Source: Blautia argi (GTDB lineage Bacteria > Bacillota > Clostridia > Lachnospirales > Lachnospiraceae). From it: a stretch of DNA of 64,000 nucleotides. Made by a program: the position numbers and the translations under genes. Positions 1 to 64,000 of this stretch are shown here, in pieces. Where the stretch lies: the NCBI RefSeq assembly GCF_003287895.1, contig NZ_CP030280.1:2917501-2981500 (forward strand). Direction: 5' to 3'. Position 1 is the first letter of the stretch; every line of letters starts with the position of its first letter. The notes below the pieces were generated by a model that was given only the letters and a program-made list of their open reading frames with translations, did no database searches and was not told the DNA's origin.

Positions 1-897
1 AAAGGTACTGACAATCTCCGCCTCTGTCTTTTCATTCATCTGCTCCTTTGGAGTACCTGAACCTTTAAAAATGGAATAGCCGTCATCACGGATAGCCACT
101 GCAGACTGATTAGTAAGGTACAGAAGCTGGGGAACCACTGTGTTCTGATATGTAAATTGTGCCACAATGTTGTCTTCCTTATTCTGCCCTTCATCTCCAA
201 AATTATAAAAAATCACCCTGCTGGATATATCACCTTTATTCACAAACAAAAAACTTACTGCTATAATTTCTCCATTTGGAGAAATTGCCATGTCCAGCGG
301 ATAGCCCGGATTATCTGCTCTTGTCTGATTTTCAGCAATGGTGCTTCCGTCTGAAGCATAATAATTAATCCAGGTCTTTTCGCCGTCCTCCAGCACTGCG
401 GCTACAGAACCAACTTCTGTAATTTCCGCCTGAAGAATGGGAAATTTTGTTTCCAAAGGTCCTACAGGACCTTCTTTCCCTAAAATATACATATTTGTTC
501 CCTTTTTATCAAAAATAACTGCTTTTTCGCCTCTGACTGCTGCACCCGGATTACTCATTTCAAAGGTCTGGTTCCACAAAACCTTCTCTGACTGGGACAT
601 CAGCGCTGCGCCGTCATCTCCGTATTTCAAAAGACAATCTCCCAACTGTACATAACTTGCAGACTGTGTATCCTCATTCTCCGCAGAAGATATCACTTCA
701 TATTTGTGATAAACATGATATTTGATTCCAAAAATCACTGCTGCTACCAACAGTACAACACCGCCTGAAATCAGCAGGGATTTTTTTATTCTGACCTGAG
801 TCAGACGCTTTAATCTGCTCTTATAAAGTTCCACTACTTTATTATTTTCCGATGGTTCCTTTTTCTTTCTCTGCCTCATGTATTGTTTTAGATTCAT
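1..897 (-). CDS. DUF5711-like membrane-anchored protein, 3' end outside the window
   Basis: The reading frame runs without a stop from an ATG at 897 to the window edge (299 codons), so the C-terminus is missing. The first ~35 residues are basic and rich in Lys/Arg. A single hydrophobic segment follows at about residues 37-56 (SLLISGGVVLLVAAVIFG). The rest is hydrophilic with repeated short beta-strand-like units (for example GDCLLKYGDDGAAL), as expected of a beta-propeller-like extracytoplasmic domain. This layout matches the DUF5711 family common in Lachnospiraceae, whose function is unknown. It lies 46 nt downstream of the LysM gene on the same strand, so the two are probably co-transcribed. 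The family call is from memory of the pattern. Confidence 0.7.
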   Translation of the reverse strand, partial: MNLKQYMRQRKKKEPSENNKVVELYKSRLKRLTQVRIKKSLLISGGVVLLVAAVIFGIKYHVYHKYEVISSAENEDTQSASYVQLGDCLLKYGDDGAALMSQSEKVLWNQTFEMSNPGAAVRGEKAVIFDKKGTNMYILGKEGPVGPLETKFPILQAEITEVGSVAAVLEDGEKTWINYYASDGSTIAENQTRADNPGYPLDMAISPNGEIIAVSFLFVNKGDISSRVIFYNFGDEGQNKEDNIVAQFTYQNTVVPQLLYLTNQSAVAIRDDGYSIFKGSGTPKEQMNEKTEAEIVSTF

Positions 898-943
898 AAA
901 TCTCTTCCTTACCGTATTTTTAGGCTAAGTATAACACAATTAT

Positions 944-2260
944 TTATGGGAGTAAAATTTTTTGTCCCGGATAAATCAAATCTGTTTCTGCCAGATTATT
1001 CAGGCTGCAGATTTCTTTGATTTTCTTTGTATTTCCATAATTGCGAATACTGATTCTGGTAATGGTATCTCCCGGCTGAATGGTATAGGACTGGTGTACT
1101 TGCCCTGCGCTTTGAGCTGTATCTGTATCCGCAGCACTGCCTGCTTTATCTTCTGCTGTTTCCTGCTTTGATTCTGCAGAAGAACTGTCCTGTTTCGAAG
1201 CTGCTCTCTCTTCCCCTAAAACCGCCTCGTCTTTTTCTATTTCACCGGAGGTCTGTTCATCAGTGCCTCCCTGCCCGGAAGGTGCGCTCTGTTCTTTTCC
1301 GGCTGTCTGGCTATCCGCAGAGGAGGCTGTACCCTGATCTGCCCGGAAATTCTCCTTCTCTGCTTCAGACTCTGGATTCTCTTCCTTCTTGCTGCTGTCT
1401 GCCATTCCATTTACAGGCGTTACCTTTTGCAGCTCTTTTGCCTCCTGTTTCTCTTCCAGACCTGCCATAACCTCTTCTGTACTTCTCAGCTTCTGATAAT
1501 CATTTAAGTAAAGCACACCTACAGCCAATACGGCCGCAGCTGCACAAATGCTGGCTGTGCGAAAAAGAGGGAATTTCTGTTTTTCCTCTTCTTCCTTGCC
1601 TTTTTTCTCCACTTTTTTTCGGAAACTGGATACTGCAGAATCATCCACTTCTTCAGTTTTATGCTCTGCCTTCTCGTTTTGTGCAATAAGAAAATTCCGC
1701 ATAGGCTCATTTTTCTCATAATACACATAAAATCCTGATTGACGGGACATTCTTCCCTCTTCATAACGGTAAAATGCCTCTTCCTTTTCCAAAGGCTCCA
1801 TGACAAACAACACCTTGTCATTCCCGCCGAAATGGTTGAGATGAGTCTGGCAGATAACCTCGTGCAATTCCATGGCACAACCTGGAATGGACAAAAACCA
1901 GCCCACAACCTCCTGATCCGGGAAATATTCCTTGTTCTTTTCGTATACATGATTCCAGATTTCCTGGGTAAAGGTCAGATGCTCCTCCGTCACCTCCATA
2001 TTGGGAAGTGCAACCGCACTTTTGATAAAAAGATACGCTGCTCCGTCCTTCCAGTTTGCCTGTCCCAGCAATATGGCAGCAATTCCTCTGTGTGAATTTT
2101 CAGAAGAACTTCTACAAAGATAAGTATACGCATAATCTTCTATATAGATTTTCTGTGTTCCGCTGATTTCTCCTATCTGGCGTATATTATTGGGAATCCG
2201 GAAAAATTCTTCATTCCCCTCGGGCTTTTGTTTTTCCTTTTCATAAACAATTTCTATCAT
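944..2260 (-). CDS. LysM protein with a degenerate MPN/JAMM-like cytoplasmic domain
   Basis: Three parts are visible in 438 residues. Residues ~42-190 resemble an MPN (Mov34/JAMM) domain: an LLG strand, an ALP motif, then VVGWFLSIPG, which aligns with the GWYHSHPG core of metal-dependent JAMM enzymes. The two metal-binding histidines are Leu and Ile here and the downstream Ser/Asp ligands are not evident, so the domain should be catalytically dead. One transmembrane helix lies at ~236-254, followed by a ~130-residue acidic, Ser/Glu-rich linker. A C-terminal LysM (~392-438, YTIQPGDTITRIS to YPGQKILLP) should bind peptidoglycan outside the cell. A GTG four codons upstream (2272) is possible, but the GGGG-rich ribosome site is spaced better for the ATG at 2260. 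Function unknown; scaffold or wall-sensing is inference. Confidence 0.75.
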   Translation of the reverse strand: MIEIVYEKEKQKPEGNEEFFRIPNNIRQIGEISGTQKIYIEDYAYTYLCRSSSENSHRGIAAILLGQANWKDGAAYLFIKSAVALPNMEVTEEHLTFTQEIWNHVYEKNKEYFPDQEVVGWFLSIPGCAMELHEVICQTHLNHFGGNDKVLFVMEPLEKEEAFYRYEEGRMSRQSGFYVYYEKNEPMRNFLIAQNEKAEHKTEEVDDSAVSSFRKKVEKKGKEEEEKQKFPLFRTASICAAAAVLAVGVLYLNDYQKLRSTEEVMAGLEEKQEAKELQKVTPVNGMADSSKKEENPESEAEKENFRADQGTASSADSQTAGKEQSAPSGQGGTDEQTSGEIEKDEAVLGEERAASKQDSSSAESKQETAEDKAGSAADTDTAQSAGQVHQSYTIQPGDTITRISIRNYGNTKKIKEICSLNNLAETDLIYPGQKILLP

Positions 2261-2299
2261 AGAATCAGTCACCCCTTTTGAAAAGAGAATAACATACTT

Positions 2300-2327
2300 G
2301 CCCTGCGAAATTTATCATATTTCGGGC
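2300..2327. promoter_or_regulatory. Inverted repeat in the LysM gene/yyaC divergent promoter region
   Basis: Arms CGAAAT (2306-2311) and ATTTCG (2319-2324) flank a 7-nt centre, with GCCC/GGGC continuing the symmetry outside. The repeat lies 40-67 nt upstream of the LysM gene start in the 171-nt space between divergent genes. It could be an operator, but no regulator can be named. Confidence 0.3.
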
Positions 2328-2431
2328 GTAATTCTATTTTTTTACCGACAAATTTTCTTAAAAATCCACAGGATAAAAGCAAAAGAAACGGACAGAATAA
2401 GAACATCATCGTCAGGAAAGGATAGAAATGT

Positions 2432-3106
2432 ATGTCACAGATTCAAAATCAGACTTATTATATAGAAAATAAAAATACGGGAGCAGATACCCGGCTTGGC
2501 ACGATTCTTTTTGATTTGTTCAGCTCCTGTGAAAAAAATTTCAGCGAGCTGGTGATTCTCTGCATTGGCAGCGACCGGATTACCGGGGACAGCCTTGGTC
2601 CACTGGTGGGACACAGCCTGTCCCGATTTTCTCTGGCACATACCTGTATATACGGAACGCTTACCCGTCCGGTACATGCCCTGAACTTAAATGAAACAGC
2701 AGAAATGCTGGATAAACGGCACCCTGACAGCCTTATTCTTGCCATTGACGCCTCCCTTGGTTCAAAAAAGCACCTGGGCTTTCTCACAGTATCGCCTACG
2801 GCCTTAAAGCCCGGTCTTGGTGTCCGCAAAAAACTTACGCCTGTGGGCGATATCTCCATCACAGGCATTGTAAATGTATCCGGAACCTTTGATAACTTTC
2901 TGCTGCAGACCACCCGGCTAGCCACAGTGGTACAACTGGCTGATTCCATTGTATCCGGAATCCTTCTGGCTCATCATCAGTATTTTGCACCCCGCTTTTT
3001 TCCGGCTGTGCCTTCCTTCCAGCGGTCTGAAGAACGAACTCGTAATTTCGCAAAATTTGCTCCTCTGTCCGCTGCTGCTACCTCTTTGCCAAAGGGCAGA
3101 ACATAA
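2432..3106 (+). CDS. yyaC: YyaC-family spore protein (putative germination-protease-like fold)
   Basis: A 224-residue protein matching the YyaC family of spore-formers, which is related in fold to the spore protease GPR and hydrogenase maturation peptidases. Recognisable elements are LVILCIGSDRITGDSLGPLVG near residue 40, the IYGTLTRPVHALNL segment, LILAIDASLG near residue 105 and the GISITGIVN-like region. The family core ends around residue 195. The last ~30 residues (FPAVPSFQRSEERT onwards) look unlike the family and are encoded where the convergent HD gene also codes. Its presence argues for an endospore-forming host. Molecular role is poorly known; it is thought to act during sporulation. 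Confidence 0.85.
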   Translation: MSQIQNQTYYIENKNTGADTRLGTILFDLFSSCEKNFSELVILCIGSDRITGDSLGPLVGHSLSRFSLAHTCIYGTLTRPVHALNLNETAEMLDKRHPDSLILAIDASLGSKKHLGFLTVSPTALKPGLGVRKKLTPVGDISITGIVNVSGTFDNFLLQTTRLATVVQLADSIVSGILLAHHQYFAPRFFPAVPSFQRSEERTRNFAKFAPLSAAATSLPKGRT

Positions 3107-3675
3107 TCCTCATACTTATAGTCTTCCCCAAAGACACGGCGAACCAGACGTTTCATAAAAAGATACGCTCCCTTTGGGAACCAGACCTTGTAATAATACC
3201 GTCCGATTTCACAGGTGCCGCAGTACTTATCTGTCAGAGTAATAATCCAGGTTTCCCAGTGAGTCGGCGGTATGGGCGTTACAGGAAACATGTGCTTTAC
3301 AATCATTTCTTCCTCAAGGGGATTCAGCTTAAAATACTTTTTTGCATTGTGAAGCGCCCGATGAGGGTGGGTCATGGCGTGAACGGGATCTCCTGTTTTC
3401 TTGCGGTGTCCCCGCCAGTCATACAAAAACAAATCGTGAAGCATACCTGCTCTTGCTGCACTTTTTGCATCCAGATTAAAGAATTTACAGATTCGGTAAT
3501 TGTAATATGCCACATTCAGACAGTGCTGATAACAGCTTGTTTCACAGTGATGTGGAAATTTTTTCATTTGCAGTACATATGGGTGATGCACCAAATCTTT
3601 GATATATCCGTAAAACTCTTCATTTCCCGGATCTTTTACAGTACGTTTTCTCCCCCTTTGTTTTCTTCTTATCAT
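2977..3675 (-). CDS. HD-domain hydrolase
   Basis: 232 residues with a metal-dependent phosphohydrolase HD domain. Visible ligands are His in FPHHCETSCYQHC (~residue 42-52), the HD pair in AGMLHDLFLYDW (~residue 85), and downstream His residues in HAMTHPHRAL and MIVKHMFP. The C-terminal ~60 residues are basic. The start ATG at 3675 follows a GGGGAG ribosome site. Substrate is unknown; HD proteins of this size include nucleotide and phosphate-ester hydrolases. The 3' end overlaps yyaC by 130 nt in convergent orientation, so one of the two tails is probably non-essential. Confidence 0.8.
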   Translation of the reverse strand: MIRRKQRGRKRTVKDPGNEEFYGYIKDLVHHPYVLQMKKFPHHCETSCYQHCLNVAYYNYRICKFFNLDAKSAARAGMLHDLFLYDWRGHRKKTGDPVHAMTHPHRALHNAKKYFKLNPLEEEMIVKHMFPVTPIPPTHWETWIITLTDKYCGTCEIGRYYYKVWFPKGAYLFMKRLVRRVFGEDYKYEDYVLPFGKEVAAADRGANFAKLRVRSSDRWKEGTAGKKRGAKY

Positions 3676-3743
3676 ATTTTCACTCCCCTTTGTTGACCTT
3701 TTTTGTTAGGTTTGATTCTACTCTATTTTTCTATATTTGTAAA

Positions 3744-3780
3744 GGGGGCCGGCACACAAATCCCATGCGCCAGCCCCCTT
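3744..3780 (-). terminator. Intrinsic terminator of the fsa-transketolase operon
   Basis: Strong G+C hairpin (GGGGGCTGGCGC pairing with the GCCGGCCCCC arm) followed by TTT on the minus strand, immediately after the transketolase C-terminal gene. Confidence 0.75.
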
Positions 3781-3788
3781 ACAGGAGT

Positions 3789-4727
3789 TTATACAAAATC
3801 TTTAATTTTCTTATAAATGCCTTCTGCATCTAAACCGTATTTTTCTAACAGCTTCACTGCAGGACCGGATTCTCCAAACACATCGTTGACACCAATACGC
3901 AACATTTTTGTTGGTGCTTTTTCAGAAAGAACTTCTGCAACTGCACCGCCAAGTCCACCGATTACAGAATGCTCTTCTACGGTCACTACCTTACCTGTTT
4001 CTCTGGCTGCTTTTACAACCAGTTCTTCATCCAGAGGTTTGATGGTATGAATATTGATAACCTTTGCATCAACGCCGTCTTCTGCCAGCTTTTCTGCGGC
4101 CAGAAGAGCCTCGTTTACGCAAAGACCTGTAGCAAAAACAGTTACGTCCTTACCTTCTCTTAAAACGATTCCTTTTCCGATTTCAAACTTGTAATCCGGT
4201 CTGTCGTTAATAACCGGAACAGCCAGTCTGCCGAAGCGCAGATATACAGGGCCGTCATGGAGATACGCTGCCTCTACGGCTGCTTTGGCTTCCACATCAT
4301 CAGAAGGATTCAGAATCACCATACCAGGAATCGTTCTCATAAGTGCAATGTCTTCATTACACTGGTGTGTTGCGCCGTCCTCTCCTACTGAAATACCTGC
4401 ATGTGTTGCGCCGATTTTTACATTTAAATGTGGGTATCCAATAGAGTTACGCACCTGTTCATAGGCACGTCCTGCTGCAAACATGGCGAAGGTACTTGCA
4501 AAAGGAACCTTTCCGGTTGTGGAAAGTCCTGCTGCAATGCCCATCATATTTGCTTCTGCAATACCGCAGTCAATGTGACGTTCCGGAAAAGCCTTTTGAA
4601 AGGTTCCGGTTTTGGTAGCACCTGCCAGGTCTGCATCTAATACTACCAGATTGTCATATTTTTTGCCTAATTCTACTAATGCGTTTCCATAACTTTCTCT
4701 GGTTGCGATTTTCTTTACTTCTGACAT
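3789..4727 (-). CDS. Transketolase, C-terminal subunit
   Basis: 312 residues covering the pyrimidine-binding and C-terminal domains of a split transketolase. Visible features are the conserved Glu region GIAEANMMGIAAGLS (~residue 56-70), ATHAGISVGEDGATHQ (~108-123), and a C-terminal TVEEHSVIGGLGGAV motif. With the N-terminal subunit it transfers ketol units between sugar phosphates in the non-oxidative pentose phosphate pathway, using thiamine diphosphate. Two-gene transketolases are normal in Clostridia. Its start overlaps the upstream N-terminal subunit gene by 13 nt, indicating translational coupling. Confidence 0.95.
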   Translation of the reverse strand: MSEVKKIATRESYGNALVELGKKYDNLVVLDADLAGATKTGTFQKAFPERHIDCGIAEANMMGIAAGLSTTGKVPFASTFAMFAAGRAYEQVRNSIGYPHLNVKIGATHAGISVGEDGATHQCNEDIALMRTIPGMVILNPSDDVEAKAAVEAAYLHDGPVYLRFGRLAVPVINDRPDYKFEIGKGIVLREGKDVTVFATGLCVNEALLAAEKLAEDGVDAKVINIHTIKPLDEELVVKAARETGKVVTVEEHSVIGGLGGAVAEVLSEKAPTKMLRIGVNDVFGESGPAVKLLEKYGLDAEGIYKKIKDFV

Positions 4728-5554
4728 AATGCTTCACCTACCTTTTCCAAATCTGCCATTGCGATTGCATATTCCTCGTCGTTTGGCGCTTTTCCGTGCC
4801 AACCTGCCTCATTTTCCATAAAGGAAACATCTTTTCCCTTTACGGTTTTCATAACAATGGCAACCGGTTTGCCTTTTACTGTCCTTGCCTCATCAAAGGC
4901 TGCTTTTAACTGGTCAAAATCATTTCCGTCTTCCACATTGATTACATGGAAATTAAATGCCTCAAATTTCTTGTCAATAGGATATGGAGAGCATACATCT
5001 GCAATGTTTCCGTCAATCTGCAGACCGTTGTTATCCACAATAGCAACCAGGTTGTCCAGTTTTCTGTGTCCTGCAAACATTGCTGCTTCCCAGACCTGTC
5101 CTTCCTGAATTTCTCCATCTCCCAACAGAGTGTATACACGATAGGAATCTCCGCTCATTTTTGCTGATAATGCCATTCCCACTGCCGCAGAAATTCCCTG
5201 TCCTAAAGAACCGCTGGACATATCCACACCTGGAATGTGTTTCATATCCGGGTGTCCCTGCAGATAAGAGCCGATATGACGCAGAGTCTTCAAATCTTCT
5301 ACCGGGAAATAACCTCTGTGTGCCAGAGTAGAATATAAGCCCGGCGCTGTGTGTCCTTTGGACAATACGAAACGGTCACGGTCAGCTTTCTTTGGGTTTT
5401 CAGGGTCAATATTTAATTCTTCAAAATACAGATAAGTAAATAACTCGGCTGCAGAAAGTGAGCCGCCCGGGTGTCCGGCTTTCGCAGAATGGACAGCAGT
5501 CACAATACCCTTACGGATTTCATTTGCCGTCTTCTGAAGTTCTAACTTGTTCAT
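4715..5554 (-). CDS. Transketolase, N-terminal subunit
   Basis: 279 residues forming the thiamine-diphosphate pyrophosphate-binding half. Visible features are AKAGHPGGSLSAAEL (~residue 24-38), SKGHTAPGLYS (~68-78) and the thiamine-binding GDGEIQEGQVWEAAMFAG motif (~145-162) ending in VDNNGLQIDG. The metal-binding Asp and Asn are present, so the enzyme looks functional. It is preceded 69 nt upstream by the fsa/tal gene on the same strand and followed by its partner subunit, giving a compact pentose phosphate operon. Confidence 0.95.
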   Translation of the reverse strand: MNKLELQKTANEIRKGIVTAVHSAKAGHPGGSLSAAELFTYLYFEELNIDPENPKKADRDRFVLSKGHTAPGLYSTLAHRGYFPVEDLKTLRHIGSYLQGHPDMKHIPGVDMSSGSLGQGISAAVGMALSAKMSGDSYRVYTLLGDGEIQEGQVWEAAMFAGHRKLDNLVAIVDNNGLQIDGNIADVCSPYPIDKKFEAFNFHVINVEDGNDFDQLKAAFDEARTVKGKPVAIVMKTVKGKDVSFMENEAGWHGKAPNDEEYAIAMADLEKVGEALCQK

Positions 5555-5623
5555 TATTTTCCTCCTGATTGTTTTCGGTTCGATGTTATTATAACAGATG
5601 ATACCAGGTCTGCCAACCTTGAA

Positions 5624-6277
5624 TTATTCCCCGAATACAGCGATATAGTCCTTCTTAAATTTCTCAATTCCGGCATCTGTCAATGGGTGCTGTATCATTT
5701 TCTCTAAAACTCCATATGGTACGGTTGCAATATCAGCACCTGCTAAAGCGCACTGTGTCACATGGATTGGGTGGCGAACACTGGCTGCGATAATCTCTGT
5801 AGAGATATCGGCTACTGCAAACATGTCTGCAATGGTTTCAATCAGTTCTACGCCATCTGTGGAAATATCGTCCAGTCTGCCAAGGAACGGAGATACATAC
5901 GTTGCGCCTGCTCTTGCTGCCAGAAGCGCCTGATTTGCAGTAAAAATCAGAGTTACGTTGGTTTTAATACCCTCTGCGGACAAAACCTTGACTGCTTTTA
6001 AGCCTTCTGCAGTCATAGGAATCTTCACTACCATATTCGGATGGATTGCTGCAATTTCACGTCCTTCTTTAATCATACCTTCTGCATCTGTTGTGGTTGC
6101 CTTTACCTCACCACTGATGGGTCCGTCTACAATTGAAGTGATTTCTTTAATTACCTCGTTGAAATCTCTGCCTTCCTTTGCAATCAGAGAAGGGTTTGTG
6201 GTAACTCCACAGATAATCCCCATATCATTAGCTTTTTTAATGTCTTCTACCTTTGCAGTGTCAATAAAGAATTTCAT
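5624..6277 (-). CDS. fsa: Fructose-6-phosphate aldolase / small transaldolase (TalC/FSA family)
   Basis: 217 residues from the ATG at 6277 ([14 protein letters not shown]), which has a GGAGG ribosome site; an upstream in-frame start would add ten residues without family similarity. The fold is a TIM barrel of the small transaldolase family. Schiff-base Lys lies in [18 protein letters not shown] (~residue 83-100); other family marks are [13 protein letters not shown] and [10 protein letters not shown]. Members act either as transaldolase or as fructose-6-phosphate aldolase; the sequence does not decide. Next to split transketolase it most likely supplies the transaldolase step, moving carbon between pentose phosphates and glycolysis. 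Confidence 0.93.
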
Positions 6278-6505
6278 AATAAATACCTCCGTTTTCCGCA
6301 TTTTCACGCGCTTTTCTTTTGATATTTACAGTGTAACTCTTAACTCTTTTCTCTGCAAGTGCTGCAATTTTTATTAATCATTTTATTTATTAATAATATC
6401 GGGTTTTATAAATAAAAAATGAATTTTTCTCTTTCATTTCTGTGTTTATGCCATTTACTGTCGTCTTTGACATTCTATTATTACTAATAATTTTTTAATT
6501 TTTAT

Positions 6506-7591
6506 TTAATTAAAATTCTTTGCATAGGCTGTGGTTTTGCGGACAATAAGCTTTGGCTCATATTCAATATGATAGGTGCTGATTGGCTCTGTTTCGGAGT
6601 AAGCATTGCCCGCGGATTCGATTTTTCGCATAATAATATCGCAGGCATCTCTTCCTTTAAGGGGAACGAAATGTTCAATGGTAGTAAGCGCCATATGGGA
6701 CATACCGGAAAAAATAATATTGTCACAGCCAATTACGGAAATATCTCCCGGCACCTTATATTTTTCTTCCTGCAGGGCATCAATAATCCCAAAGGCAATC
6801 ATATCGTTTAAGCCTGCAATAGCAGTTACGGGACTTCCCTCTGCCAGAAGCTCTTTTGTGAGATTATAGCCGATGCGATACTCGGAATCAATGCGGGGAA
6901 GCACCTCGTCCCAGTGATCGTCCGCTGCCTTTATGGTAACGGAATCCTTCAGACCTGCTCGTTCAAATTCCCGGACAAAGCCACCTGCACGACGGGAACG
7001 CTGCTCCTGCCGCTTGGTAAGAGGCGGGGCAATAAATGCCACCCGGCGGTGTCCCAAATCCAGCAAATGTCTTGCCATAAGACGCCCTACCTTTGTGTTA
7101 TCCTGATTAATGGCATCAACCTTTACCTTGTCCCGGTTGCTGATAACTACAAGGGGAATTTTAGATGCCAGTTCCTCCACCTCCTCCATAAAAGCATTGC
7201 TGGGATTGCAGGTATAAATAATACCTGCCGGAGATACGCTGTACATCATGCGAAGATACTGCTCTTCGATTTTTAATTCCCTTTGTGTATTGCACACAAA
7301 AACACCGTAGCCTTTTTCCTTTGCCACGGTTTCAATTCCCTGTAAAAGCATTACATAGTAAGGGTTTGTCAGGGTAGGACAGAACACCACAATCAGGCGG
7401 CTGTTTTTGCTGTTTTTCCGGCTTTTCCTGCCCGGAAGGGTATAACCCAGCTCCTGTGCCGCCTGCTCTACTTTCTGTATGGTTTCCTTTGAAAAGGATA
7501 CGTTGTATTTTTTGTTCAGTACCATGGATACGGTTGCCTGAGATACCCCGGCAGCCTTTGCAATATCCGTAGAGGTTACCTTTTTTCTCAT
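6506..7591 (-). CDS. LacI-family transcriptional regulator
   Basis: 361 residues. An N-terminal helix-turn-helix (TDIAKAAGVSQATVSMVLN, residues ~8-26) with hinge sequence, then a periplasmic-binding-protein-like effector domain (IVVFCPTLTNPYYVMLLQGIE from ~68; SVIGCDNI near ~280). Effector is unknown but is likely a sugar or sugar phosphate. The ATG overlaps the recR stop as ATGA, so it is translated with recR, although it lies 228 nt upstream of fsa-transketolase and could regulate that operon. The 6278-6505 gap is very A+T rich and must hold the fsa promoter; I could not pick a convincing operator. Confidence 0.92.
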   Translation of the reverse strand: MRKKVTSTDIAKAAGVSQATVSMVLNKKYNVSFSKETIQKVEQAAQELGYTLPGRKSRKNSKNSRLIVVFCPTLTNPYYVMLLQGIETVAKEKGYGVFVCNTQRELKIEEQYLRMMYSVSPAGIIYTCNPSNAFMEEVEELASKIPLVVISNRDKVKVDAINQDNTKVGRLMARHLLDLGHRRVAFIAPPLTKRQEQRSRRAGGFVREFERAGLKDSVTIKAADDHWDEVLPRIDSEYRIGYNLTKELLAEGSPVTAIAGLNDMIAFGIIDALQEEKYKVPGDISVIGCDNIIFSGMSHMALTTIEHFVPLKGRDACDIIMRKIESAGNAYSETEPISTYHIEYEPKLIVRKTTAYAKNFN

Positions 7592-8196
7592 AGTTCCACT
7601 CTGCCTTCCAGCGCTCTTAACAGTGTGACTTCGTCAATATATTCCAAATCTCCGCCTACCGGCACACCGCTGGCAATTCTGCTTACCCTGATTCCTGTAG
7701 GTTTAATTAGCTTACTGATATACATGGCTGTAGTTTCTCCCTCCAGACTGGAATTAGTGGCAATAATCACTTCCTCAATCTCCTCTTTGGTAATTCTCTG
7801 CATCAGTTCTTTGAGCCTGATATCATCAGGGCCAATACCCAGCATGGGGGAAATGGCGCCGTGCAGCACATGGTAAACCCCGTCAAACTTTCCTGTTTTT
7901 TCATAAGCTGCCAAATCCCGGGTGTTCTCCACCACCATAATGACCTGATGATTTCTTTTGGGATTTTTACAGATAGGACAGATTTCCTGATCTGTCAGGG
8001 TATAGCAGCACTTACAATACTGCACATTTGCCTTGGCATTTACAATGGCATTTGCCAACTGATCCACCTGATCCTTCGGCATGTTTAAAACGTGGAACGC
8101 CAGGCGCTGTGCGGATTTCGCACCAATGCCCGGCAATCTTGAAAATTCTTCTATCAATTTATTAATATGACTGCTGTAATATTCCAACTCTTTCAC
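7588..8196 (-). CDS. recR: Recombination protein RecR
   Basis: 202 residues, the standard RecR length. A helix-hairpin-helix at ~residue 14-30 (SRLPGIGAKSAQRLAFHVL), a four-cysteine zinc motif (CKCCYTL...CPICKN, ~57-76) and a Toprim domain (VIMVVENTRDLAAYE, later SLEGETTAMYI) are all present. RecR acts with RecF/RecO to load RecA at single-strand gaps. It follows ybaB by 21 nt in the classical dnaX-ybaB-recR order and overlaps the LacI gene by 4 nt. Confidence 0.97.
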   Translation of the reverse strand: MKELEYYSSHINKLIEEFSRLPGIGAKSAQRLAFHVLNMPKDQVDQLANAIVNAKANVQYCKCCYTLTDQEICPICKNPKRNHQVIMVVENTRDLAAYEKTGKFDGVYHVLHGAISPMLGIGPDDIRLKELMQRITKEEIEEVIIATNSSLEGETTAMYISKLIKPTGIRVSRIASGVPVGGDLEYIDEVTLLRALEGRVEL

Positions 8197-8217
8197 TCCT
8201 TCGGCACAGGGTTTCCC

Positions 8218-8574
8218 TTAGAATGGGAAACCGCCGCCTAAGCCGCCCAGACCGCCTGTCAGCTTGGACATCACGGCTGCTGATTCTTCTTCCATTTTAC
8301 GCAGCGCCTCATTGGTTGCCGCTACAATCAAATCTTCCAGCATTTCGATATCATCGGGGTCTACCACTTCTTCTGCCAGCTTTACTTTCAGCACTTCTTT
8401 TTTACCGGAAACGGTAACTTCTACTGCACCGCCCCCTGCTGCTGCTGTAAATTCCTTTTCCTCCAGAGCTTTCTGGTTTTCTTCCATCTGACGCTGCATT
8501 TTCTGCGCCTGCTTCATTAAATTATTCATGTTTCCCGGCATCATACCGCCTGGAAATCCTCCTCTTTTTGCCAT
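8218..8574 (-). CDS. YbaB/EbfC nucleoid-associated protein
   Basis: 118 residues with an N-terminal Gly/Met-rich stretch ([16 protein letters not shown]), the amphipathic [20 protein letters not shown] helix, and the conserved [16 protein letters not shown] strand pair. C-terminus is Gly-rich. YbaB dimers bind DNA without strict sequence specificity and are almost always encoded between dnaX and recR, as here. A GGAGG ribosome site lies just upstream of the ATG. Confidence 0.95.
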
Positions 8575-8586
8575 AATGAAATCCTC

Positions 8587-10245
8587 CTATTCTTCATCTT
8601 CCATATCTTCTACTGTAATTTCCATATGCACATTTTGTTCTAATAATTCGTCTACGGAAATCTCAGCCAGACCGCCCTGGCTTTTGCCGGACTCGCTGTC
8701 TTTTAAAATCATTCTAATTTCTACATCTTTTCCTGTTTTCTTCTGCACTGCCTGCTTCAGCATTTCCAGATTCTCAGGATTGTCAATGCAGGTCTGTGCC
8801 AAAAAATTGCGAAATTCCACATAAAGCACAGGTTCACCTGTATTGCCGTCATATTTGGGTGTGGACTCCAAAAGCATACGCTGCAAAAGTCCTTTGGTTT
8901 CACGGATAATGGAATTCCAGTTTTTGCGGATATACTGCAAATCCTCCGGGGCTGCTTTTTCCGGCTTCTGTCCAGGCTGGATATTCTGCATAGAATTTTC
9001 CGTACCTATGCCCGCATCAAATGTTCCTGCTTCCGGGGGATAACCCGGCATCTGTGACACTCCCTGAGGAAAAGGCGCCTGTGCAAACACACCCTTTTCC
9101 AGTTTTTCCTCCAACACGCGCACCCGGTCATATAGGGAATCCAGATTGGTTTCCATAACTGGCTGGCACAGTTTAATCAGGGCAATCTCCACCAGAACCC
9201 GCTTCTGAGAAGCATATTTTATCTGGTTAGACAGCTCAGAAAAAATGCGAATATAGCGCATAAGGGTTTCCGCGTCTGCCATGCAACTCTCTTCCTTCAT
9301 TCTGGCAAGAGTTTCTGCCGAGGCGTCCACAGCCTCCTCTGCATTATCTGATGTGGCAATCAAAAGCAGATTTCGCAAATACCAGATAAAATCTGTGACA
9401 AACTGACTCATTTCCCTTCCCTGAATAAGAATGTCCTCCAGGGTTTTCATTGCCCCTGCGGTATCCTGGGACAGAATTTTCCGCAAAAGACCGCTGAACA
9501 CTTCTGTATCCACTGCCCCCAGATTTTCCAGTACCTTTTCATAAGTCAGGGTTTCCCCCAGATAAAAGGCAATACACTGGTCTAAAAGGGAAAGGGCGTC
9601 ACGCATGGAACCATCTGCAACCTTGGCAATATAACGGATTGCCTTTTCCTCCACATCATTGCCTTCCTTTTTCATTAATTCCATAAGCCGGGCAGCAATG
9701 GTATCTGCTGTAATTCTCCTGAAATCATACCGCTGACACCGGGACAGAATCGTAATGGGAATCTTGTGCGCCTCCGTGGTTGCCAGTATAAAAATAACAT
9801 AAGAGGGCGGCTCCTCCAGTGTCTTCAACAGCGCATTAAAGGCGCCGGTAGACAGCATATGCACCTCGTCTATGATGTACACCTTATACCTGCCCTGGGT
9901 GGGACGATAGGCAACCTCTTCCCGGATTTCCCTGATGTTATCCACACCATTGTTGGACGCTGCATCAATCTCAATCATGTTCATAGAAGTGCCTTCATTA
10001 ATCGCCCGACACGCCGCGCATTCGTTGCAGGGACTTCCATCTATGGGGTGTTCACAATTTACTGCCTTTGCCAGAATTTTGGCAATGGTGGTCTTACCGG
10101 TTCCTCTTGTCCCGCAGAAAAGATATGCATGTCCGATTCTATCAGCTTTTATCTGATTTTTCAATGTTGTTACAATATGTTCCTGTCCTTTTACGTCTTC
10201 AAAGTTCTGGGGACGGAACTTACGGTAAAGAGCTGTATAGCCCAT
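8587..10245 (-). CDS. dnaX: DNA polymerase III subunit gamma/tau
   Basis: 552 residues. The AAA+ clamp-loader core shows YRKFRPQNFEDVKGQEH (~residue 7-23), Walker A GTRGTGKTT (~45-53), a four-cysteine zinc motif around CNECAACRA (~69-80), Walker B IIDEVHML (~115-122) and the sensor-1 LATTEAHKIP segment. After ~residue 370 a Pro/Gln-rich linker leads to a tau-like C-terminal region. No gamma frameshift signal was recognised. The gene begins 21 nt after pfkA and heads the dnaX-ybaB-recR cluster. Confidence 0.97.
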   Translation of the reverse strand: MGYTALYRKFRPQNFEDVKGQEHIVTTLKNQIKADRIGHAYLFCGTRGTGKTTIAKILAKAVNCEHPIDGSPCNECAACRAINEGTSMNMIEIDAASNNGVDNIREIREEVAYRPTQGRYKVYIIDEVHMLSTGAFNALLKTLEEPPSYVIFILATTEAHKIPITILSRCQRYDFRRITADTIAARLMELMKKEGNDVEEKAIRYIAKVADGSMRDALSLLDQCIAFYLGETLTYEKVLENLGAVDTEVFSGLLRKILSQDTAGAMKTLEDILIQGREMSQFVTDFIWYLRNLLLIATSDNAEEAVDASAETLARMKEESCMADAETLMRYIRIFSELSNQIKYASQKRVLVEIALIKLCQPVMETNLDSLYDRVRVLEEKLEKGVFAQAPFPQGVSQMPGYPPEAGTFDAGIGTENSMQNIQPGQKPEKAAPEDLQYIRKNWNSIIRETKGLLQRMLLESTPKYDGNTGEPVLYVEFRNFLAQTCIDNPENLEMLKQAVQKKTGKDVEIRMILKDSESGKSQGGLAEISVDELLEQNVHMEITVEDMEDEE

Positions 10246-10266
10246 TTGTAAAATCTCCTTTTTTCC

Positions 10267-11346
10267 TTAATCTCCAAAGCTGATGCCAATGCGCTTTGCA
10301 TCTTCTACCAGCTGGTCTGTGGGCGATACCATTTTCAGTTTGCCTGCACATTCTCCCAAAGGCACTTTTTTTACTTTTCCATTAATAATGCCCACCATAT
10401 AGCCATAATCCTCTTCCAGAATCAGCTTGGCTGCCTCTGAGCCCAGACGGGTAGACAAAACACGGTCATAAGGACAGGGACTTCCGCCTCTTTGCATATG
10501 TCCCGGAATGGTAATACGAATATCCAGATTGAGCTTTTTCTGCAGCTCATCTTCCAGCTGGTAGGCAATAGAAGGGTATTTCTTTCTATATTCTTCCTGT
10601 TTTTTCTTCCATTCCTTCTTAGACAGCTTTGCATCTTCTTTGGAAACAGCGCCTTCTGCCACTGCCAGAATGGTAAAGCCTTTTCCGGCGCGGTTTCTCT
10701 TATTAATCGCTTCTACAACTTTGTCAATATCGTACGGAATTTCAGGAATCAGAATAATGTCTGCTCCTCCTGCGATTCCTGCATGAAGGGTCAGCCAGCC
10801 CACTTTATGTCCCATAACCTCTACAATAAAAACACGGCTGTGGGAGGCTGCTGTGGTATGAATACAATCAATGGCATCTGTGGCAATGTTGACCGCACTC
10901 TGAAATCCAAAGGTCATATCCGTACCCCAGATATCATTGTCAATGGTCTTTGGAAGATGAATAATATTCAGACCTTCCTCTCTCAACAGATTGGCTGTTT
11001 TCTGTGTGCCGTTTCCGCCCAGAATTACCAGGCAGTCCAGACGCAGCTTGTGGTAAGTCTGCTTCATGGCTTCCACTTTATCCAGACCTTTTTCATCCGG
11101 CACACGCATAAGCTTAAAAGGCTGGCGGGAAGTTCCTAAAATCGTACCGCCCCTTGTAAGAATGCCGGAAAAATCCTTTGCAGATAACATTCTGTAATTT
11201 CCGTAAATCAGTCCTTTGTAGCCGTCGTCAAAACCATAAACCTCTAACTCATCCAGATTCGCGGTGAGTCCCTTTACTACACCGCGCATGGTAGCATTTA
11301 ATGCCTGGCAGTCGCCACCGCTTGTAAGTAAACCGATTCTCTTCAT
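10267..11346 (-). CDS. pfkA: 6-phosphofructokinase
   Basis: 359 residues from the ATG at 11346, spaced well from an AGGAAG site; an upstream GTG at 11355 is less likely. Family marks: IGLLTSGGDCQALNA at the N-terminus, VILGGNGTQ (~residue 96), LPKTIDNDIWGTD (~118) and a RGGSPCPYDR motif (~298). The residue equivalent to E. coli Gly104 is Gly, as in ATP-dependent enzymes, while the position equivalent to Gly124 is Lys, as in pyrophosphate-dependent and group III enzymes. Phosphoryl donor is therefore uncertain. The gene lies 21 nt upstream of dnaX on the same strand. Confidence 0.93.
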   Translation of the reverse strand: MKRIGLLTSGGDCQALNATMRGVVKGLTANLDELEVYGFDDGYKGLIYGNYRMLSAKDFSGILTRGGTILGTSRQPFKLMRVPDEKGLDKVEAMKQTYHKLRLDCLVILGGNGTQKTANLLREEGLNIIHLPKTIDNDIWGTDMTFGFQSAVNIATDAIDCIHTTAASHSRVFIVEVMGHKVGWLTLHAGIAGGADIILIPEIPYDIDKVVEAINKRNRAGKGFTILAVAEGAVSKEDAKLSKKEWKKKQEEYRKKYPSIAYQLEDELQKKLNLDIRITIPGHMQRGGSPCPYDRVLSTRLGSEAAKLILEEDYGYMVGIINGKVKKVPLGECAGKLKMVSPTDQLVEDAKRIGISFGD

Positions 11347-11487
11347 AAATTCCACTTCCTATTCTGTGTTTTTCTCTGTAATGGTGCTTCTACTTTTTAT
11401 CTCTGATATTTTCAATTATATAATATTTCAGGAACAGGAACAACTGAAAGTTTTGGCTTTATGGAAAACAAAATTTCCCATAAAGTA

Positions 11488-11517
11488 AAGAAGCTGCCGC
11501 ACAAGCGACAGCCCTTC
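11488..11517 (-). terminator. Intrinsic terminator after the FtsX-like permease gene
   Basis: The minus-strand stem GAAGGGCTGTCGC pairs with GCGGCAGCTTC around a TTGT loop, then TTT. It starts at the stop codon of the permease gene. Confidence 0.75.
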
Positions 11518-11518
11518 C

Positions 11519-14500
11519 TTATTCCACACTCTTTAAAGATTCCACCATATCAATCTTCTTCAGTTTAAAATACATAACGCAGTTTACAAATACGGAAAAT
11601 ACACAGGTCAGCGCCGCGCTGTATAAAAAGCTCAGTGGTTCTATGATTCTGGTAAACATAACATCGTCAATTTCTACTGTAGTAATTACATACCTGTGAA
11701 GCACAGCCCCCAGCACAATTCCAACAATAACTCCAATGATGGTCAGAAGGATATTTTCTCTGTATACATAAGCGGAAACCTCTTTATCGTAAAAGCCCAG
11801 CACCTTAATGGTTGCCAGCTCTCTTCTTCTCTCTGTGATATTGATATTATTCAGGTTATACAAGACCACAAAAGCCAGGAGTCCGGCAGAAACAATCAGC
11901 ACCACAATGACAATATCCAGGCTTTCCAGCATATCGTCCAGGCGGCTCTGGAAGTTGTAGGTATAGGATACGTTCAGCACCGCGCGGTTGTCCAATATCT
12001 TTTCTCCTGTTTTTGTCAGTTCTTCTTTATCCTCTGACTTCATCTGAAAATAGAAGTTATTGACTTCCATAGGTTTTCCGTACAGCTTCTCATAGATTTC
12101 CGGGGAAATATAGAGATAGTGTTCCATGTAGTTTTCGCAGATTTGAGTAACGGTCAGTTCTTTCTTCACACCCTCTTCTATTTCTACGGAAATAGTATCT
12201 CCTTTTTCTACATTCATCAGCCTGGCAGCCTTTTCTGTAAGAAAGACATCGTCTTTTCCCAGTTGATAAGCTTTATGTGTTCTTCTGTCCCGGAAACTCA
12301 GAAATTTCTCGTTTTCCTCTCTGTTTAAAGGCGCATACAGGTAAACCTCTTTTTCTGCATTTCCCTTTTCTGCATTTACTCTTTTCAGATATCCCTCTGA
12401 AACCGCTTTGACTTCTTTATCGGTCTGCAGATATTCTCTTAATTTCTCCTTGTCCTTCTTATCCCCGTCTTCGTCCAAAATGACCATTCCGTCATAGAGC
12501 TGCAATTCCTCATACTGAATCCTGGCAATGGAAAAAATAGAATCTCTCAGCCCAAATCCTACAATCATCAGCGCCATACAGCCTCCAATGCCAAATACGG
12601 TCATAAAGAACCTCTTTTTGTAACGAATCAGATTGCGAATGGTAGATTTCCAGATAAAGCCCAACCTTTTCCAGATAAAGGGAACTTTCTCCAAAAAGAC
12701 TCGTTTTCCCTGCTTTGGCGCGGGCGGACGCATAAGCACTGCGGGCTGGGACGCCAACTCCTTGTAGCAGGCCAGCACAGCAGCCGCTACAGTACACACC
12801 AGTGCAGCTCCGGTTGCCATAATTCCGTACTCCCAGTTATAAGGAACCTTGACATCCGGCATATGGGTGTACATAATCTTATAGGCCGTTACTACAATGT
12901 AAGGAAACAGCTTTTCTCCTATCAGCACACCTGCCATACTTCCTCCAAGTGTTGCCAGGAGGGCATAATTTAAATACTTTCCAGCTATACTGAATTTGCC
13001 ATATCCCAAAGCCTTCAGCGTACCTATCTGGGTTCTCTGCTCTTCCACCATACGGGTCATAGTGGTAAGGCTGATAAGGGCTGCCACTACAAAGAACAAA
13101 AGCGGGAACACTTCTCCAATGGCACGGATACGGTCTGCATTATCCCCATATCCGCTATATTCCGGAAGAATACTTCGGTCTTCCACATACCAGTCTGCAT
13201 CTTCGATATCTTTTATCTTCTCCTCTGCGTCCCGAACCTCATCTTCCCCGTCTTTTATTTTCTCTTCAGCCTCTTTTTTGCCCTCTTCATATTCCTTTTT
13301 AGCATCAGCAAGCTTTTGTTCATTTTCCGCAATTTCTTTTTCCGCCTTTTTTATCTCTGCTTCGCCTGCATAGACCTCGCTCCAGCCTGCATCAATCTGC
13401 TGCTGACCTGCATCTGCCTGGCTCTGCCCTGCGGCAAGTTCCTCCTCGCTGGCAGCAAGCTGGGCTCTGGCACTTTCAATGGCTGTTTTTCCTGCTTCCA
13501 GCTGTGCCTTTGCCTCGGCTGCTTCCTGCTGCTTTACATTCAATTCCTCTTCTGCTGCAGCAAGCTGATTGGCTGCCTCCATAAGCCTCGGCTCTGTCTG
13601 GGCAATTATCTGCTGCAGCGCTCCTATCTGCACCTGCACTTCTGCTGCCTCTTCCTCGGAAAGCATACCGGAATCCAAAGACGCCTGCAAAACAGCCAGC
13701 CAGTTTTTTCTTTCTGCAATCTGGGCTGCCTCGGCTTCATACTCTGCCTTTCTTTCATTCAATCCTTTCCAGGCTACGGCAAGCTGGGCTTCGCCTTTCT
13801 CTATTTCTTCCATACCGGCTTTGTACTGCTGATTAAACTCTGCTTCCTTTTCGGCGAATTCTGCTTTGCCCTCTTCCAGTTTTGCCCAACCCTCAGCAAG
13901 CTGGCTTCTGGCTGCGTCTACCTCCTCCTGGCTGGCGTAAAGCTGATTTCTTCCGTCCTTTACCTTTTTCTTTGCAGCGGCAAGAGCATTCTTTCCGTCC
14001 TGAAGCTGCTTTTCACCGTCTTCTATCTGCTTTTTGGCTTCTTCCAGTTCTTCCTTAGCCTCTGCTTTTCCCTCTTCCAGGTCTTTCTTTGCTTTATCTA
14101 ACTCTTCTTTTGCCTCGTTTCGGATTTCATCTGCCCGGAGTTTTCCCTGCTCTTCTCCTATGGCTTCTATTTTTTTCTGTACCCCGGCAACCTTCTTTTC
14201 GTACTCATGGGTAAATGCAGTCAGCTCTTTGGCTCCTTCTACAGAAACATAACATTCTGTATATACGTCCAAAGCGAAATCTTCCGGCAAAACAGCCAGA
14301 AAGCCGTTGACCTCCCCGTTTCCCACCGTACTGCTGCCCCGGCTGAAGGATATATAGGAAGAACTGCTGCCGCTTCCTACAATCTCAAAAGTGTCGGTCT
14401 GAAAGGTATCGGTTACAGGGTCTTTGGTTCCGCTGATAAGCTGAATTTTATCTCCGACCTTCATGTCAGAATTTTCCAGAAAATCCTGGTCTATCAGACA

Positions 14501-14890
14501 TTCTCCCTGCTTTTCGGGCATACGTCCCTGGGCTATGGTGTACTGGTTCATGGAATCCAGGACAGAGGAAACATGAAGCACCTTCTGATTGCCCTTTGTC
14601 TTTACAAGCACATCTGCAGAATAGCCCGGTTCAGCCTTTTCTACTCCTTCTATCTGACGGATTGCCCGGATATTTTCTTCAGACAGCCCCAGAGTTCCCA
14701 TAACCTGAATATCCATAAGCTGCTTGCGGTCAAAATACGCATCTCCCGAATAACGCATATCCGGTTCAGAAGCGCGGATTCCCGAAAAAAACGCCACTCC
14801 CATTGCCACAATAAAGAAAATAGATAAAAACCTTCCCTTACTCTTTCGGATTTCCATAAAGAAATCTTTTCTCATTGCACGTTTTTTCAT
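11519..14890 (-). CDS. FtsX/MacB-type ABC transporter permease with a very long extracellular coiled coil
   Basis: 1123 residues from the ATG at 14890 (an in-frame GTG at 14899 is less well placed for the TAGGTGA ribosome site). TM1 is near residue 25-45. An extracytoplasmic MacB_PCD-like domain follows. Residues ~235-580 are an almost unbroken, Glu/Lys/Ala/Gln-rich heptad coiled coil with recurring LxxG spacing. Then come FtsX core helices at ~610-630, ~655-675 and ~705-725, a second extracytoplasmic domain, and a final FtsX helix set ending at the C-terminus. It pairs with the adjacent ATPase and TetR genes. FtsX-family pumps without transported substrate often transmit force to wall enzymes or expel lipids/antimicrobials; which applies here is unknown. 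Confidence 0.9.
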   Translation of the reverse strand: MKKRAMRKDFFMEIRKSKGRFLSIFFIVAMGVAFFSGIRASEPDMRYSGDAYFDRKQLMDIQVMGTLGLSEENIRAIRQIEGVEKAEPGYSADVLVKTKGNQKVLHVSSVLDSMNQYTIAQGRMPEKQGECLIDQDFLENSDMKVGDKIQLISGTKDPVTDTFQTDTFEIVGSGSSSSYISFSRGSSTVGNGEVNGFLAVLPEDFALDVYTECYVSVEGAKELTAFTHEYEKKVAGVQKKIEAIGEEQGKLRADEIRNEAKEELDKAKKDLEEGKAEAKEELEEAKKQIEDGEKQLQDGKNALAAAKKKVKDGRNQLYASQEEVDAARSQLAEGWAKLEEGKAEFAEKEAEFNQQYKAGMEEIEKGEAQLAVAWKGLNERKAEYEAEAAQIAERKNWLAVLQASLDSGMLSEEEAAEVQVQIGALQQIIAQTEPRLMEAANQLAAAEEELNVKQQEAAEAKAQLEAGKTAIESARAQLAASEEELAAGQSQADAGQQQIDAGWSEVYAGEAEIKKAEKEIAENEQKLADAKKEYEEGKKEAEEKIKDGEDEVRDAEEKIKDIEDADWYVEDRSILPEYSGYGDNADRIRAIGEVFPLLFFVVAALISLTTMTRMVEEQRTQIGTLKALGYGKFSIAGKYLNYALLATLGGSMAGVLIGEKLFPYIVVTAYKIMYTHMPDVKVPYNWEYGIMATGAALVCTVAAAVLACYKELASQPAVLMRPPAPKQGKRVFLEKVPFIWKRLGFIWKSTIRNLIRYKKRFFMTVFGIGGCMALMIVGFGLRDSIFSIARIQYEELQLYDGMVILDEDGDKKDKEKLREYLQTDKEVKAVSEGYLKRVNAEKGNAEKEVYLYAPLNREENEKFLSFRDRRTHKAYQLGKDDVFLTEKAARLMNVEKGDTISVEIEEGVKKELTVTQICENYMEHYLYISPEIYEKLYGKPMEVNNFYFQMKSEDKEELTKTGEKILDNRAVLNVSYTYNFQSRLDDMLESLDIVIVVLIVSAGLLAFVVLYNLNNINITERRRELATIKVLGFYDKEVSAYVYRENILLTIIGVIVGIVLGAVLHRYVITTVEIDDVMFTRIIEPLSFLYSAALTCVFSVFVNCVMYFKLKKIDMVESLKSVE

Positions 14891-14899
14891 GAGCTTCAC

Positions 14900-15604
14900 C
14901 TACCATTCAATGGTTTCTACAGGAATGGGATTTGCGTTCTTTTCCATAGAAGAAACCTTTCCGTTTTTAATATGAATGATACGGTCTGCCATAGGGGCTA
15001 TGGCAGAATTATGGGTAATGACAATCACCGTCATTCCCTTTTTCCGGCAAGTGTCCTGCAAAAGCTTTAAAATAGATTTTCCTGTATTATAGTCCAGCGC
15101 ACCTGTCGGCTCGTCACACAAAAGGAGCTTGGGATTCTTTGCCAATGCCCTTGCAATAGACACTCGTTGCTGCTCTCCGCCGGAAAGCTGCGCCGGGAAG
15201 TTGTTCAGCCTCTCGCCCAGACCAACCTCCTTCAGTACCTGAGCTGCGTCTAAAGGTTCTTTACAAATCTGCAATGCTAGCTCCACATTTTCCAGAGCTG
15301 TCAGATTCTGCACCAGATTGTAAAACTGGAACACAAAGCCAATGTCATCTCTTCTGTATCCTGTAAGCTGTCTGGAATTGTACTTTGCCACATCACTGCC
15401 GTCTACCAGAACTTGTCCCGATGTAGCCGTGTCCATACCTCCAAGAATATTCAGCACTGTAGTCTTCCCGGCGCCGCTTGGACCTACCACAACCACAAAT
15501 TCTCCCTTTTCAATAGAAAAGCTGATACCGTCTGCTGCCCGGATTTCCACTTCTCCCATCTTGTATATTTTTGTCACATTCTCTAACTTTACATAATCTT
15601 TCAT
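14900..15604 (-). CDS. ABC transporter ATPase (MacB/LolD-like)
   Basis: 234 residues with Walker [17 protein letters not shown] (~residue 41-56), Q-loop region FVFQFYNL, signature [15 protein letters not shown] (~143-157) and Walker [13 protein letters not shown] (~163-174), then the H-loop VITHN. The [11 protein letters not shown] form is typical of the MacB/LolD/BceA group paired with FtsX-type permeases. It ends 9 nt before the permease ATG and starts 21 nt after the TetR gene, forming a three-gene operon. Confidence 0.95.
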
Positions 15605-15625
15605 GATTTTTCCTCACTGTACTTT

Positions 15626-16207
15626 TTATTGAAGCTGTGTTGCTCCCTGAATCCCCTCTACCAGAAGTCTTCCGGTGATGCCTGCCATCTCCTCAGGGCT
15701 TTGTGAAAAATCCTTTTCCAGCCAATATCGCACAATTCCCAGCACCCCTGCCGTACAATATTGAAACTGCACCTGAAATTCCAGTGAATTTCGATCAAAA
15801 CTTTTGGGATATGCGGCAAGATACCGTTCAAAAACGCTTTCCAGTAAATTTTTGCCGCTGGAAACAATGCTTCTCGTCCGAAGCAGTAGAATACACCATT
15901 CCCGCTTGTCATACAAATAGCGAAAAACCTCTGCTGTAACTGTTTCTACGTTATCCCGCAGTTCCTTTGGCGTATACTTCTCAGTAATATCCTTTACATC
16001 ACAGCACATGGTTTTCTCCATTTCCGACAAAACGGAATACAGGTCTGTGTAATGAAGATAAAACGTATTTCTATGTATATGCGCGGCTTCTGTCAATTCC
16101 CGAATGGAAATCTCGTTTATTTCTTTTTCCTTTGACAATGCGATAAATGCCTGTAAAATATTGGCTTTTGTCTTCTCTGCCCGTTTATCTGTAGTTTCTT
16201 TTTCCAT
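15626..16207 (-). CDS. TetR/AcrR-family regulator
   Basis: 193 residues from an ATG at 16207 preceded by GGGGAAG; an ATG at 16225 would add six residues but has no good ribosome site. The N-terminal helix-turn-helix reads EINEISIRELTEAAHIHRNT (residues ~30-49), followed by the usual FYLHYTDLYSVL helix. The C-terminal half resembles TetR_C type ligand-binding domains of Firmicute regulators. As first gene of the TetR-ATPase-permease operon with a perfect palindrome just upstream, it most likely represses its own operon. Confidence 0.92.
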   Translation of the reverse strand: MEKETTDKRAEKTKANILQAFIALSKEKEINEISIRELTEAAHIHRNTFYLHYTDLYSVLSEMEKTMCCDVKDITEKYTPKELRDNVETVTAEVFRYLYDKREWCILLLRTRSIVSSGKNLLESVFERYLAAYPKSFDRNSLEFQVQFQYCTAGVLGIVRYWLEKDFSQSPEEMAGITGRLLVEGIQGATQLQ

Positions 16208-16230
16208 TTCTGTAAACTTCCCCATTGTTT

Positions 16231-16246
16231 CTGTGCAAATGCACAG
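16231..16246. promoter_or_regulatory. Perfect 16-bp palindrome, probable TetR operator
   Basis: The sequence CTGTGCAAATGCACAG is two perfect 7-bp arms around an AA centre, 24-39 nt upstream of the chosen TetR start. Position and symmetry fit an operator for the adjacent TetR dimer. Confidence 0.65.
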
Positions 16247-16315
16247 TTTTATAAATTTATCTTACTTTCAGGAGGAAAAATTGTCAATAAAAGAAGTATG
16301 AAATATATATAAACA

Positions 16316-16345
16316 GAAAGAGGCTGTCCTCTAAAACAACCTCTT
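16316..16345 (-). terminator. Intrinsic terminator of the first YesN/YesM operon
   Basis: Minus-strand GAGGTTGT pairs with ACAGCCTC across a short loop, followed by TTTCTGTTT, ~20 nt after the histidine kinase stop codon. Confidence 0.7.
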
Positions 16346-16362
16346 CCTTTACTCCTATATGT

Positions 16363-18084
16363 CTAAATAAAAAGTTTCTCTGAAATCTGTTTTCTGATTT
16401 TAATGGTAAAGCACACCATACCGTTTTCTGTAATATGACCGGTAATACCGCACTCCCCATCATAGTACATACGGATTCTTTCCCGAATATTATAAAGTCC
16501 ATAGCCCTTTCCGGGCGTGTTCAGTATTTGCTCTGCCCTTTCCTTATCGAAACGGGAACCGTTATTATAAACATGAAAAATCAGGAAATCCTTTTCGCAA
16601 AGATATTCTATTTTGATTTTTCCCATTTCCTCTTCGCACAGTTCAACCCCATGGCAAATGGCATTTTCTACAATGGGCTGCAGCAGGAAATTTGGCATTC
16701 TGCATTCTCTGCCCTCTTCAGCCAGACTGTACTCCACGCAAAAACTGTTTTCATGAGATTTCAACTGTATTTCCAGGTAAGCCTTTATATTTTCCAGTTC
16801 ATTCTGCACAATGGTTATCTGCTTCCCTCCGTTTAACGCGGTTCGGTAAAATTTTGCCAAAAGGCCTGTAATATCGGCGATTTCGTCCTGTCCAGAGCGA
16901 ATTGCTTTCCACTTAATGCTGGAAAGACAATTATACAGAAAATGTGGATTCATCATTGCCTGCAGAGCCTTCAGCTCCTCTTTTCTTTTTTCCATACCAA
17001 GCTGATACATTTCCTGCATCATGTGATTAATCTTCAGACACATTTTGTTAAAACTTTCTGCCACGATTCCTATTTCGTCCGAATAATCCTCCTCCAGCTT
17101 CACCTGGAAATTTCCCTGTCCCACCTCTTCTGCACAACGCTTTAACTGCAGGATACGGGAACTTAATATCCTGGAGATAACAGTCATCAAAACTGCTGCA
17201 ATTCCCAGACAAATGCCCATAACACACCCTGTAGTCGCCAGAATTTGAATGATTTGTCCTGATATTTCCTCTTTATCAAGGTAATAATAGATGCTCCAGC
17301 CATTACTTAATTTCTCTGAAACCGCCATCATAGCTTTTCCTGTTTCGTAAAAGCCAGGTTCTTCTCCCCCCTTAATCCGAAGTTCCATTTTTTTCTCTAA
17401 AGCATCATTTTTCAGGCTTCGCCTTTTCATAATTTGTCCCTGACTGTCTACCAGAGCAACGCCATTATTCAAATAATCTGATTGATAAATCCCATTAGTC
17501 AGCTCATCGGGAAATACTTCTAATTTCATTACTCCAATGGGCTTTGAAGAAGTTGCAGCATCAAGCAGCATTCTCAGGGCATAGATTCTATCCTCTCTGA
17601 CTACCCATTGCGTCTTGTAATTCTCTGCATTTTCTTCATACCACGCTTGCATTTCAGGTGTCAGAGGCTTTAAAAAACTTCCCAGATCCTGTTCTACATA
17701 TGGGGAAAAAATTTCTATTCCTTTTATATTCTTGTCACTGGATACAAAATACCAGAACGTCGGCTCTACGGAAGTATTCAACTCTTTTACCAGTGCATTT
17801 TTATCCCGTTCACTATTCTCCAGCTTTTCTCTTAGCTTTGCATTGTAAGATAAATATTTAATATTATCATTTTCTCTCTGAATATTACTCTGTAGATTAT
17901 AAGCAATTGACTCCACATTGCTTTCCATTGTATGCCTTGTCTGACGAAGCAGATTTTCTCTGGACACACAGTAGGAATAAATTCCCAGCATCAAAATAGG
18001 GAACAGCACCAGCACCAGATAGCTGATAACCAGTTTTTTCCGAATCGATGCGCATCCATAATACCAATTCCATATTTTTTTCAT
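16363..18084 (-). CDS. YesM-like sensor histidine kinase
   Basis: 573 residues. TM1 at ~18-40 and TM2 at ~278-303 bracket a ~240-residue extracellular sensor (Cache-like). HAMP follows (~305-355), then the LytS/YesM type His_kinase domain with LQAMMNPHFLYNCLSSIKW (His ~residue 389) and a HATPase domain with LLQPIVENAICHG and GYGLYNIRERI. These kinases usually sense an extracellular carbohydrate through a binding protein and control a nearby sugar ABC transporter. The ATG overlaps the response regulator stop by 4 nt. The partner transporter is presumably the 23.9-27 kb system. Confidence 0.93.
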   Translation of the reverse strand: MKKIWNWYYGCASIRKKLVISYLVLVLFPILMLGIYSYCVSRENLLRQTRHTMESNVESIAYNLQSNIQRENDNIKYLSYNAKLREKLENSERDKNALVKELNTSVEPTFWYFVSSDKNIKGIEIFSPYVEQDLGSFLKPLTPEMQAWYEENAENYKTQWVVREDRIYALRMLLDAATSSKPIGVMKLEVFPDELTNGIYQSDYLNNGVALVDSQGQIMKRRSLKNDALEKKMELRIKGGEEPGFYETGKAMMAVSEKLSNGWSIYYYLDKEEISGQIIQILATTGCVMGICLGIAAVLMTVISRILSSRILQLKRCAEEVGQGNFQVKLEEDYSDEIGIVAESFNKMCLKINHMMQEMYQLGMEKRKEELKALQAMMNPHFLYNCLSSIKWKAIRSGQDEIADITGLLAKFYRTALNGGKQITIVQNELENIKAYLEIQLKSHENSFCVEYSLAEEGRECRMPNFLLQPIVENAICHGVELCEEEMGKIKIEYLCEKDFLIFHVYNNGSRFDKERAEQILNTPGKGYGLYNIRERIRMYYDGECGITGHITENGMVCFTIKIRKQISEKLFI

Positions 18085-19607
18085 ATTTTTTCTCTCAGCT
18101 GCTTGGGCGTAATGCCATAATAATTCTTAAATAAGCGATTAAAGTAGGACTGATTTTCATAACCGCATATCCGTGCCACCTGGACAATTTTCAGATTTCC
18201 TTCCTCCAGCATTTTCTTTGCCTTCACCATTTTCATATCTGTAACATATTTCACCAGGGTCTGCCCTGTTTCCTTTTTAAATATGTAGCTGACATAAGCC
18301 GGGGTCAGATTTACATTATCCGCAACATAGTTTAAGCTGATGTCCTTTGTATATTCTTTTTCTATCAGATTTTTTATTTTTTGGATAATCCTGGAATCGT
18401 CCTGTACATCTCGCTCCAGAAAATTCAGCAATTTTTCAATCGCCCGCTCATACACCTCAAGCATGGCGTTCAGACTCCTCGCCTGAAACAGGGCTTCTGC
18501 CAGCGCCAGCGCTTCTTCAAATTCCATTTTGGGAATTTTGTCATAAATCGCCTTAACAATTGTATAGAGAAGATTCTGCAGATAAATCTTACTGACATTG
18601 TCCAAAGAAGCCACTACTTTTATTAACTGCCGGTTCTGTCTGCTTATTAATTCGGTATCCATGGATTCAATGGCCTGCAGCATCTGCTTGCCTGCGCTCT
18701 CTGCGTCCTGTGCGTAATGTTCTGTTTCACTGTAATAATTTCTGACACTGATGATTCGATTCCCATATCCGAATAACTCTGCCTGTATGGTATGGATTTT
18801 CTGCAGCTGTTCCCGCAAGTCTTCTGCCTGCTCTACAGTTTCGCTGATAATAACCACTGCTTCGCTTTTTGTCCGTCTTTGTAAATCACGAAGAAACTTT
18901 TCCATTTGTTTTTGCAGATCATTTCCTGACAAAAACCGGTTATCTCTGACAATCAGATATCCCTCATTTGGATACATCTCCAGATAAGAAACTCTTTCTC
19001 CCAAATACATTTTCAGAAATCTGAGAAAAATCTCCTCATGTTCTTCAAAAAAATTTTCTGTAAATTCTATATCCACGAAGCGACAGGCTTCTCCCTGCTC
19101 TACTCCAAGAGCCTGAACTACTTTTTCCTCCTCCTTTCTCTCTATTCTTCCGGAACTGAATACTTTGTAAAGCAAATTTCTGCGATTTTGAAGTTCTGCC
19201 GTCTGCAGCCTCTGATCTTCCTCACTCTCCTCATGAATGGACTGCATAACAGAAATCATCACTTTTTGGAATTCTTCTATTTCTATAGGTTTCAGCAGAT
19301 AACTGACTGCATGAGCCTCAAGAGCCTGTTTCGCATAGCTGAATTCTCCATAAGCGCTGAAAATAATAATTTTCGTTTCCGGTCTTGTTTCATGAACCTT
19401 CTTTGCCAGGTCCAGACCATTCATAATGGGCATTTTCACATCTGTAAATAAAATATCAATCTTATGATTCTCTATGCATTTTAACGCTTCTTTCCCATTG
19501 GCAGCCTGCATAATTTCAAGAGGATATTTGTATTTCTCTATGAGCCAGGAAATTCCTTCCCGTTCTTCCCTCTCATCATCTACTAATAATATTTTCATTC
19601 TCCTCAT
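18081..19607 (-). CDS. YesN-like response regulator with AraC output domain
   Basis: 508 residues. Receiver domain at ~1-120 with acidic pocket near KILLVDDEREERE, phosphoacceptor Asp in DILFTDVKMPIMNG (~residue 57) and conserved Lys in YLLKPIEIEEF. A ~280-residue middle region of unknown fold follows, then two AraC helix-turn-helix units at ~405-508 (LNYVADNVNLTPAYVSYIFKK; VARICGYENQSYFNRLFK). It is upstream of and overlaps its kinase gene. Likely activates carbohydrate uptake genes; no binding site was identified. Confidence 0.93.
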   Translation of the reverse strand: MRRMKILLVDDEREEREGISWLIEKYKYPLEIMQAANGKEALKCIENHKIDILFTDVKMPIMNGLDLAKKVHETRPETKIIIFSAYGEFSYAKQALEAHAVSYLLKPIEIEEFQKVMISVMQSIHEESEEDQRLQTAELQNRRNLLYKVFSSGRIERKEEEKVVQALGVEQGEACRFVDIEFTENFFEEHEEIFLRFLKMYLGERVSYLEMYPNEGYLIVRDNRFLSGNDLQKQMEKFLRDLQRRTKSEAVVIISETVEQAEDLREQLQKIHTIQAELFGYGNRIISVRNYYSETEHYAQDAESAGKQMLQAIESMDTELISRQNRQLIKVVASLDNVSKIYLQNLLYTIVKAIYDKIPKMEFEEALALAEALFQARSLNAMLEVYERAIEKLLNFLERDVQDDSRIIQKIKNLIEKEYTKDISLNYVADNVNLTPAYVSYIFKKETGQTLVKYVTDMKMVKAKKMLEEGNLKIVQVARICGYENQSYFNRLFKNYYGITPKQLREKI

Positions 19608-19722
19608 TCCTTTTATCTGACTTTACAACAGTATCCTTTCATTGTGCAATTTGCATATCTATCTTTCCATTATACCTGTGCCAAAGACAAAACTCAACAA
19701 AATCCCAAGATTTCTATAAACA

Positions 19723-19785
19723 CTCAGAAAGGGCTGACACACCCGACAGAATTTCTCTCCTTTCTGTCTGCTCCTGTGTCAACCC
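19723..19785 (-). terminator. Terminator-like hairpin after the HAD gene
   Basis: On the minus strand GGGTTGACAC pairs with GTGTCAGCCC, with a further internal pairing of GACAGAA/TTCTGTC, followed by a weak T-rich tract. It separates the GH65/HAD operon from the YesN gene downstream. Confidence 0.55.
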
Positions 19786-19832
19786 TATACTCTGGCTTTA
19801 CTTTTGGAAATATGCGCTCTCAGGATTCGTTC

Positions 19833-20699
19833 CTAATTTTGTTCATGCAGAAATCCCAAAAACTTTTCCACACCGCCGCCTACCTCAAGCACTCCTTCCG
19901 GTCTTATCCCTGATGCTTCTGAAACATCAAAAAAATCTCCTTTTTGACTTCTTTCGGTCCTCATAAAACTGTCGCTTCCAAAAATACCGTCTTCAATTCC
20001 CAGATACTCATCACCCCAATAAGCACAATCTTCGGGTAAAATCTCACCGTCCCTGCAAATCTGTTCTAAAATACAGTCTACATTGTGGCTCTTGCTTGTG
20101 ACTCCAACTTCCAGATATTTTGCGTCACAGGTGGGACATACCTCAATTCCGTATTTTTTTCCTGTTTTCTCAGCCAGCCTCATAAGACCCTGCAGCCCTT
20201 CCTCAATTCCATGTTCTTTCAAAGCTGTTTTCAGACGTCCCAGTTCATCTTCCTGCATAAACAGATTTTCGCCTCTCTGATTTTCTACCATAATATCTAT
20301 TTTGCAGTAGTTGGGTCTGCTGAATACAATATCTGTATCGAAATTATATTTTTCTTTTAATTCCTGATGAATCTCAAAACAAATTCTGTGAATCTTTAAA
20401 AGTTCCTGCTTTGGCGGTACCATACTTTTGAAAACATAGGGCTTCCCGTCACGAAATGTATAATTATAAGCGCCTCTTCCCAATCCCAGATACAAATTTT
20501 CCAATTCTGCTTCTGTAAAGAAACATTCCAGCTTTCCGCCGGCAATATTTTCTATCGTGGTACCACTGACAATCACCAGTTTTATGCCTTTTTGAAGCAG
20601 AGGGCGCATAGCTTCTATCGCTTCCCTTGCCGACGCCTTTCTGGATAATACGGCTGTTCCGTCCCAGTCAAAAAATATTGCTTTATATTTTTTCAACAT
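19833..20699 (-). CDS. HAD-superfamily hydrolase
   Basis: 288 residues from the ATG at 20699 with an AAGGGG site; an ATG at 20717 is also possible. Motif I is FFDWDGTAV (nucleophile and acid Asp, ~residue 9-15), motif II VIVSGTT (~44-50) and motif IV YWGDEYLGIEDG (~230). A large cap-like insertion (~70-200) contains a CPTC pair. The arrangement resembles C2-capped sugar phosphatases more than beta-phosphoglucomutase, whose DLDG signature is absent. The start lies inside the 3' end of the GH65 gene (17-nt overlap), so it is tightly coupled to the phosphorylase. Substrate unknown; a sugar phosphate from that pathway is the best guess. Confidence 0.8.
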   Translation of the reverse strand: MLKKYKAIFFDWDGTAVLSRKASAREAIEAMRPLLQKGIKLVIVSGTTIENIAGGKLECFFTEAELENLYLGLGRGAYNYTFRDGKPYVFKSMVPPKQELLKIHRICFEIHQELKEKYNFDTDIVFSRPNYCKIDIMVENQRGENLFMQEDELGRLKTALKEHGIEEGLQGLMRLAEKTGKKYGIEVCPTCDAKYLEVGVTSKSHNVDCILEQICRDGEILPEDCAYWGDEYLGIEDGIFGSDSFMRTERSQKGDFFDVSEASGIRPEGVLEVGGGVEKFLGFLHEQN

Positions 20700-23040
20700 A
20701 ACAATCCCCTTCCCCATTTAATGTAATCTCTTTTGTTCCTATCCGGAAGCTGATATTTTCCCCTTCCAGTATGGTAAATTTTGCCTCTTCTTTGGAAATG
20801 GAAACTTCCAGAAGCGTTCCTCTGTATTTCAGACGGAAAGAATAGGCTTCCCATTCCTTTGGAATGGCAGGTTTAAATCTGAGTTCTGACTCCTGACAGC
20901 GCATACCTGCAAACCCATTGACAATCGCCTGCCAGGTGCCCGCCATATTTGCAGCATGAATACCCGCGTAAAAATTATTATGGTAATCGTCCAAATCCAT
21001 ACGGGCGGATTGAGAAAAGTATTCATATCCGGTATCCAGATAACCGATATCACATGCCACAATTCCAAAAATACAGGTGGATAAGGAAGAATGATGCAGA
21101 GTTACTTCCTGATAAAAATCATAATTTCTTCTGATTTCTTCCTCTGTAAATAAATGACTGTGCAGATACATACCTAAAATCGCATCTGCCTGCTTGGACA
21201 TTCGATGGCGCATAATGAAAAGAGGGTGGTAATTCTCGTAAAGCCATGCTCTCTTTTCAGGCGGTATCTTTGTTTCGTCCCATGGTTTTCTCATCATAAA
21301 GCCATCGTCCATAGGATAAATTTTTCTTTTCTCATCATATGGAAAATACATATTTTCTACAATTTTTTTCCACAAGCCTGTTTCTTCCACAGAAAAATCC
21401 AGCTTTTCTTCCAGCCTCTTCAGGCATTCCGGCGCATTTTTTTCAAGATATTCTACTGTTTCTACTCCATGGCGAAGATTTTCTCTTGCCATCAGATTCG
21501 TATAAAAATTATTATCCACCAATACGTTATATTCATCTGGTCCGGTTACGTCGCAAATACAGTATTTTCCGTCCCTGCACTCTGCAAAGCTCCCTACATC
21601 AGCCCATACTCTGGCTGTTTCAATAAGAATTTCCGCCCCTTTCTCTTTCAGGTATTCCACATCTCCTGTCACCTGAAGATACAGAGAAAGCGCATAGGCA
21701 ATGTCTGCATTAATATGGTACTGAGCAGTCCCCAGGGGGTAATAAGTAGACGCCTCTTCTCCATTTATGGTTCTCCATGGATACAGCGCCCCCTTCTCAT
21801 GCCCTAAAATTCTGGCTCTTTTGCGAGCCTGCTCCAGAGTTCCGTACCGGTAGTCCAAAAGCTGTCTGGCTGCCTGTGGTTCTGTGTACACCAATACCGG
21901 AAGCACATACATTTCTGTATCCCAGAAATAATGTCCTTCATAGCCCTCTCCGGAAAGCCCTTTTGCACCCATTCCGGTTTTTCCGTCCCTTCCGGCCGCC
22001 TGAAGAATATGGTACAGATTAAAATGGATTCCCTGCTGCAGGGCTTCATTTCCTTTTATTTTCACATCTGCTGTTTTCCAGAAACTTTCCATATATGTCT
22101 TTTGTTTCTCTTTCAGACATGCATAGCCTTCCTGCAGCGCATCGCTTAATTCCTGATTTACAAAACTTTCCAGTTCCTCCTTTGGCATATCCAGTTCTGT
22201 GGTATAGCAGATAAATTTATCCAGAGTAATGGTTTCTCCCTCTTTTGCTTCCACCTCAGCCGAAAGAACAGCCGACCATTCTCCCTGCTCGCCGTTCCAT
22301 AAATCTTCTCTGTCTACAGATTGTGTTCCCCGGAAAATTTCATGGGCGCTTCCGCAAGCCATAGTTAAATGGCTGCCCTTTGTCGTACCTTCATAATAGC
22401 TTCTGTCTTGTCCTGTTCTGATACAGGTTTTTAAAAGCCTTCTTCCGAAAGGTCCGTAATCCACAATGGGGTTTGTTTTGCGCGTATGATTTTCCACATC
22501 TGCCTCCAGTTTCGATGCAAACCGGATTTTTCCGGAATAGTTCAAAGGCGTCACCTGATATTGAATAACCATGATATTTTTCCGCGCAAAGGAAACCAGC
22601 CTGCTGATTCTGATTTTTGTCTTATGCCCCAGAGAAGAAGTCCATACCAGCTTTCTCTCCAGAATCCCTTCCTTCATATGCAGTGTTCTGGAATATTCCT
22701 CTACACTTCCTTCTTCCATACTGAAAAGTTCTCCATCTAACATAACTCTGATTTCTTTCAGGTTGGGAAGATTTAAAAGGGACTGGCTCAATAAAGGAGA
22801 ACCAAAATTTGCCTCTCCGTAGCGAATATGTTCGCTCTCGTAAAACCCATTCACAAAATTCCCTTCTAATCCCGTATCTATATCAAAAGGATACGCCTCT
22901 TCAAAGGTTCCTCTTGTACCTATGTAGCCATTCGACAACGCAAACGTTGTTTCATTTCGATAGTTATTTTCTCTCTTAAATTCCTGTTCCGTAATATCCC
23001 ATACCTGTATGGGGTAAATTGGTTTTTTCTCTGTATTCAT
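20683..23040 (-). CDS. GH65 disaccharide phosphorylase (kojibiose/maltose-type)
   Basis: 785 residues, full GH65 length: N-terminal beta-sandwich (~1-270), helical (alpha/alpha)6 catalytic barrel (~320-690) and C-terminal beta-sheet domain. Catalytic-site marks are GHYFWDTEMYVLPV (~residue 370), the general-acid Glu at ~503 in VTGPDEYNVLVDNN, and the phosphate-binding HHSSLS motif (~640). It would use inorganic phosphate to split an alpha-glucobiose, releasing beta-glucose 1-phosphate. The ALYPWRTINGEE loop recalls kojibiose-type rather than maltose phosphorylase, but that is only a suggestion. It is encoded after the sugar ABC transporter and the deacetylase. No beta-phosphoglucomutase gene is in the window. 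Confidence 0.92.
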   Translation of the reverse strand: MNTEKKPIYPIQVWDITEQEFKRENNYRNETTFALSNGYIGTRGTFEEAYPFDIDTGLEGNFVNGFYESEHIRYGEANFGSPLLSQSLLNLPNLKEIRVMLDGELFSMEEGSVEEYSRTLHMKEGILERKLVWTSSLGHKTKIRISRLVSFARKNIMVIQYQVTPLNYSGKIRFASKLEADVENHTRKTNPIVDYGPFGRRLLKTCIRTGQDRSYYEGTTKGSHLTMACGSAHEIFRGTQSVDREDLWNGEQGEWSAVLSAEVEAKEGETITLDKFICYTTELDMPKEELESFVNQELSDALQEGYACLKEKQKTYMESFWKTADVKIKGNEALQQGIHFNLYHILQAAGRDGKTGMGAKGLSGEGYEGHYFWDTEMYVLPVLVYTEPQAARQLLDYRYGTLEQARKRARILGHEKGALYPWRTINGEEASTYYPLGTAQYHINADIAYALSLYLQVTGDVEYLKEKGAEILIETARVWADVGSFAECRDGKYCICDVTGPDEYNVLVDNNFYTNLMARENLRHGVETVEYLEKNAPECLKRLEEKLDFSVEETGLWKKIVENMYFPYDEKRKIYPMDDGFMMRKPWDETKIPPEKRAWLYENYHPLFIMRHRMSKQADAILGMYLHSHLFTEEEIRRNYDFYQEVTLHHSSLSTCIFGIVACDIGYLDTGYEYFSQSARMDLDDYHNNFYAGIHAANMAGTWQAIVNGFAGMRCQESELRFKPAIPKEWEAYSFRLKYRGTLLEVSISKEEAKFTILEGENISFRIGTKEITLNGEGDCYVEKI

Positions 23041-23066
23041 CTTCTTTTGCCTCCACGTCGAATTTG

Positions 23067-23923
23067 TTACCGCATTCTCCAGAAAATTTCTTCATTTTTA
23101 ATAAAGGACATTAAAAATTCCCGGGCATCTGGCTCCAACGCAGTTTCATGCTTTAAAAGAGCCTGATATTTTAAGTTTTTGCTTCCTCTTTCCCTTCTCA
23201 TTTCCTCCGGTATTTCCAAAATATAACGTCCGTTCCAGGAAACACCCTCTGTATCTCCAAAGCCTCGGGACAGGTAAACGTATCTGTATCTCTGAGAGGC
23301 CAATTTTCATCTCCTGCACAGGAATGAATCAAACCGCAGTAAAGTTCCGGCATATATCCCTCCTTCTCTTTTAACTCGTCCAATACTTCACAGACAAAAT
23401 CATACAATGCTTCATGATCTCCATGGGTGTCATACTTGGAGGTTGTAAAAATAAGTTCCGGTTTCTTTTCTCTGATAAAATAAGTTAAGTCTTCTTTAAA
23501 ATTCTTCCTGTGATAAAGTCCGCCTTTTCCACATCTCTTCCTATGAAGTTCTGCTTTATCCGCAAGACTGTAGGTTTCCTGTCCACAAAAGGAAGAATAT
23601 ATTTTTTCCTCCTCCTTTTCCTCGTACAAATGTACAAGAAAACTGTCCTCCCGCGGCATTCCCGTGTCTGCATACCCCATAATTTCAAATGCTGTTTCCG
23701 GAAGTCCCAATACCTGCAAACCTTCTATGCTCTCTCTCAGTCTGGCGTACCCTTTTGAAAAGTCCTTACAGCCATAATCTCCATTTGTTGCCATAAGGAC
23801 GGTGCATGCAACATCCGCCTTCACAGCCTCCCGTATGACACCTGCCGTCATCAGGATTTCATCGTCCTGATGAGGTACCACAATCATAATACTTTTAATC
23901 TTTTCATTTATCTCTAATTTCAT
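23067..23923 (-). pseudogene. PIG-L/LmbE-family deacetylase, frameshifted
   Basis: The N-terminal frame (to 23198) carries the metal-binding VPHQDDEIL motif (~residue 16) and a downstream SKYDTHGDHEALY motif (~166-178), the two hallmarks of zinc-dependent N-acetylglucosamine-type deacetylases. At about 23254-23257 the coding continues in another frame (DTEGVSWNGRYILEIPEE...) to 23067. Restoring one G would give an uninterrupted protein of about 285 residues. The ATG at 23923 has AAAGG nine bases upstream. It follows the ABC permease gene directly and precedes GH65, so a deacetylation step on the imported glycoside is likely if the gene is intact in the organism. Confidence 0.82.
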
Positions 23924-23928
23924 TGACA

Positions 23929-24759
23929 TCAACCTTTCACTGCTCCTGCGGCTACACCTGCAATAATATATTTCTGCATGAACACATAGAAAATCATCAA
24001 CGGCGCCACACCCAGCATCAGCATTGGGAAGAGAGCAGTCCAGTCTGTTGCAAACTGTCCGATATTTCTGGTTACTTCCTGTAAAATCACATCATTCTCT
24101 CTGCTCTGTAAAAACAGCAGCGGTGTCATAAACTCATTCCATACATTTAAGGTTACAATAATTACCACGGTGGAAATAACCGGTTTTAGAAGCGGAAGAA
24201 CAATGAGGAAAAACCGCCGTAAAATAGAACAGCCGTCAATAGAAGCTGCTTCTTCCAGTTCCTTTGGAACCGTAGATTCCACAAATTCTTTAAACAAAAA
24301 GACTGCCTGAGGCGTATTAATGGCTACATCTACCAGAATGACCGCCCATAAGGTATTCATTAATCCGAATCCTTTTACAATCTTGTATAAGCTGACAATG
24401 TTCATCTGAAATGGAACTATCAGTCCTGCCAGAAACAGAAGAAAAATTCTGGTTCCCATTTTTGATTTTGTTCTTGCCAGCGCATAACCTGCCATGGAGC
24501 CAAAAATGACAATGAACAAAACTGCTGTTGCAGTAATAAAAAGTGTATTTCCAAAGGCTCTGGGAAACTCCATATTAATCCATGCATTTACATAGTTGTC
24601 CAATCTCAGAACCTTCGGAAGCCCCAATGGATTTGCCGTTGCTTCCTGAGAACCCTTCAGGGTCGTCACAATCAGATAATAAATCGGTATAAACCAGATG
24701 ATTGCAATCACAATCATAAAAATTTCGGTAAGAACAAGATTTCGTTTTTCTTTTCTCAT
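23929..24759 (-). CDS. Carbohydrate ABC transporter permease (MalG type)
   Basis: 276 residues, six predicted membrane helices (first at ~10-30). The EAA loop is at ~residue 190 (ELEEAASIDGCSILRRFFLIVLPLL), the contact site for the ATPase. Second permease of a CUT1 sugar importer. Its ATG overlaps the preceding permease stop by 4 nt. No ATPase gene is in this operon; CUT1 systems of Firmicutes commonly share one MsmK-like ATPase encoded elsewhere. Confidence 0.95.
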   Translation of the reverse strand: MRKEKRNLVLTEIFMIVIAIIWFIPIYYLIVTTLKGSQEATANPLGLPKVLRLDNYVNAWINMEFPRAFGNTLFITATAVLFIVIFGSMAGYALARTKSKMGTRIFLLFLAGLIVPFQMNIVSLYKIVKGFGLMNTLWAVILVDVAINTPQAVFLFKEFVESTVPKELEEAASIDGCSILRRFFLIVLPLLKPVISTVVIIVTLNVWNEFMTPLLFLQSRENDVILQEVTRNIGQFATDWTALFPMLMLGVAPLMIFYVFMQKYIIAGVAAGAVKG

Positions 24760-25655
24760 TGTATCGCCTCACTCCATTTTCCCATAAGTTTTGTCACTAC
24801 TGCACTGATAAGCAGTACAATTACAAAGAAGCACACACCAAACGCTGCACCTGTACTGTAAAATCCTTCCGAAATTCCCTTTTTCATCATAACGGTCATA
24901 ACGGTCTGGGTCGCATCTCCCGGTCCTCCTGAAGTCATGGAATAAATAATATCAAAGACCTTCATTCCTCCAATCAGTCCTGTTACCACTACAATCTTTA
25001 CAGATGGACACATCAAGGGCAAAGTCACATAAAAGAATTTCTGAATGCCGTTTGCCCCGTCAATTTCTGCTGCTTCGTACAGTTCCGGAGCGATTCCCTG
25101 CAGGTTTGCCAGGAAGATAACCATAGCCCAGCCTGTCCACTGCCAGATTTGTGTAAGGATTACAGAATACAGCGCTGTCTTAGAGGTGAAAAAGTTTACT
25201 GTTCCAAATCCCAACTGATGAAGGATATTATTAATTAATCCAAAATCAGATGAAGACATAATAAAATTCCATAAATATCCGATAATCAGAGAACTGAATA
25301 CTGCCGGAAAGAAAAAGACTGCTCTTAACAGATTTCTGGTTTTTAATTTCCGGTTCAGCACAACTGCCAGAGGGAGCCCTAAAATAGTCTGGAATCCGGT
25401 AAGCAAAATTGCATAAATCACAGAATTCTTAATTGCTGTGAGCATAACCGGAGTCTGAAAAACCTTCAGATAATTTTTTAATCCCACAAAGCTCAGATGA
25501 ATTGGATTCATATCTGTATAGTCCGTAAAACTGTAATACATGGTATAGAGAAAAGGGGTAATACTAAATACCAGATAAATCACCAATGCCGGTATAATGA
25601 AAATAATAAAATATTTCCCCAGTTCACCTGCTTTTAATTTCTTCTTTCCTGTCAT
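24756..25655 (-). CDS. Carbohydrate ABC transporter permease (MalF type)
   Basis: 299 residues, six predicted membrane helices, EAA loop at ~residue 205 (ELYEAAEIDGANGIQKFFYVTLPLM). First permease of the CUT1 sugar importer. It is separated from the binding-protein gene by a hairpin with a U tract (25674-25710), which should lower its expression relative to the binding protein. Confidence 0.95.
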   Translation of the reverse strand: MTGKKKLKAGELGKYFIIFIIPALVIYLVFSITPFLYTMYYSFTDYTDMNPIHLSFVGLKNYLKVFQTPVMLTAIKNSVIYAILLTGFQTILGLPLAVVLNRKLKTRNLLRAVFFFPAVFSSLIIGYLWNFIMSSSDFGLINNILHQLGFGTVNFFTSKTALYSVILTQIWQWTGWAMVIFLANLQGIAPELYEAAEIDGANGIQKFFYVTLPLMCPSVKIVVVTGLIGGMKVFDIIYSMTSGGPGDATQTVMTVMMKKGISEGFYSTGAAFGVCFFVIVLLISAVVTKLMGKWSEAIQ

Positions 25656-25673
25656 TTTTATCCTCCTGATTGC

Positions 25674-25710
25674 AAAAATGCCTCTGCGCCACTTTCGGAC
25701 GCGAGAGGCA
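25674..25710 (-). terminator. Intercistronic terminator-like hairpin between binding protein and permease
   Basis: On the minus strand TGCCTCTCGCG pairs with CGCAGAGGCA around a short loop and is followed by TTTTTG. Placed just after the binding-protein stop codon, it is likely a partial terminator or mRNA-stabilising stem. Confidence 0.7.
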
Positions 25711-25726
25711 CCTCTTCCAAGTCTTT

Positions 25727-26990
25727 TTATTTTTCTAATAACTCTTTTGCAGCAGAATCTACATTCTTTAAGGTTGCTTCCAGGCTCTGCTCACCCAGGA
25801 GATAAGACTGCATTTCTGTTCCGTATGTTTCATGGGCGCTTGCCGCATCTCCCCATTCGTTCCATGGGCAATATACATTTCCTGCCCCAAGAGCTTTTGA
25901 TGCACTGGCATATGCTTCAGGCAAATCAAACTCTGCTCCTTCTAAATAAGAAGAACCGCCCTGATTATCCTGCCAGAAAGCCTTCTGTCCTTCCACGGTA
26001 GAAATAGCCTCCAGAACTTTCATGGCAGCATCTTTCTTCTCGGAAGATTTGTTTACAGCAAAACCACAGCCCGGTCCGCCGATAAGCCAACCATCGCTGG
26101 CTTCTGTTCCGTAAAATGGCATCATATCAATCTGAAGCTCAGGATTTTTTTCTTTTATTGTTTCCAAATCCCATGGTCCTGAACAGAACATTGCCGCTTT
26201 TCCTGTTGCAAACTCCTCCAGCGCCTGGTCATGATCAATTCCTACCATATCTTCTGTATAAATACCTTCTGTAATCATTTCAGACCATTTTTCCAGATAC
26301 GGATTCCAGTTTCCTTCCAGAGTTGTTTTTCCATCTCTGTACTCCTCCCCAAAATCCTTTCCTTTGTCTGTAGAAAGATATTCTGCAGTGACAAATGCCA
26401 TGGAGTTCTTAAGCATTGGCTCCCAAGACTTTAATCCTGCTGCCAGAGGCTTAATACCTGCTTCCTTGAATGTTTTGCAGGCAGCAAGGTATTCATCAAA
26501 CGTAGTCGGAAGTGTAATGTCATTTTCTTCAAACAACTGTTTGTTAAAATAAATCCCTTCAAACCAGCTGATTCCCGGCAGTGCATAAGTACTTCCATCA
26601 TAGCTGTATACATTAGTACCTGCTTCTGAATATTTTGCGCCAAGATCATCTAAAGGTTCCAGATAGCCCAATTTAGCATGTTTTAATGCAGAAGCAGGAG
26701 ATTCGCAGATAATATCCGGGCCTTCTTCTGCGGATAACTGCGTATCTACCACTGTGTCATAGTTGGAATTGTCAATAAACTGAAATTCTACTGTTACCTC
26801 CGGCACTTCTTTTTCCAGGTATTCTAAAAGTGGTCTTTACTGTGTCTTCGCTGTTCCAGTAGGTCATTCTGATTTTTGTCTTTCCGTCCTCTGTTTTTTC
26901 TGTGCTGCTGTCAGAAGACTTTCCACAGCCTGCTAATAATCCGGCAGCCATTGCTGCACATAATGCAATACTCACGATTTTTTTCTTCAT
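25727..26990 (-). pseudogene. Extracellular sugar-binding lipoprotein, frameshifted
   Basis: Begins MKKKIVSIALCAAMAAGLLAGCG, a lipoprotein signal with lipobox LAGC (Cys ~21). The frame is lost after NSEDTVK and resumes one frame over as LLEYLEKEVPEVTVEFQF. Removing one G near 26831-26833 on the plus strand restores a continuous ~420-residue family 1 solute-binding protein (IDMMPFYGTEASDGWLIGG is a typical core segment). This is the receptor for the CUT1 importer encoded downstream. Upstream, a TATAAT (27017-27022, minus strand) is the likely -10 of the operon promoter. Whether the frameshift is real or a sequence error cannot be told here. Confidence 0.88.
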
Positions 26991-27149
26991 GGCTTTCTCC
27001 TCCTTGATTTGTCTTTATTATAAATTCAAAACAGAGGAATTAAAATTGCACATTTTTTCGATTTCTAATATTTTTTCTGGAAGTATGTTTTATACTCTCC
27101 TTAAGCTTTCCCCTTAATGTTAAATATATTTTTATTTTGCAAAATATAG

Positions 27150-27178
27150 TTGACATTTCTTTTACCCGGGCGTATTCT
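27150..27178 (+). promoter_or_regulatory. Sigma-A-type promoter of the DUF6773-DUF2007-XRE genes
   Basis: TTGACA (27150-27155), 17-bp spacer, TATTCT (27173-27178), 58 nt upstream of the ATG at 27236. The rest of the 26991-27235 gap holds the divergent binding-protein promoter. Confidence 0.7.
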
Positions 27179-27235
27179 GAAAGTAGAAAAAGTAACCTTT
27201 CAAATGCATCTTCATACATGGAAAGGAGGATTCTT

Positions 27236-27689
27236 ATGAAACAATCCTTTGATGAACGGCAAAAACAAACTCTGGAACAACATTGGTTTCTAACGGCTTT
27301 TATGTGGTGATTTTTCTGGCTCTGACCGCCGCAATCCTCATACAGCTTGGCTTCTTTTCCACTCCTTTGAAAAATATACTGGGGGAAACCGTGGCGCTTC
27401 TAATTGGAGGATTTGTGTATCTGGGAAGCTGCATCAAAAATGGGCTGTGGAATCCCGCAAAATCCGCTGGTTCCTGGCAGAACAATCTCATAGTAAGTTT
27501 GGTTTGTTCGGTATTTCAGTGTTTCTATGGGCTTTCCATAAGTCAAAAAGCCGGTGCCAACGCACCTGTGGGAAATATGTCTGCCTTTTCTTTACAGGCA
27601 TTTTCCTCCTGGGCTTTCTTGTTACCACACTTTTAAGCCTTGGTGCCAAAAAACAGGAACAAAAACAGGAAAGAAAGTATTCTGATTAA
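27236..27689 (+). pseudogene. DUF6773-like integral membrane protein, two frameshifts
   Basis: ATG at 27236 follows a GGAGG site and reads MKQSFDERQKQTLEQ before the frame is lost. It resumes near 27283 as SNGFYVVIFLALTAAILIQLG, with membrane helices at about 27300-27350 and 27390-27430, and shifts again near 27573 (GANAPVG to KYVCLFFTGIFLLGFLVTTLL). Each break needs one added base to restore a ~150-residue protein with four membrane helices. Such DUF6773-like proteins are typically encoded beside small XRE regulators, as here. Function unknown. Confidence 0.65.
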
Positions 27690-27713
27690 ACGAAATAGAA
27701 AGAAGGGTTTTCT

Positions 27714-27944
27714 ATGATGAAAAAAGAAGAACTGATTCCCCTCTATACTGCAAAAGATAATCTGGAGGCTGCTGTTATCTGTGACGCCTTAACGCAAAAC
27801 CGGATTGCCTCTGTCCAGCAGGACGAAAGCAGCATGGGAGTTCTGAATCTTTATGGCGGTTTTTCCAAAACCGGAATTCGGATTTATGTTGCAGAGGAAG
27901 AAATGGAAAAGGCAAAAGAACTTTTAGAAGGTATGGGATTTTGA
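27714..27944 (+). CDS. DUF2007-like small protein
   Basis: 76 residues: EELIPLYTAKDNLEAAVICDALTQNRI... with a central GGFSKTGIRIYVAEEEMEKAKELL. This is the one-domain DUF2007 ferredoxin-like fold (putative signal-transducing, ACT-like). ATG at 27714 has AAGGG upstream. It lies between the membrane gene and the XRE regulator; its stop overlaps the next start as TTGA. Role unknown. Confidence 0.7.
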   Translation: MMKKEELIPLYTAKDNLEAAVICDALTQNRIASVQQDESSMGVLNLYGGFSKTGIRIYVAEEEMEKAKELLEGMGF

Positions 27945-28168
27945 GAAAAAAAGAGCGTACAGAAAAAAAGACTATAAAAAATATGAAAATGAAAATTGCC
28001 AGAATGGAAAAAAATCTTTCCCAGATACAACTGGCAGAACGGGTAGGCGTTACCAGACAGACCATTGGTATGATAGAAGCCGGGGACTTTAACCCTTCAC
28101 TGAAATTATGCATTTCTATCTGTAAAGAACTGGACTGTACTCTAAACGACTTATTCTGGGAAGAATAA
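27941..28168 (+). CDS. Small XRE-family transcriptional regulator
   Basis: 75 residues with one lambda-repressor-like helix-turn-helix: LSQIQLAERVGVTRQTIGMI (~residue 26-45), ending LDCTLNDLFWEE as in YozG/PlsR-type regulators paired with membrane proteins. The likely start is TTG at 27941, overlapping the previous stop and preceded by AAGG. An internal ATG at 27983 has no ribosome site but would still contain the whole domain. Probably controls its own small operon. Confidence 0.88.
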   Translation: MRKKERTEKKTIKNMKMKIARMEKNLSQIQLAERVGVTRQTIGMIEAGDFNPSLKLCISICKELDCTLNDLFWEE

Positions 28169-28183
28169 AATGCTCTTAATCAG

Positions 28184-28217
28184 AAAAGGAGAGGCTGCTG
28201 CGACAGTCCCTCCTTTT
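28184..28217. terminator. Bidirectional terminator between XRE and MBL genes
   Basis: AAAAGGAG pairs with CTCCTTTT, with an inner GGCTG/CAGTCC pairing, between two convergent genes. A-run and T-run on either side serve both strands. Confidence 0.7.
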
Positions 28218-28241
28218 CTATACGATTCTATCTAACGCCCT

Positions 28242-29393
28242 TTACGGATTACAGCTTCCGCAGCCTGTGTAACCATTGTCTTTTAACATTTGTAAATCAC
28301 CTTTGTAATAAGCCCGATTCTTCTCCCCCATCTGTCTGACAGAGCCACAGTCCGGCTTGTGGATTTTCTTTGTATGTACATTAAGAACATAGTCACAATG
28401 CTCTGCATCACTGTTGTTAAACAGTTCCAGACTTTCATTTTTATCGTCCTGTCCGCCGGAATTTCCCCGCTGTCCGGGGGTGTAGTCCTGACAGGGCTGT
28501 TGCTCAGAGGAAATTTGACTGCCATCGCTGTGCAGAATCACAGTTCCCTGCTTGTCTGTTCGGAAAACCGGTGTCTTCTTTTCTTTTATCAAAGACATGG
28601 TATCTTTTCTGGGGTGACCGTAGCTGTTGTCTGCGCCGCAGCTTATCACACAGTAAGACGGAGCGACCTGCTCGAAAAACTCCCGGCTCACATGAGATCC
28701 ATGATGATTCATCAGCATCACATCAGCCTGAATATCCGTGCCTGCCGCCAAAATCTCTTTCTCACTCTCCAGGCCTATATCGCCGCCAATGAAAAAGCGA
28801 TTTTCTCCGTTTTCCAAAATCATTCCCACAGAATCCTGATTTTCGTCCTCATGTCCATAGGATACCGGAGAAATAATACGAAATTCTGCGCTTCCCAAAG
28901 TGTACTTCTCTCCCACCTTTGGGTGTACTGCTTCATAAGACTTTTCATTTACTGCTTTTTCATAAGAACGGTAAATTGCAGAATCTGTTTCGTAATCCGG
29001 TGTAAGCAGGGTATCTACAGGAAAATTATGCAATGCACCAATAGCCCCTGCCAGATGGTCTTCGTCAAAATGGGAAATCAGAAGATAGTCCAGCTTTTCC
29101 ACTTTCTGCTCTTTCAGATAGCTGACTACAAAAGAAGAGCTTTCTCTTGCGCCACCGTCTATGAGCATATAATGTCCCTCTGATTCTGCCAAGATGGCAT
29201 TTCCCTGTCCCACGTCCAGATACTGCACGGTCAGAGAACCCGTCTTCTGCGGATTTGATGTTTCCACCACATTCTGCTGTTGTGATGAAGGCGCTTCTGT
29301 GCGGTCTGCCTCTTGCGTATTACACCCCGTAAAACACAGACTCAGAAGCAGCAGAACTGTCAGCAAATGCTTCCACTTGTATTTTATCATCAT
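28242..29393 (-). CDS. ComEC/Rec2-related metallo-beta-lactamase-fold lipoprotein
   Basis: 383 residues. N-terminal lipoprotein signal with SLCFTGCN lipobox (Cys ~24). MBL domain at ~50-280: LISHFDEDHLAGAIG (~residue 103) holds the HxxxDH metal ligands, then GGDIG (~205) and MLMNHHGSH (~230), all as in the ComEC-like DNA/phosphodiester hydrolase group. The C-terminal ~55 residues (VLNVHTKKIHKPDC...MGEKNRAYYKG...YTGCGSC) resemble the small metal-binding domain of Ada. It should be an extracellular, membrane-attached hydrolase, possibly acting on DNA. It starts 5 nt after the AGCS symporter stop. Confidence 0.87.
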   Translation of the reverse strand: MMIKYKWKHLLTVLLLLSLCFTGCNTQEADRTEAPSSQQQNVVETSNPQKTGSLTVQYLDVGQGNAILAESEGHYMLIDGGARESSSFVVSYLKEQKVEKLDYLLISHFDEDHLAGAIGALHNFPVDTLLTPDYETDSAIYRSYEKAVNEKSYEAVHPKVGEKYTLGSAEFRIISPVSYGHEDENQDSVGMILENGENRFFIGGDIGLESEKEILAAGTDIQADVMLMNHHGSHVSREFFEQVAPSYCVISCGADNSYGHPRKDTMSLIKEKKTPVFRTDKQGTVILHSDGSQISSEQQPCQDYTPGQRGNSGGQDDKNESLELFNNSDAEHCDYVLNVHTKKIHKPDCGSVRQMGEKNRAYYKGDLQMLKDNGYTGCGSCNP

Positions 29394-29398
29394 TTTTC

Positions 29399-30763
29399 TT
29401 ACCTCTTATTTTTCAGCCCGGCAAAGTAGTCTTTTGTTTCTTTTATGACAACAGGACTTAATCCCAAAAGTCCTATCAGATTTGGAAACGCCATGCAGGC
29501 ATTGGTAATATCCGCCAGAAGCCAGATGGGCTGCAGTTCCAGATAGGGCGCTGCCGCTACGCAGGCAATATAAAGCACCTTGTATAAAACCACCCACTTG
29601 ACACCCTTGCACAGGTAAACAAGACACCTCTCTCCATAATAGCACCAGCTGATAATTGTGGTAAATGCAAAGAAAATCAGTCCGACGGATACCATATACA
29701 TGCCCAGATTTCCCGGCAATCCGGCATTATAGGCAGCATTTGACAGCTTTCCGCCGTCCAGATTTGTAGTATCCAGATATCCGGAGGTAATCACCACAAT
29801 TCCCGTCATAGTACAAATCACAATGGTTGTGAAAAAAACGCTGGTCATGGAAACCAGACCCTGACGGACACAGGATTTTGTCTTTGCCGCTGCCACGACA
29901 ATAGGGGAACTTCCAAGCCCCGCCTCATTGGTATACACGCCTCTGGCAATTCCTGTACGCATGGCAGTCATTACGGAAATAAATACGGTTCCTGCCGCGC
30001 CGCCTGCCACTGCATGAGGGGTAAAGGCAGAAGTCACAATCAGCTTCAATGCTCCCGGAATCGCCTCTGCATTCAGAATCAAAATCAACAGAGAACCCAG
30101 GATATAAAACATTGCCATAAACGGCACAATCAATTCCGCTGTACTGGATATAGACTTAATCCCGCCAAGTACCACGCACGCCACTGCCACTGCCACTACG
30201 ATTCCGATAATCCACACCGGAATGCCAAAGGCTTCACTGGTGGATTCTGTAATGGCATTGACCTGAGGAAAGGTTCCGCAGCCCAGCATAGCAGTCATAA
30301 TTCCAAAGAACGCAAAAAGCTTTGCCAGCCATTTCCATTTCTCTCCCATGCCGTTCTGTATGTAATACATGGGGCCGCCGCAGATTTGTCCGTTCTCATC
30401 TACGGAACGGTATTTCACTGCCAGAACCCCCTCTGCATATTTGGTTGCCATGCCTAAAAAAGCGGACACCCACATCCAGAAGAGCGCTCCCGGACCTCCT
30501 GCGCGAAGAGCGGTTGCCACGCCTACAATACTTCCTGTACCAATGGTCGCCGCCAGCGCAGTACACAAAGAGCCAAAGGCGGAAACATCGCCTTCCCCTT
30601 CCTCCTTCTGAAAAATGTATTTCATAGCCAGACCCAGCTTACTAATCTGAAGTCCTTTCAATCGCACAGTAAAATACAGCCCTGTGGCCAAAAGCAGCAG
30701 CAATGTAGGCGGTCCCCACACAATGGTCTGTATTTTCTCTAAAACAGGTACCAGACTATCCAT
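29399..30763 (-). CDS. Sodium:alanine/glycine symporter (AGCS family)
   Basis: 454 residues with about ten hydrophobic helices. Family signatures include ATGLYFTVRLKGLQ (N-terminal), FGSLCTALAATIGTGSIVGVATAL (~residue 63-86) and GGPMYYIQNGMG. Imports small neutral amino acids (alanine, glycine) with sodium. Only ~35 nt separate it from the terminator of the upstream NSS gene, which leaves no room for a glycine riboswitch. It is followed at 5 nt by the MBL lipoprotein gene. Confidence 0.95.
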   Translation of the reverse strand: MDSLVPVLEKIQTIVWGPPTLLLLLATGLYFTVRLKGLQISKLGLAMKYIFQKEEGEGDVSAFGSLCTALAATIGTGSIVGVATALRAGGPGALFWMWVSAFLGMATKYAEGVLAVKYRSVDENGQICGGPMYYIQNGMGEKWKWLAKLFAFFGIMTAMLGCGTFPQVNAITESTSEAFGIPVWIIGIVVAVAVACVVLGGIKSISSTAELIVPFMAMFYILGSLLILILNAEAIPGALKLIVTSAFTPHAVAGGAAGTVFISVMTAMRTGIARGVYTNEAGLGSSPIVVAAAKTKSCVRQGLVSMTSVFFTTIVICTMTGIVVITSGYLDTTNLDGGKLSNAAYNAGLPGNLGMYMVSVGLIFFAFTTIISWCYYGERCLVYLCKGVKWVVLYKVLYIACVAAAPYLELQPIWLLADITNACMAFPNLIGLLGLSPVVIKETKDYFAGLKNKR

Positions 30764-30797
30764 TGTACACCTCTTTCTTCTATATCATTTGTAAATT

Positions 30798-30834
30798 CAA
30801 AAACGGGCTGCAGCAATTTTTCATGCAGCAGCCC
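30798..30834 (-). terminator. Intrinsic terminator of the NSS transporter gene
   Basis: GGGCTGCTGCA pairs with TGCTGCAGCCC around an A+T loop, followed by GTTTTTG on the minus strand. Confidence 0.8.
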
Positions 30835-30882
30835 TGTTATTATATCGTATTTTTCTGTATTCGTACAGTCCGAAAAGCCATA

Positions 30883-32202
30883 TCAGCCAATTCCCTTATA
30901 AATCAGACCTAAAATAAACACGATTACAGCCAGAGGCACATACAGATATTTTGCCACAGGCTTAAACAATACAGGAAGTTTCTTTTCTCTTCCTGTTTCC
31001 AGTTCCTCTTTAATTCTGTCAAAGCCCAGAATGTAGTAAATAGAAACCGCACCTAAAACTGCGCCAAATGGAACGACAATAATGGTGATAAAGTCCATCC
31101 AGTGTCCCACTCTTGCTTCTTCTTCCAGAAACAGTCCCACAACAAGAGTCAGCGCTCCACATAGAAGAACTGCACGGTTTCTCTTCATCTGGAACTTGTG
31201 CTGCCAGCTTTCAATAACCGCCTCGAACATATTAATGAGAGAGGTAATGCCCGCAAAGCAGACAGACAGGAAAAAGATAATGGCAAACAGCCTTCCCATA
31301 GGCATCTGGCGGAAAATATTGGGAATGGTTACAAACATCAGGGACGGACCTGCTGTAGGTTCAATTCCGAAAGCAAAGACTGCCGGCATAATCGCAAGGG
31401 CAGACAGCATAGCTGCAATGGTATCAAAGAAAGCAGTCTGCAGGGACGCTTTGGGAATATTCTCCTTTTTGCTTAAATAAGAGCCATAAACAATCATTCC
31501 GGAGCCTGTAATAGACAAAGAAAAAAAGGCCTGTCCCATAGCCATAACCCAGGTATCCACATTTGCCAGCGCCTCCCATTTAGGAACAAACAGAAACTTA
31601 TAGCCTTCTGCTGCCCCCGGCAGGAAAAATACCCGGATTGCCAGAACTGCAAAAAGCAGGAAAAACAGCGGCATTAAAATTTTATTTGCCTTCTCAATCT
31701 GTGTCGCCGCGCCAATGAGAAGAATCACCACGGTTGCACCAATGACAATCACATGCCAGGGAACGTTTCCCATCATGGCAGTGACTTCACCAAAATACTC
31801 TGCGGAATCTCGCTCCAGAACCGTGTTTGTCACAGAACCGCATAAAAACCGCAGTACCCAGCCAATAATAACAGAATACCCAATGGCAATGCCAAGAGAA
31901 CCAAGAAGAGGTATCCAGCCCATAATTTTTCCAATCTTGCCTTTGTTTATGGAAGACCAGCAATGCTCATAAGAGCCAAGGGTTCCGGTTCCTGCCCGCC
32001 TTCCGATAGCAAATTCTGCGGAAAGGCCCACAAAACCGAAAAGACAGATAAAGAAAATATAGGGTATTAAAAAGGCCGCGCCGCCGTATTCTCCCAGACG
32101 GTACGGGAACATCCAGATGTTTCCCAGTCCTACTGCAGAACCGACACAGGCAAGCACAAATCCCAGAGAGTTGGTAAAACTCCCGTTTTTATGTGTATGC
32201 AT
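30883..32202 (-). CDS. Neurotransmitter:sodium symporter (NSS) family transporter
   Basis: 439 residues with eleven or so membrane helices. The start contains the NSS signature GFVLACVGSAVGLGNIWMFP (residues ~14-33), the unwound TM1 that forms the sodium and substrate sites. Bacterial relatives (LeuT, MhsT, TyrT) import amino acids with sodium; substrate cannot be assigned from sequence. Single gene with its own promoter and terminator. Confidence 0.95.
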   Translation of the reverse strand: MHTHKNGSFTNSLGFVLACVGSAVGLGNIWMFPYRLGEYGGAAFLIPYIFFICLFGFVGLSAEFAIGRRAGTGTLGSYEHCWSSINKGKIGKIMGWIPLLGSLGIAIGYSVIIGWVLRFLCGSVTNTVLERDSAEYFGEVTAMMGNVPWHVIVIGATVVILLIGAATQIEKANKILMPLFFLLFAVLAIRVFFLPGAAEGYKFLFVPKWEALANVDTWVMAMGQAFFSLSITGSGMIVYGSYLSKKENIPKASLQTAFFDTIAAMLSALAIMPAVFAFGIEPTAGPSLMFVTIPNIFRQMPMGRLFAIIFFLSVCFAGITSLINMFEAVIESWQHKFQMKRNRAVLLCGALTLVVGLFLEEEARVGHWMDFITIIVVPFGAVLGAVSIYYILGFDRIKEELETGREKKLPVLFKPVAKYLYVPLAVIVFILGLIYKGIG

Positions 32203-32248
32203 TTAATTTTACCTCCTGCTGCGTTAATTTTCAAAACTATGCCTCTTC

Positions 32249-32277
32249 AATGTAGCAAAGTTCCCCTGGAAAGTCAA
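32249..32277 (-). promoter_or_regulatory. Promoter of the NSS transporter gene
   Basis: Read on the minus strand: TTGACT (32272-32277), 17-bp spacer, TACATT (32249-32254), 47 nt upstream of the ATG at 32202. Confidence 0.65.
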
Positions 32278-32360
32278 CAAAAACTCTTACACTTTCCGAT
32301 GTTTTTTTTACACATTTGTGGTATATTTATTTTTGATATACTGATACAGGGGAGATACAT

Positions 32361-32999
32361 ATGGATACTTTTATTTTTATTCTGGAAATTATAGGGACCA
32401 TTGCCTTTGCTTCTTCCGGCGCTATGATTGCCGTTGAAAAGAAAATGGATATTTTCGGAGTGAATATTCTGGGCGCCACCACTGCAGTGGGTGGCGGTAT
32501 CATGCGTGATGTCATTTTGGGAGTTACTCCTCCCACAGCCTTTGCAAAACCGGTTTATATCCTGTTTGCAATCCTTACCTCTACTCTGCTCTTTGCCATT
32601 GTATACACCACCCCGGATATCCTGCACTCTAAAATCAAAAATAAAATTTATGACAAGATTATGCTCTGGTGCGATACCGTGGGACTTGGAATTTTCACTG
32701 TGCTGGGAATCCAGACTGCCTCCCGTCTGGTAACAGAGGACAATCCCTTTTTCTTTATTTTCATCGGGGTTTTAACAGGTGTAGGCGGCGGTGTACTCCG
32801 TGACATTATGGCAGGGGAAACACCTTATATTCTGGTGCGGGAAATCTATGCCAGCGCCTCTATTGCAGGGGGAATTGTCTATGTTGTATGCCGCAGCTCT
32901 GTAGGCGAAGCCTCCGGCATGCTTCTGGGGCTTGGTGTTACCGTGGTTATCCGCGCTCTTGCCACGCATTTTCACTGGAATCTTCTGCGGATTCGTTGA
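32361..32999 (+). CDS. TRIC-like cation channel family protein (UPF0126)
   Basis: 212 residues made of two similar three-helix repeats plus a seventh helix. Each repeat carries the family signature: GVNILGATTAVGGGIMRD (~residue 33-50) and GVLTGVGGGVLRDIMAG (~136-152). Bacterial members (YicG/UPF0126) are trimeric potassium-selective channels; physiological role uncertain. ATG at 32361 follows a GGGGAG site. Confidence 0.9.
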   Translation: MDTFIFILEIIGTIAFASSGAMIAVEKKMDIFGVNILGATTAVGGGIMRDVILGVTPPTAFAKPVYILFAILTSTLLFAIVYTTPDILHSKIKNKIYDKIMLWCDTVGLGIFTVLGIQTASRLVTEDNPFFFIFIGVLTGVGGGVLRDIMAGETPYILVREIYASASIAGGIVYVVCRSSVGEASGMLLGLGVTVVIRALATHFHWNLLRIR

Positions 33000-33023
33000 C
33001 GTGCTGTCAAAAAGTGCTATACT
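32996..33023 (+). promoter_or_regulatory. Promoter of the YqeY-like gene
   Basis: TTGACG (32996-33001) overlapping the TRIC-like stop codon, 16-bp spacer, TATACT (33018-33023), 32 nt upstream of the ATG at 33056. Confidence 0.6.
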
Positions 33024-33055
33024 AATAGGAAACTATGTGAAGGAGATGTTAAAAC

Positions 33056-33502
33056 ATGAGCAAAATTGATGAAGTCAGAAAAGCTATGGTCGCTGCCATG
33101 AAAGCAGGTGATAAAGAACGAAAAGAATCCCTGTCTATGCTGCTTTCCGCATTGAAAAATAAAGCCATTGACAAACGGGAGGATTTAACAGAAGCAGAAG
33201 AAAACGAGGTTGTCTTAAAGGAAATTAAGCAAACAAAAGAAACTCTGGAACTGACACCTGCAGACAGAACCGATATGATAGAAGAATGTACCAAACGAAT
33301 CGCTGTATATGAAGAATTTGCTCCCAAGATGTTAAATGAAGAGGAAATCAAAGAGGTGATTCAGGGCGTACTGGCAGAACTGGAAATCACAGCTCCAACC
33401 GGAAAAGAAAAAGGAAAAATCATGAAAGTGCTGATGCCTAAGGTGAAAGGCATTGCGGACGGCAAGCTGGTGAATCAGGTGCTGGCTTCTATGATGGAGT
33501 AA
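33056..33502 (+). CDS. GatB/YqeY domain protein
   Basis: 148 residues matching the free-standing YqeY family: KAMVAAMKAGDKERKESLSML near the N-terminus, then ELTPADRTDMIEEC and a C-terminal GKEKGKIMKVLMPKVKG helix bundle as in the tail of GatB. The tail domain of GatB contacts tRNA in the amidotransferase; the isolated protein has no firmly established role. Monocistronic, convergent with the glycosidase operon. Confidence 0.93.
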   Translation: MSKIDEVRKAMVAAMKAGDKERKESLSMLLSALKNKAIDKREDLTEAEENEVVLKEIKQTKETLELTPADRTDMIEECTKRIAVYEEFAPKMLNEEEIKEVIQGVLAELEITAPTGKEKGKIMKVLMPKVKGIADGKLVNQVLASMME

Positions 33503-33516
33503 GACGGAAAGGATTC

Positions 33517-33564
33517 AAAAAAGCTGCTGCGCGAAAACATCACATTTGTTTCGCGCAGCAGCTT
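33517..33564 (-). terminator. Strong terminator of the arabinogalactan locus
   Basis: A perfect 16-bp stem (AAGCTGCTGCGCGAAA at 33521-33536 with its complement at 33549-33564) and 12-nt loop, followed by TTTTTT on the minus strand. Confidence 0.85.
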
Positions 33565-33581
33565 CTCGGTTATTCTGTTAT

Positions 33582-34601
33582 TCAGAACTTTTCTATTTTC
33601 TCTGCCGCATATTGAAGAATTTTAGCTGCATCGCTGGTGTCTGACGTTCCGTTACGATTTACATCAGCTGCTTTTTCTTCCTCTTCTGTAAACTCCTGAT
33701 ATTCTGCGGCTGCCTTGAGAACCATTGCGGAATCTGAGCTGTCTATAACTCCATTTGCGTCCACATCACCTAAAAGGCGCGCCTTTAGAATCTCTTCCAC
33801 CAATGTTTTTACTGCTTCCCCTACTTCCGATGTGCTGGATTCTTCTCTGTCATAAACGGCCTTGGCTATATCAACTGCTTCCTGCAATCCGGCAATACTG
33901 TCTTCTACATAGCAATCTGCATTTTTCAGAATTTCCTCCGCTTTATCCAAAGCATTTTTCAGCTCAGACTTTTCTGCCTTTCTGACAAGCCCTGCCATAG
34001 CCTCTGCCAGACGCTGATAAGACCGATTAATCGCCTCATCTGATGCCTGCTGATCTTGGGCAGTTTTCTTTGCAGCCTCCAGGGCGTTTTCCAACTCTTT
34101 CACACTGGAAGAAGTGTACTGCTCTTTATTCTTCAGCAATTCTTCTGCCTTCTGAATAAGGATATCCAGCCTTGTGTTTTCCCCTTTGAGCATAAGGGCA
34201 GTGACTGCGTCCATCAGCCTTCTGGTTGCCGCATTTACGGTTTCCTGGTCTGCGCTCTCCTCTTGCAGCACCTTTTCAGCTTCTGTCAGAGCAGCCTTCA
34301 CCGCGTCCACACTTTCCGTTGTGTACTGTGATAAAGCTTCCGTATCCGCAAGGATTGCCTTTGCACCTTCAACAGCTGCCTGCAGGCCTATACGCTGCAC
34401 TTCGCCTTCCAGCAGATTACATGCTGTGAGCAGTTCTAAAAATGCCTGATCTATTTCTTCCTGTGCGGCTTCCTGGTTTTCCAACAAAGCTCTTGCAATG
34501 TCCAGCGCTTCCTCTACCCTTTTCCAGCTTTCCTCTGTATAGCAATTATTTTCCTTCTGCTCCTGTTCCAGCTTTTCTGCCATCTGCACCGCCAGTTTTA
34601 G
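33582..34601 (-). repeat. Duplicated FIVAR-dockerin arm, copy in the GH30 gene
   Basis: Encodes four FIVAR repeats plus dockerin that align without large gaps to the C-terminal arm of the GH43 protein (37693-38712). Shared stretches include LAVQMAEKLE, CYTEESW, LDILIQKAEELL and MAGLVRKAEKSELKNALDKA. Confidence 0.85.
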
Positions 34602-37600
34602 TCCGGTACAATCTGCTGTATCAGAAGGATTATCTTCGCCTTCCAGTTCCTGAAGCACCTTCTCGATTTCTGTGCAGGCTGTATCAATATCCTCCTGGCT
34701 GGTACTTCCTTTATAGAGAAACTCTCTTGCTGCATCTGTCAGGGTGTCCAATGCCTCCAGGGCGTTCTCTTCATATTGACTTCTGTCAAGATCTGCCACC
34801 TTTGCCAGCTGTTCCTTCAGTTGCTGCGTATCAAAAATCCTCTGCACTCTTATATAGGACAGTACCGGATCCGGTCCTTTGTCCGGTGCAACTGTAAACG
34901 TCACTTCCCCGTCAGCATCACAGGTAAACTCATAGGTTTCCTCACTCCATGGATTTCCGTCCTTCCAGGTGTTTGCTGCTCCCAGCTCCTGTGTGGTTTC
35001 TCCCATGGTCACAGATACCTTCATAGGTCTGTCCTGATTCCACCATTCTTTAAATCCCATATTAATTCTGTAATTTCCTGCTTCCAGAGGAATCTTATAC
35101 TCAATACTCTGTCCTGCTTTTGCATACCAGCCGGTATCATAATTATCCTCTTTATCTCCGTTATATGCTCCGTACTCTTCGAGGTAGCCCCAGCTTCCCT
35201 CCTGATATTTCTGATCCGGCGCCTTGTTTTTTAAATCTGCGTAAGATTCTGTTTCCTCATAAACCGGAGAATCCGGGCTGTTGCAGTCTATAAAATACTG
35301 TACTGTTTCCGGCACAACCTGCACCCTTACAGATGCCCTTACCGAAGTGCCTTCTATGCTTCCTGTCAGAGTTGTACTGTGTGTAAAGTCTTCCCCTGCC
35401 AAATCCCATTCTACCTCTTTTTCAATGCGATTTCCCATATTGGTAACCGTATAAACACGGTCAGGCAATTTGGGCTGTACACCGTCTACTGTATAGAGCG
35501 CTGAAATTGGTTCCACACTTTCAATTCTCTCTTCTAATTCTCCTGTAACAATTCTTCCGCTGCTGATTTCTACCAGCTTATCTCCCTGTCCTTCTGATTT
35601 TGAAATGGTTAGCGTATGCGTGCCTTCTCCCAGATTTCCTGTATTATAAAGCAACGTATTTCCTGTTTTCTCTTCTGCCTCTAAAGAAAGCTGCTGACAT
35701 GCTCCATTGTCTACGGAAACATCTACCATTGCTCCCTCCGGCGCTTTACTGCCGTAAATCATTGCCTGATTTCCTTCAAAGGTAAAAGTTACTGCCCCGT
35801 TTTCTTCTGTTGTATATTTTCCGTTTCCGAAGTCTTCCGCAGATTCTCCCCAGGAACCTTCATAAGTAAATTTGTTCACATCAGATACCCAATCCACCTC
35901 CGGTGTGGCGGTATCTGCTTCTACAATTTCACTGTAATTTTCCACATCGCATACAGCGCTTCCGTCATTCGCCCGGATAACATAAGTAGAAACAGAATTC
36001 TGAGGAAGTGTCACGTCCAGTACTTTATCTGTGACGTCCTGTGTTTCTACCAGTTCACAACTCTCCGTATCTGAGGTTCGATAAACTTCCGCGGTTTCTG
36101 CTCCCGGAAGCAGACCAAGATCTAAAGTCGTCTGTCTTTCCCCGTCAAAGTTCTGTGCAACAAGAACCAGTTCATCACCGGAAGGCGAAACTGCAGCACA
36201 CATGTTTTCGTCGCCCACATCAACCATGGTATATCCGGCTTTTAAATATTTACTATACTGCATCATGGTGTAGAATTGCTTTGTAACTGCCCAGTATCCT
36301 TCTCCCGGCACACCGTCCTTTCTGTTTCCGTTTTCATCTACCAGATTGGTGTGATAATCCGGCACCGGCTGTCCGTCTTTTTCAAAGACTGTATGAAGCA
36401 GTCCCCAGTTGGAATTTGTCTGCAGACACTCATATTCACTATCTGCAATCAACCACGCAATCCATGCCGTAGGCTTCATATATTTCAAATCCGCCATAAT
36501 CCCCTCACTCTGAGAGCGTGTATTTGCTGCTTCCATGGATTCATGACAACCCTCGTAATGACTTCCGCCTCCTTTTGTCACTTCTGACATCCAAAGCCCT
36601 TTATCATAGCTTTCTGCCAGATTGTGAAGTTGCCGTCTTTCTGCATTATTTCCGCTGTAGGTATGCGCGCTTATGGTTTCCATATTTTCCTTCACATCTT
36701 CGTCCAGACGGTCAAAGGATTGTATCGCATTCCAAAGAGCGGTTTCATCGGTTCCGGTAAGCTTTACATCTCCCAGGCTGCCTCCAAACTCTTCCGCGTT
36801 AAGGGCATTCTGCATTTCCCGGTAAGCCCATGACTGCAGTTCTCCCGTATTGAAAATACAGCCTTCCTGCTTTGTACTTCCTGCCTGCCAGTAATTTGTG
36901 TCCGGCTCATTTAATGGCTCGATATAAGATACTCCAACACCAAATTTATTCTTCAAATCTTCGTCGATCCATTTCGCAGCCCGTGCCATATACAGTGCAA
37001 AATCATCGTAACAGTCCTCTTTCAGATTATTCAAATCATCGCTGTAGCCCCCGGTAGAGGTACCGGACTTTGTCATATAATAAGGCGGCGAATTGGAAAA
37101 CACCTTATTAATGATATCATTTTTCTGACCTGTTTCCTGTGCATAATCATATCGATACTGATTGGCAGCTTCCAGTATCCAAAGCTGTCCTGCATCGCTC
37201 ATTTCTTCTGTACTTTTGCTATAGAAAGCTTCTGCATCAAATGCCTGACTGCCGTCCTTTGTTCCTGTCATGTCCTCTGTCCAACCCGGTACGATTCCTT
37301 CTATCCTCTTTATGGAGGTATCCTCCTTGTCCCCTCCACCCACATTATAGCGCACAATATTCAGGTTCAGATATTCCGGTGAAAATGCCAATTCTGCGAT
37401 CTCCTCTCTGTCGGGTCTGCCATTTCCGTTCCAGTCTGCATCTCCCCAGGAACCAATCACATTTCCCCACCAGCAAAGAGATGTTCCCCAGCCTTCCAGA
37501 GTCTGATAATGAATGCCCGGATTTACAGAAATTTCTCCATAGGAAACATCGTTACCCTCAGCCATGACGGGAACCGCCATGGCTGAAAGCATTGCAGAAC

Positions 37601-37661
37601 TGCCCATAACAAGTACAGACACACCTGCAGTTATCTTTTTATACACTTTTCTTTTTTTCAT
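33582..37661 (-). CDS. Secreted GH30 glycosidase with CBM-like, malectin-like, FIVAR and dockerin modules (probable endo-beta-1,6-galactanase)
   Basis: 1359 residues. Signal peptide 1-34. GH30 catalytic barrel with flanking beta-sandwich ~40-570: YQTLEGWGTSLCWWG at the start, acid/base Glu252 in SYIEPLNEPD, nucleophile Glu360 in WMSEVTKGGG. Next come a carbohydrate-binding-like sandwich (~575-705), a Big_4-like domain (~715-790), a malectin-like domain (~790-940), five helical FIVAR repeats (~945-1290) and a dockerin (1296-1359) with two calcium loops, DVDANGVIDSSD and DVNRNGTSDTSD. The start resembles GH30 subfamily 5, which cuts beta-1,6-galactan of arabinogalactan. Subfamily and substrate are inference. 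Follows the GH43 gene on the same strand; expected to dock on the cohesin-like wall protein. Confidence 0.88.
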   Translation of the reverse strand: MKKRKVYKKITAGVSVLVMGSSAMLSAMAVPVMAEGNDVSYGEISVNPGIHYQTLEGWGTSLCWWGNVIGSWGDADWNGNGRPDREEIAELAFSPEYLNLNIVRYNVGGGDKEDTSIKRIEGIVPGWTEDMTGTKDGSQAFDAEAFYSKSTEEMSDAGQLWILEAANQYRYDYAQETGQKNDIINKVFSNSPPYYMTKSGTSTGGYSDDLNNLKEDCYDDFALYMARAAKWIDEDLKNKFGVGVSYIEPLNEPDTNYWQAGSTKQEGCIFNTGELQSWAYREMQNALNAEEFGGSLGDVKLTGTDETALWNAIQSFDRLDEDVKENMETISAHTYSGNNAERRQLHNLAESYDKGLWMSEVTKGGGSHYEGCHESMEAANTRSQSEGIMADLKYMKPTAWIAWLIADSEYECLQTNSNWGLLHTVFEKDGQPVPDYHTNLVDENGNRKDGVPGEGYWAVTKQFYTMMQYSKYLKAGYTMVDVGDENMCAAVSPSGDELVLVAQNFDGERQTTLDLGLLPGAETAEVYRTSDTESCELVETQDVTDKVLDVTLPQNSVSTYVIRANDGSAVCDVENYSEIVEADTATPEVDWVSDVNKFTYEGSWGESAEDFGNGKYTTEENGAVTFTFEGNQAMIYGSKAPEGAMVDVSVDNGACQQLSLEAEEKTGNTLLYNTGNLGEGTHTLTISKSEGQGDKLVEISSGRIVTGELEERIESVEPISALYTVDGVQPKLPDRVYTVTNMGNRIEKEVEWDLAGEDFTHSTTLTGSIEGTSVRASVRVQVVPETVQYFIDCNSPDSPVYEETESYADLKNKAPDQKYQEGSWGYLEEYGAYNGDKEDNYDTGWYAKAGQSIEYKIPLEAGNYRINMGFKEWWNQDRPMKVSVTMGETTQELGAANTWKDGNPWSEETYEFTCDADGEVTFTVAPDKGPDPVLSYIRVQRIFDTQQLKEQLAKVADLDRSQYEENALEALDTLTDAAREFLYKGSTSQEDIDTACTEIEKVLQELEGEDNPSDTADCTGLKLAVQMAEKLEQEQKENNCYTEESWKRVEEALDIARALLENQEAAQEEIDQAFLELLTACNLLEGEVQRIGLQAAVEGAKAILADTEALSQYTTESVDAVKAALTEAEKVLQEESADQETVNAATRRLMDAVTALMLKGENTRLDILIQKAEELLKNKEQYTSSSVKELENALEAAKKTAQDQQASDEAINRSYQRLAEAMAGLVRKAEKSELKNALDKAEEILKNADCYVEDSIAGLQEAVDIAKAVYDREESSTSEVGEAVKTLVEEILKARLLGDVDANGVIDSSDSAMVLKAAAEYQEFTEEEEKAADVNRNGTSDTSDAAKILQYAAEKIEKF

Positions 37662-37692
37662 CTTCTTTTCCTCTTACCAGCTTCTGATTTTT

Positions 37693-38712
37693 CTAAAACT
37701 TTCCTATTTTTTCTGCTGCATATTTTAAAATTTCAGAAGCGTCGCTGCTGTCTGAAGCACCGTCACGGTTTACATCTGCCGCTTTTTTCTCTTCTTCTGT
37801 CAGTGCCTCATATTCTGCGGCAGCTTTTAATATTCTTGCAGAGTCTGCGCTGTCCACAACACCGTTAAAGTCCACATCGCCTAATAATCTTGCCTTTAAA
37901 ATCTCGTTGACCAGATTTTTTACTGCTTCTCCTACCTCTGACGTGCTGGCATCTTCTTTGTCATAAACCGTCTGTGCCGCATTAACGGCTTCCTGCAGAT
38001 TCGCAATGGTATCTTCTACATAACTATCCGCATTTTCCAGAATCTCTTTTGCCTTGTCCAATGCATTTTTCAATTCTGATTTCTCTGCCTTACGCACCAG
38101 TCCTGCCATGGCCTGTGCCAGATTGTTATACGCCTGTTTTTGTTCTTCTTCTGTAGCCTGGCTGTTTGCCGCTGTATCTTTTGCCTCCTGTAAAGCCGCT
38201 TCCAGTTTTTCTACGCTGGGGGCTGTATACTGATCTTTCTTTTCAAGCAGTTCTTCTGCCTTCTGAATTAAAATATCCAGTCTGCTGTCTTCTTTCTGCA
38301 CCAGAAGTCTTGTCACTGCGTCCATAAGTTTTCCTGCTGCTGCATTTACTGTTTCCTGGTTCGCACTTTCTTCTGCAAATATCTTTTCTGCCTCTGCAAG
38401 AGCTGCTTTTACTGCTTCCACACTTTCCTGTGTATACTGGGATAAAGCTTCTTCATTGTCCAGAATCGCTTTTGCTCCGTCTATAGCCGCCTTTAGTCCC
38501 ACTTTCTGCACGCCATTTTCCAAAAGGTTGCAGGCTGTAATCAAATCCAAAAATGCTTTATCTATTTCTTCCTGAGAAGCTTTCTCATTTTTCAGCACTT
38601 CTCTGGCTTTGTCCAGCGTCTTCTGTACTTCTGCCCAGGACTCTTCTGTATAACAGTGATTTTCTTTTTGCTCTGCTTCCAGCTTTTCTGCCATCTGCAC
38701 CGCCAGGTCCAA
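37693..38712 (-). repeat. Duplicated FIVAR-dockerin arm, copy in the GH43 gene
   Basis: Second copy of the ~1.02-kb arm found at 33582-34601, in the same orientation and same position in its gene. Protein similarity is high throughout and the dockerin is nearly the same, so an intragenomic duplication or conversion is likely. Confidence 0.85.
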
Positions 38713-41313
38713 GCTTGTCCTGTTCTCGTCCTCTGATGGCTTCTCTGTTTCTTCCCCTGTGATTCCAATCCAGCTCAATACCGGATCAGAGCTTCCTCTC
38801 TTACTTACAGTGACTGTTACCATTCCCGTTTCTGTCATTTCAAAGTTCTGATTAATCTGTACGTCCTTGTCACTTCCCCGCAAAGTAAAATCCTTCTCTG
38901 TCAGGACTGTTTCGCCGCACTTAACGGTAATCTTCATATCTCTTGTGGCATTCCACCATTCCTGGAAGCCTGTTGACACTGTATAAGTACCCGGATTTAA
39001 CGCAAAGGTATATTCGATATTTTTGCCGCTTGCTGCCCACCAGCCGTTTTCCAGTTCATTGCCGCCAGCGTGTAATCCTATGTCAAAATTATCCGGCGCT
39101 TCTGTTTCTGTAGTTCCTGTATATCCGGCTTTTTCTCCCTGGCTATACTTCTGGTCTGAAACATGGTTGAGCAGATTCTCGCCTAACTGTTCTTTTACTG
39201 TATCAAAATATTGGGATTCCTCTGTACCACAGTCAAAGAAATATTTGGTATCAGGACGGACAATATACATCTGATGTCGGAAGCTGTTTCCTTTTTCCGT
39301 AAGGTTTCCGGTTACTGTTACTGTTCCCATTTTACTCTCGTCATAGGCTTCTACACTCCAGGAAACAGGGGTAAGTTCCTCTCCTGTTCCATAAGAAATT
39401 GTGATTTCCTTAGGAAGCTGCTGCTCAATATCTGCTACAGAAGAAGCGACTGTTGGAAGTTCTGTGATAACCTCAAAGCTTCCTTTGCCTTCCAGGTCCT
39501 CCAGTGTCCAGTTTTCATATCTTCTGAGGGCAATTTTATTGTCCGGCTGAAATTCTACCGGAAGCCATACGTACCTGGATTCACTTAAATCTCCTGCATT
39601 CCATCTGTCACCCATGTAAATGTATTTTCCATTTTCCGCATCGACCGGAAAAACACAGGTACTCTGTGTATCATAAGTTGTCTGACTGCCCTCATCTGTA
39701 CAAGGGTCCCCCATATCGATCCATGGTCCCAGAGGACTGTCTGCTACTGCATATTTTGCCTGATTCGGACTCCAGCCTGTACAGCCGGAAGTAATCATAT
39801 AATACTTATCCTTATACTTGAACATTGCGGGAGCCTCTCTGGAAGATTTGGCAAAGTTTCTTGTAAAGTCTACACCTTCCACGGCTTCTCCCGGTTCAGC
39901 TGAAAGCCCTGTATAATCTTCATTTAATTTTGCCACATACATGGTTTCATTGCCTTCGGAGGAATACATGATATAAGCAGTTCCATCATCATCTTTAAAC
40001 ACATTCATATCTCTGACAGAGCCTTTATTTTCCTCTCCGTCATAACCATAATTATCTCCTGCGTGATGCAGCTTGGAACTTCCCAACAGCTTAAACGGTC
40101 CTGTAGGACTGTCGCTGACCGCAACTCCTGCCTTGGCTTTTCCGTAATCTGCATCACTGTCCGGTGTACGACCGTCTGCGTGGAACCAGATAACATAGTT
40201 ATCATTTTTTTCATTATAGAGCATTTTCGGCCGCTCCATAACCGCATTATTCTTATCCAGGTCTACAAAAATTGCCTCCTTCTCTTCCTGGGACAAATCT
40301 CCATACAACTCTTGGAAATAAGGATCTGTTTCAAACTGTTCCGGGTCTTCCATGGTCTGAAGCACAATTCCCTCATCGTCCCAGTTGTATAAATCAGAAG
40401 AACTATATACATGAATGCCTCCAACCGGACGGTAATCATTGGTCTTGTCCTCTCCAATCCAGTAATATTTTGCTTCTCCTCCTACAGTTAGTTTCTGAAT
40501 CTGACCGCCATGAGCCTGAATCGGATTTCCGTTTGTGTCATACATGGTTTCCCCTGCAACACCTGTAAAGGAACTGTAGGAAGGAATTTCCTTCTGTTCT
40601 TCCTCTACCGCTCTTACCTTAATGTAATTCAAAAGTGGATCCTGCTTACTGTCTGTTCTTCTGGGCGCCTTAATATCTACATTTAGCTCTCCGTCTGTAA
40701 CCTCTACCGTAAAGGTCTTACTCACCCAAGCTCCATAATTCACTGCCACATCTGTAGCTACAGTCTGGTCTTCCAGCAGAATATTCATGGTACGGTTGTC
40801 CCAGTAATGCTTAAACGCCACGGTTACTTCATAGGTATTTGCCTCCAGACCTTCAATGGGTTCTTCCGGTACCTGGAAAGAATACCCCAGAGAACTTTTA
40901 TATTTATCAAACTGTACACTGTCTGACATATAAATAAAACTGTTTCCGATATCTGTAGCATCATCTGCATGCCCCACAGCCTGAGAATATTCCGTCGCAG
41001 GATTGCAGCCCCAATACATTCCGGTTTCTGTATCCTCTCCGTATTCCTGGTCTACCTTGGACTGCAAAAGCCCCATACGCTCGCTTTCCGGATTGGGAAT
41101 CACAGATGAATCTGAAGTTCCACAGTTTACGGTATACAAAACATAATCATTGCCGACTACGGTATCATAATTAAGTTCCGGTTCCGCTACTTCCAAAGCC
41201 TCATCGGAAAACTCTGCTGCTGTTACCGGTACGGTTGGAAACAACGCTGTTGTTCCCATGGCAATTGCTGAAATTCCTGCCATAGTCTTTTTAAAACACT
41301 TTCTTTTTTTCAT
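37693..41313 (-). CDS. Secreted GH43 glycosidase with malectin-like, FIVAR and dockerin modules (probable exo-beta-1,3-galactanase)
   Basis: 1206 residues. Signal peptide 1-32. N-terminal malectin/CBM-like domain ~45-235. GH43 five-blade propeller ~250-640 with DTNGNPIQAHGGQIQKL, ERPKMLYN, RDMNVFKDDDGTAYIMYSSE and SSREAPAMFKYKDKYYMITSG; Glu493 in REAP is the expected acid. NPIQAHGG is characteristic of subfamily 24 exo-beta-1,3-galactanases. A Big_4-like domain (~640-705), second malectin-like domain (~710-865), four FIVAR repeats (~870-1140) and a dockerin (1143-1206, DVDFNGVVDSAD and DVNRDGASDSSD) follow. It should strip the beta-1,3-galactan backbone of arabinogalactan outside the cell. 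ATG follows an AGGAGG site. Upstream neighbour is the cohesin-like protein. Confidence 0.9.
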   Translation of the reverse strand: MKKRKCFKKTMAGISAIAMGTTALFPTVPVTAAEFSDEALEVAEPELNYDTVVGNDYVLYTVNCGTSDSSVIPNPESERMGLLQSKVDQEYGEDTETGMYWGCNPATEYSQAVGHADDATDIGNSFIYMSDSVQFDKYKSSLGYSFQVPEEPIEGLEANTYEVTVAFKHYWDNRTMNILLEDQTVATDVAVNYGAWVSKTFTVEVTDGELNVDIKAPRRTDSKQDPLLNYIKVRAVEEEQKEIPSYSSFTGVAGETMYDTNGNPIQAHGGQIQKLTVGGEAKYYWIGEDKTNDYRPVGGIHVYSSSDLYNWDDEGIVLQTMEDPEQFETDPYFQELYGDLSQEEKEAIFVDLDKNNAVMERPKMLYNEKNDNYVIWFHADGRTPDSDADYGKAKAGVAVSDSPTGPFKLLGSSKLHHAGDNYGYDGEENKGSVRDMNVFKDDDGTAYIMYSSEGNETMYVAKLNEDYTGLSAEPGEAVEGVDFTRNFAKSSREAPAMFKYKDKYYMITSGCTGWSPNQAKYAVADSPLGPWIDMGDPCTDEGSQTTYDTQSTCVFPVDAENGKYIYMGDRWNAGDLSESRYVWLPVEFQPDNKIALRRYENWTLEDLEGKGSFEVITELPTVASSVADIEQQLPKEITISYGTGEELTPVSWSVEAYDESKMGTVTVTGNLTEKGNSFRHQMYIVRPDTKYFFDCGTEESQYFDTVKEQLGENLLNHVSDQKYSQGEKAGYTGTTETEAPDNFDIGLHAGGNELENGWWAASGKNIEYTFALNPGTYTVSTGFQEWWNATRDMKITVKCGETVLTEKDFTLRGSDKDVQINQNFEMTETGMVTVTVSKRGSSDPVLSWIGITGEETEKPSEDENRTSLDLAVQMAEKLEAEQKENHCYTEESWAEVQKTLDKAREVLKNEKASQEEIDKAFLDLITACNLLENGVQKVGLKAAIDGAKAILDNEEALSQYTQESVEAVKAALAEAEKIFAEESANQETVNAAAGKLMDAVTRLLVQKEDSRLDILIQKAEELLEKKDQYTAPSVEKLEAALQEAKDTAANSQATEEEQKQAYNNLAQAMAGLVRKAEKSELKNALDKAKEILENADSYVEDTIANLQEAVNAAQTVYDKEDASTSEVGEAVKNLVNEILKARLLGDVDFNGVVDSADSARILKAAAEYEALTEEEKKAADVNRDGASDSSDASEILKYAAEKIGKF

Positions 41314-41340
41314 GGGTATCCTCCTTTTTATAAGATAAAA

Positions 41341-42069
41341 TTATTTTTTCGTTTTTTTCCGCACTGCCAGTGTTCCGCCCAGAACTGCCGCTGCCCCGAA
41401 ACAGCCTGCCACATACAGCTCTGTTCTGTTTTCATCCCCGGTTTTTACCTTACCCGGTTTTTTCCCGGAAGGACTCTTATTTGCTTTTCCGGAATCTTTC
41501 CCTGTATCTTTATCATTTTCTGTATTCTCAGATTCCTCTTTTGAACCGTTTTCCTCCTTCATGCCCTCTCCTACGACATAAACTGCTTCCCGGACTTCAC
41601 ACTCTACCTCACCGCTGTCGCCCGCAAGCTTTTCAGCCTGAATCTCAAATTTAATTTCTTCCCCTTGTTTTATCCCTTCTTTTAGCTGAAACTGCATATC
41701 CAGAAGACTGCCGCCGGTGGGAATATCCTGCGCAGAAGCGAAAACCTCCACAAGTTCTCCCTCCTCTTTATTTCCGGACAAACAATCATTAATTTCTGCC
41801 ATGGCATCACCTAATACGGTTCCTGCTTTTGACTCCTTTAACTGTGCCTTTTCGTCTTCATACAAGATTCTCAGCTTCCCATTGGTAATTGCCTTTCCGT
41901 TTGCCAACATACACTGGATATCCACACAATTTGTTTCCTTGCTGAAATTTCCTGCTTTCAGAGCAATTTCTGCCTTTTCTGACGCCCACACTGGGATAGC
42001 TGTCTGCAAAAGAAAAACCGATGCAAAAATCGCGGTACATGCCCTTTTAAATTGTTCCTTTTTTCTCAT
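41341..42069 (-). CDS. Cell-wall-anchored cohesin-like protein
   Basis: 242 residues from the ATG at 42069 (AAAGGAGAG site; an in-frame GTG at 42093 is worse). Signal peptide ~1-29 (FASVFLLQTAIPVWA). Residues ~30-165 form one beta-rich domain with cohesin-like features: ITNGKLRILYEDEKAQL, then AGTVLGDAMAEIND, VEVFASAQDI and GSLLDMQFQLKEG. A Lys/Ser/Glu/Gly linker leads to VKTGDE, a variant LPXTG-type sorting motif, a hydrophobic segment (YVAGCFGAAAVLGGTLAV) and RKKTKK tail. It is encoded 27 nt upstream of the two dockerin enzymes and so is the natural anchor for them. Cohesin identity is by pattern and context; it is divergent. Confidence 0.7.
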   Translation of the reverse strand: MRKKEQFKRACTAIFASVFLLQTAIPVWASEKAEIALKAGNFSKETNCVDIQCMLANGKAITNGKLRILYEDEKAQLKESKAGTVLGDAMAEINDCLSGNKEEGELVEVFASAQDIPTGGSLLDMQFQLKEGIKQGEEIKFEIQAEKLAGDSGEVECEVREAVYVVGEGMKEENGSKEESENTENDKDTGKDSGKANKSPSGKKPGKVKTGDENRTELYVAGCFGAAAVLGGTLAVRKKTKK

Positions 42070-42229
42070 AAGACTCTCCTTTCCCTTTTCCACTTAATAT
42101 TTATGTTGATTTTATCATGGCTTTTCAGAGAATATTTAGGAGTATTTTACGAAACTATTAGAACTTATTTTGGCTCTTCCTGAATAAGTAGGATTTTCTT
42201 TGGAAATTATAAATTTTTCTGAATTCGAT

Positions 42230-42288
42230 AAAAAAATCTGCTGAAAGAGATGAAAAAAATACAAATTTTCATTCTTTCAACAGATTTT
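42230..42288 (-). terminator. Terminator after the YesM kinase gene of the arabinogalactan locus
   Basis: AAATCTGTTGAAAGA pairs with TCTTTCAGCAGATTT, followed by TTTT on the minus strand. It separates the regulator genes from the cohesin-enzyme genes; the promoter of the latter should lie in 42070-42229, where I could not fix a clear -35/-10 pair. Confidence 0.8.
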
Positions 42289-43989
42289 TTATTCCTCCAG
42301 AGGAATCAGCAGCGTAATGGTGGTTCCTCTATTTTCTTCACTTTCTATCTGGATTCCATATTTTTCCCCATAAATCAGCCTTAGCCTGTCATCTACATTA
42401 TTAATGCCAATGCCGCTGAAATGCTCTTTTTTAGAATCCTTGTCCATAAGACCTGCCAGCCTGTCCTGCTTCATACCAACTCCGTCATCTGCTACCTGAA
42501 TCTGCAGATTTTTGCCGGTTTTGCGTACCAGAATCTGTATATTCCCCTGTCTTTCACAGGGAAACGCGTGGAAAAACGCATTTTCTACAAAAGGCTGTAA
42601 AAGCATTTTGGGAATCTTATATTCCTCACACCCAAAAGTAACGAAATACTCTACCTGCACCTTATCCCCATACCGGGTATTATTAATCAAAACATAGTTT
42701 TTCAGATTCTCAATTTCCTGCTCCACGGTAATATATTCATCTGTATTACTGATGGTATTTCTGAGCAGTGCAATAAACGCATCTATGGTCTTTACTGATT
42801 TTTCTGTTTCCCCCTGGAATATCAGCCACTTAATGCTTGCCAGAGTATTGTAGATATAGTGGGGATTAATCTGCATCTGAAGAGCGGATATCTCTGCCTT
42901 TCTCTTTTCCTTTTGTATGGCCATAAGCTCTTCGATATACCGGTTCAGGTCATCTATCATACTGTTATAAGTAATCTCCAACTCTTTCACTTCCCAGGTG
43001 CCGCCCAGTTTCATATGCTCGTCAAACCTGACCTTTTTGGCATTGGACATCTGCTTAATCACCTTTGAAAGAGGGCTTGTCGTCTGTTTTACCAGAATCA
43101 CAATCACCACTGCAGCGGTCAGCATGATTCCCAGACACACAATCCAAAGCTGGGGAACATCGTATAAATCCCCTAATGCTTTTTCATTGTTAATAATTCC
43201 ATAAGCTTCAAGCTGATAATAGGGAAGCTCTTTTTTCAAAACCGTATGCATGGGAGAATCCGTTTCCTCCAGTTTTGCATTCAGCTTTTCCTTTTCTGAA
43301 GAGGAGATAATAATCCCCTGTTTATTTACAAGATAAAACTCCGCGTTTTCAGAGGTAAAATATTCATAATAGCGGGAAAGCTCTTCTTCCTTCATACTTA
43401 CCAGGGTAACCCCATACGCCTCCTTATTACCAGGGGACTTTAAGGCTCTTACCATCATAATGGTAGGACTTTTCTTTGTCGTAGAAGTATAGCCCTGCTC
43501 CAAAAACACATAGGAAACACTTTCCGGTTTTTCCATAGCCGCTTTTACAGCTTTTGAAGCCAGAATCTCCTCAACAGGTATTGTAATCCTTTCTGCTTTG
43601 CTTACATAGCTTTTTCCCTCTTTGCTTAATGCCAGAACACTGAAATTGTTCTTTTCAGAGGGAATCGCCCGATCCATATCCTCTTTTGCCTTATATGCGA
43701 TCTGAAATTCCAAACTTGGATTCTCAATCTGATTCTGCAGGTACATTTTCAGATACCAACTGGAATTTATAGCATCTGTCATTTTCATCAGATCCTCGTG
43801 AAAGCCGTTCAACTCATTTTCAATTCTCTGAAACACCTGCTCCTGGGACTTACCGTAGGTATCTACAAAAATTTTTTCTGAAACATTGATAATAATTGCC
43901 GTAACCAGCAAAATAGCAATAAAGATACCGGACAAAACCGTAACCAGGATTCTTACAACCATGCTGTCAAAATGAAGACTTCTCCTCAT
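42289..43989 (-). CDS. YesM-like sensor histidine kinase
   Basis: 566 residues from the ATG at 43989, with AAAGGTGG upstream. TM1 ~14-38, large extracellular sensor ~40-285 (Cache-like), TM2 ~290-310, HAMP, then LQMQINPHYIYNTLASIKWL (phospho-His) and a HATPase with LLQPFVENAFFHAF, DDGVGM and GIGINNVDDRL. Placed between its response regulator and the cohesin/GH43/GH30 genes, it likely senses arabinogalactan fragments. Confidence 0.93.
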   Translation of the reverse strand: MRRSLHFDSMVVRILVTVLSGIFIAILLVTAIIINVSEKIFVDTYGKSQEQVFQRIENELNGFHEDLMKMTDAINSSWYLKMYLQNQIENPSLEFQIAYKAKEDMDRAIPSEKNNFSVLALSKEGKSYVSKAERITIPVEEILASKAVKAAMEKPESVSYVFLEQGYTSTTKKSPTIMMVRALKSPGNKEAYGVTLVSMKEEELSRYYEYFTSENAEFYLVNKQGIIISSSEKEKLNAKLEETDSPMHTVLKKELPYYQLEAYGIINNEKALGDLYDVPQLWIVCLGIMLTAAVVIVILVKQTTSPLSKVIKQMSNAKKVRFDEHMKLGGTWEVKELEITYNSMIDDLNRYIEELMAIQKEKRKAEISALQMQINPHYIYNTLASIKWLIFQGETEKSVKTIDAFIALLRNTISNTDEYITVEQEIENLKNYVLINNTRYGDKVQVEYFVTFGCEEYKIPKMLLQPFVENAFFHAFPCERQGNIQILVRKTGKNLQIQVADDGVGMKQDRLAGLMDKDSKKEHFSGIGINNVDDRLRLIYGEKYGIQIESEENRGTTITLLIPLEE

Positions 43990-44004
43990 ATCCGCTTCCA
44001 CCTT

Positions 44005-45513
44005 TCACGTCTGTAAACACTTGGCGTTTTGCCTGTAACTTTTTTTAAACACTCTGCAAAAATAACTGTGGTCAGAATATCCCACCATGGCGCTTACCTG
44101 CGCTATGGAATACTCCTTTCGTCCCAGGTAGCTGCATGCCTTTTCAATCCTTATCCGGTTCAGATATTCGCTGAACCCCTCTCCCATGTGGGAATTAAAA
44201 TATGCAGACAGGTAAGAATAATTAAATCCGAAGGTTTCTGCCAGACTTTGGAGATCCATTTCTTCTTTATAATGTATCTGAATATATTCCAGAATCTCCT
44301 TTAGGTATACGTCCTGTCCCTCGCCGCGCAGAAGAATATCCTTAAGACGTACCGTCAATTCTTCCAGAACCTCCCGGAATTCCTCATAATATACTGACTT
44401 TTCTATTTTCTCAAAATATTCCTTTCTCAGTTCCTCCAATTCTGCTGTTTGTTCTTCTGTACTGCTGAGAATATTGTATAAAAGATTTTTTGCTTGATTT
44501 TTCAGTTTAAACTCCGGTACACGGCAGCTTCCGGCAGAAAGCAGATATTTGTGAAACAGCTTTATGGCGTCTTCATATTTATGCTCTCCCAAATACTCCA
44601 CAAACCTGCGAAAATCAAACTTTCCGCAGGTCTCTCTCTTGTCCCATTCTTGCTGTATGTACAGATGAATCCCCTCATGATAAAAGCTTTCCTCTTCTAA
44701 AATACCGGATTTTTCAAAATCCTCTTTTAAACTCTCAAGATCTGTTCTTTTGGGTCCCAATATACCAAAGCACTGCTCATAAAGCACACTGAGCTGCTCC
44801 ATCATGGTTTCCATACACTCCAGCATTCGTTTTTCATCTTTTACACTGTAATTAAAAACAATACACAGAGTTTCCTGATTCAGTACAAATTTCAGATATG
44901 TACCCCAGCCTTGTTCCTTTAACATCTCCTCTGCTTTTTCATACAAGACGGGCGACAAATCTGTCCCCCGCTTATCCCGTCTGCGCAAAGGAAGCACAAA
45001 CAGTCGAAAACAACTGCCTGTAAAGACCTCCTGAAACTCCCACTGCTTTATTTTCTCATCATTTCCCGTAAAATACTGTTCCAGTCTGGTATCCAGACTG
45101 GAAAACTCCTTTTTCTTCAACTGAAGTCCCGGAATCTTCTGTGCAGCCTTAGACACCATGTTCAAAAGCATTTCCGGATTCAGTGTAGGCTTCAGTACAT
45201 AATCCGCAGCGCCGTTTAAAAGCGCCTGCCTTACATAATCAAACCGATCATAACTGCTCAAAACCAGAATCTGTATATCAGGATATTTCTTTCGTACAAT
45301 CTTGATAAAATCTAATCCGTCCATAACCGGCATGGCAATATCACAAAGGATAATGTCCGGCTTAAGTTCTTCCAGCCTGTCAAGGGCTTCCTTTCCATTA
45401 GAAGCCTCTCCTACCACTTCATATCCTTCCTGCTCCCAGTTCATCATGTAACGAATTCCCTGACGCATGATAAATTCATCGTCAATAATCATAATTCTGC
45501 AATTCTCAGTCAT
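44005..45513 (-). CDS. YesN-like response regulator with AraC output domain
   Basis: 502 residues. Receiver at ~1-120 with IMIIDDEFIMRQG, phosphoacceptor in DIILCDIAMPVMDG (~residue 57) and the conserved Lys in YVLKPTLNPEM. A long middle region is followed by two AraC helix-turn-helix units (~400-500: LQSLAETFGFNYSYLSAYFN; VSAMVGYSDHSYFCRVFKK). Immediately upstream of the kinase gene. Probable activator of the arabinogalactan locus. Confidence 0.93.
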   Translation of the reverse strand: MTENCRIMIIDDEFIMRQGIRYMMNWEQEGYEVVGEASNGKEALDRLEELKPDIILCDIAMPVMDGLDFIKIVRKKYPDIQILVLSSYDRFDYVRQALLNGAADYVLKPTLNPEMLLNMVSKAAQKIPGLQLKKKEFSSLDTRLEQYFTGNDEKIKQWEFQEVFTGSCFRLFVLPLRRRDKRGTDLSPVLYEKAEEMLKEQGWGTYLKFVLNQETLCIVFNYSVKDEKRMLECMETMMEQLSVLYEQCFGILGPKRTDLESLKEDFEKSGILEEESFYHEGIHLYIQQEWDKRETCGKFDFRRFVEYLGEHKYEDAIKLFHKYLLSAGSCRVPEFKLKNQAKNLLYNILSSTEEQTAELEELRKEYFEKIEKSVYYEEFREVLEELTVRLKDILLRGEGQDVYLKEILEYIQIHYKEEMDLQSLAETFGFNYSYLSAYFNSHMGEGFSEYLNRIRIEKACSYLGRKEYSIAQVSAMVGYSDHSYFCRVFKKSYRQNAKCLQT

Positions 45514-45594
45514 GTATCTTCCCCTCCTGCTGCCGTGTTCCTGTATGTCTGTTTTCCTATTTTCTCATATTTACCAGACCTTTGCAAGCAACTG

Positions 45595-46440
45595 TCAGCC
45601 TTTTACAGAGCCGGTCATACCTGCTACGAACTGTTTCTGCATGACAAAGAAAAGAATGGCTGTAGGCAATGTTGCAAGAACAACTGCGGTCATCATCATA
45701 CCGTAGTCAGGTGTGTAAGAAGAACCCATTGCAGAAATTACCAACGGCAGTGTTCTTTTTTCCTCTGACTGCAAGGCAATCAACGGCCACAGATAATTGT
45801 TCCAACTTGTCATAAAAGTTACCACAATCGCAGCCGCATAAGTGGATTTCATGGTAGGCATATAAATTCTTGTGAAAATTTTAAATTCTCCAAGTCCGTC
45901 AATTCTGGAAGCCTCGATTAATTCCTTTGGAAAGGTCTTTGTATTCTGACGGAAAAAGAAAATCAAAAATGCAGTTGCCACTGCAATAATAACGACAGAA
46001 CCGGAGGTGTTCAGTCCGATAAGCTTCAGCACAGGAATGTCATTAAACTTTCCGAATAAACGGAACAGAGGCACCATAAGCGCTGCAAAAGGAACCATCA
46101 TGGACAGCAGCACAATATTAAATACCCGATCTCTTGCTTTGCTTTTATACACCTCGAAGGCATATCCTGCTGCTGAGGAAACAACCATTGCCAGCGTTGT
46201 TGTCACTATCGCAATTACAAGAGAATTTTTAAACGCCTGAAAATACTGTAAATCAGATTCCATTAAGTGATTGAAATTTTCCAGAAAATAGGTTCCCGGA
46301 AGCAATGTTCCTTTTGTTACATCTACGGATTTATTTGTTGCTGCAATTACCATCCAGAAAAACGGAAATACAGAAATCACAGATAAAATTGTCAAAATAA
46401 TATATTGAAGCCCATTCATGGCTTTTGACTTCTTACTCAT
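45595..46440 (-). CDS. Carbohydrate ABC transporter permease (MalG type)
   Basis: 281 residues, six membrane helices, EAA loop at ~residue 180 (ELIEASRIDGLGEFKIFTRIYMPTM). Second permease of the CUT1 importer in the arabinogalactan locus; ATG overlaps the preceding permease stop by 4 nt. Predicted cargo is a galacto- or arabinogalacto-oligosaccharide, by context only. Confidence 0.95.
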   Translation of the reverse strand: MSKKSKAMNGLQYIILTILSVISVFPFFWMVIAATNKSVDVTKGTLLPGTYFLENFNHLMESDLQYFQAFKNSLVIAIVTTTLAMVVSSAAGYAFEVYKSKARDRVFNIVLLSMMVPFAALMVPLFRLFGKFNDIPVLKLIGLNTSGSVVIIAVATAFLIFFFRQNTKTFPKELIEASRIDGLGEFKIFTRIYMPTMKSTYAAAIVVTFMTSWNNYLWPLIALQSEEKRTLPLVISAMGSSYTPDYGMMMTAVVLATLPTAILFFVMQKQFVAGMTGSVKG

Positions 46441-47316
46441 TCCTTGTCACCTACTTTCAACTGAATAAAGGATAATACTACAATCAGAACTACAATTACA
46501 AAGGATACAGCCGCTGCATATCCAAAGTTCGGCTGATACTTAAACAGCAGGTTATAAATATACTGTGAAATGGTAATCGTAGTATTGGCAGGTCCTCCCT
46601 GTGTAATATTCATGGGTTCGTCGAAAAGCTGCAACGTACCAATGGTGGAGTTAATGGTCGTAAAAAGAATAATCGGCTTTAACAGCGGCAGTGTCATATA
46701 ACGGAATTTTTGAAAACCGGTTGCCCCGTCAATGGACGCCGCTTCATAGATAGAATCATCGATACTCTGCAAGCCTGACAAATAGAAAATCATATTGTAT
46801 CCGGTCCATCTCCAGGTAATGGCTATGATAATCAGAAGCCTTGCAAAACCTGTACTGGTAAGCCAGTTAATAGGCTGAGAAATCAGATGCAGGTTCATCA
46901 AAATACCATTGACAAAACCATCGTTTGCAAACAAACTTTTAAAGATAATGGAGTATGCAACCAGTGACGTTACACATGGAAGAAAAATTGCTGTACGAAA
47001 CAGACCTCTGCATTTCAGCTTTTTATTATTCAGCATAGAAGAAATGGCCAGAGCCAGTAAAATCATAACCGGAACCTGTACAAGCAAAAACAATACGGTA
47101 TTAAACAACGCCTTTTGAAAAGTGGAATCCGTCAGCAGTCTTTGATAGTTTGCCACTCCTCCAAATTTAAGATTATTGGCAACACCTGTCTGAAATGATG
47201 TAAGAAATGCCTGCACCATGGGATAAAACACAAAAGCAACGATCAATATCAGGCTGGGAATCACAAACAGCCAGGCTCTGCCATTTAGTCTTTTCTGTAT
47301 ACTTTTTTTCCTTCAT
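46437..47316 (-). CDS. Carbohydrate ABC transporter permease (MalF type), probable frameshift at the 5' end
   Basis: The clear coding frame begins at 47264 as VIPSLILIVAFVFYPMVQAF and carries the EAA loop SIYEAASIDGATGFQKFRY. The natural start is the ATG at 47316 (GGAGG ten bases upstream), reading MKEKK; that frame is one base out of register. If the seven-A run (plus-strand T run 47303-47309) had eight bases, the protein would start MKEKKSIQKRLNGRAWLFVIP, a normal N-terminus for this family of ~293 residues. First permease of the CUT1 importer. Confidence 0.88.
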
Positions 47317-47346
47317 TTTTCCAGTTCCTCCTTTGGGGATTCTATG

Positions 47347-47384
47347 CAAAAGGAGCGCTGCCTGTGTTGTTGTACAGCGCTCCC
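47347..47384 (-). terminator. Intercistronic hairpin between binding protein and permease
   Basis: GGAGCGCTG pairs with CAGCGCTCC around a 14-nt loop, then TTTTG on the minus strand. It mirrors the hairpin at the same place in the 25.7-kb transporter operon. Confidence 0.7.
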
Positions 47385-47406
47385 TTTTCCCTTTTCTGCC
47401 TCTGTT

Positions 47407-48730
47407 TTACTGTGCTACAGCGGCTTCTGCCTGTGCCTGATAATCCTTTAATGTGCTGTCAACGTCTGCACCATTTACAATTGCCTGTACGGCTTCTGTC
47501 ATTAAATCTTCAATCGCATATGTGTTCAAACCATAGTTTACAGACGGAACCTTGCTTGTCCAGTCAGCGAAATCACCGAAGATTTCCTGTCCGCCAAAGA
47601 ATTCACTTGGTTTAGAGTAGTTTTCTGCTTCAGAAGCTGCATTTAAGGTACTTACCAGTGTAATATCTTCTGCCAATGTGTTCATCAGATCTACATTTCC
47701 TGCAAAGGTATCCTTTAAGAAGTCTTTGGCAAGATCTTCATTTCCTACATTTTTCAGTACATACCAGCCACCGCCGCCCGATGGAGGAAGCATTTACAGA
47801 GTCTTTGTTGTTATCCATTCTTGGGAATGGAGCAACTCCCCATTTCCCGCTCTGGTCTTCTGCCTTCTGAATAGAAGGAGCAATCCAGCAGCCTGTCGGT
47901 ACGGTTGCAACCTCTCCGCTGTTAAATGCGCCTACAAACTGATCCCAGTCAAACACCTGTTTGGAAATTCCGGAATCAACCAGTTCCTTATATACTTCAA
48001 TGGCATCTTTCAATCCCTGATTGTTATCAATAGAAACTTTTCCGTCTTCATCTGTGTACCAGGTACCTGCACTCTGCATCATCATACGAATCTGACCGAT
48101 ATCACTCGGATCCAGAGTCAGCATATAAACACCACATTTTTCCTGTACTGCTTTACCGATTTCAATATATTTATCCCAGGTCAGATCCTGCATATCTTCC
48201 TGTGTATATCCTGCCTGTTCGATTAAATCTGTACGGTAAAAGGTTGCTGCCACACCACTGTCAAATGGAACGCCATAGACTGTTCCGTCTACCTGGTTTA
48301 CCGCTGTTTTGTAGCTTGCAAAGTCGTCCTGATTTACAATATCGGATAAATCTGCAAATTCATCAGGATAAGAGGTCAAATAGCCCTGTGCCTTATAGTC
48401 CTCAATCAATACAATATCTGGAAGTCCGTCATAAGAACCTGAGGAAAGACTTGTGTTCAGTTTGGCTACAATATCGTCCTGTGCCATGGTAACCACGTTT
48501 ACTTCCACGTCCGGGTTTTCCTTCTGATACATTTCTTTTGCGTCCTGAGCTGCTTTAATATTAAAAGCTTCGTCCCATGCCCAGATTGTAAGTTCATCTT
48601 TCTTTCCGCTCTCTTCTGTAGCTTCCTTTCCTGCATCGGCTGTCTTCTTTTCCTCTGTACCTCCGCATGCGGTCATTCCAAGTACCATGGATGATGCCAA
48701 TACCAGGGCAAACACTTTCTTTAATTTCAT
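47407..48730 (-). pseudogene. Extracellular sugar-binding lipoprotein, frameshifted
   Basis: N-terminal lipoprotein signal MKLKKVFALVLASSMVLGMTACG with Cys ~22. Family 1 solute-binding features follow (DELTIWAWDEAFNIKAAQDA; VPFDSGVAATFYRTDLI; VPTGCWIAPSIQ). At NASSIG the frame shifts: one G too many in the run at 47777-47779 (plus strand CCC). Deleting it gives SSIGGGGWYVLKNVGNEDLA and a ~440-residue intact protein ending at 47407. Substrate receptor of the importer next to the arabinogalactan enzymes. Confidence 0.9.
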
Positions 48731-48944
48731 GACTTTTTCCTCCCTTTTCGCTTCGCGCTTCCTGCGCCTTTCTTAATTTCTGAATTTATTTTAGCATGAA
48801 AGTTTGGAAAACCTTTAGGATTATATCTGTCTGATTTTTTAATATTTTTATTTTTCACAGAAAGATTTTGGATTTTTTTTGTGTTTTTGGACTTTTTTCT
48901 TTTAACAGAATTTCTTAATCTGTAAAACATATTTTTTCACGAAC

Positions 48945-48986
48945 AAAAAACACCGTCCCCGCAGTTTTATCTCTGCAAAAACAGTG
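48945..48986 (-). terminator. Intrinsic terminator of tRNA-Lys
   Basis: CACTGTTTTTGCAG pairs with CTGCGGGGACGGTG (several G-U pairs) and is followed by TTTTTT on the minus strand, just after the tRNA. Confidence 0.75.
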
Positions 48987-48995
48987 CTTTTCAAT

Positions 48996-49067
48996 GCGCC
49001 TTCAGGGACTCGAACCCTGGACAAATAGATTAAGAGTCTACTGCTCTACCAACTGAGCTAAAGGCGC
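48996..49067 (-). tRNA. tRNA-Lys (anticodon CTT)
   Basis: 72 nt cloverleaf: acceptor GCGCCTT/AAGGCGC, D arm with AGCTCAGTTGGTAGAGC, anticodon stem TAGA/TCTA with loop CTCTTAA (CTT), T arm with GGTTCGAGTCC. No CCA is encoded. Single transcription unit with its own promoter and terminator. Confidence 0.97.
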
Positions 49068-49102
49068 TTGGTATTTAATTTGTATCGCTCAATGCAAAAA
49101 GT

Positions 49103-49131
49103 ATTATAACTGATTGATTTACAAAATGCAA
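49103..49131 (-). promoter_or_regulatory. Promoter of tRNA-Lys
   Basis: On the minus strand TTGCAT (49126-49131), 17-bp spacer, perfect TATAAT (49103-49108), 36 nt before the tRNA. Confidence 0.8.
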
Positions 49132-49194
49132 GCTTGTTTTTATATTTTTTATGTTTTTTTATAGATACATTTTAGAATTTCTTTACATATTTTT

Positions 49195-49246
49195 AAAAAA
49201 GGGCTGCGACAAAGTATATTTCAATATGCTTGAGGCATGCCGCAGC
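49195..49246 (-). terminator. Intrinsic terminator of galK
   Basis: GCTGCGGCA pairs with TGTCGCAGC at the base of a long, imperfect A+T-rich stem, followed by CCTTTTTT on the minus strand, 29 nt after the galK stop. Confidence 0.65.
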
Positions 49247-49274
49247 GCCTGCTTTTACTTACTTCTGCCTTTTT

Positions 49275-50519
49275 TTATTTTTCCAAATGAATTGCGCCGT
49301 ACTTTCTGATATTCAGCGGATAAATATTTTCTCTGCTCACATATTCAGAGAGATAGTTTACATATTCTTCCACATCTTCCTGGGCAATAATACTCATAAT
49401 CACCCCGGCAAATCCGCCGCCATGCACTCGGCAGCAGCCTCTTCCTGCTTTTTTCAGGAAAAATTCGGTAAGCGCCAGATACAAAGTAATTTTCTGCTCC
49501 TTATAATTTGCCAGAGAGCAGCAGTTCTGTAAAAGTTCCCAGGAGGAACGTCCGGATTCGTCCAGGATTTTCAGAAGTTTTTCCCCTTCTCCTCTGCCGA
49601 TTGCCTCTGCCGCCTGGTTTACTCTGTCGTTTTCTGTGAAGAAGTGGAAGGCTCTTAAAATTCCCCTGTCATTTTCACATTCTTCTAAAATTTCCGGAAG
49701 TTTTTCCATCAGGCTTTCCATGTTGGTTTCGCAAAGTCTGGAAACCCCAAGACGCGCTGCGATTTCTTTCATTTCTGCTGGTACGTCGCTGTATTCCTGG
49801 CTTAAATCTGCGTGTCCTTTTCCTGTGTTTACAATCACCAGACGGTAGCCAAAATCTTCAAATCCAAAATCCACTTTTTCATATGCCACATCTTCGGAAA
49901 AGTCCAATAAAACAGCGCCGCCAACTGCACATGCCATCTGGTCCATAAGACCTGATGCCTTATCCCAGAAATGATTTTCTGCATACTGACCGATTTTTGC
50001 ATAAGAAGCGTAGTCCATTTTTCCCTCATTAAAGAAATAATTAATCATGGAACAAATCAGCATCTCAAAGGAAGCAGAAGAGCTGACACCCGCAGAGCTG
50101 ATAACCTCTGTGGAAATATACGCTCTGAAACCGGAAATCTGAAATCCAAATTCCTGTACTGCTTTTATCATTCCTGCAACCAGGGATACGGTTCCATGGT
50201 TTTTTGGCACTTTATCTACTTCTGTAATATCAATGACCACCTTCTTGTCATAACCCTCGCTGATGATTTCCACAAGATTGCTGTGATTTGGAAAGGCTGC
50301 GCCTATGGTATCCATACTAATGCTGGCAGCAATGACTTTTCCGCCATTGTGGTCTGTATGATTTCCCACGATTTCGGTTCTTCCCGGTGCAGAGAAAAAT
50401 TCCATCTCACTACTGTGGTAGTATTTTTTATAATTCTGCGCCAGACTTTCAAAGCGGGCGCTGCTTTTTTCTGTTTCTCCGTACACTTCTTTTAAAAACA
50501 TCTGATTTGGTATCTGCAT
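49275..50519 (-). CDS. galK: Galactokinase
   Basis: 414 residues of the GHMP kinase superfamily. The galactokinase signature GRTEIVGNHTDHNGG is at ~residue 46-60, the ATP-binding VISSAGVSSSASFEM at ~138-152, and the C-terminal GRGCCRVHGGGFAGVIM motif at ~355. Converts galactose to galactose 1-phosphate, first step of the Leloir pathway; galT/galE are not in the window. Divergent from an AraC regulator and close to the arabinogalactan locus, which would deliver galactose. Confidence 0.95.
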   Translation of the reverse strand: MQIPNQMFLKEVYGETEKSSARFESLAQNYKKYYHSSEMEFFSAPGRTEIVGNHTDHNGGKVIAASISMDTIGAAFPNHSNLVEIISEGYDKKVVIDITEVDKVPKNHGTVSLVAGMIKAVQEFGFQISGFRAYISTEVISSAGVSSSASFEMLICSMINYFFNEGKMDYASYAKIGQYAENHFWDKASGLMDQMACAVGGAVLLDFSEDVAYEKVDFGFEDFGYRLVIVNTGKGHADLSQEYSDVPAEMKEIAARLGVSRLCETNMESLMEKLPEILEECENDRGILRAFHFFTENDRVNQAAEAIGRGEGEKLLKILDESGRSSWELLQNCCSLANYKEQKITLYLALTEFFLKKAGRGCCRVHGGGFAGVIMSIIAQEDVEEYVNYLSEYVSRENIYPLNIRKYGAIHLEK

Positions 50520-50617
50520 ATCGAACTCTCCTTTTTATGTTCTGCTGTTCTTTGCCTTTTATTATACCTGTTTTTTTTATACTTTCCATGAAAATGCTGC
50601 TCAAAACCAGGAATATA

Positions 50618-50646
50618 TTGCGCTTTTTTTTAAATTATAGTATTAT
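50618..50646 (+). promoter_or_regulatory. Promoter of the AraC regulator gene
   Basis: TTGCGC (50618-50623), 17-bp spacer, TATTAT (50641-50646), 52 nt upstream of the ATG at 50698. A TATAAT on the minus strand in the same 178-nt gap is a likely -10 for galK. Confidence 0.55.
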
Positions 50647-50697
50647 ATAAAGAATATTTAGAATTATATTGAGATATTTTATGAATTGGAGAAGCTG

Positions 50698-51597
50698 ATG
50701 CAGATTGTCACAAATCAATTTCAAAAAGAATTAAAAGAACATGGGGATTATGCCTTTCCTCTTCTGATAAGTCAGGAAAAGCTTTCCAAATATGAATCCG
50801 GCTCCTTTCTCTGGCACTGGCACCCGGAAATCGAACTTACTTATATTACGAAAGGCGAAATGATTTACAAGGTCAATCACAATACCTACCATTTACAAAA
50901 GGGCGACGGTCTGTTTGGCAATACGGGAACTCTCCACATGGGCTGCCAGTATGGACGCCAGGACTGTGAATACACTTCTGTCACCTTTGATCCCAGATTG
51001 ATTTATGGCTATGAGGGAAGCCTGATGTACCAGAAATATGTTAAGCCTCTGCTGCAGAACTTTGCCCTGCCTGCCATACATTTAAACGGCTCCCAGGACT
51101 GGCACACACCTGCTCTGCAGCTCATTACAAACATGCTGCAGACCACCCGTGAGGAATCCCGGACTTTTGAGATGGATATGATAATTCTGCTGGAGCAATT
51201 CTGGAGGCTACTGTTTCTGCATGGAAGCTCTGCACCGGAGGAAACGCCTTTGGATAAGCGCAATTATGAAAGAATCCGGCAGATTCTGTCCTATATTGAA
51301 AACAATTATGCCTCTGAACTGACGCTGGACCATATTGCCCAAAGTATACATCTGTGCAAAAGTGAATGTTCCCGTATGTTTAAAAAGTATATGAAAATGT
51401 CCCTTTTTGAATTTATCTTACAGTATCGAATTGAAAAAAGCATTGAATATCTTGGAAACAGTAACTACTGTATAACGGAAATTGCCCATCTGGTGGGATT
51501 TCATGACTCGAATTATTTTACTAAGGTCTTTCGGGAGCAAAAGGGGTGTCCGCCTTCACGGTTTCGTAGGAATATGGGGAGTGTGCGGGAAGTTTAG
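50698..51597 (+). CDS. AraC-family regulator with cupin sensor domain
   Basis: 299 residues from the ATG at 50698, six bases after GGAG; a TTG at 50686 is possible. The N-terminal cupin (~30-130) has FLWHWHPEIELTYITKGEM and LQKGDGLFGNTGTLHM. Two helix-turn-helix units occupy ~200-295 (LDHIAQSIHLCKSECSRMFKK; IAHLVGFHDSNYFTKVFRE). Such regulators respond to sugars. Divergent position beside galK suggests control of galactose use, which is inference. Confidence 0.92.
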   Translation: MQIVTNQFQKELKEHGDYAFPLLISQEKLSKYESGSFLWHWHPEIELTYITKGEMIYKVNHNTYHLQKGDGLFGNTGTLHMGCQYGRQDCEYTSVTFDPRLIYGYEGSLMYQKYVKPLLQNFALPAIHLNGSQDWHTPALQLITNMLQTTREESRTFEMDMIILLEQFWRLLFLHGSSAPEETPLDKRNYERIRQILSYIENNYASELTLDHIAQSIHLCKSECSRMFKKYMKMSLFEFILQYRIEKSIEYLGNSNYCITEIAHLVGFHDSNYFTKVFREQKGCPPSRFRRNMGSVREV

Positions 51598-51607
51598 TGT
51601 TCTATTT

Positions 51608-51754
51608 TTACTTCTTTTTCACCCGCACCGTCCCCAGGGTCTTTTCCACCTCTTCTATGGATTTTAACACCTCTGCCGACTTTTTCCCGGTTCTGCGGCT
51701 CTCATATGCCCACTGAAAAAGCGCGCTCTGTATACTGCCTTTTTTCCTTGCCAT
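51608..51754 (-). CDS. Small basic protein of unknown function
   Basis: 48 codons from ATG at 51754: begins MARKKGSIQSALFQWAYE, continues SRRTGKKSAEVLKSIEEVEK and ends VRVKKK. Codon use looks genuine and composition is strongly basic at both ends. In-frame GTG codons just upstream (51760, 51766) could be the start. It lies downstream of trmB on the same strand. No family recognised. Confidence 0.45.
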   Translation of the reverse strand: MARKKGSIQSALFQWAYESRRTGKKSAEVLKSIEEVEKTLGTVRVKKK

Positions 51755-51826
51755 ACGCACCTGCACAAAATCTCTTTTCTATATCCTATGCCCCATATAT
51801 TTCCCGGTGCAGCCTTGATTTCGCCT

Positions 51827-52480
51827 TTATCTGGCTGCAATCAGCTTATGTATGGGATTTCCCATGGAAGAGAATTTCTCTTCGTATTCTGTCATCACAT
51901 TTCCCTCATTTAACAAAGGGTCATGGTGTAAATCAAAGGTGTGTGCAACCAGATGCCACTTGGTTTCCTGAATCTCCTCTAAAGAAAACTCAAAGAGAGG
52001 ACGATTGTCTGTCTTAAATTCTATCACGCCATCCTCTGCCAGAATCTGGTCATACCGCTCCAGAAACTGTCTGGAAGTCAATCTGCGCTTTGCATGGCGT
52101 TCCTTTGGCCATGGGTCTGAAAAATTCAGGTAAATTTTCCCCACCTCTCCTTTTTCAAAAATAAGAGGAAGCTCTCTGGCGTCCATACGGATAAAAAACA
52201 GATTCCCGGGAAGCGTACCCTGCGCTTCTCTCTCCTCCATTTTCTGCAACGCCCGCAGCAGCACACTGTCATACATCTCAATTCCGATGAAATTTGTATC
52301 CGGATTTTTCTCTGCCATATCCATGATAAATCTGCCCTTTCCCATACCCACCTCAATGGAAATGGAATGACTGTTTCCAAAGATCTCCTGCCATTTTCCT
52401 TTTTTCTCCTGTACGTTGTGAATAACATATTTGCTCTCTTCAATGGCGTCCTTTGCGCCCGGTATATTTCTAAGCCTCAT
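51827..52480 (-). CDS. trmB: tRNA (guanine-N7-)-methyltransferase
   Basis: 217 residues, standard TrmB length. S-adenosylmethionine site SISIEVGMGKGRFIMDMA (~residue 39-56), NFIGIEMYDSVLLRAL, and the TrmB-specific FSDPWPKERHAKRRLTS (~residue 120-136). Makes m7G46 in tRNA. Own promoter upstream. Confidence 0.96.
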   Translation of the reverse strand: MRLRNIPGAKDAIEESKYVIHNVQEKKGKWQEIFGNSHSISIEVGMGKGRFIMDMAEKNPDTNFIGIEMYDSVLLRALQKMEEREAQGTLPGNLFFIRMDARELPLIFEKGEVGKIYLNFSDPWPKERHAKRRLTSRQFLERYDQILAEDGVIEFKTDNRPLFEFSLEEIQETKWHLVAHTFDLHHDPLLNEGNVMTEYEEKFSSMGNPIHKLIAAR

Positions 52481-52518
52481 TGGGTCTTCCTGCCTTTCGT
52501 GATGATTTTTATCTTAAA

Positions 52519-52548
52519 AGTATAGCTGATATATAGGAAGGTTTTCAA
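52519..52548 (-). promoter_or_regulatory. Promoter of trmB
   Basis: On the minus strand TTGAAA (52543-52548), 18-bp spacer, TATACT (52519-52524), 39 nt before the trmB ATG. Confidence 0.65.
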
Positions 52549-52772
52549 GAGAAAGTTCTGATGTTTTCTGCAGTTCTGGAAATTTTCCGCATCTCTTCCC
52601 TGCAGTGAGCCTGCCGATTTCCTGCCTGCCTTAATCCGTTCCTGTTATATACTCCAAAAAAATTCCCCTTTCTTCTCAAGGCTATTCGCCCAAAATTATA
52701 AATATTTCCCTTTTTTTCTCTGTATTTCTATTCACTCTACCTAATTTTCCCAAAATCAAAATACAATTTCAT

Positions 52773-52801
52773 ATGACTTTTTTCCCAAAATGGTGTATGA
52801 T
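52773..52801 (+). promoter_or_regulatory. Candidate promoter of the V-ATPase operon
   Basis: ATGACT (52773-52778), 17-bp spacer, TATGAT (52796-52801), 37 nt upstream of the first V-ATPase ATG. The 52481-52837 gap (357 bp) otherwise holds the trmB promoter and A+T/C-rich sequence with no open reading frame I can support. Confidence 0.5.
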
Positions 52802-52837
52802 AAACAGTGCAGAATATATCATGAAGGAGGAGAGCCT

Positions 52838-53149
52838 ATGGAAGACATTATCAGCAAGCTTGCAGAAATAGAAGCTGCCGCCTCGCATATTATGGACGAT
52901 GTTACAGAACAAAAGAAACAGCTCGCCCTGGAATATGAGGAATCCATTCAGAAATTTGATGATACCATAGACAAGGAGGTTCAGAAAAAATCTGAGAATA
53001 TCCGCCAAAAGCTGGAAATTCAGATGAAAGACGAACTGGCAAAGCAGCGCTCTGAAACAGAGGCTGTCTTAAATCAGATGGAAACCTATTATGAAGAACA
53101 CCATACCCAACTGGCACAGCAAATCTATGACAAAATATTAAGGAAGTGA
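52838..53149 (+). CDS. V-type ATPase peripheral-stalk subunit G/H-like
   Basis: 103 residues from ATG 52838, which has a GGAGGAG site; an upstream in-frame start would add residues with no family likeness. Almost entirely one Glu/Lys/Gln-rich helix (EDIISKLAEIEAAASHIMDD onward), like archaeal-type subunit H/G that pairs with subunit E in the stator stalk. First gene of the operon, 4 nt before subunit C. Confidence 0.8.
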   Translation: MEDIISKLAEIEAAASHIMDDVTEQKKQLALEYEESIQKFDDTIDKEVQKKSENIRQKLEIQMKDELAKQRSETEAVLNQMETYYEEHHTQLAQQIYDKILRK

Positions 53150-53153
53150 TAAA

Positions 53154-54194
53154 ATGGGAAGTCTGCTTTCATACAGCGGTCTGTCCACGAAAATCCGGGC
53201 CATGCAGAGCAAGCTGATACAGGAAAGACAGTATCAGGAAATTTCCCAGCTTGAGTCTGTAACCCAGGTGGTTGCCTATCTGAAAAAGCAGCCGGGGTTT
53301 GCGGATTTCTGGGCTGACCTTGACGAAAACAGCCTGCACAGAGGCGATATTGAAAAGCTTCTGGTTCATACCATACATCAGAATTTTGCCAAGCTGTACC
53401 GCTTTGCCAACCCCCAGCAGAGAACCTTTATGGCGTTGTATTTCAAACGCTATGAGCTTTCTGTCATGAAGGACTGCCTCAGAAAAGTTTTTGACAAGGG
53501 ACATGCAGATTTGGATTTATCCCTGTTTAAAGACTTTTTCAACCGACACTCCAAGTTGGACATCGAAAAGCTGGCAGGTTCATCAACGGTAGAGGAGTTT
53601 ATCAACAATCTGCAGGGTTCTGAATACTACGCCCCCTTAAAAAAACTGGGCGGGGACTACATGCCTGGCATTTTTGACTATGGTATGGCGCTAGATCAGT
53701 ATTATTTTGCAAATATCTGGTCTGTAAAAGAAAAACTGTTTAAAAAACGGGATTTAGAAGAAATCACCAAAGCCTATGGCAATAAATTTGACATGCTGAA
53801 TCTCCAGTGGATTTACCGTTCCCAAAAATATTACCATATGACGCCGGCAGATATCTATGCCCTTCTCATTCCGGTTCACTACCGCCTTACAAGAAAGGAG
53901 ATCTCCGCTCTTGTGGAAGCAGCGGACGAAACGGAGTTTGGAAGGATTCTGGATACTACCTATTATAAGAAACGCTTCCCTGCCCTTGCCCCGGAGAAGC
54001 TGGAGGATTTCTACAACCTGAATCTGAAAATGATTCTGGAAACAGAGGCAAGAAAATATCCACACTCAGTAATTATGATTTACTCATACCTTTATCACAA
54101 GGAACATGAGGTTGACAGACTGACCACAGCCATTGAATGTGTCCGCTACGGACTGTCACCTGCTGAGATTATGGATTATATAGAAAAGACTTAA
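53154..54194 (+). CDS. ntpC: V-type ATPase subunit C (d-type)
   Basis: 346 residues, mostly helical, of the V-ATPase subunit C/d (AC39) family: starts GSLLSYSGLSTKIRAMQSKL and contains FANPQQRTFMALYFKRYELS and NLQWIYRSQKYYHMTPADIY. It links the central stalk to the membrane K ring. Follows the stalk subunit by 4 nt. Confidence 0.92.
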   Translation: MGSLLSYSGLSTKIRAMQSKLIQERQYQEISQLESVTQVVAYLKKQPGFADFWADLDENSLHRGDIEKLLVHTIHQNFAKLYRFANPQQRTFMALYFKRYELSVMKDCLRKVFDKGHADLDLSLFKDFFNRHSKLDIEKLAGSSTVEEFINNLQGSEYYAPLKKLGGDYMPGIFDYGMALDQYYFANIWSVKEKLFKKRDLEEITKAYGNKFDMLNLQWIYRSQKYYHMTPADIYALLIPVHYRLTRKEISALVEAADETEFGRILDTTYYKKRFPALAPEKLEDFYNLNLKMILETEARKYPHSVIMIYSYLYHKEHEVDRLTTAIECVRYGLSPAEIMDYIEKT

Positions 54195-54212
54195 TACCTC
54201 GGAGGTGATTAC

Positions 54213-56168
54213 ATGATTGAGAAAATGAAATTCTTAAGTATTACCGGACCGAAGGCAGACATTGACCGGGTGGTGAACAAATACCTCTCCAAATACGAGA
54301 TTCATCTGGAGAATGCCATGGCGCAGTTAAGCCAGATACGGCATCTTTCCCCTTATATTCAGATAAATCCCTACAGAGAGCTGCTCTCAAGGGTCAATGA
54401 ATTTGCCGGACTTCTGCATAATACGGAAGGAATTCCCATTGAGGAAACTTCCCTTGAAGAAATCCAGACACTTGTGGATTCTCTGGGAAACAAGATTTCC
54501 AAAATCAATGCCAGATGCGAAAAGCTCACAGAGGAACGGGCTGTTCTTTCCGAAGATTTGAAATGGATAACTCCATTTCTCACATTGCCGGAAGACATTG
54601 ACAAACTGATTCATTACCGCTTTGTTCAGGTGCGCTTTGGACGAATCCCGGTGGAATATTACGGAAAGTTCAAGGAATATGTGTACGACAACCTGGACAC
54701 CCTGTTTTATCCCTGCCATCAGGACGATTATGTATGGGGGCTGTACTTTGTTCCCTGGACAAAAATGGAGCAGGTGGACGCCGTGTTCTCTTCCATGCAT
54801 TTTGAACGCATTTATCTAAAGAAGGACCACTTCTATGGCACACCGGAAAAAATCCACGCAGAACTGGAGGCCCGTCTGGAAAACATTGACAGGGAATATG
54901 CCGCTCATCAGAAGGAAATGCAGGCCCTTTTAGAGGGGGACGCAAAGTCTGTTCTCTCTGCTCAGGCTGCCTTAAACGCCCTTTCCACCAACTTTGATGT
55001 GCGTAAGGTTGCCGCCTGTGTAAAAGAACATCAGGAAACCTTCTATATCCTGTGTGGCTGGATAAGCGAAAGAGATTGTACCTCTTTTATGGCAGAAATT
55101 GAACATGACCCCAATCTTTTCTGTGTGGTGGAGGACGACCAGAAGCAGATTAGCTGCAAGCCCCCTACCAAACTGAAAAATCCGAAGATTTTCAAGCCCT
55201 TTGAGATGTATATTAAGATGTACGGTCTGCCAGATTATCATGAAATAGACCCCACCATCTTTGTAGCTTTAACTTATTCCTTTATTTTCGGCATTATGTT
55301 CGGAGATGTGGGACAGGGACTTTTGCTTGCCATTGGCGGCTTTTTACTGTATAAATTCAAAAAAATGGATTTGGCGGCGATTATCGGAACTGCGGGTATC
55401 TTTTCCACCTTTTTCGGCTTTATGTTCGGAAGTATTTTCGGCTTTGAAGATATTATTGAGCCCCTATGGCTGCACCCGACAGAAGCTATGACCCTGGTAC
55501 CGGGACTTGGCAATATGAATACCGTATTTGTGGCAGCCATTGTATTCGGTATGTTCCTGATTCTTCTTACCATGATTTTCCACATTGTCAATGCAGTAAA
55601 AATGAAAAATGTGGAAGGCATCTGGTTTGACCAGAACTCGGTATGTGGTCTGGTCTTTTACGGAACTCTTACCGTGTGTGCGCTTTTGTATCTCACAGGA
55701 AAGGCTCTTCCTGCCACCATACTTCTGGCCGTGATGTTCCTTGTACCTCTGGTTATCATTATGTTAAAGGAACCTATTACCCGGCTGGCAGAAAAGAAAG
55801 CGCCTGCCATTGAGGGAAGCAAGCCCATGTTCTTTGTACAGAGCTTCTTTGAATTATTTGAAATTATGTTAAGTTTTCTGTCCAATACGCTTTCCTTTGT
55901 GCGTATTGGCGCCTTTGCAGTGAGCCATGCTGCCATGATGGGGGTTGTGCTGATGCTGGCAGGTGCAGAGAGCGGCGGAAATATTAACTGGCTGATTATT
56001 GTACTGGGAAATGCCTTTGTGTGCGCCATGGAAGGTCTGATTGTAGGAATCCAGGTACTTCGTCTGGAATATTACGAGATGTTCAGCCGTTTCTACAAGG
56101 GCAGCGGCAAGGAATTCCGTCCTTTCTTAAAACGCGTCAACAGTAAACGGACTTCCGAACAGGCATAA
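54213..56168 (+). CDS. ntpI: V-type ATPase subunit I (a-type stator)
   Basis: 651 residues. N-terminal cytoplasmic arm (~1-345) with coiled coil at ~85-115 and ~215-245, then seven or eight membrane helices starting at FVALTYSFIFGIMFGDVGQG (~residue 350). The key stator Arg is in ALSFVRIGAFAVSH (~residue 570). Forms the ion half-channels together with the K ring. GGAGG site upstream. Confidence 0.95.
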   Translation: MIEKMKFLSITGPKADIDRVVNKYLSKYEIHLENAMAQLSQIRHLSPYIQINPYRELLSRVNEFAGLLHNTEGIPIEETSLEEIQTLVDSLGNKISKINARCEKLTEERAVLSEDLKWITPFLTLPEDIDKLIHYRFVQVRFGRIPVEYYGKFKEYVYDNLDTLFYPCHQDDYVWGLYFVPWTKMEQVDAVFSSMHFERIYLKKDHFYGTPEKIHAELEARLENIDREYAAHQKEMQALLEGDAKSVLSAQAALNALSTNFDVRKVAACVKEHQETFYILCGWISERDCTSFMAEIEHDPNLFCVVEDDQKQISCKPPTKLKNPKIFKPFEMYIKMYGLPDYHEIDPTIFVALTYSFIFGIMFGDVGQGLLLAIGGFLLYKFKKMDLAAIIGTAGIFSTFFGFMFGSIFGFEDIIEPLWLHPTEAMTLVPGLGNMNTVFVAAIVFGMFLILLTMIFHIVNAVKMKNVEGIWFDQNSVCGLVFYGTLTVCALLYLTGKALPATILLAVMFLVPLVIIMLKEPITRLAEKKAPAIEGSKPMFFVQSFFELFEIMLSFLSNTLSFVRIGAFAVSHAAMMGVVLMLAGAESGGNINWLIIVLGNAFVCAMEGLIVGIQVLRLEYYEMFSRFYKGSGKEFRPFLKRVNSKRTSEQA

Positions 56169-56206
56169 TTCACAAAAATTCATTTTTATTTTAGGAGGAT
56201 ATTATT

Positions 56207-56638
56207 ATGACAACCATGATTCAGATTCTTACTGCAGCAGCTTTGATTTTAAGCATTATCGTACCTTTCGGTGCATTCTTCTTAGGAGAAAAAACAAAAA
56301 AACGCTATAAAAAATCCCTTGCCTGCAACTGCTTCTTCTTCTTTGGAAGTCTTCTTGTGGGAACCATTGTGATGTTCAGCGGCACCATGACTGCACACGC
56401 AGCAGCAAGCGGCGCAGACCTGGCTACCGGTATGGGCTACATCGGCGCAGCTCTGGTTACCGGTCTTTCCGGTATTGGTTCCGGTATTGCGGTTGCAAGC
56501 TCTGCAAGCGCTGCTCTGGGCGCTATCAGCGAGGACGGCTCTCTGTTTGGTAAATCCATGATTTTCGTAGCCATGGCAGAAGGTATTGCCCTCTATGGTC
56601 TGATTATTTCTTTCATGATTCTTGGTAGACTGGGATAA
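56207..56638 (+). CDS. ntpK: V-type ATPase subunit K (membrane rotor ring)
   Basis: 143 residues with four membrane helices (~5-27, ~42-62, ~74-100, ~115-140). The second hairpin is canonical: GYIGAALVTGLSGIGSGIAV and AMAEGIALYGLIISF with the ion-binding Glu. The first hairpin lacks an equivalent carboxylate and glycine pattern, so only one ion site per protomer is expected. Coupling ion (sodium or proton) cannot be decided. Confidence 0.93.
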   Translation: MTTMIQILTAAALILSIIVPFGAFFLGEKTKKRYKKSLACNCFFFFGSLLVGTIVMFSGTMTAHAAASGADLATGMGYIGAALVTGLSGIGSGIAVASSASAALGAISEDGSLFGKSMIFVAMAEGIALYGLIISFMILGRLG

Positions 56639-56651
56639 CAGGTGATGTTTT

Positions 56652-56960
56652 ATGAAAATGTTCTTGATCAGTGACAATATTGATACCTACACCGGCATGC
56701 GTCTGGCCGGTGTGGAGGGTATTGTGGTGCATGAACGGGAAGAACTGCGGCAGGCTCTGGAAAACGCCATTGCAGATAAAGAAAACGGCATTATTCTCCT
56801 CACAGAAAAATTTGGTAAGGAATTTCCCGATATTATTGACGATGTGCGTTTAAACCACCGTCTTCCCCTGCTGATTGAAATTCCCGACCGCCACGGTACA
56901 GGACGCGCCCCGGACTTCATTACTTCTTATGTAAATGAAGCCATTGGATTAAAATTATAA
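56652..56960 (+). CDS. ntpG: V-type ATPase subunit F
   Basis: 102 residues with MKMFLISDNIDTYTGMRLAG at the N-terminus and the conserved GIILLTEKFGKEFPD and LPLLIEIPDRHG segments. A central-stalk subunit that binds subunit D. 13 nt after subunit K. Confidence 0.93.
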   Translation: MKMFLISDNIDTYTGMRLAGVEGIVVHEREELRQALENAIADKENGIILLTEKFGKEFPDIIDDVRLNHRLPLLIEIPDRHGTGRAPDFITSYVNEAIGLKL

Positions 56961-56976
56961 CAAGAAGGTGATAGAT

Positions 56977-57564
56977 ATGACAACAGAAGAAAAACTGCAG
57001 CATTTCTATGATGTTTCCATAAACAGCGCGCAGGAAGAGGCGCAGAAAGCCCTCACCGAATACCGCGCTGCCCTGGAACGGGAAATGGAACAGCACAAAC
57101 AGGAAAAGCAAACTGCCTCTGAACATCAGTTTAAAATAGAATCCGAAAATGCTGCCAGAGAAATCAATAAGGCTCTGTCCGCAGAGAATCTGCATATCAA
57201 AAGAAAACTGTCCAAAAAACAGCAGGCACTGAAAGAAAAGCTTTTCGCCGAAGTAGAGGAATTGTTAAAAGAGTTTTGCCGCAAACCGGAATACACAGAC
57301 TGGCTGGAAGCAAAGATTCGGGATTCCCTTGCCATTGCAGGAAAAGACGCCGTGCAGATTTACATCAATGCCTCTGACGCCTCTCTTTTACAGGAACTGA
57401 AAGCGCGTACAGGCATTGCACCGCTTGTATCTGATGCCGACTTTCTAGGCGGTATCCGCGCTGTCATTCCTGACAAAAATATCCTGATTGACAATACATT
57501 CCTCACCTGCTTTGAGAATGAAAAAGAAAGCTTTAACTTTGACGGAGGGATAAGACATGAATAA
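56977..57564 (+). CDS. ntpE: V-type ATPase subunit E
   Basis: 195 residues from ATG 56977, with AAGGTG seven bases upstream; a GTG at 56968 is less likely. A long charged N-terminal helix (~1-95) and a compact C-terminal domain with DADFLGGIRAVIPDKNILIDN. Peripheral stalk partner of the G/H subunit. Its 3' end overlaps subunit A by 8 nt. Confidence 0.9.
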   Translation: MTTEEKLQHFYDVSINSAQEEAQKALTEYRAALEREMEQHKQEKQTASEHQFKIESENAAREINKALSAENLHIKRKLSKKQQALKEKLFAEVEELLKEFCRKPEYTDWLEAKIRDSLAIAGKDAVQIYINASDASLLQELKARTGIAPLVSDADFLGGIRAVIPDKNILIDNTFLTCFENEKESFNFDGGIRHE

Positions 57565-59323
57565 AACCGGTATTATCTACGGCATCAACGGCCCTGTTAT
57601 TTATCTGAAGGGAAATACAGGCTTTAAGATGTCTGAAATGGTTTATGTAGGAAAAGAAAATCTGGTAGGCGAGGTCATTTCGCTGAAAAAAGACGCTACC
57701 ACTGTACAGGTTTTCGAAGAAACCAGCGGATTAAAGCCGGGAGAAACGGTCACTGCCAGCGGAGATGCGATTTCTGTTACCCTTGGCCCCGGTATTCTGG
57801 ACAATATTTTCGATGGTATCCAAAGACCGCTTTCCGTCATTGCAGAGCAGTCCGGAAAATACATTTCCAGAGGTATGCAGGTTTCTTCTCTGGATACAGA
57901 AAAACTCTGGGACGTGCATATGACCATTAAAGAAGGCATGGAAGTCTACGGCGGTACCATTATCGCAGAAGTGCCGGAAACAGCTTCGATTGTACACAAA
58001 TCCATGGTTCCGCCCAATCTCCACGGCGTTGTAAAATCCGTGGTACCTGACGGAAAATATAATATCACACAGACTCTTGCAGTCCTGAGTTTAGAAGACG
58101 GCACAGAATATCCTTTAAAGCTGGCGCAGAAATGGCCAATCCGCATTCCCCGGCCTACCAGCAGACGTTACCCGGCTTCCAAACCTCTGGTAACCGGGCA
58201 GCGTATCCTGGATACCCTGTTTCCTATTGCAAAGGGCGGCACTGCAGCCGTTCCCGGAGGCTTTGGTACAGGTAAAACCATGACACAGCACCAGATTGCA
58301 AAATGGTCTGATGCAGACATTATCATTTATATTGGCTGCGGAGAGCGGGGAAACGAAATGACCCAGGTTCTGGAGGATTTCTCTAAACTCCATGACCCCA
58401 AGACAGGAAATGCCTTAATGGCCCGTACCTCCCTCATTGCCAATACCTCCAACATGCCTGTGGCTGCCCGTGAGGCATCTATTTACACAGGGATTACCAT
58501 GGCAGAATATTACCGGGACATGGGGTATGATGTGGCAATTATGGCAGACTCTACCTCCCGCTGGGCAGAAGCCCTTCGAGAGCTTTCCGGCCGTTTGGAG
58601 GAAATGCCTGCTGAGGAAGGCTTCCCGGCTTATCTGGCTTCCCGGCTTTCTGCCTTTTATGAAAGAGCCGGCATGATGCAAAATCTGAACGGAACCGAAG
58701 GCTCTGTGTCCATTATCGGTGCAGTTTCCCCACAGGGCGGTGACTTCTCCGAACCGGTTACTCAGAACACCAAACGTTTTGTCCGTTGTTTCTGGGGACT
58801 TGACAAATCCCTGGCCTATGCCAGACATTTCCCTGCCATTCACTGGCTCACCAGCTACAGCGAATATCTGGGGGATTTATCCTACTGGTACAGCGAGCAT
58901 GTATCTCCAAAGTTTGTGGAATACCGAAACCGCATTATGGCAATCTTAAACTCCGAAAGCAGTCTTATGGAAATTGTAAAACTTATCGGAAGCGATGTGC
59001 TGCCTGATGACCAGAAGCTGACCCTGGAAATTGCCCGTGTGGTGCGTCTGGGCTTTTTACAACAGAATGCCTTCCACCCGGACGATACCTGCGTATCTCT
59101 GGAAAAGCAGTTTAAAATGATGGAGATTATTCTGTATCTGTACAAAAAATGCCGCGCCTTAATCAATATGGGGATGCCGGTTTCTGTGTTAAAGCAGGAA
59201 AACATTTTTGAAAAAATCATTTCCATTAAATATGATGTTCCAAACGACCGCCTGGATATGATGGACGATTATAAACAGGCTGTAGATGATTTTTACAACA
59301 CTGTAATGGAAAAGAATGCTTAA
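57557..59323 (+). CDS. ntpA: V-type ATPase catalytic subunit A
   Basis: 588 residues, standard length. P-loop [17 protein letters not shown] at ~residue 233-249, catalytic [16 protein letters not shown] just after, and [19 protein letters not shown] (~residue 335). The unusual Gly-Gly-Phe-Gly-Thr replaces the common Gly-Pro-Phe-Gly-Ser but keeps GKT. Hydrolyses or makes ATP. Confidence 0.97.
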
Positions 59324-59335
59324 GGAGGGACGATT

Positions 59336-60724
59336 ATGGCAATAGAATATCTTGGTTTAAGTGAAATCAACGGCCCTCTGGTAGTTCTGGAAGGCGTAAA
59401 AGACGCAGCTTTTGATGAAATCGTGGAATTTCGCATAGAGGACGGCAGCCGCAAGCTGGGACGTATTGTGGAAATCTACGAGGATAAGGCTGTGATTCAG
59501 GTATTTGAGGGAACAGAAAACATGTCCCTCTTAAACACCCATACAAGGCTCAGCGGACACCCCATGGAAGTAGAGCTTTCCCCGGACATTCTGGGACGTA
59601 CCTTTAACGGTATCGGAAAACCCATTGACCGCTTAGGTCCCGTAATCCCGGAAATGAAGCTGAACATCAACGGTCTGCCCTTAAATCCGGTAAAAAGAGA
59701 ATATCCTCGAAACTTTATTCAGACCGGTATCTCTGCCATTGACGGGCTGACAACCCTGATTCGCGGGCAGAAGCTGCCAATCTTCTCAGGAAACGGCCTT
59801 CCCCATGACCAGCTTGCCGCACAGATTGTACAGCAGGCATCTCTGGGAAGCAACAGCGATGAAAAATTCGCCATTGTCTTTGCTGCCATGGGCGTAAAAT
59901 ATGATGTGGCTGAATTTTTCCGCCGTACCTTTGAAGAAAGCGGTGTATCTGACCATGTGGTTATGTATCTGAATCTGGCAAATGACCCGGTGGTGGAACG
60001 TCTGATTACCCCAAAGGTTGCCCTGACTGCTGCAGAATATCTGGCCTTTGAAAAGGGTATGCACATTCTGGTAATTCTCACAGACATTACCTCCTTCTGC
60101 GAGGCCATGCGTGAGGTTTCCTCCTCCAAAGGAGAAATCCCTTCCAGAAAAGGCTATCCCGGATATCTGTACAGTGAGCTGGCTACCCTTTATGAGCGGG
60201 CAGGCATTGTCCGTGGCGGCACTGGTTCTGTAACACAGATACCAATCCTCACCATGCCAAACGATGACATTACCCACCCTATTCCCGACCTTACGGGATA
60301 CATTACAGAGGGACAGATTGTTCTGGACAGACAGCTTCACGGACAGGCTGTTTACCCGCCCATTAATGTACTCCCCTCCCTCTCCCGTCTTATGAAAGAT
60401 GGTATCGGAGAAGGCTTTACAAGGGAAGACCATCAGGACGTAGCAAATCAGCTTTTCTCCTGCTATGCCAAGGTAGGGGACGCCAGGGCTCTGGCTTCTG
60501 TTATTGGTGAAGACGAGCTTTCTCCTCTGGATAAAAAATATCTGAAATTCGGTACTGCCTTTGAAGAGGAATTTGTGGGACAGAGAGCAGATGAAAACCG
60601 TCCGATTCAGGAAACCCTGGATAAGGGCTGGGAGCTTCTGGGCATGATTCCAAGAGAAGAACTGGATCGTATTGATACAAAAATTCTGGATAAATACTAT
60701 CACCCAATAGAAGAAGAGAGGTGA
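59336..60724 (+). CDS. ntpB: V-type ATPase regulatory subunit B
   Basis: 462 residues; [20 protein letters not shown] start, [20 protein letters not shown] (~residue 125-144), [18 protein letters not shown] in place of a P-loop, and [20 protein letters not shown]. Non-catalytic partner of subunit A. AAGGAGGG site upstream; 4 nt before subunit D. Confidence 0.97.
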
Positions 60725-60728
60725 TTTC

Positions 60729-61332
60729 ATGGATCCGAATACCTTTCCTACCAAGGGAAACCTCATACTGGCAAAAAACTCTCTGGCGCTTTCCAGACAG
60801 GGCTTTGACCTTATGGACAAAAAAAGAAATATCCTTATCCGGGAATTGATGGATTTAATTGACCAGGCAAAGGATATTCAGTCCCAGATTGACGTAACCT
60901 TCCGTACTGCCTATGCTGCAGAAAGCCAATATGGAAATCGGCATCAGCCATGTACAGGAAATCTCCAGAACTGTGCCTGTGGAAAACTCTATTTCCATAA
61001 AAACCCGCAGTGTTATGGGAACGGAAATCCCTCTGGTGCGCTCAGAGCCTTCTCAGACGAGCCTACTATGCCTACTAGGGACAAGGCATCTGACGAGGCG
61101 CGGGCTGCCTTTGAAAAGTGAAAGAGCTGACGATTCGCCTGTCCATGGTGGAAAATTCTGCCTACCGTCTGGCTGTGAATATTAAAAAAACCCAGAAGCG
61201 CGCCAATGCGCTGAAAAACATTACCATTCCCAAGTTTGAGGCGTTAACAAAAAGCATTTCAAACGCTTTGGAGGAAAAAGAAAGGGAAGAATTCACCAGA
61301 CTGAAGGTGATTAAAAGATGCAGAGTGAATAA
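60729..61332 (+). pseudogene. ntpD: V-type ATPase subunit D, interrupted by several small indels
   Basis: The N-terminus is typical (MDPNTFPTKGNLILAKNSLA...) to about 60920. Coding then moves to a second frame (LQKANMEIGISHVQEISRTV...GTEIPLVRSEP), shifts near 61065-61085, and again at 61118 (FEK to VKELTIRLSMVENSAYRLA; one G missing). A final missing A near 61314-61317 would give ...VIKKMQSE and a TAA at 61330-61332, right before the terminator. At least four or five small indels lie in ~400 nt. All other subunits are intact, so either this stretch is poorly sequenced or the rotor gene is broken. Confidence 0.9.
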
Positions 61333-61389
61333 AAAAGGACAGCGCCTGAAACATGTATTGCAAATCGTTTCAGGCTGCTGCCTTTTTTT
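61331..61389. terminator. Terminator between V-ATPase operon and phoR
   Basis: GGACAGCGCCTGAAAC pairs with GTTTCAGGCTGCTGCC (9 perfect central pairs), followed by TTTTTTT on the plus strand and with an A run on the other side, so it can serve both convergent operons. Confidence 0.85.
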
Positions 61390-61396
61390 AATGTCT

Positions 61397-63061
61397 TTAC
61401 TTCTCTTCTTCCGGCATGGTCAGCACAAATCTGCTGCCTTCGCCAAGGGTGCTCTCCACTTTCACGTCTGCACCTAAAAACATACTTCCATGCTTTACAA
61501 TGGACAGTCCCAGACCGGTTCCTCCTATAGCCTTGGAATGGCTCTTATCCACACGGTAGAACCGCTCGAAAATACGCATCTTGTCTTCCTCTGAGATACC
61601 AATTCCCGTATCCTCCACAACAATCTGTGTTCTTCCTGCTTCTTCTGAAATAGTTACGGTCAGGCTGCCGTTCTGTTTATTGTACTTTAATCCATTGTCA
61701 CAGAGATTATAAAGCACTTCTTCCAGAATCACCCGCACCGTATTTACTTTCACATGCGGTCCGTAAAGATACAGATGAATATTGTTCTCTTTTGCCCGCT
61801 CCTCCAGCCGTTTCAAAATTTCCCTGGCTGCCTCATACAAATCAACTGCTTCCTTTTCACAAAAGAATTTTCCCTCGTCTAACTGGGAAATTTTAATGAC
61901 ATCATTCACCAGGGTAATCAATCTCTGGGCTTCCTTGAAGATTCTGCCGGCAAATTTTTTCGTATCCTCCGGCTTTACAAATCCGTCATTAATAATCTCC
62001 GCAAAACCGGAAATAGAGGTTAGCGGTGTTTTCAGTTCATGAGAAACATTGGCAGTAAATTCCCGGCGCATCTGCTCTCCCCTCATGCGTTCCGTCACGT
62101 CCAAAATCACTATGACTGCGCCTGTCACCTTGTCCTCCTGCCAGACCGGATTTGCCGCTACCTGGCAGCTTCTTCCCTGAAAATCCAGATTTGTTACCAT
62201 ATGTTTTCCTTCCAGCACACGCTCGATGAGATTCTGGAAGCCTTCACTTCGGTTCAGAGTCAGCACACTCTGCCGTCCGTTCTGAGTCCCTGCTCCCAAC
62301 AATCTCAAAGCGCTGGAATTATAAGAAAGCACTTCTGTATGTGCATCAATCACCAGAAATCCCTCTTCCATATTTTCCGTAATAATGGAAAATTCTTCCT
62401 GCTGCCGCTTTGCTTCTGCGATTTCATGCTTTAAGGATTTCTGCTGACGGTTAATTTTTGTCAGAAGCGGCGCAATTTCATCATAAACCTGATTTTCCTC
62501 CGGGTGTTCCAAATCCAGAGCATTCACCGGTTCTACAATATGTCGGGATACTCTGGAGGCAATCCATGCTGCCAGAGCGGTCATAGCCACCAGCATAATC
62601 AGAACTGGCTGGACCATGCCCCCTAAAAGCGCCGGAACATTGTACTGCACACTGGAAACTCTGAGAATAGTTCCGTCCTCCAGTTTCATAGCATAATACA
62701 TGGTCTTCCTGGAAAGCGTATGGGAATTCCGCACAGCTGTGCCAAAACCCTTTTCCCGTGCTTCCTGTATTTCTTCACGCTGTCCGTGATTCTCCATATC
62801 CCTGGAATCTGCCAGATTGTCAAAAAGCACGGTTCCGTCCTTATCAACATAAGTCACTCGCTCTGCCTGCGCCGGAAGGGATTCAAAAGCCTCAAGTCCT
62901 TCCTTTTCCACTGCTATGGCAAGATAAGCAGCCTCGGTTCTCAGCTCCTTTTCCAACTGGTTTCCGAAATAGTGGTACAGAATACTAAGGGTCAGACCTG
63001 TACTTCCTGCCAATACCAGCAAGGACACCACAAAAATGGATTTAAAAATTCGTTTTGTCAT
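61397..63061 (-). CDS. phoR: PhoR-like sensor histidine kinase
   Basis: 554 residues. TM1 ~8-30, extracellular domain, TM2 ~155-175, PAS domain (~235-320; FSIITENMEEGFLVIDAHTE), phospho-His in FTANVSHELKTPLTSISGFA (~residue 345) and HATPase with LCDNGLKYNKQ, GIGISEEDKMRIFERFYR and GGTGLGLSIVKH. Senses phosphate state by analogy with PhoR, supported by the adjacent phoU. ATG overlaps the regulator stop by 4 nt. Confidence 0.92.
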   Translation of the reverse strand: MTKRIFKSIFVVSLLVLAGSTGLTLSILYHYFGNQLEKELRTEAAYLAIAVEKEGLEAFESLPAQAERVTYVDKDGTVLFDNLADSRDMENHGQREEIQEAREKGFGTAVRNSHTLSRKTMYYAMKLEDGTILRVSSVQYNVPALLGGMVQPVLIMLVAMTALAAWIASRVSRHIVEPVNALDLEHPEENQVYDEIAPLLTKINRQQKSLKHEIAEAKRQQEEFSIITENMEEGFLVIDAHTEVLSYNSSALRLLGAGTQNGRQSVLTLNRSEGFQNLIERVLEGKHMVTNLDFQGRSCQVAANPVWQEDKVTGAVIVILDVTERMRGEQMRREFTANVSHELKTPLTSISGFAEIINDGFVKPEDTKKFAGRIFKEAQRLITLVNDVIKISQLDEGKFFCEKEAVDLYEAAREILKRLEERAKENNIHLYLYGPHVKVNTVRVILEEVLYNLCDNGLKYNKQNGSLTVTISEEAGRTQIVVEDTGIGISEEDKMRIFERFYRVDKSHSKAIGGTGLGLSIVKHGSMFLGADVKVESTLGEGSRFVLTMPEEEK

Positions 63062-63735
63062 GACGTCCCTCCTATTTTATACCCCATACCGCGAACAGTT
63101 TCAATATAATGCCCTGCCTCTCCCAACTTCTGACGCAAAGTCCTGATATGTACGTCCACGGTTCGGCTCTCTCCGTCAAACTGATAGCCCCAGATTTTAT
63201 CCAGAAGCTGGGCTCTGGTAAACACAATGCCCGGATTGGAAAGCAGCAAAAGCAGCATTTCAAACTCCTTCATGGTTAAGGTAATCTCCTTTCCGTCTAC
63301 CTTGACCTGATGCTTTTTCTTTGAAACATACAGATTCCCCATGGTATACTCCGTGTCTGTGCCTTCGCTTTTTCCGCTTCTTCTCAGCAGAGCCTTCACT
63401 CTGGACACCAGCTCCATCATACGGAAGGGCTTTGGAATGTAATCGTCTGCTCCGCTGTCCAGACCCTTTACGGTATCGTATTCACTGCCCTTTGCTGTCA
63501 GCATGGCAATGGGAAGCTGCTTCGTGTCGCTGCGTTTTCTCAGTTTTTCCAGCATACTGAGTCCGTCTTCTTCCGGCAGCATAATATCCAGAAGGATCAA
63601 ATCCGGCACTCTTTTTTCCAGGGTTTCCCAGAAATCAGAGGGTACACAAAAGCCCTCTGCTTCAATCCCCTGACTGTTCAGGGTATAGACTACCAGTTCC
63701 CGGATACTTTCATCATCTTCAACTAAATAAACCAT
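63058..63735 (-). CDS. phoP: PhoB/PhoP-like OmpR-family response regulator
   Basis: 225 residues from the ATG at 63735 (AGGAG eight bases upstream); a longer in-frame start runs into phoU. Receiver ~1-118 with VYLVEDDESIRELV, phospho-Asp in DLILLDIMLPEEDG and Lys in DDYIPKPF. Winged-helix domain ~130-225 with SRTVDVHIRTLRQKLGEAG. Controls phosphate-starvation genes by family analogy. Confidence 0.94.
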   Translation of the reverse strand: MVYLVEDDESIRELVVYTLNSQGIEAEGFCVPSDFWETLEKRVPDLILLDIMLPEEDGLSMLEKLRKRSDTKQLPIAMLTAKGSEYDTVKGLDSGADDYIPKPFRMMELVSRVKALLRRSGKSEGTDTEYTMGNLYVSKKKHQVKVDGKEITLTMKEFEMLLLLLSNPGIVFTRAQLLDKIWGYQFDGESRTVDVHIRTLRQKLGEAGHYIETVRGMGYKIGGTS

Positions 63736-63740
63736 TCTCA

Positions 63741-64000
63741 CTACTCCTGTCTGAGTTCTTCGTGCGAGCCTGTAATGGAATATTCTACCCACTGGGCAAT
63801 ATTCTCCGCATGATCTCCGATGCGCTCAAAATACTTTGCAATCATAATAAGGTCAATATAATATTCCGCATTTTTGGAATCCTTCTCAATCATGGCAGGC
63901 AGCTCTGTCTTTATTTTCATAAACAACTCATCTACTACATCATCATATTTTACTACAGCTGCCGCTGCTTTTAAATCTTTTTTTACAAAGGAGTCAATAC
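63741..64000 (-). CDS. phoU: PhoU phosphate-signalling protein, 5' end outside the window
   Basis: The C-terminal 85 residues are present, running off the window end: IDSFVKKDLKAAAAVVKYDD, DLIMIAKYFERIGDHAENIA and ending SHEELRQE. The helical ERIGDHAENIAQWVEY is the PhoU family signature. It is immediately upstream of phoP; pst transporter genes would be expected further along. Confidence 0.92.
   Translation of the reverse strand, partial: IDSFVKKDLKAAAAVVKYDDVVDELFMKIKTELPAMIEKDSKNAEYYIDLIMIAKYFERIGDHAENIAQWVEYSITGSHEELRQE

Follow-up and report, generated by a model that had tools for sequence, protein, structure and literature searches.

A stretch of 64,000 nucleotides from contig NZ_CP030280.1 of Blautia argi (the window) encodes a small wall-anchored protein with one cohesin-like domain beside two enzymes that end in dockerins. 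Blautia and its relatives are gut bacteria, and the locus raises the question of whether its products build a multi-enzyme complex or whether the small protein displays enzymes at the cell surface one at a time. A first-pass annotation described this arrangement, which our analysis confirms, and interpreted it as a mini-cellulosome, a complex for arabinogalactan. The cohesin fold, the dockerins, the sorting signal, the glycoside hydrolase families, the arm shared by the enzymes, and the recurrence of the gene trio stand, whereas the terms mini-cellulosome and complex do not. We consider it highly probable that the small protein is a display dock, which holds arabinogalactan-degrading enzymes at the cell surface.

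The wall-anchored cohesin protein

The dock is a protein of 242 residues encoded at positions 41341..42069 on the reverse strand, as are all features described here; it was delineated from its open reading frame, its homologues, and a structure model with a fold match. Residues 1–29 (41983..42069) form a putative secretion signal, recognized by eye from a basic start, a hydrophobic helix, and VWA-S. Residues 2–23 are helical in the structure model, and the pattern is retained among homologues. The cohesin domain comprises residues 30–168 (41566..41982). The VKTGDE sorting motif at residues 208–213 (41431..41448), in which T210, G211, and D212 are conserved in at least 90% of the alignment rows, is followed by a membrane helix (residues 216–241) and a basic tail with the C-terminus KKTKK, as seen in both the sequence and the model. 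The dock thus has the sorting motif, membrane helix, and basic tail of a sortase-anchored surface protein, and the source genome encodes five sortases. Its match to an NCBIfam LPXTG subfamily reaches 16.3 bits, under the cut-off of 47 bits. A Pfam scan found no SLH repeats in the dock, which has the sortase motif in their place.

Proof of a cohesin from sequence alone failed: the dock's own sequence matches no cohesin family in Pfam or NCBIfam, a phmmer search of the PDB returned only entry 3zja (E = 0.79), and the best solved cohesin in a profile search of the PDB was a weak match (4ums, E = 0.28). The identity is settled by the predicted structure, in which the domain adopts the cohesin β-sandwich fold; all 50 of the 50 PDB entries listed in a fold search with the model are cohesins. 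The kinship of the dock to cohesin family PF00963 runs through close relatives and not through its own sequence. Nine of the 20 members of the dock alignment match PF00963 at E values up to 1. Among ten relatives scanned singly, five of which were chosen because they were already listed as cohesins, six exceed the PF00963 cut-off of 24.1 bits (P0005, P0010, P0016, P0017, P0019, and the L049 cohesin); four miss it, L006 with 22.9 bits and L011 and both L012 cohesins without a match. Of the 19 positions conserved best in the domain, 15 fall within strands 3, 5, and 6 and the 5–6 loop, a stretch of 32 of the 139 domain residues that was picked after the alignment was seen (P = 2.6e-8). The dockerin-binding face of solved cohesin complexes is described as the 8-3-6-5 sheet (PMC5429695).

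Two enzymes with a common arm and dockerin

The gene nearest the dock gene, at a distance of 27 nucleotides as measured from mechanical open reading frame starts, encodes a putative GH43_24-type exo-β-1,3-galactanase of 1206 residues (37693..41313), assigned by Pfam and by its active site. All eight subsite −1 residues of GH43_24 enzymes are identical, including the acid Glu208 and the base Gln263 (P. chrysosporium numbering), and the catalytic domain matches PDB entry 3vsf with an E value of 2e-43. The second enzyme is a putative GH30_5-type endo-β-1,6-galactanase of 1359 residues (33582..37661; Pfam GH30_2), the best solved match of which is 24td from GH30_5 (E = 8e-24), followed by 3clw from GH30_4 (E = 3e-11). 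Seven of the nine catalytic and cleft positions compared with the GH30_5 enzyme Sa16Gal30A are identical: Glu217 and Glu320 as well as the cleft residues Asn216, Gln229, Tyr294, Trp350, and Asp354. Trp222 is replaced by Tyr and Pro355 by Ser, and Trp359 lies outside the aligned stretch. From these residues, both enzymes are predicted to cut plant arabinogalactan.

Each enzyme continues into a region of FIVAR repeats, which we label the arm without implying a structure, and ends in a type I dockerin. The arm of the GH43 protein spans residues 857–1141 (37891..38745; four PF07554 stretches) and that of the GH30 protein residues 1010–1294 (33780..34634; five stretches). The dockerins, at residues 1142–1206 (37696..37890) and 1295–1359 (33585..33779), score 39.7 and 37.3 bits against PF00404, the cut-off of which is 22.9 bits, and both have two calcium-loop repeats as judged by eye in the alignment. 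Despite the unrelated catalytic heads, arm and dockerin together are 69% identical between the two proteins over 350 residues. The Pfam scan found no wall-anchor family in either enzyme.

Pairing of cohesins and dockerins across genomes

The complete 3.30 Mb genome contains only two dockerins, both on the window enzymes, and a single match to the trimmed cohesin profile. Elsewhere in it, a PF00963 search found only one weak, sub-threshold place, in an ABC transporter. In the close family, delimited by choice to 18 loci (L044, L045, and L046 are the same as L004, L008, and L012 and were counted once), a dockerin gene lies beside the cohesin gene at all 18. Within the genus, the same four of 20 genomes contain both a cohesin and a dockerin (Fisher P = 2e-4, kinship ignored). 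The first-pass annotation had proposed a search for the three-gene arrangement in other Lachnospiraceae; the dock, GH43, and GH30 genes occur in the same order in Robinsoniella peoriensis and in a changed order in a Lachnospiraceae MAG. The pairing of anchor and dockerin is retained while the catalytic heads change, and the anchor family is found with many unrelated heads, including four such docks in the genome of Blautia parvula. The design of one dock per locus is general and recurs in related bacteria, a breadth that the first-pass annotation, made from the window alone, had no means of seeing.

Second cohesin genes lie in tandem at three loci (L012, L048, and L049), and at the first two of them the extra gene separates the anchored cohesin from its dockerin neighbour. 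Distant relatives with a dockerin neighbour are L053 (a subtilase with dockerin), L054 (weak, E = 1.4e-4), L081, L082, and L083; for five other distant cohesin-like proteins (L050, L051, L052, L055, and L080) a dockerin neighbour was not found, and L056 has no cohesin-domain match. A full-length profile (A2) counted 91 of 397 family genomes, most of the matches listed covering the linker and wall anchor only. Among the matches listed, at least seven genomes, selected by eye, have strong cohesin-domain matches (G000, G179, G018, G346, G102, G140, and G027) and two have weak ones (G130 and G049); the trimmed profile (A3) was used thereafter. Dockerins are present in all seven genomes with strong matches, yet also in 122 of the 390 others, so that most dockerin-bearing Lachnospiraceae genomes are unexplained by the cohesin family of the dock.

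Across 18 pairs, the distances among cohesins correlate with those among dockerins (r = 0.72; 0 of 20000 permutations) and with those among the neighbouring arms (r = 0.78), and a partial cohesin–dockerin correlation of 0.46 remains. As the former is no stronger than the latter, linkage alone could give much of the correlation, and we dropped co-variation as a proof of binding, from which it does not separate linkage.

Display dock, alternatives, and known systems

We propose that the dock is secreted and linked by sortase to the wall at VKTGDE, where it would present its cohesin. The galactanases would be secreted separately and caught by the dockerins at their C-termini. Since a single cohesin is expected to accommodate no more than one dockerin at any moment, one enzyme per anchor is predicted and not a multi-enzyme scaffold. 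The wall would bear a mixture of exo-β-1,3- and endo-β-1,6-galactanases on FIVAR arms, and the galacto-oligosaccharides set free may be imported by the adjacent ABC system.

A cellulosome is defined by at least two cohesins per scaffoldin (PMC11557425) and by dockerin-bearing glycoside hydrolases. The window encodes two such hydrolases, and we rejected the mini-cellulosome label because there is no second cohesin, neither in the dock nor among trimmed-profile matches in the genome. Both galactanases could still share one site through a dockerin that binds two cohesins, through clustering of anchors, or through FIVAR contacts. Two dockerin enzymes encoded beside one dock fit such an assembly, as do the two similar repeats retained in both dockerins, a symmetry that elsewhere permits two binding orientations (PMC5429695). 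However, the single cohesin and the single binding mode described for Clostridium thermocellum dockerins that recruit individual enzymes to the surface (PMC5429695) make this unlikely.

The enzymes might instead act mainly free in the medium or adhere to substrate by means of their FIVAR or malectin-like modules, with docking of minor importance. They show no anchor family of their own in the Pfam scan, and FIVAR repeats could bind instead of space; but a dedicated anchor gene lies so close to the first enzyme gene, and its pairing with dockerins so outlasts the exchange of heads, that we regard this too as improbable. The window cohesin is only 36.5% identical to that of L005, whereas permeases of the same comparison are about 88% identical. 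Such divergence would suit a cohesin with another ligand, the dockerins serving one another or a glycoprotein of host or substrate origin, yet the invariable pairing in the close family, the matching presence across the genus, and the lack of a further family cohesin in the genome render this explanation very improbable.

The proposed display dock would have relatives in function. OlpA and OlpC of C. thermocellum each combine one cohesin with an SLH anchor, and SLH repeats define the type. The dock would work like them but is not classed with them, as it lacks these repeats. OlpA and OlpC are anchors within an organism that has a full multi-cohesin cellulosome (PMC12811415, PMC5429695). The Blautia dock, in contrast, is alone in its genome, has a sortase motif, and adjoins its two enzyme genes. 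Glycoside hydrolases of Clostridium perfringens have FIVAR–dockerin regions. In that species, cohesins on the hydrolases themselves give enzyme–enzyme pairs (PMC12997984, PMC5429695), whereas the Blautia cohesin is part of a separate non-catalytic wall anchor. Ruminococcus ScaE-type scaffoldins and the Limousia mucinolysome likewise combine sortase-anchored cohesins and dockerin enzymes in the gut, but are described with multi-cohesin scaffoldins and many dockerin proteins (PMC11557425, PMC12997984), as opposed to one cohesin and two dockerins. The exo-β-1,3-galactanase Ct1,3Gal43A of C. thermocellum (PDB 3vsf, an entry named ricin B lectin protein) shares the GH43_24 catalytic domain. It is dockerin-bearing and cellulosomal and, to our knowledge, has no FIVAR arm.

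A literature search of titles and abstract beginnings, which covered few subscription papers, returned no description of this system. One study reports that Blautia was enriched in at least one donor by arabinogalactan, and also by arabinose, and does not address the locus itself (PMC12540051). Roseburia/E. rectale strains are reported not to grow on type 2 arabinogalactan (PMC5320581). The cellulosome genome survey (PMC11557425) and a mucinolysome search (PMC12997984) are described as requiring a multi-cohesin protein, so that genomes with only the single-cohesin class fall outside their criteria.

If the display dock is real, cohesin–dockerin display extends beyond scaffoldin-bearing organisms, and Blautia and its relatives place enzymes for soluble fibre on the wall beside an importer by a minimal, one-dock version of it. 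More tentatively, we speculate that Lachnospiraceae polysaccharide loci may each have a private, orthogonal cohesin–dockerin pair, with a one-cohesin dock and a portable FIVAR–dockerin arm on swapped, unrelated heads. Species such as B. parvula would then run four docks in parallel without cross-talk, and a surface-display system distinct from cellulosomes would exist across several genera, missed by surveys that require two or more cohesins. Small size, adjacency, and diversity make the specificity and surface display of the pairs directly testable, and the pairs could provide new orthogonal pairs for protein engineering.

Upstream of the dock gene are genes for a sensor histidine kinase (42289..44001) and an AraC-type response regulator (44005..45513), assigned by Pfam, which may control expression of the locus. 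Farther upstream are two ABC sugar permeases (45595..46440 and 46437..47264; Pfam BPD_transp_1) and an ABC solute-binding protein in two overlapping reading frames (47407..48730). The apparent frameshift in the latter counts against the display-dock explanation, as do the weak sequence resemblance of the dock to known cohesins and the five distant cohesin-like proteins for which no dockerin neighbour was found. A promoter scan gave no excess over shuffled sequences (19 versus a mean of 20.6), and a long hairpin that precedes a T run immediately downstream of the kinase gene (42231..42290) does not appear in the list of 13 sites from a terminator scan; we therefore claim no promoter and regard the terminator as only likely. 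The hairpin has a folding energy of −25.9 kcal/mol (z = −5.79), equalled in 0 of 200 shuffles, and as a terminator it would possibly set the dock, GH43, and GH30 genes apart as a unit of their own.

Organization of the proposed dock locus and its enzymes

The gene of the proposed dock, a 242-residue protein with a cohesin domain and a sorting motif (41341-42069, minus strand), is followed by the genes of a 1206-residue GH43-dockerin protein (37693-41313, minus strand) and a 1359-residue GH30-dockerin protein (33582-37661, minus strand). The ORF listing of the window places the three in a tight run, as the first-pass annotation had described. The sequence upstream of the dock gene, directly 3' of the stop codon of the kinase gene, can fold into a strong hairpin (-25.9 kcal/mol, z -5.79) and continues into a T run; this hairpin is absent from the sites given by the consensus terminator scan. 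The next likely gene downstream of the run is an ORF on the opposite strand (33056-33502). With these two boundaries, the run has the appearance of a single unit. Upstream of it, also on the minus strand, Pfam identifies a histidine kinase, an AraC-type response regulator, two ABC permeases, and a solute-binding protein. The gene of the latter is split into two overlapping ORFs (47407-48730, minus strand) by an apparent frameshift near 47740-47793, which may be a sequencing error or a real loss. Both halves match the single-ORF relative in L005, a locus from a Lachnospiraceae MAG.

In comparison with the PDB, the solved enzymes nearest to the GH43 domain are the GH43_24 entries 6eug, 6euf, 3vsf, and 7bys. 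The exo-β-1,3-galactanase of P. chrysosporium is described as having eight subsite -1 residues, among them Glu208 as the acid and Gln263 as an unusual base (PMC7939473); all eight are the same in the window protein. The solved structure nearest to the GH30 domain is 24td, presented as the first of a GH30_5 endo-β-1,6-galactanase (PMC13431644). Seven of nine compared residues are the same, both catalytic glutamates included, and the exceptions are Trp222, replaced by Tyr, and Pro355, replaced by Ser. From these nearest relatives and residue matches, we infer galactanase activities of the two proteins. In both enzymes, Pfam finds FIVAR repeats and, at the C-terminus, a Dockerin_1 domain. Their last 350 residues are 69% identical on unrelated catalytic heads, which would suit one common receptor.

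Genomic pairing of cohesins with dockerins

The genome searched is a single contig of 3.30 Mb with 99.96% completeness. It contains two Dockerin_1 domains, both in the window locus and above the Pfam cut-off, and one match to the trimmed profile of the dock-family cohesin domain at E up to 1e-5. Neither the Pfam cohesin search nor the trimmed profile revealed a multi-cohesin scaffoldin in this genome. Outside the window locus, the Pfam search gave a single weak hit (20.8 bits, below cut-off). This cohesin-like stretch belongs to a protein with a fused ABC transporter ATPase (L003, C1:2152152-2155409) next to an exporter-type permease ORF (names assigned by eye), and is not likely to serve as a dock.

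Eighteen distinct close-family loci (10 from genome records, 3 more from 397 family genomes, 4 from 20 genus genomes, and the window) were collected via the cohesin alone, dockerins not being part of the selection. A dockerin gene lies beside the cohesin gene in all 18, with its dockerin over the Pfam cut-off in every case. The spacing is 100 nt or less, or the genes overlap, in 14 loci; it is 199 in L004 of Robinsoniella peoriensis, 388 in L049, and 1118 and 1305 in L012 and L048, respectively, where a second cohesin gene lies in between. The partner heads, determined for the close-family loci except L077 and L078, include GH43 and GH30 (window, L004, L005; Pfam, with the L004 GH30 assigned by identity to the window protein), GH53 (L011), GH3 (L012, L048, L049), GH16 (L013), GH28-like below cut-off (L047), GH43 (L010, L079), DUF5695 (L007, L076, and L008, there in the ORF preceding the dockerin ORF), a ricin-lectin protein (L009), and a protein with F5/8 type C and malectin domains (L006). 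The three loci with GH3-dockerin partners each have a tandem second cohesin gene beside the anchored one (L012:8980-9987, L048:9720-10823, L049:5569-6618), and the L012 copy ends without a sorting motif.

The three-gene arrangement, which the first-pass annotation had suggested seeking in other Lachnospiraceae, recurs in L004 in the same order of cohesin, GH43-dockerin, and GH30-dockerin, then regulator. The GH30 partner of L004 shares 67% identity with the window protein and has no Pfam call at E up to 0.001. The trio is also present in L005, in a changed order: importer, GH2 β-galactosidase, GH30-dockerin, cohesin, regulator, kinase, GH43-dockerin, GH95.

Within the genus sample, the 4 of 20 genomes that have dock-family cohesins are also the four that have dockerins, with cohesin:dockerin counts of 1:2, 4:4, 2:3, and 1:2 (Fisher P 2e-4 over 20 genomes, kinship ignored). 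Two genomes each have one dockerin apart from any dock-family cohesin (G782:C1:989667-989804 and G781:C1:3940258-3940398), in open frames of about 1800 residues. Dockerins are present in 129 of 397 family genomes, and therefore most dockerin-bearing genomes of the family use them otherwise. In the class sample, the trimmed profile matched in 20 of 391 genomes, many weakly.

Divergence and co-variation

The linked genes of the window and L005 have diverged at very unequal rates, with identities of about 88% for the permeases, 66% for the GH43 protein, 56% for the kinase, 54% for the regulator, 49% for the GH30 protein, and 36.5% for the cohesin. By this lowest identity, the dock is the fastest-changing among the genes compared. 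Cohesin distances correlate with dockerin distances when one dockerin is taken per locus (r 0.72, 18 pairs, 0 of 20000 permutations; r 0.52, 1 of 20000 in an earlier run of 14 pairs). The correlation of the cohesin with the 120 residues of the arm that neighbors the dockerin is as good (r 0.78), and the partial correlation of cohesin with dockerin is still 0.46 (0 of 20000 permutations). The co-variation is compatible with matched cohesin-dockerin pairs and is no proof of them. In Blautia parvula (NZ_CP084061.1), a member of the window's GTDB genus, the four pairs differ at 54-70% of cohesin and 45-54% of dockerin positions, which would leave room for separate specificities and is no evidence of them.

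Proposed working and relation to known systems

In the arrangement we propose, the small protein would serve as a receptor bound to the wall, and the exported enzymes would attach to it through their dockerins, each receptor taking one enzyme. Endo cuts of β-1,6 side chains and exo trimming of the β-1,3 backbone would then both take place at the wall, next to the importer. Two dockerins would be in competition for one cohesin, so that the mix of enzymes at the surface would be set by their ratio. We guess that the advantage over a separate anchor for each enzyme is a single anchor with exchangeable heads. The first-pass reading as a mini-cellulosome for arabinogalactan holds for the parts and the likely substrate class, and was worded too strongly in speaking of a complex. 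A display dock is of clear interest, since it was found repeatedly and lends itself to simple tests.

The window dock resembles OlpA and OlpC of C. thermocellum in working principle. OlpA and OlpC are described as surface proteins with a type I cohesin (PMC12811415, PMC5429695), and cohesin-dockerin pairs of C. perfringens as linking glycoside hydrolases where the classical scaffold is absent (PMC12997984). In contrast to both, the window dock is lone, non-catalytic, bears a sortase motif, and adjoins its own enzyme genes; its genome yielded no multi-cohesin scaffoldin in the Pfam and trimmed-profile searches, and the design is reused elsewhere with many heads. In a genome survey of cellulosomes, a single protein had to carry two cohesins or more; the survey does mention Lachnoclostridium sp. 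MSJ-17, which has single-cohesin proteins in addition to a two-cohesin scaffoldin (PMC11557425). Among the titles and abstract beginnings searched in the open-access literature, none described a dock of Blautia or Robinsoniella.

Anchored proteins of 540-640 residues at three further loci (L050:8287-10197, L051:7840-9549, L052:8514-10133) combine a long N-terminal region with a cohesin-like stretch at the C-terminal end. No neighboring dockerin was found at these loci, and the genes of the L051 and L052 proteins adjoin an NlpC/P60 gene. The dockerin at L053:9271-15275 is internal to a subtilase. Beside this subtilase is a small protein in which a distant cohesin-like domain occurs together with a FIVAR repeat, possibly a protease version of the same dock.
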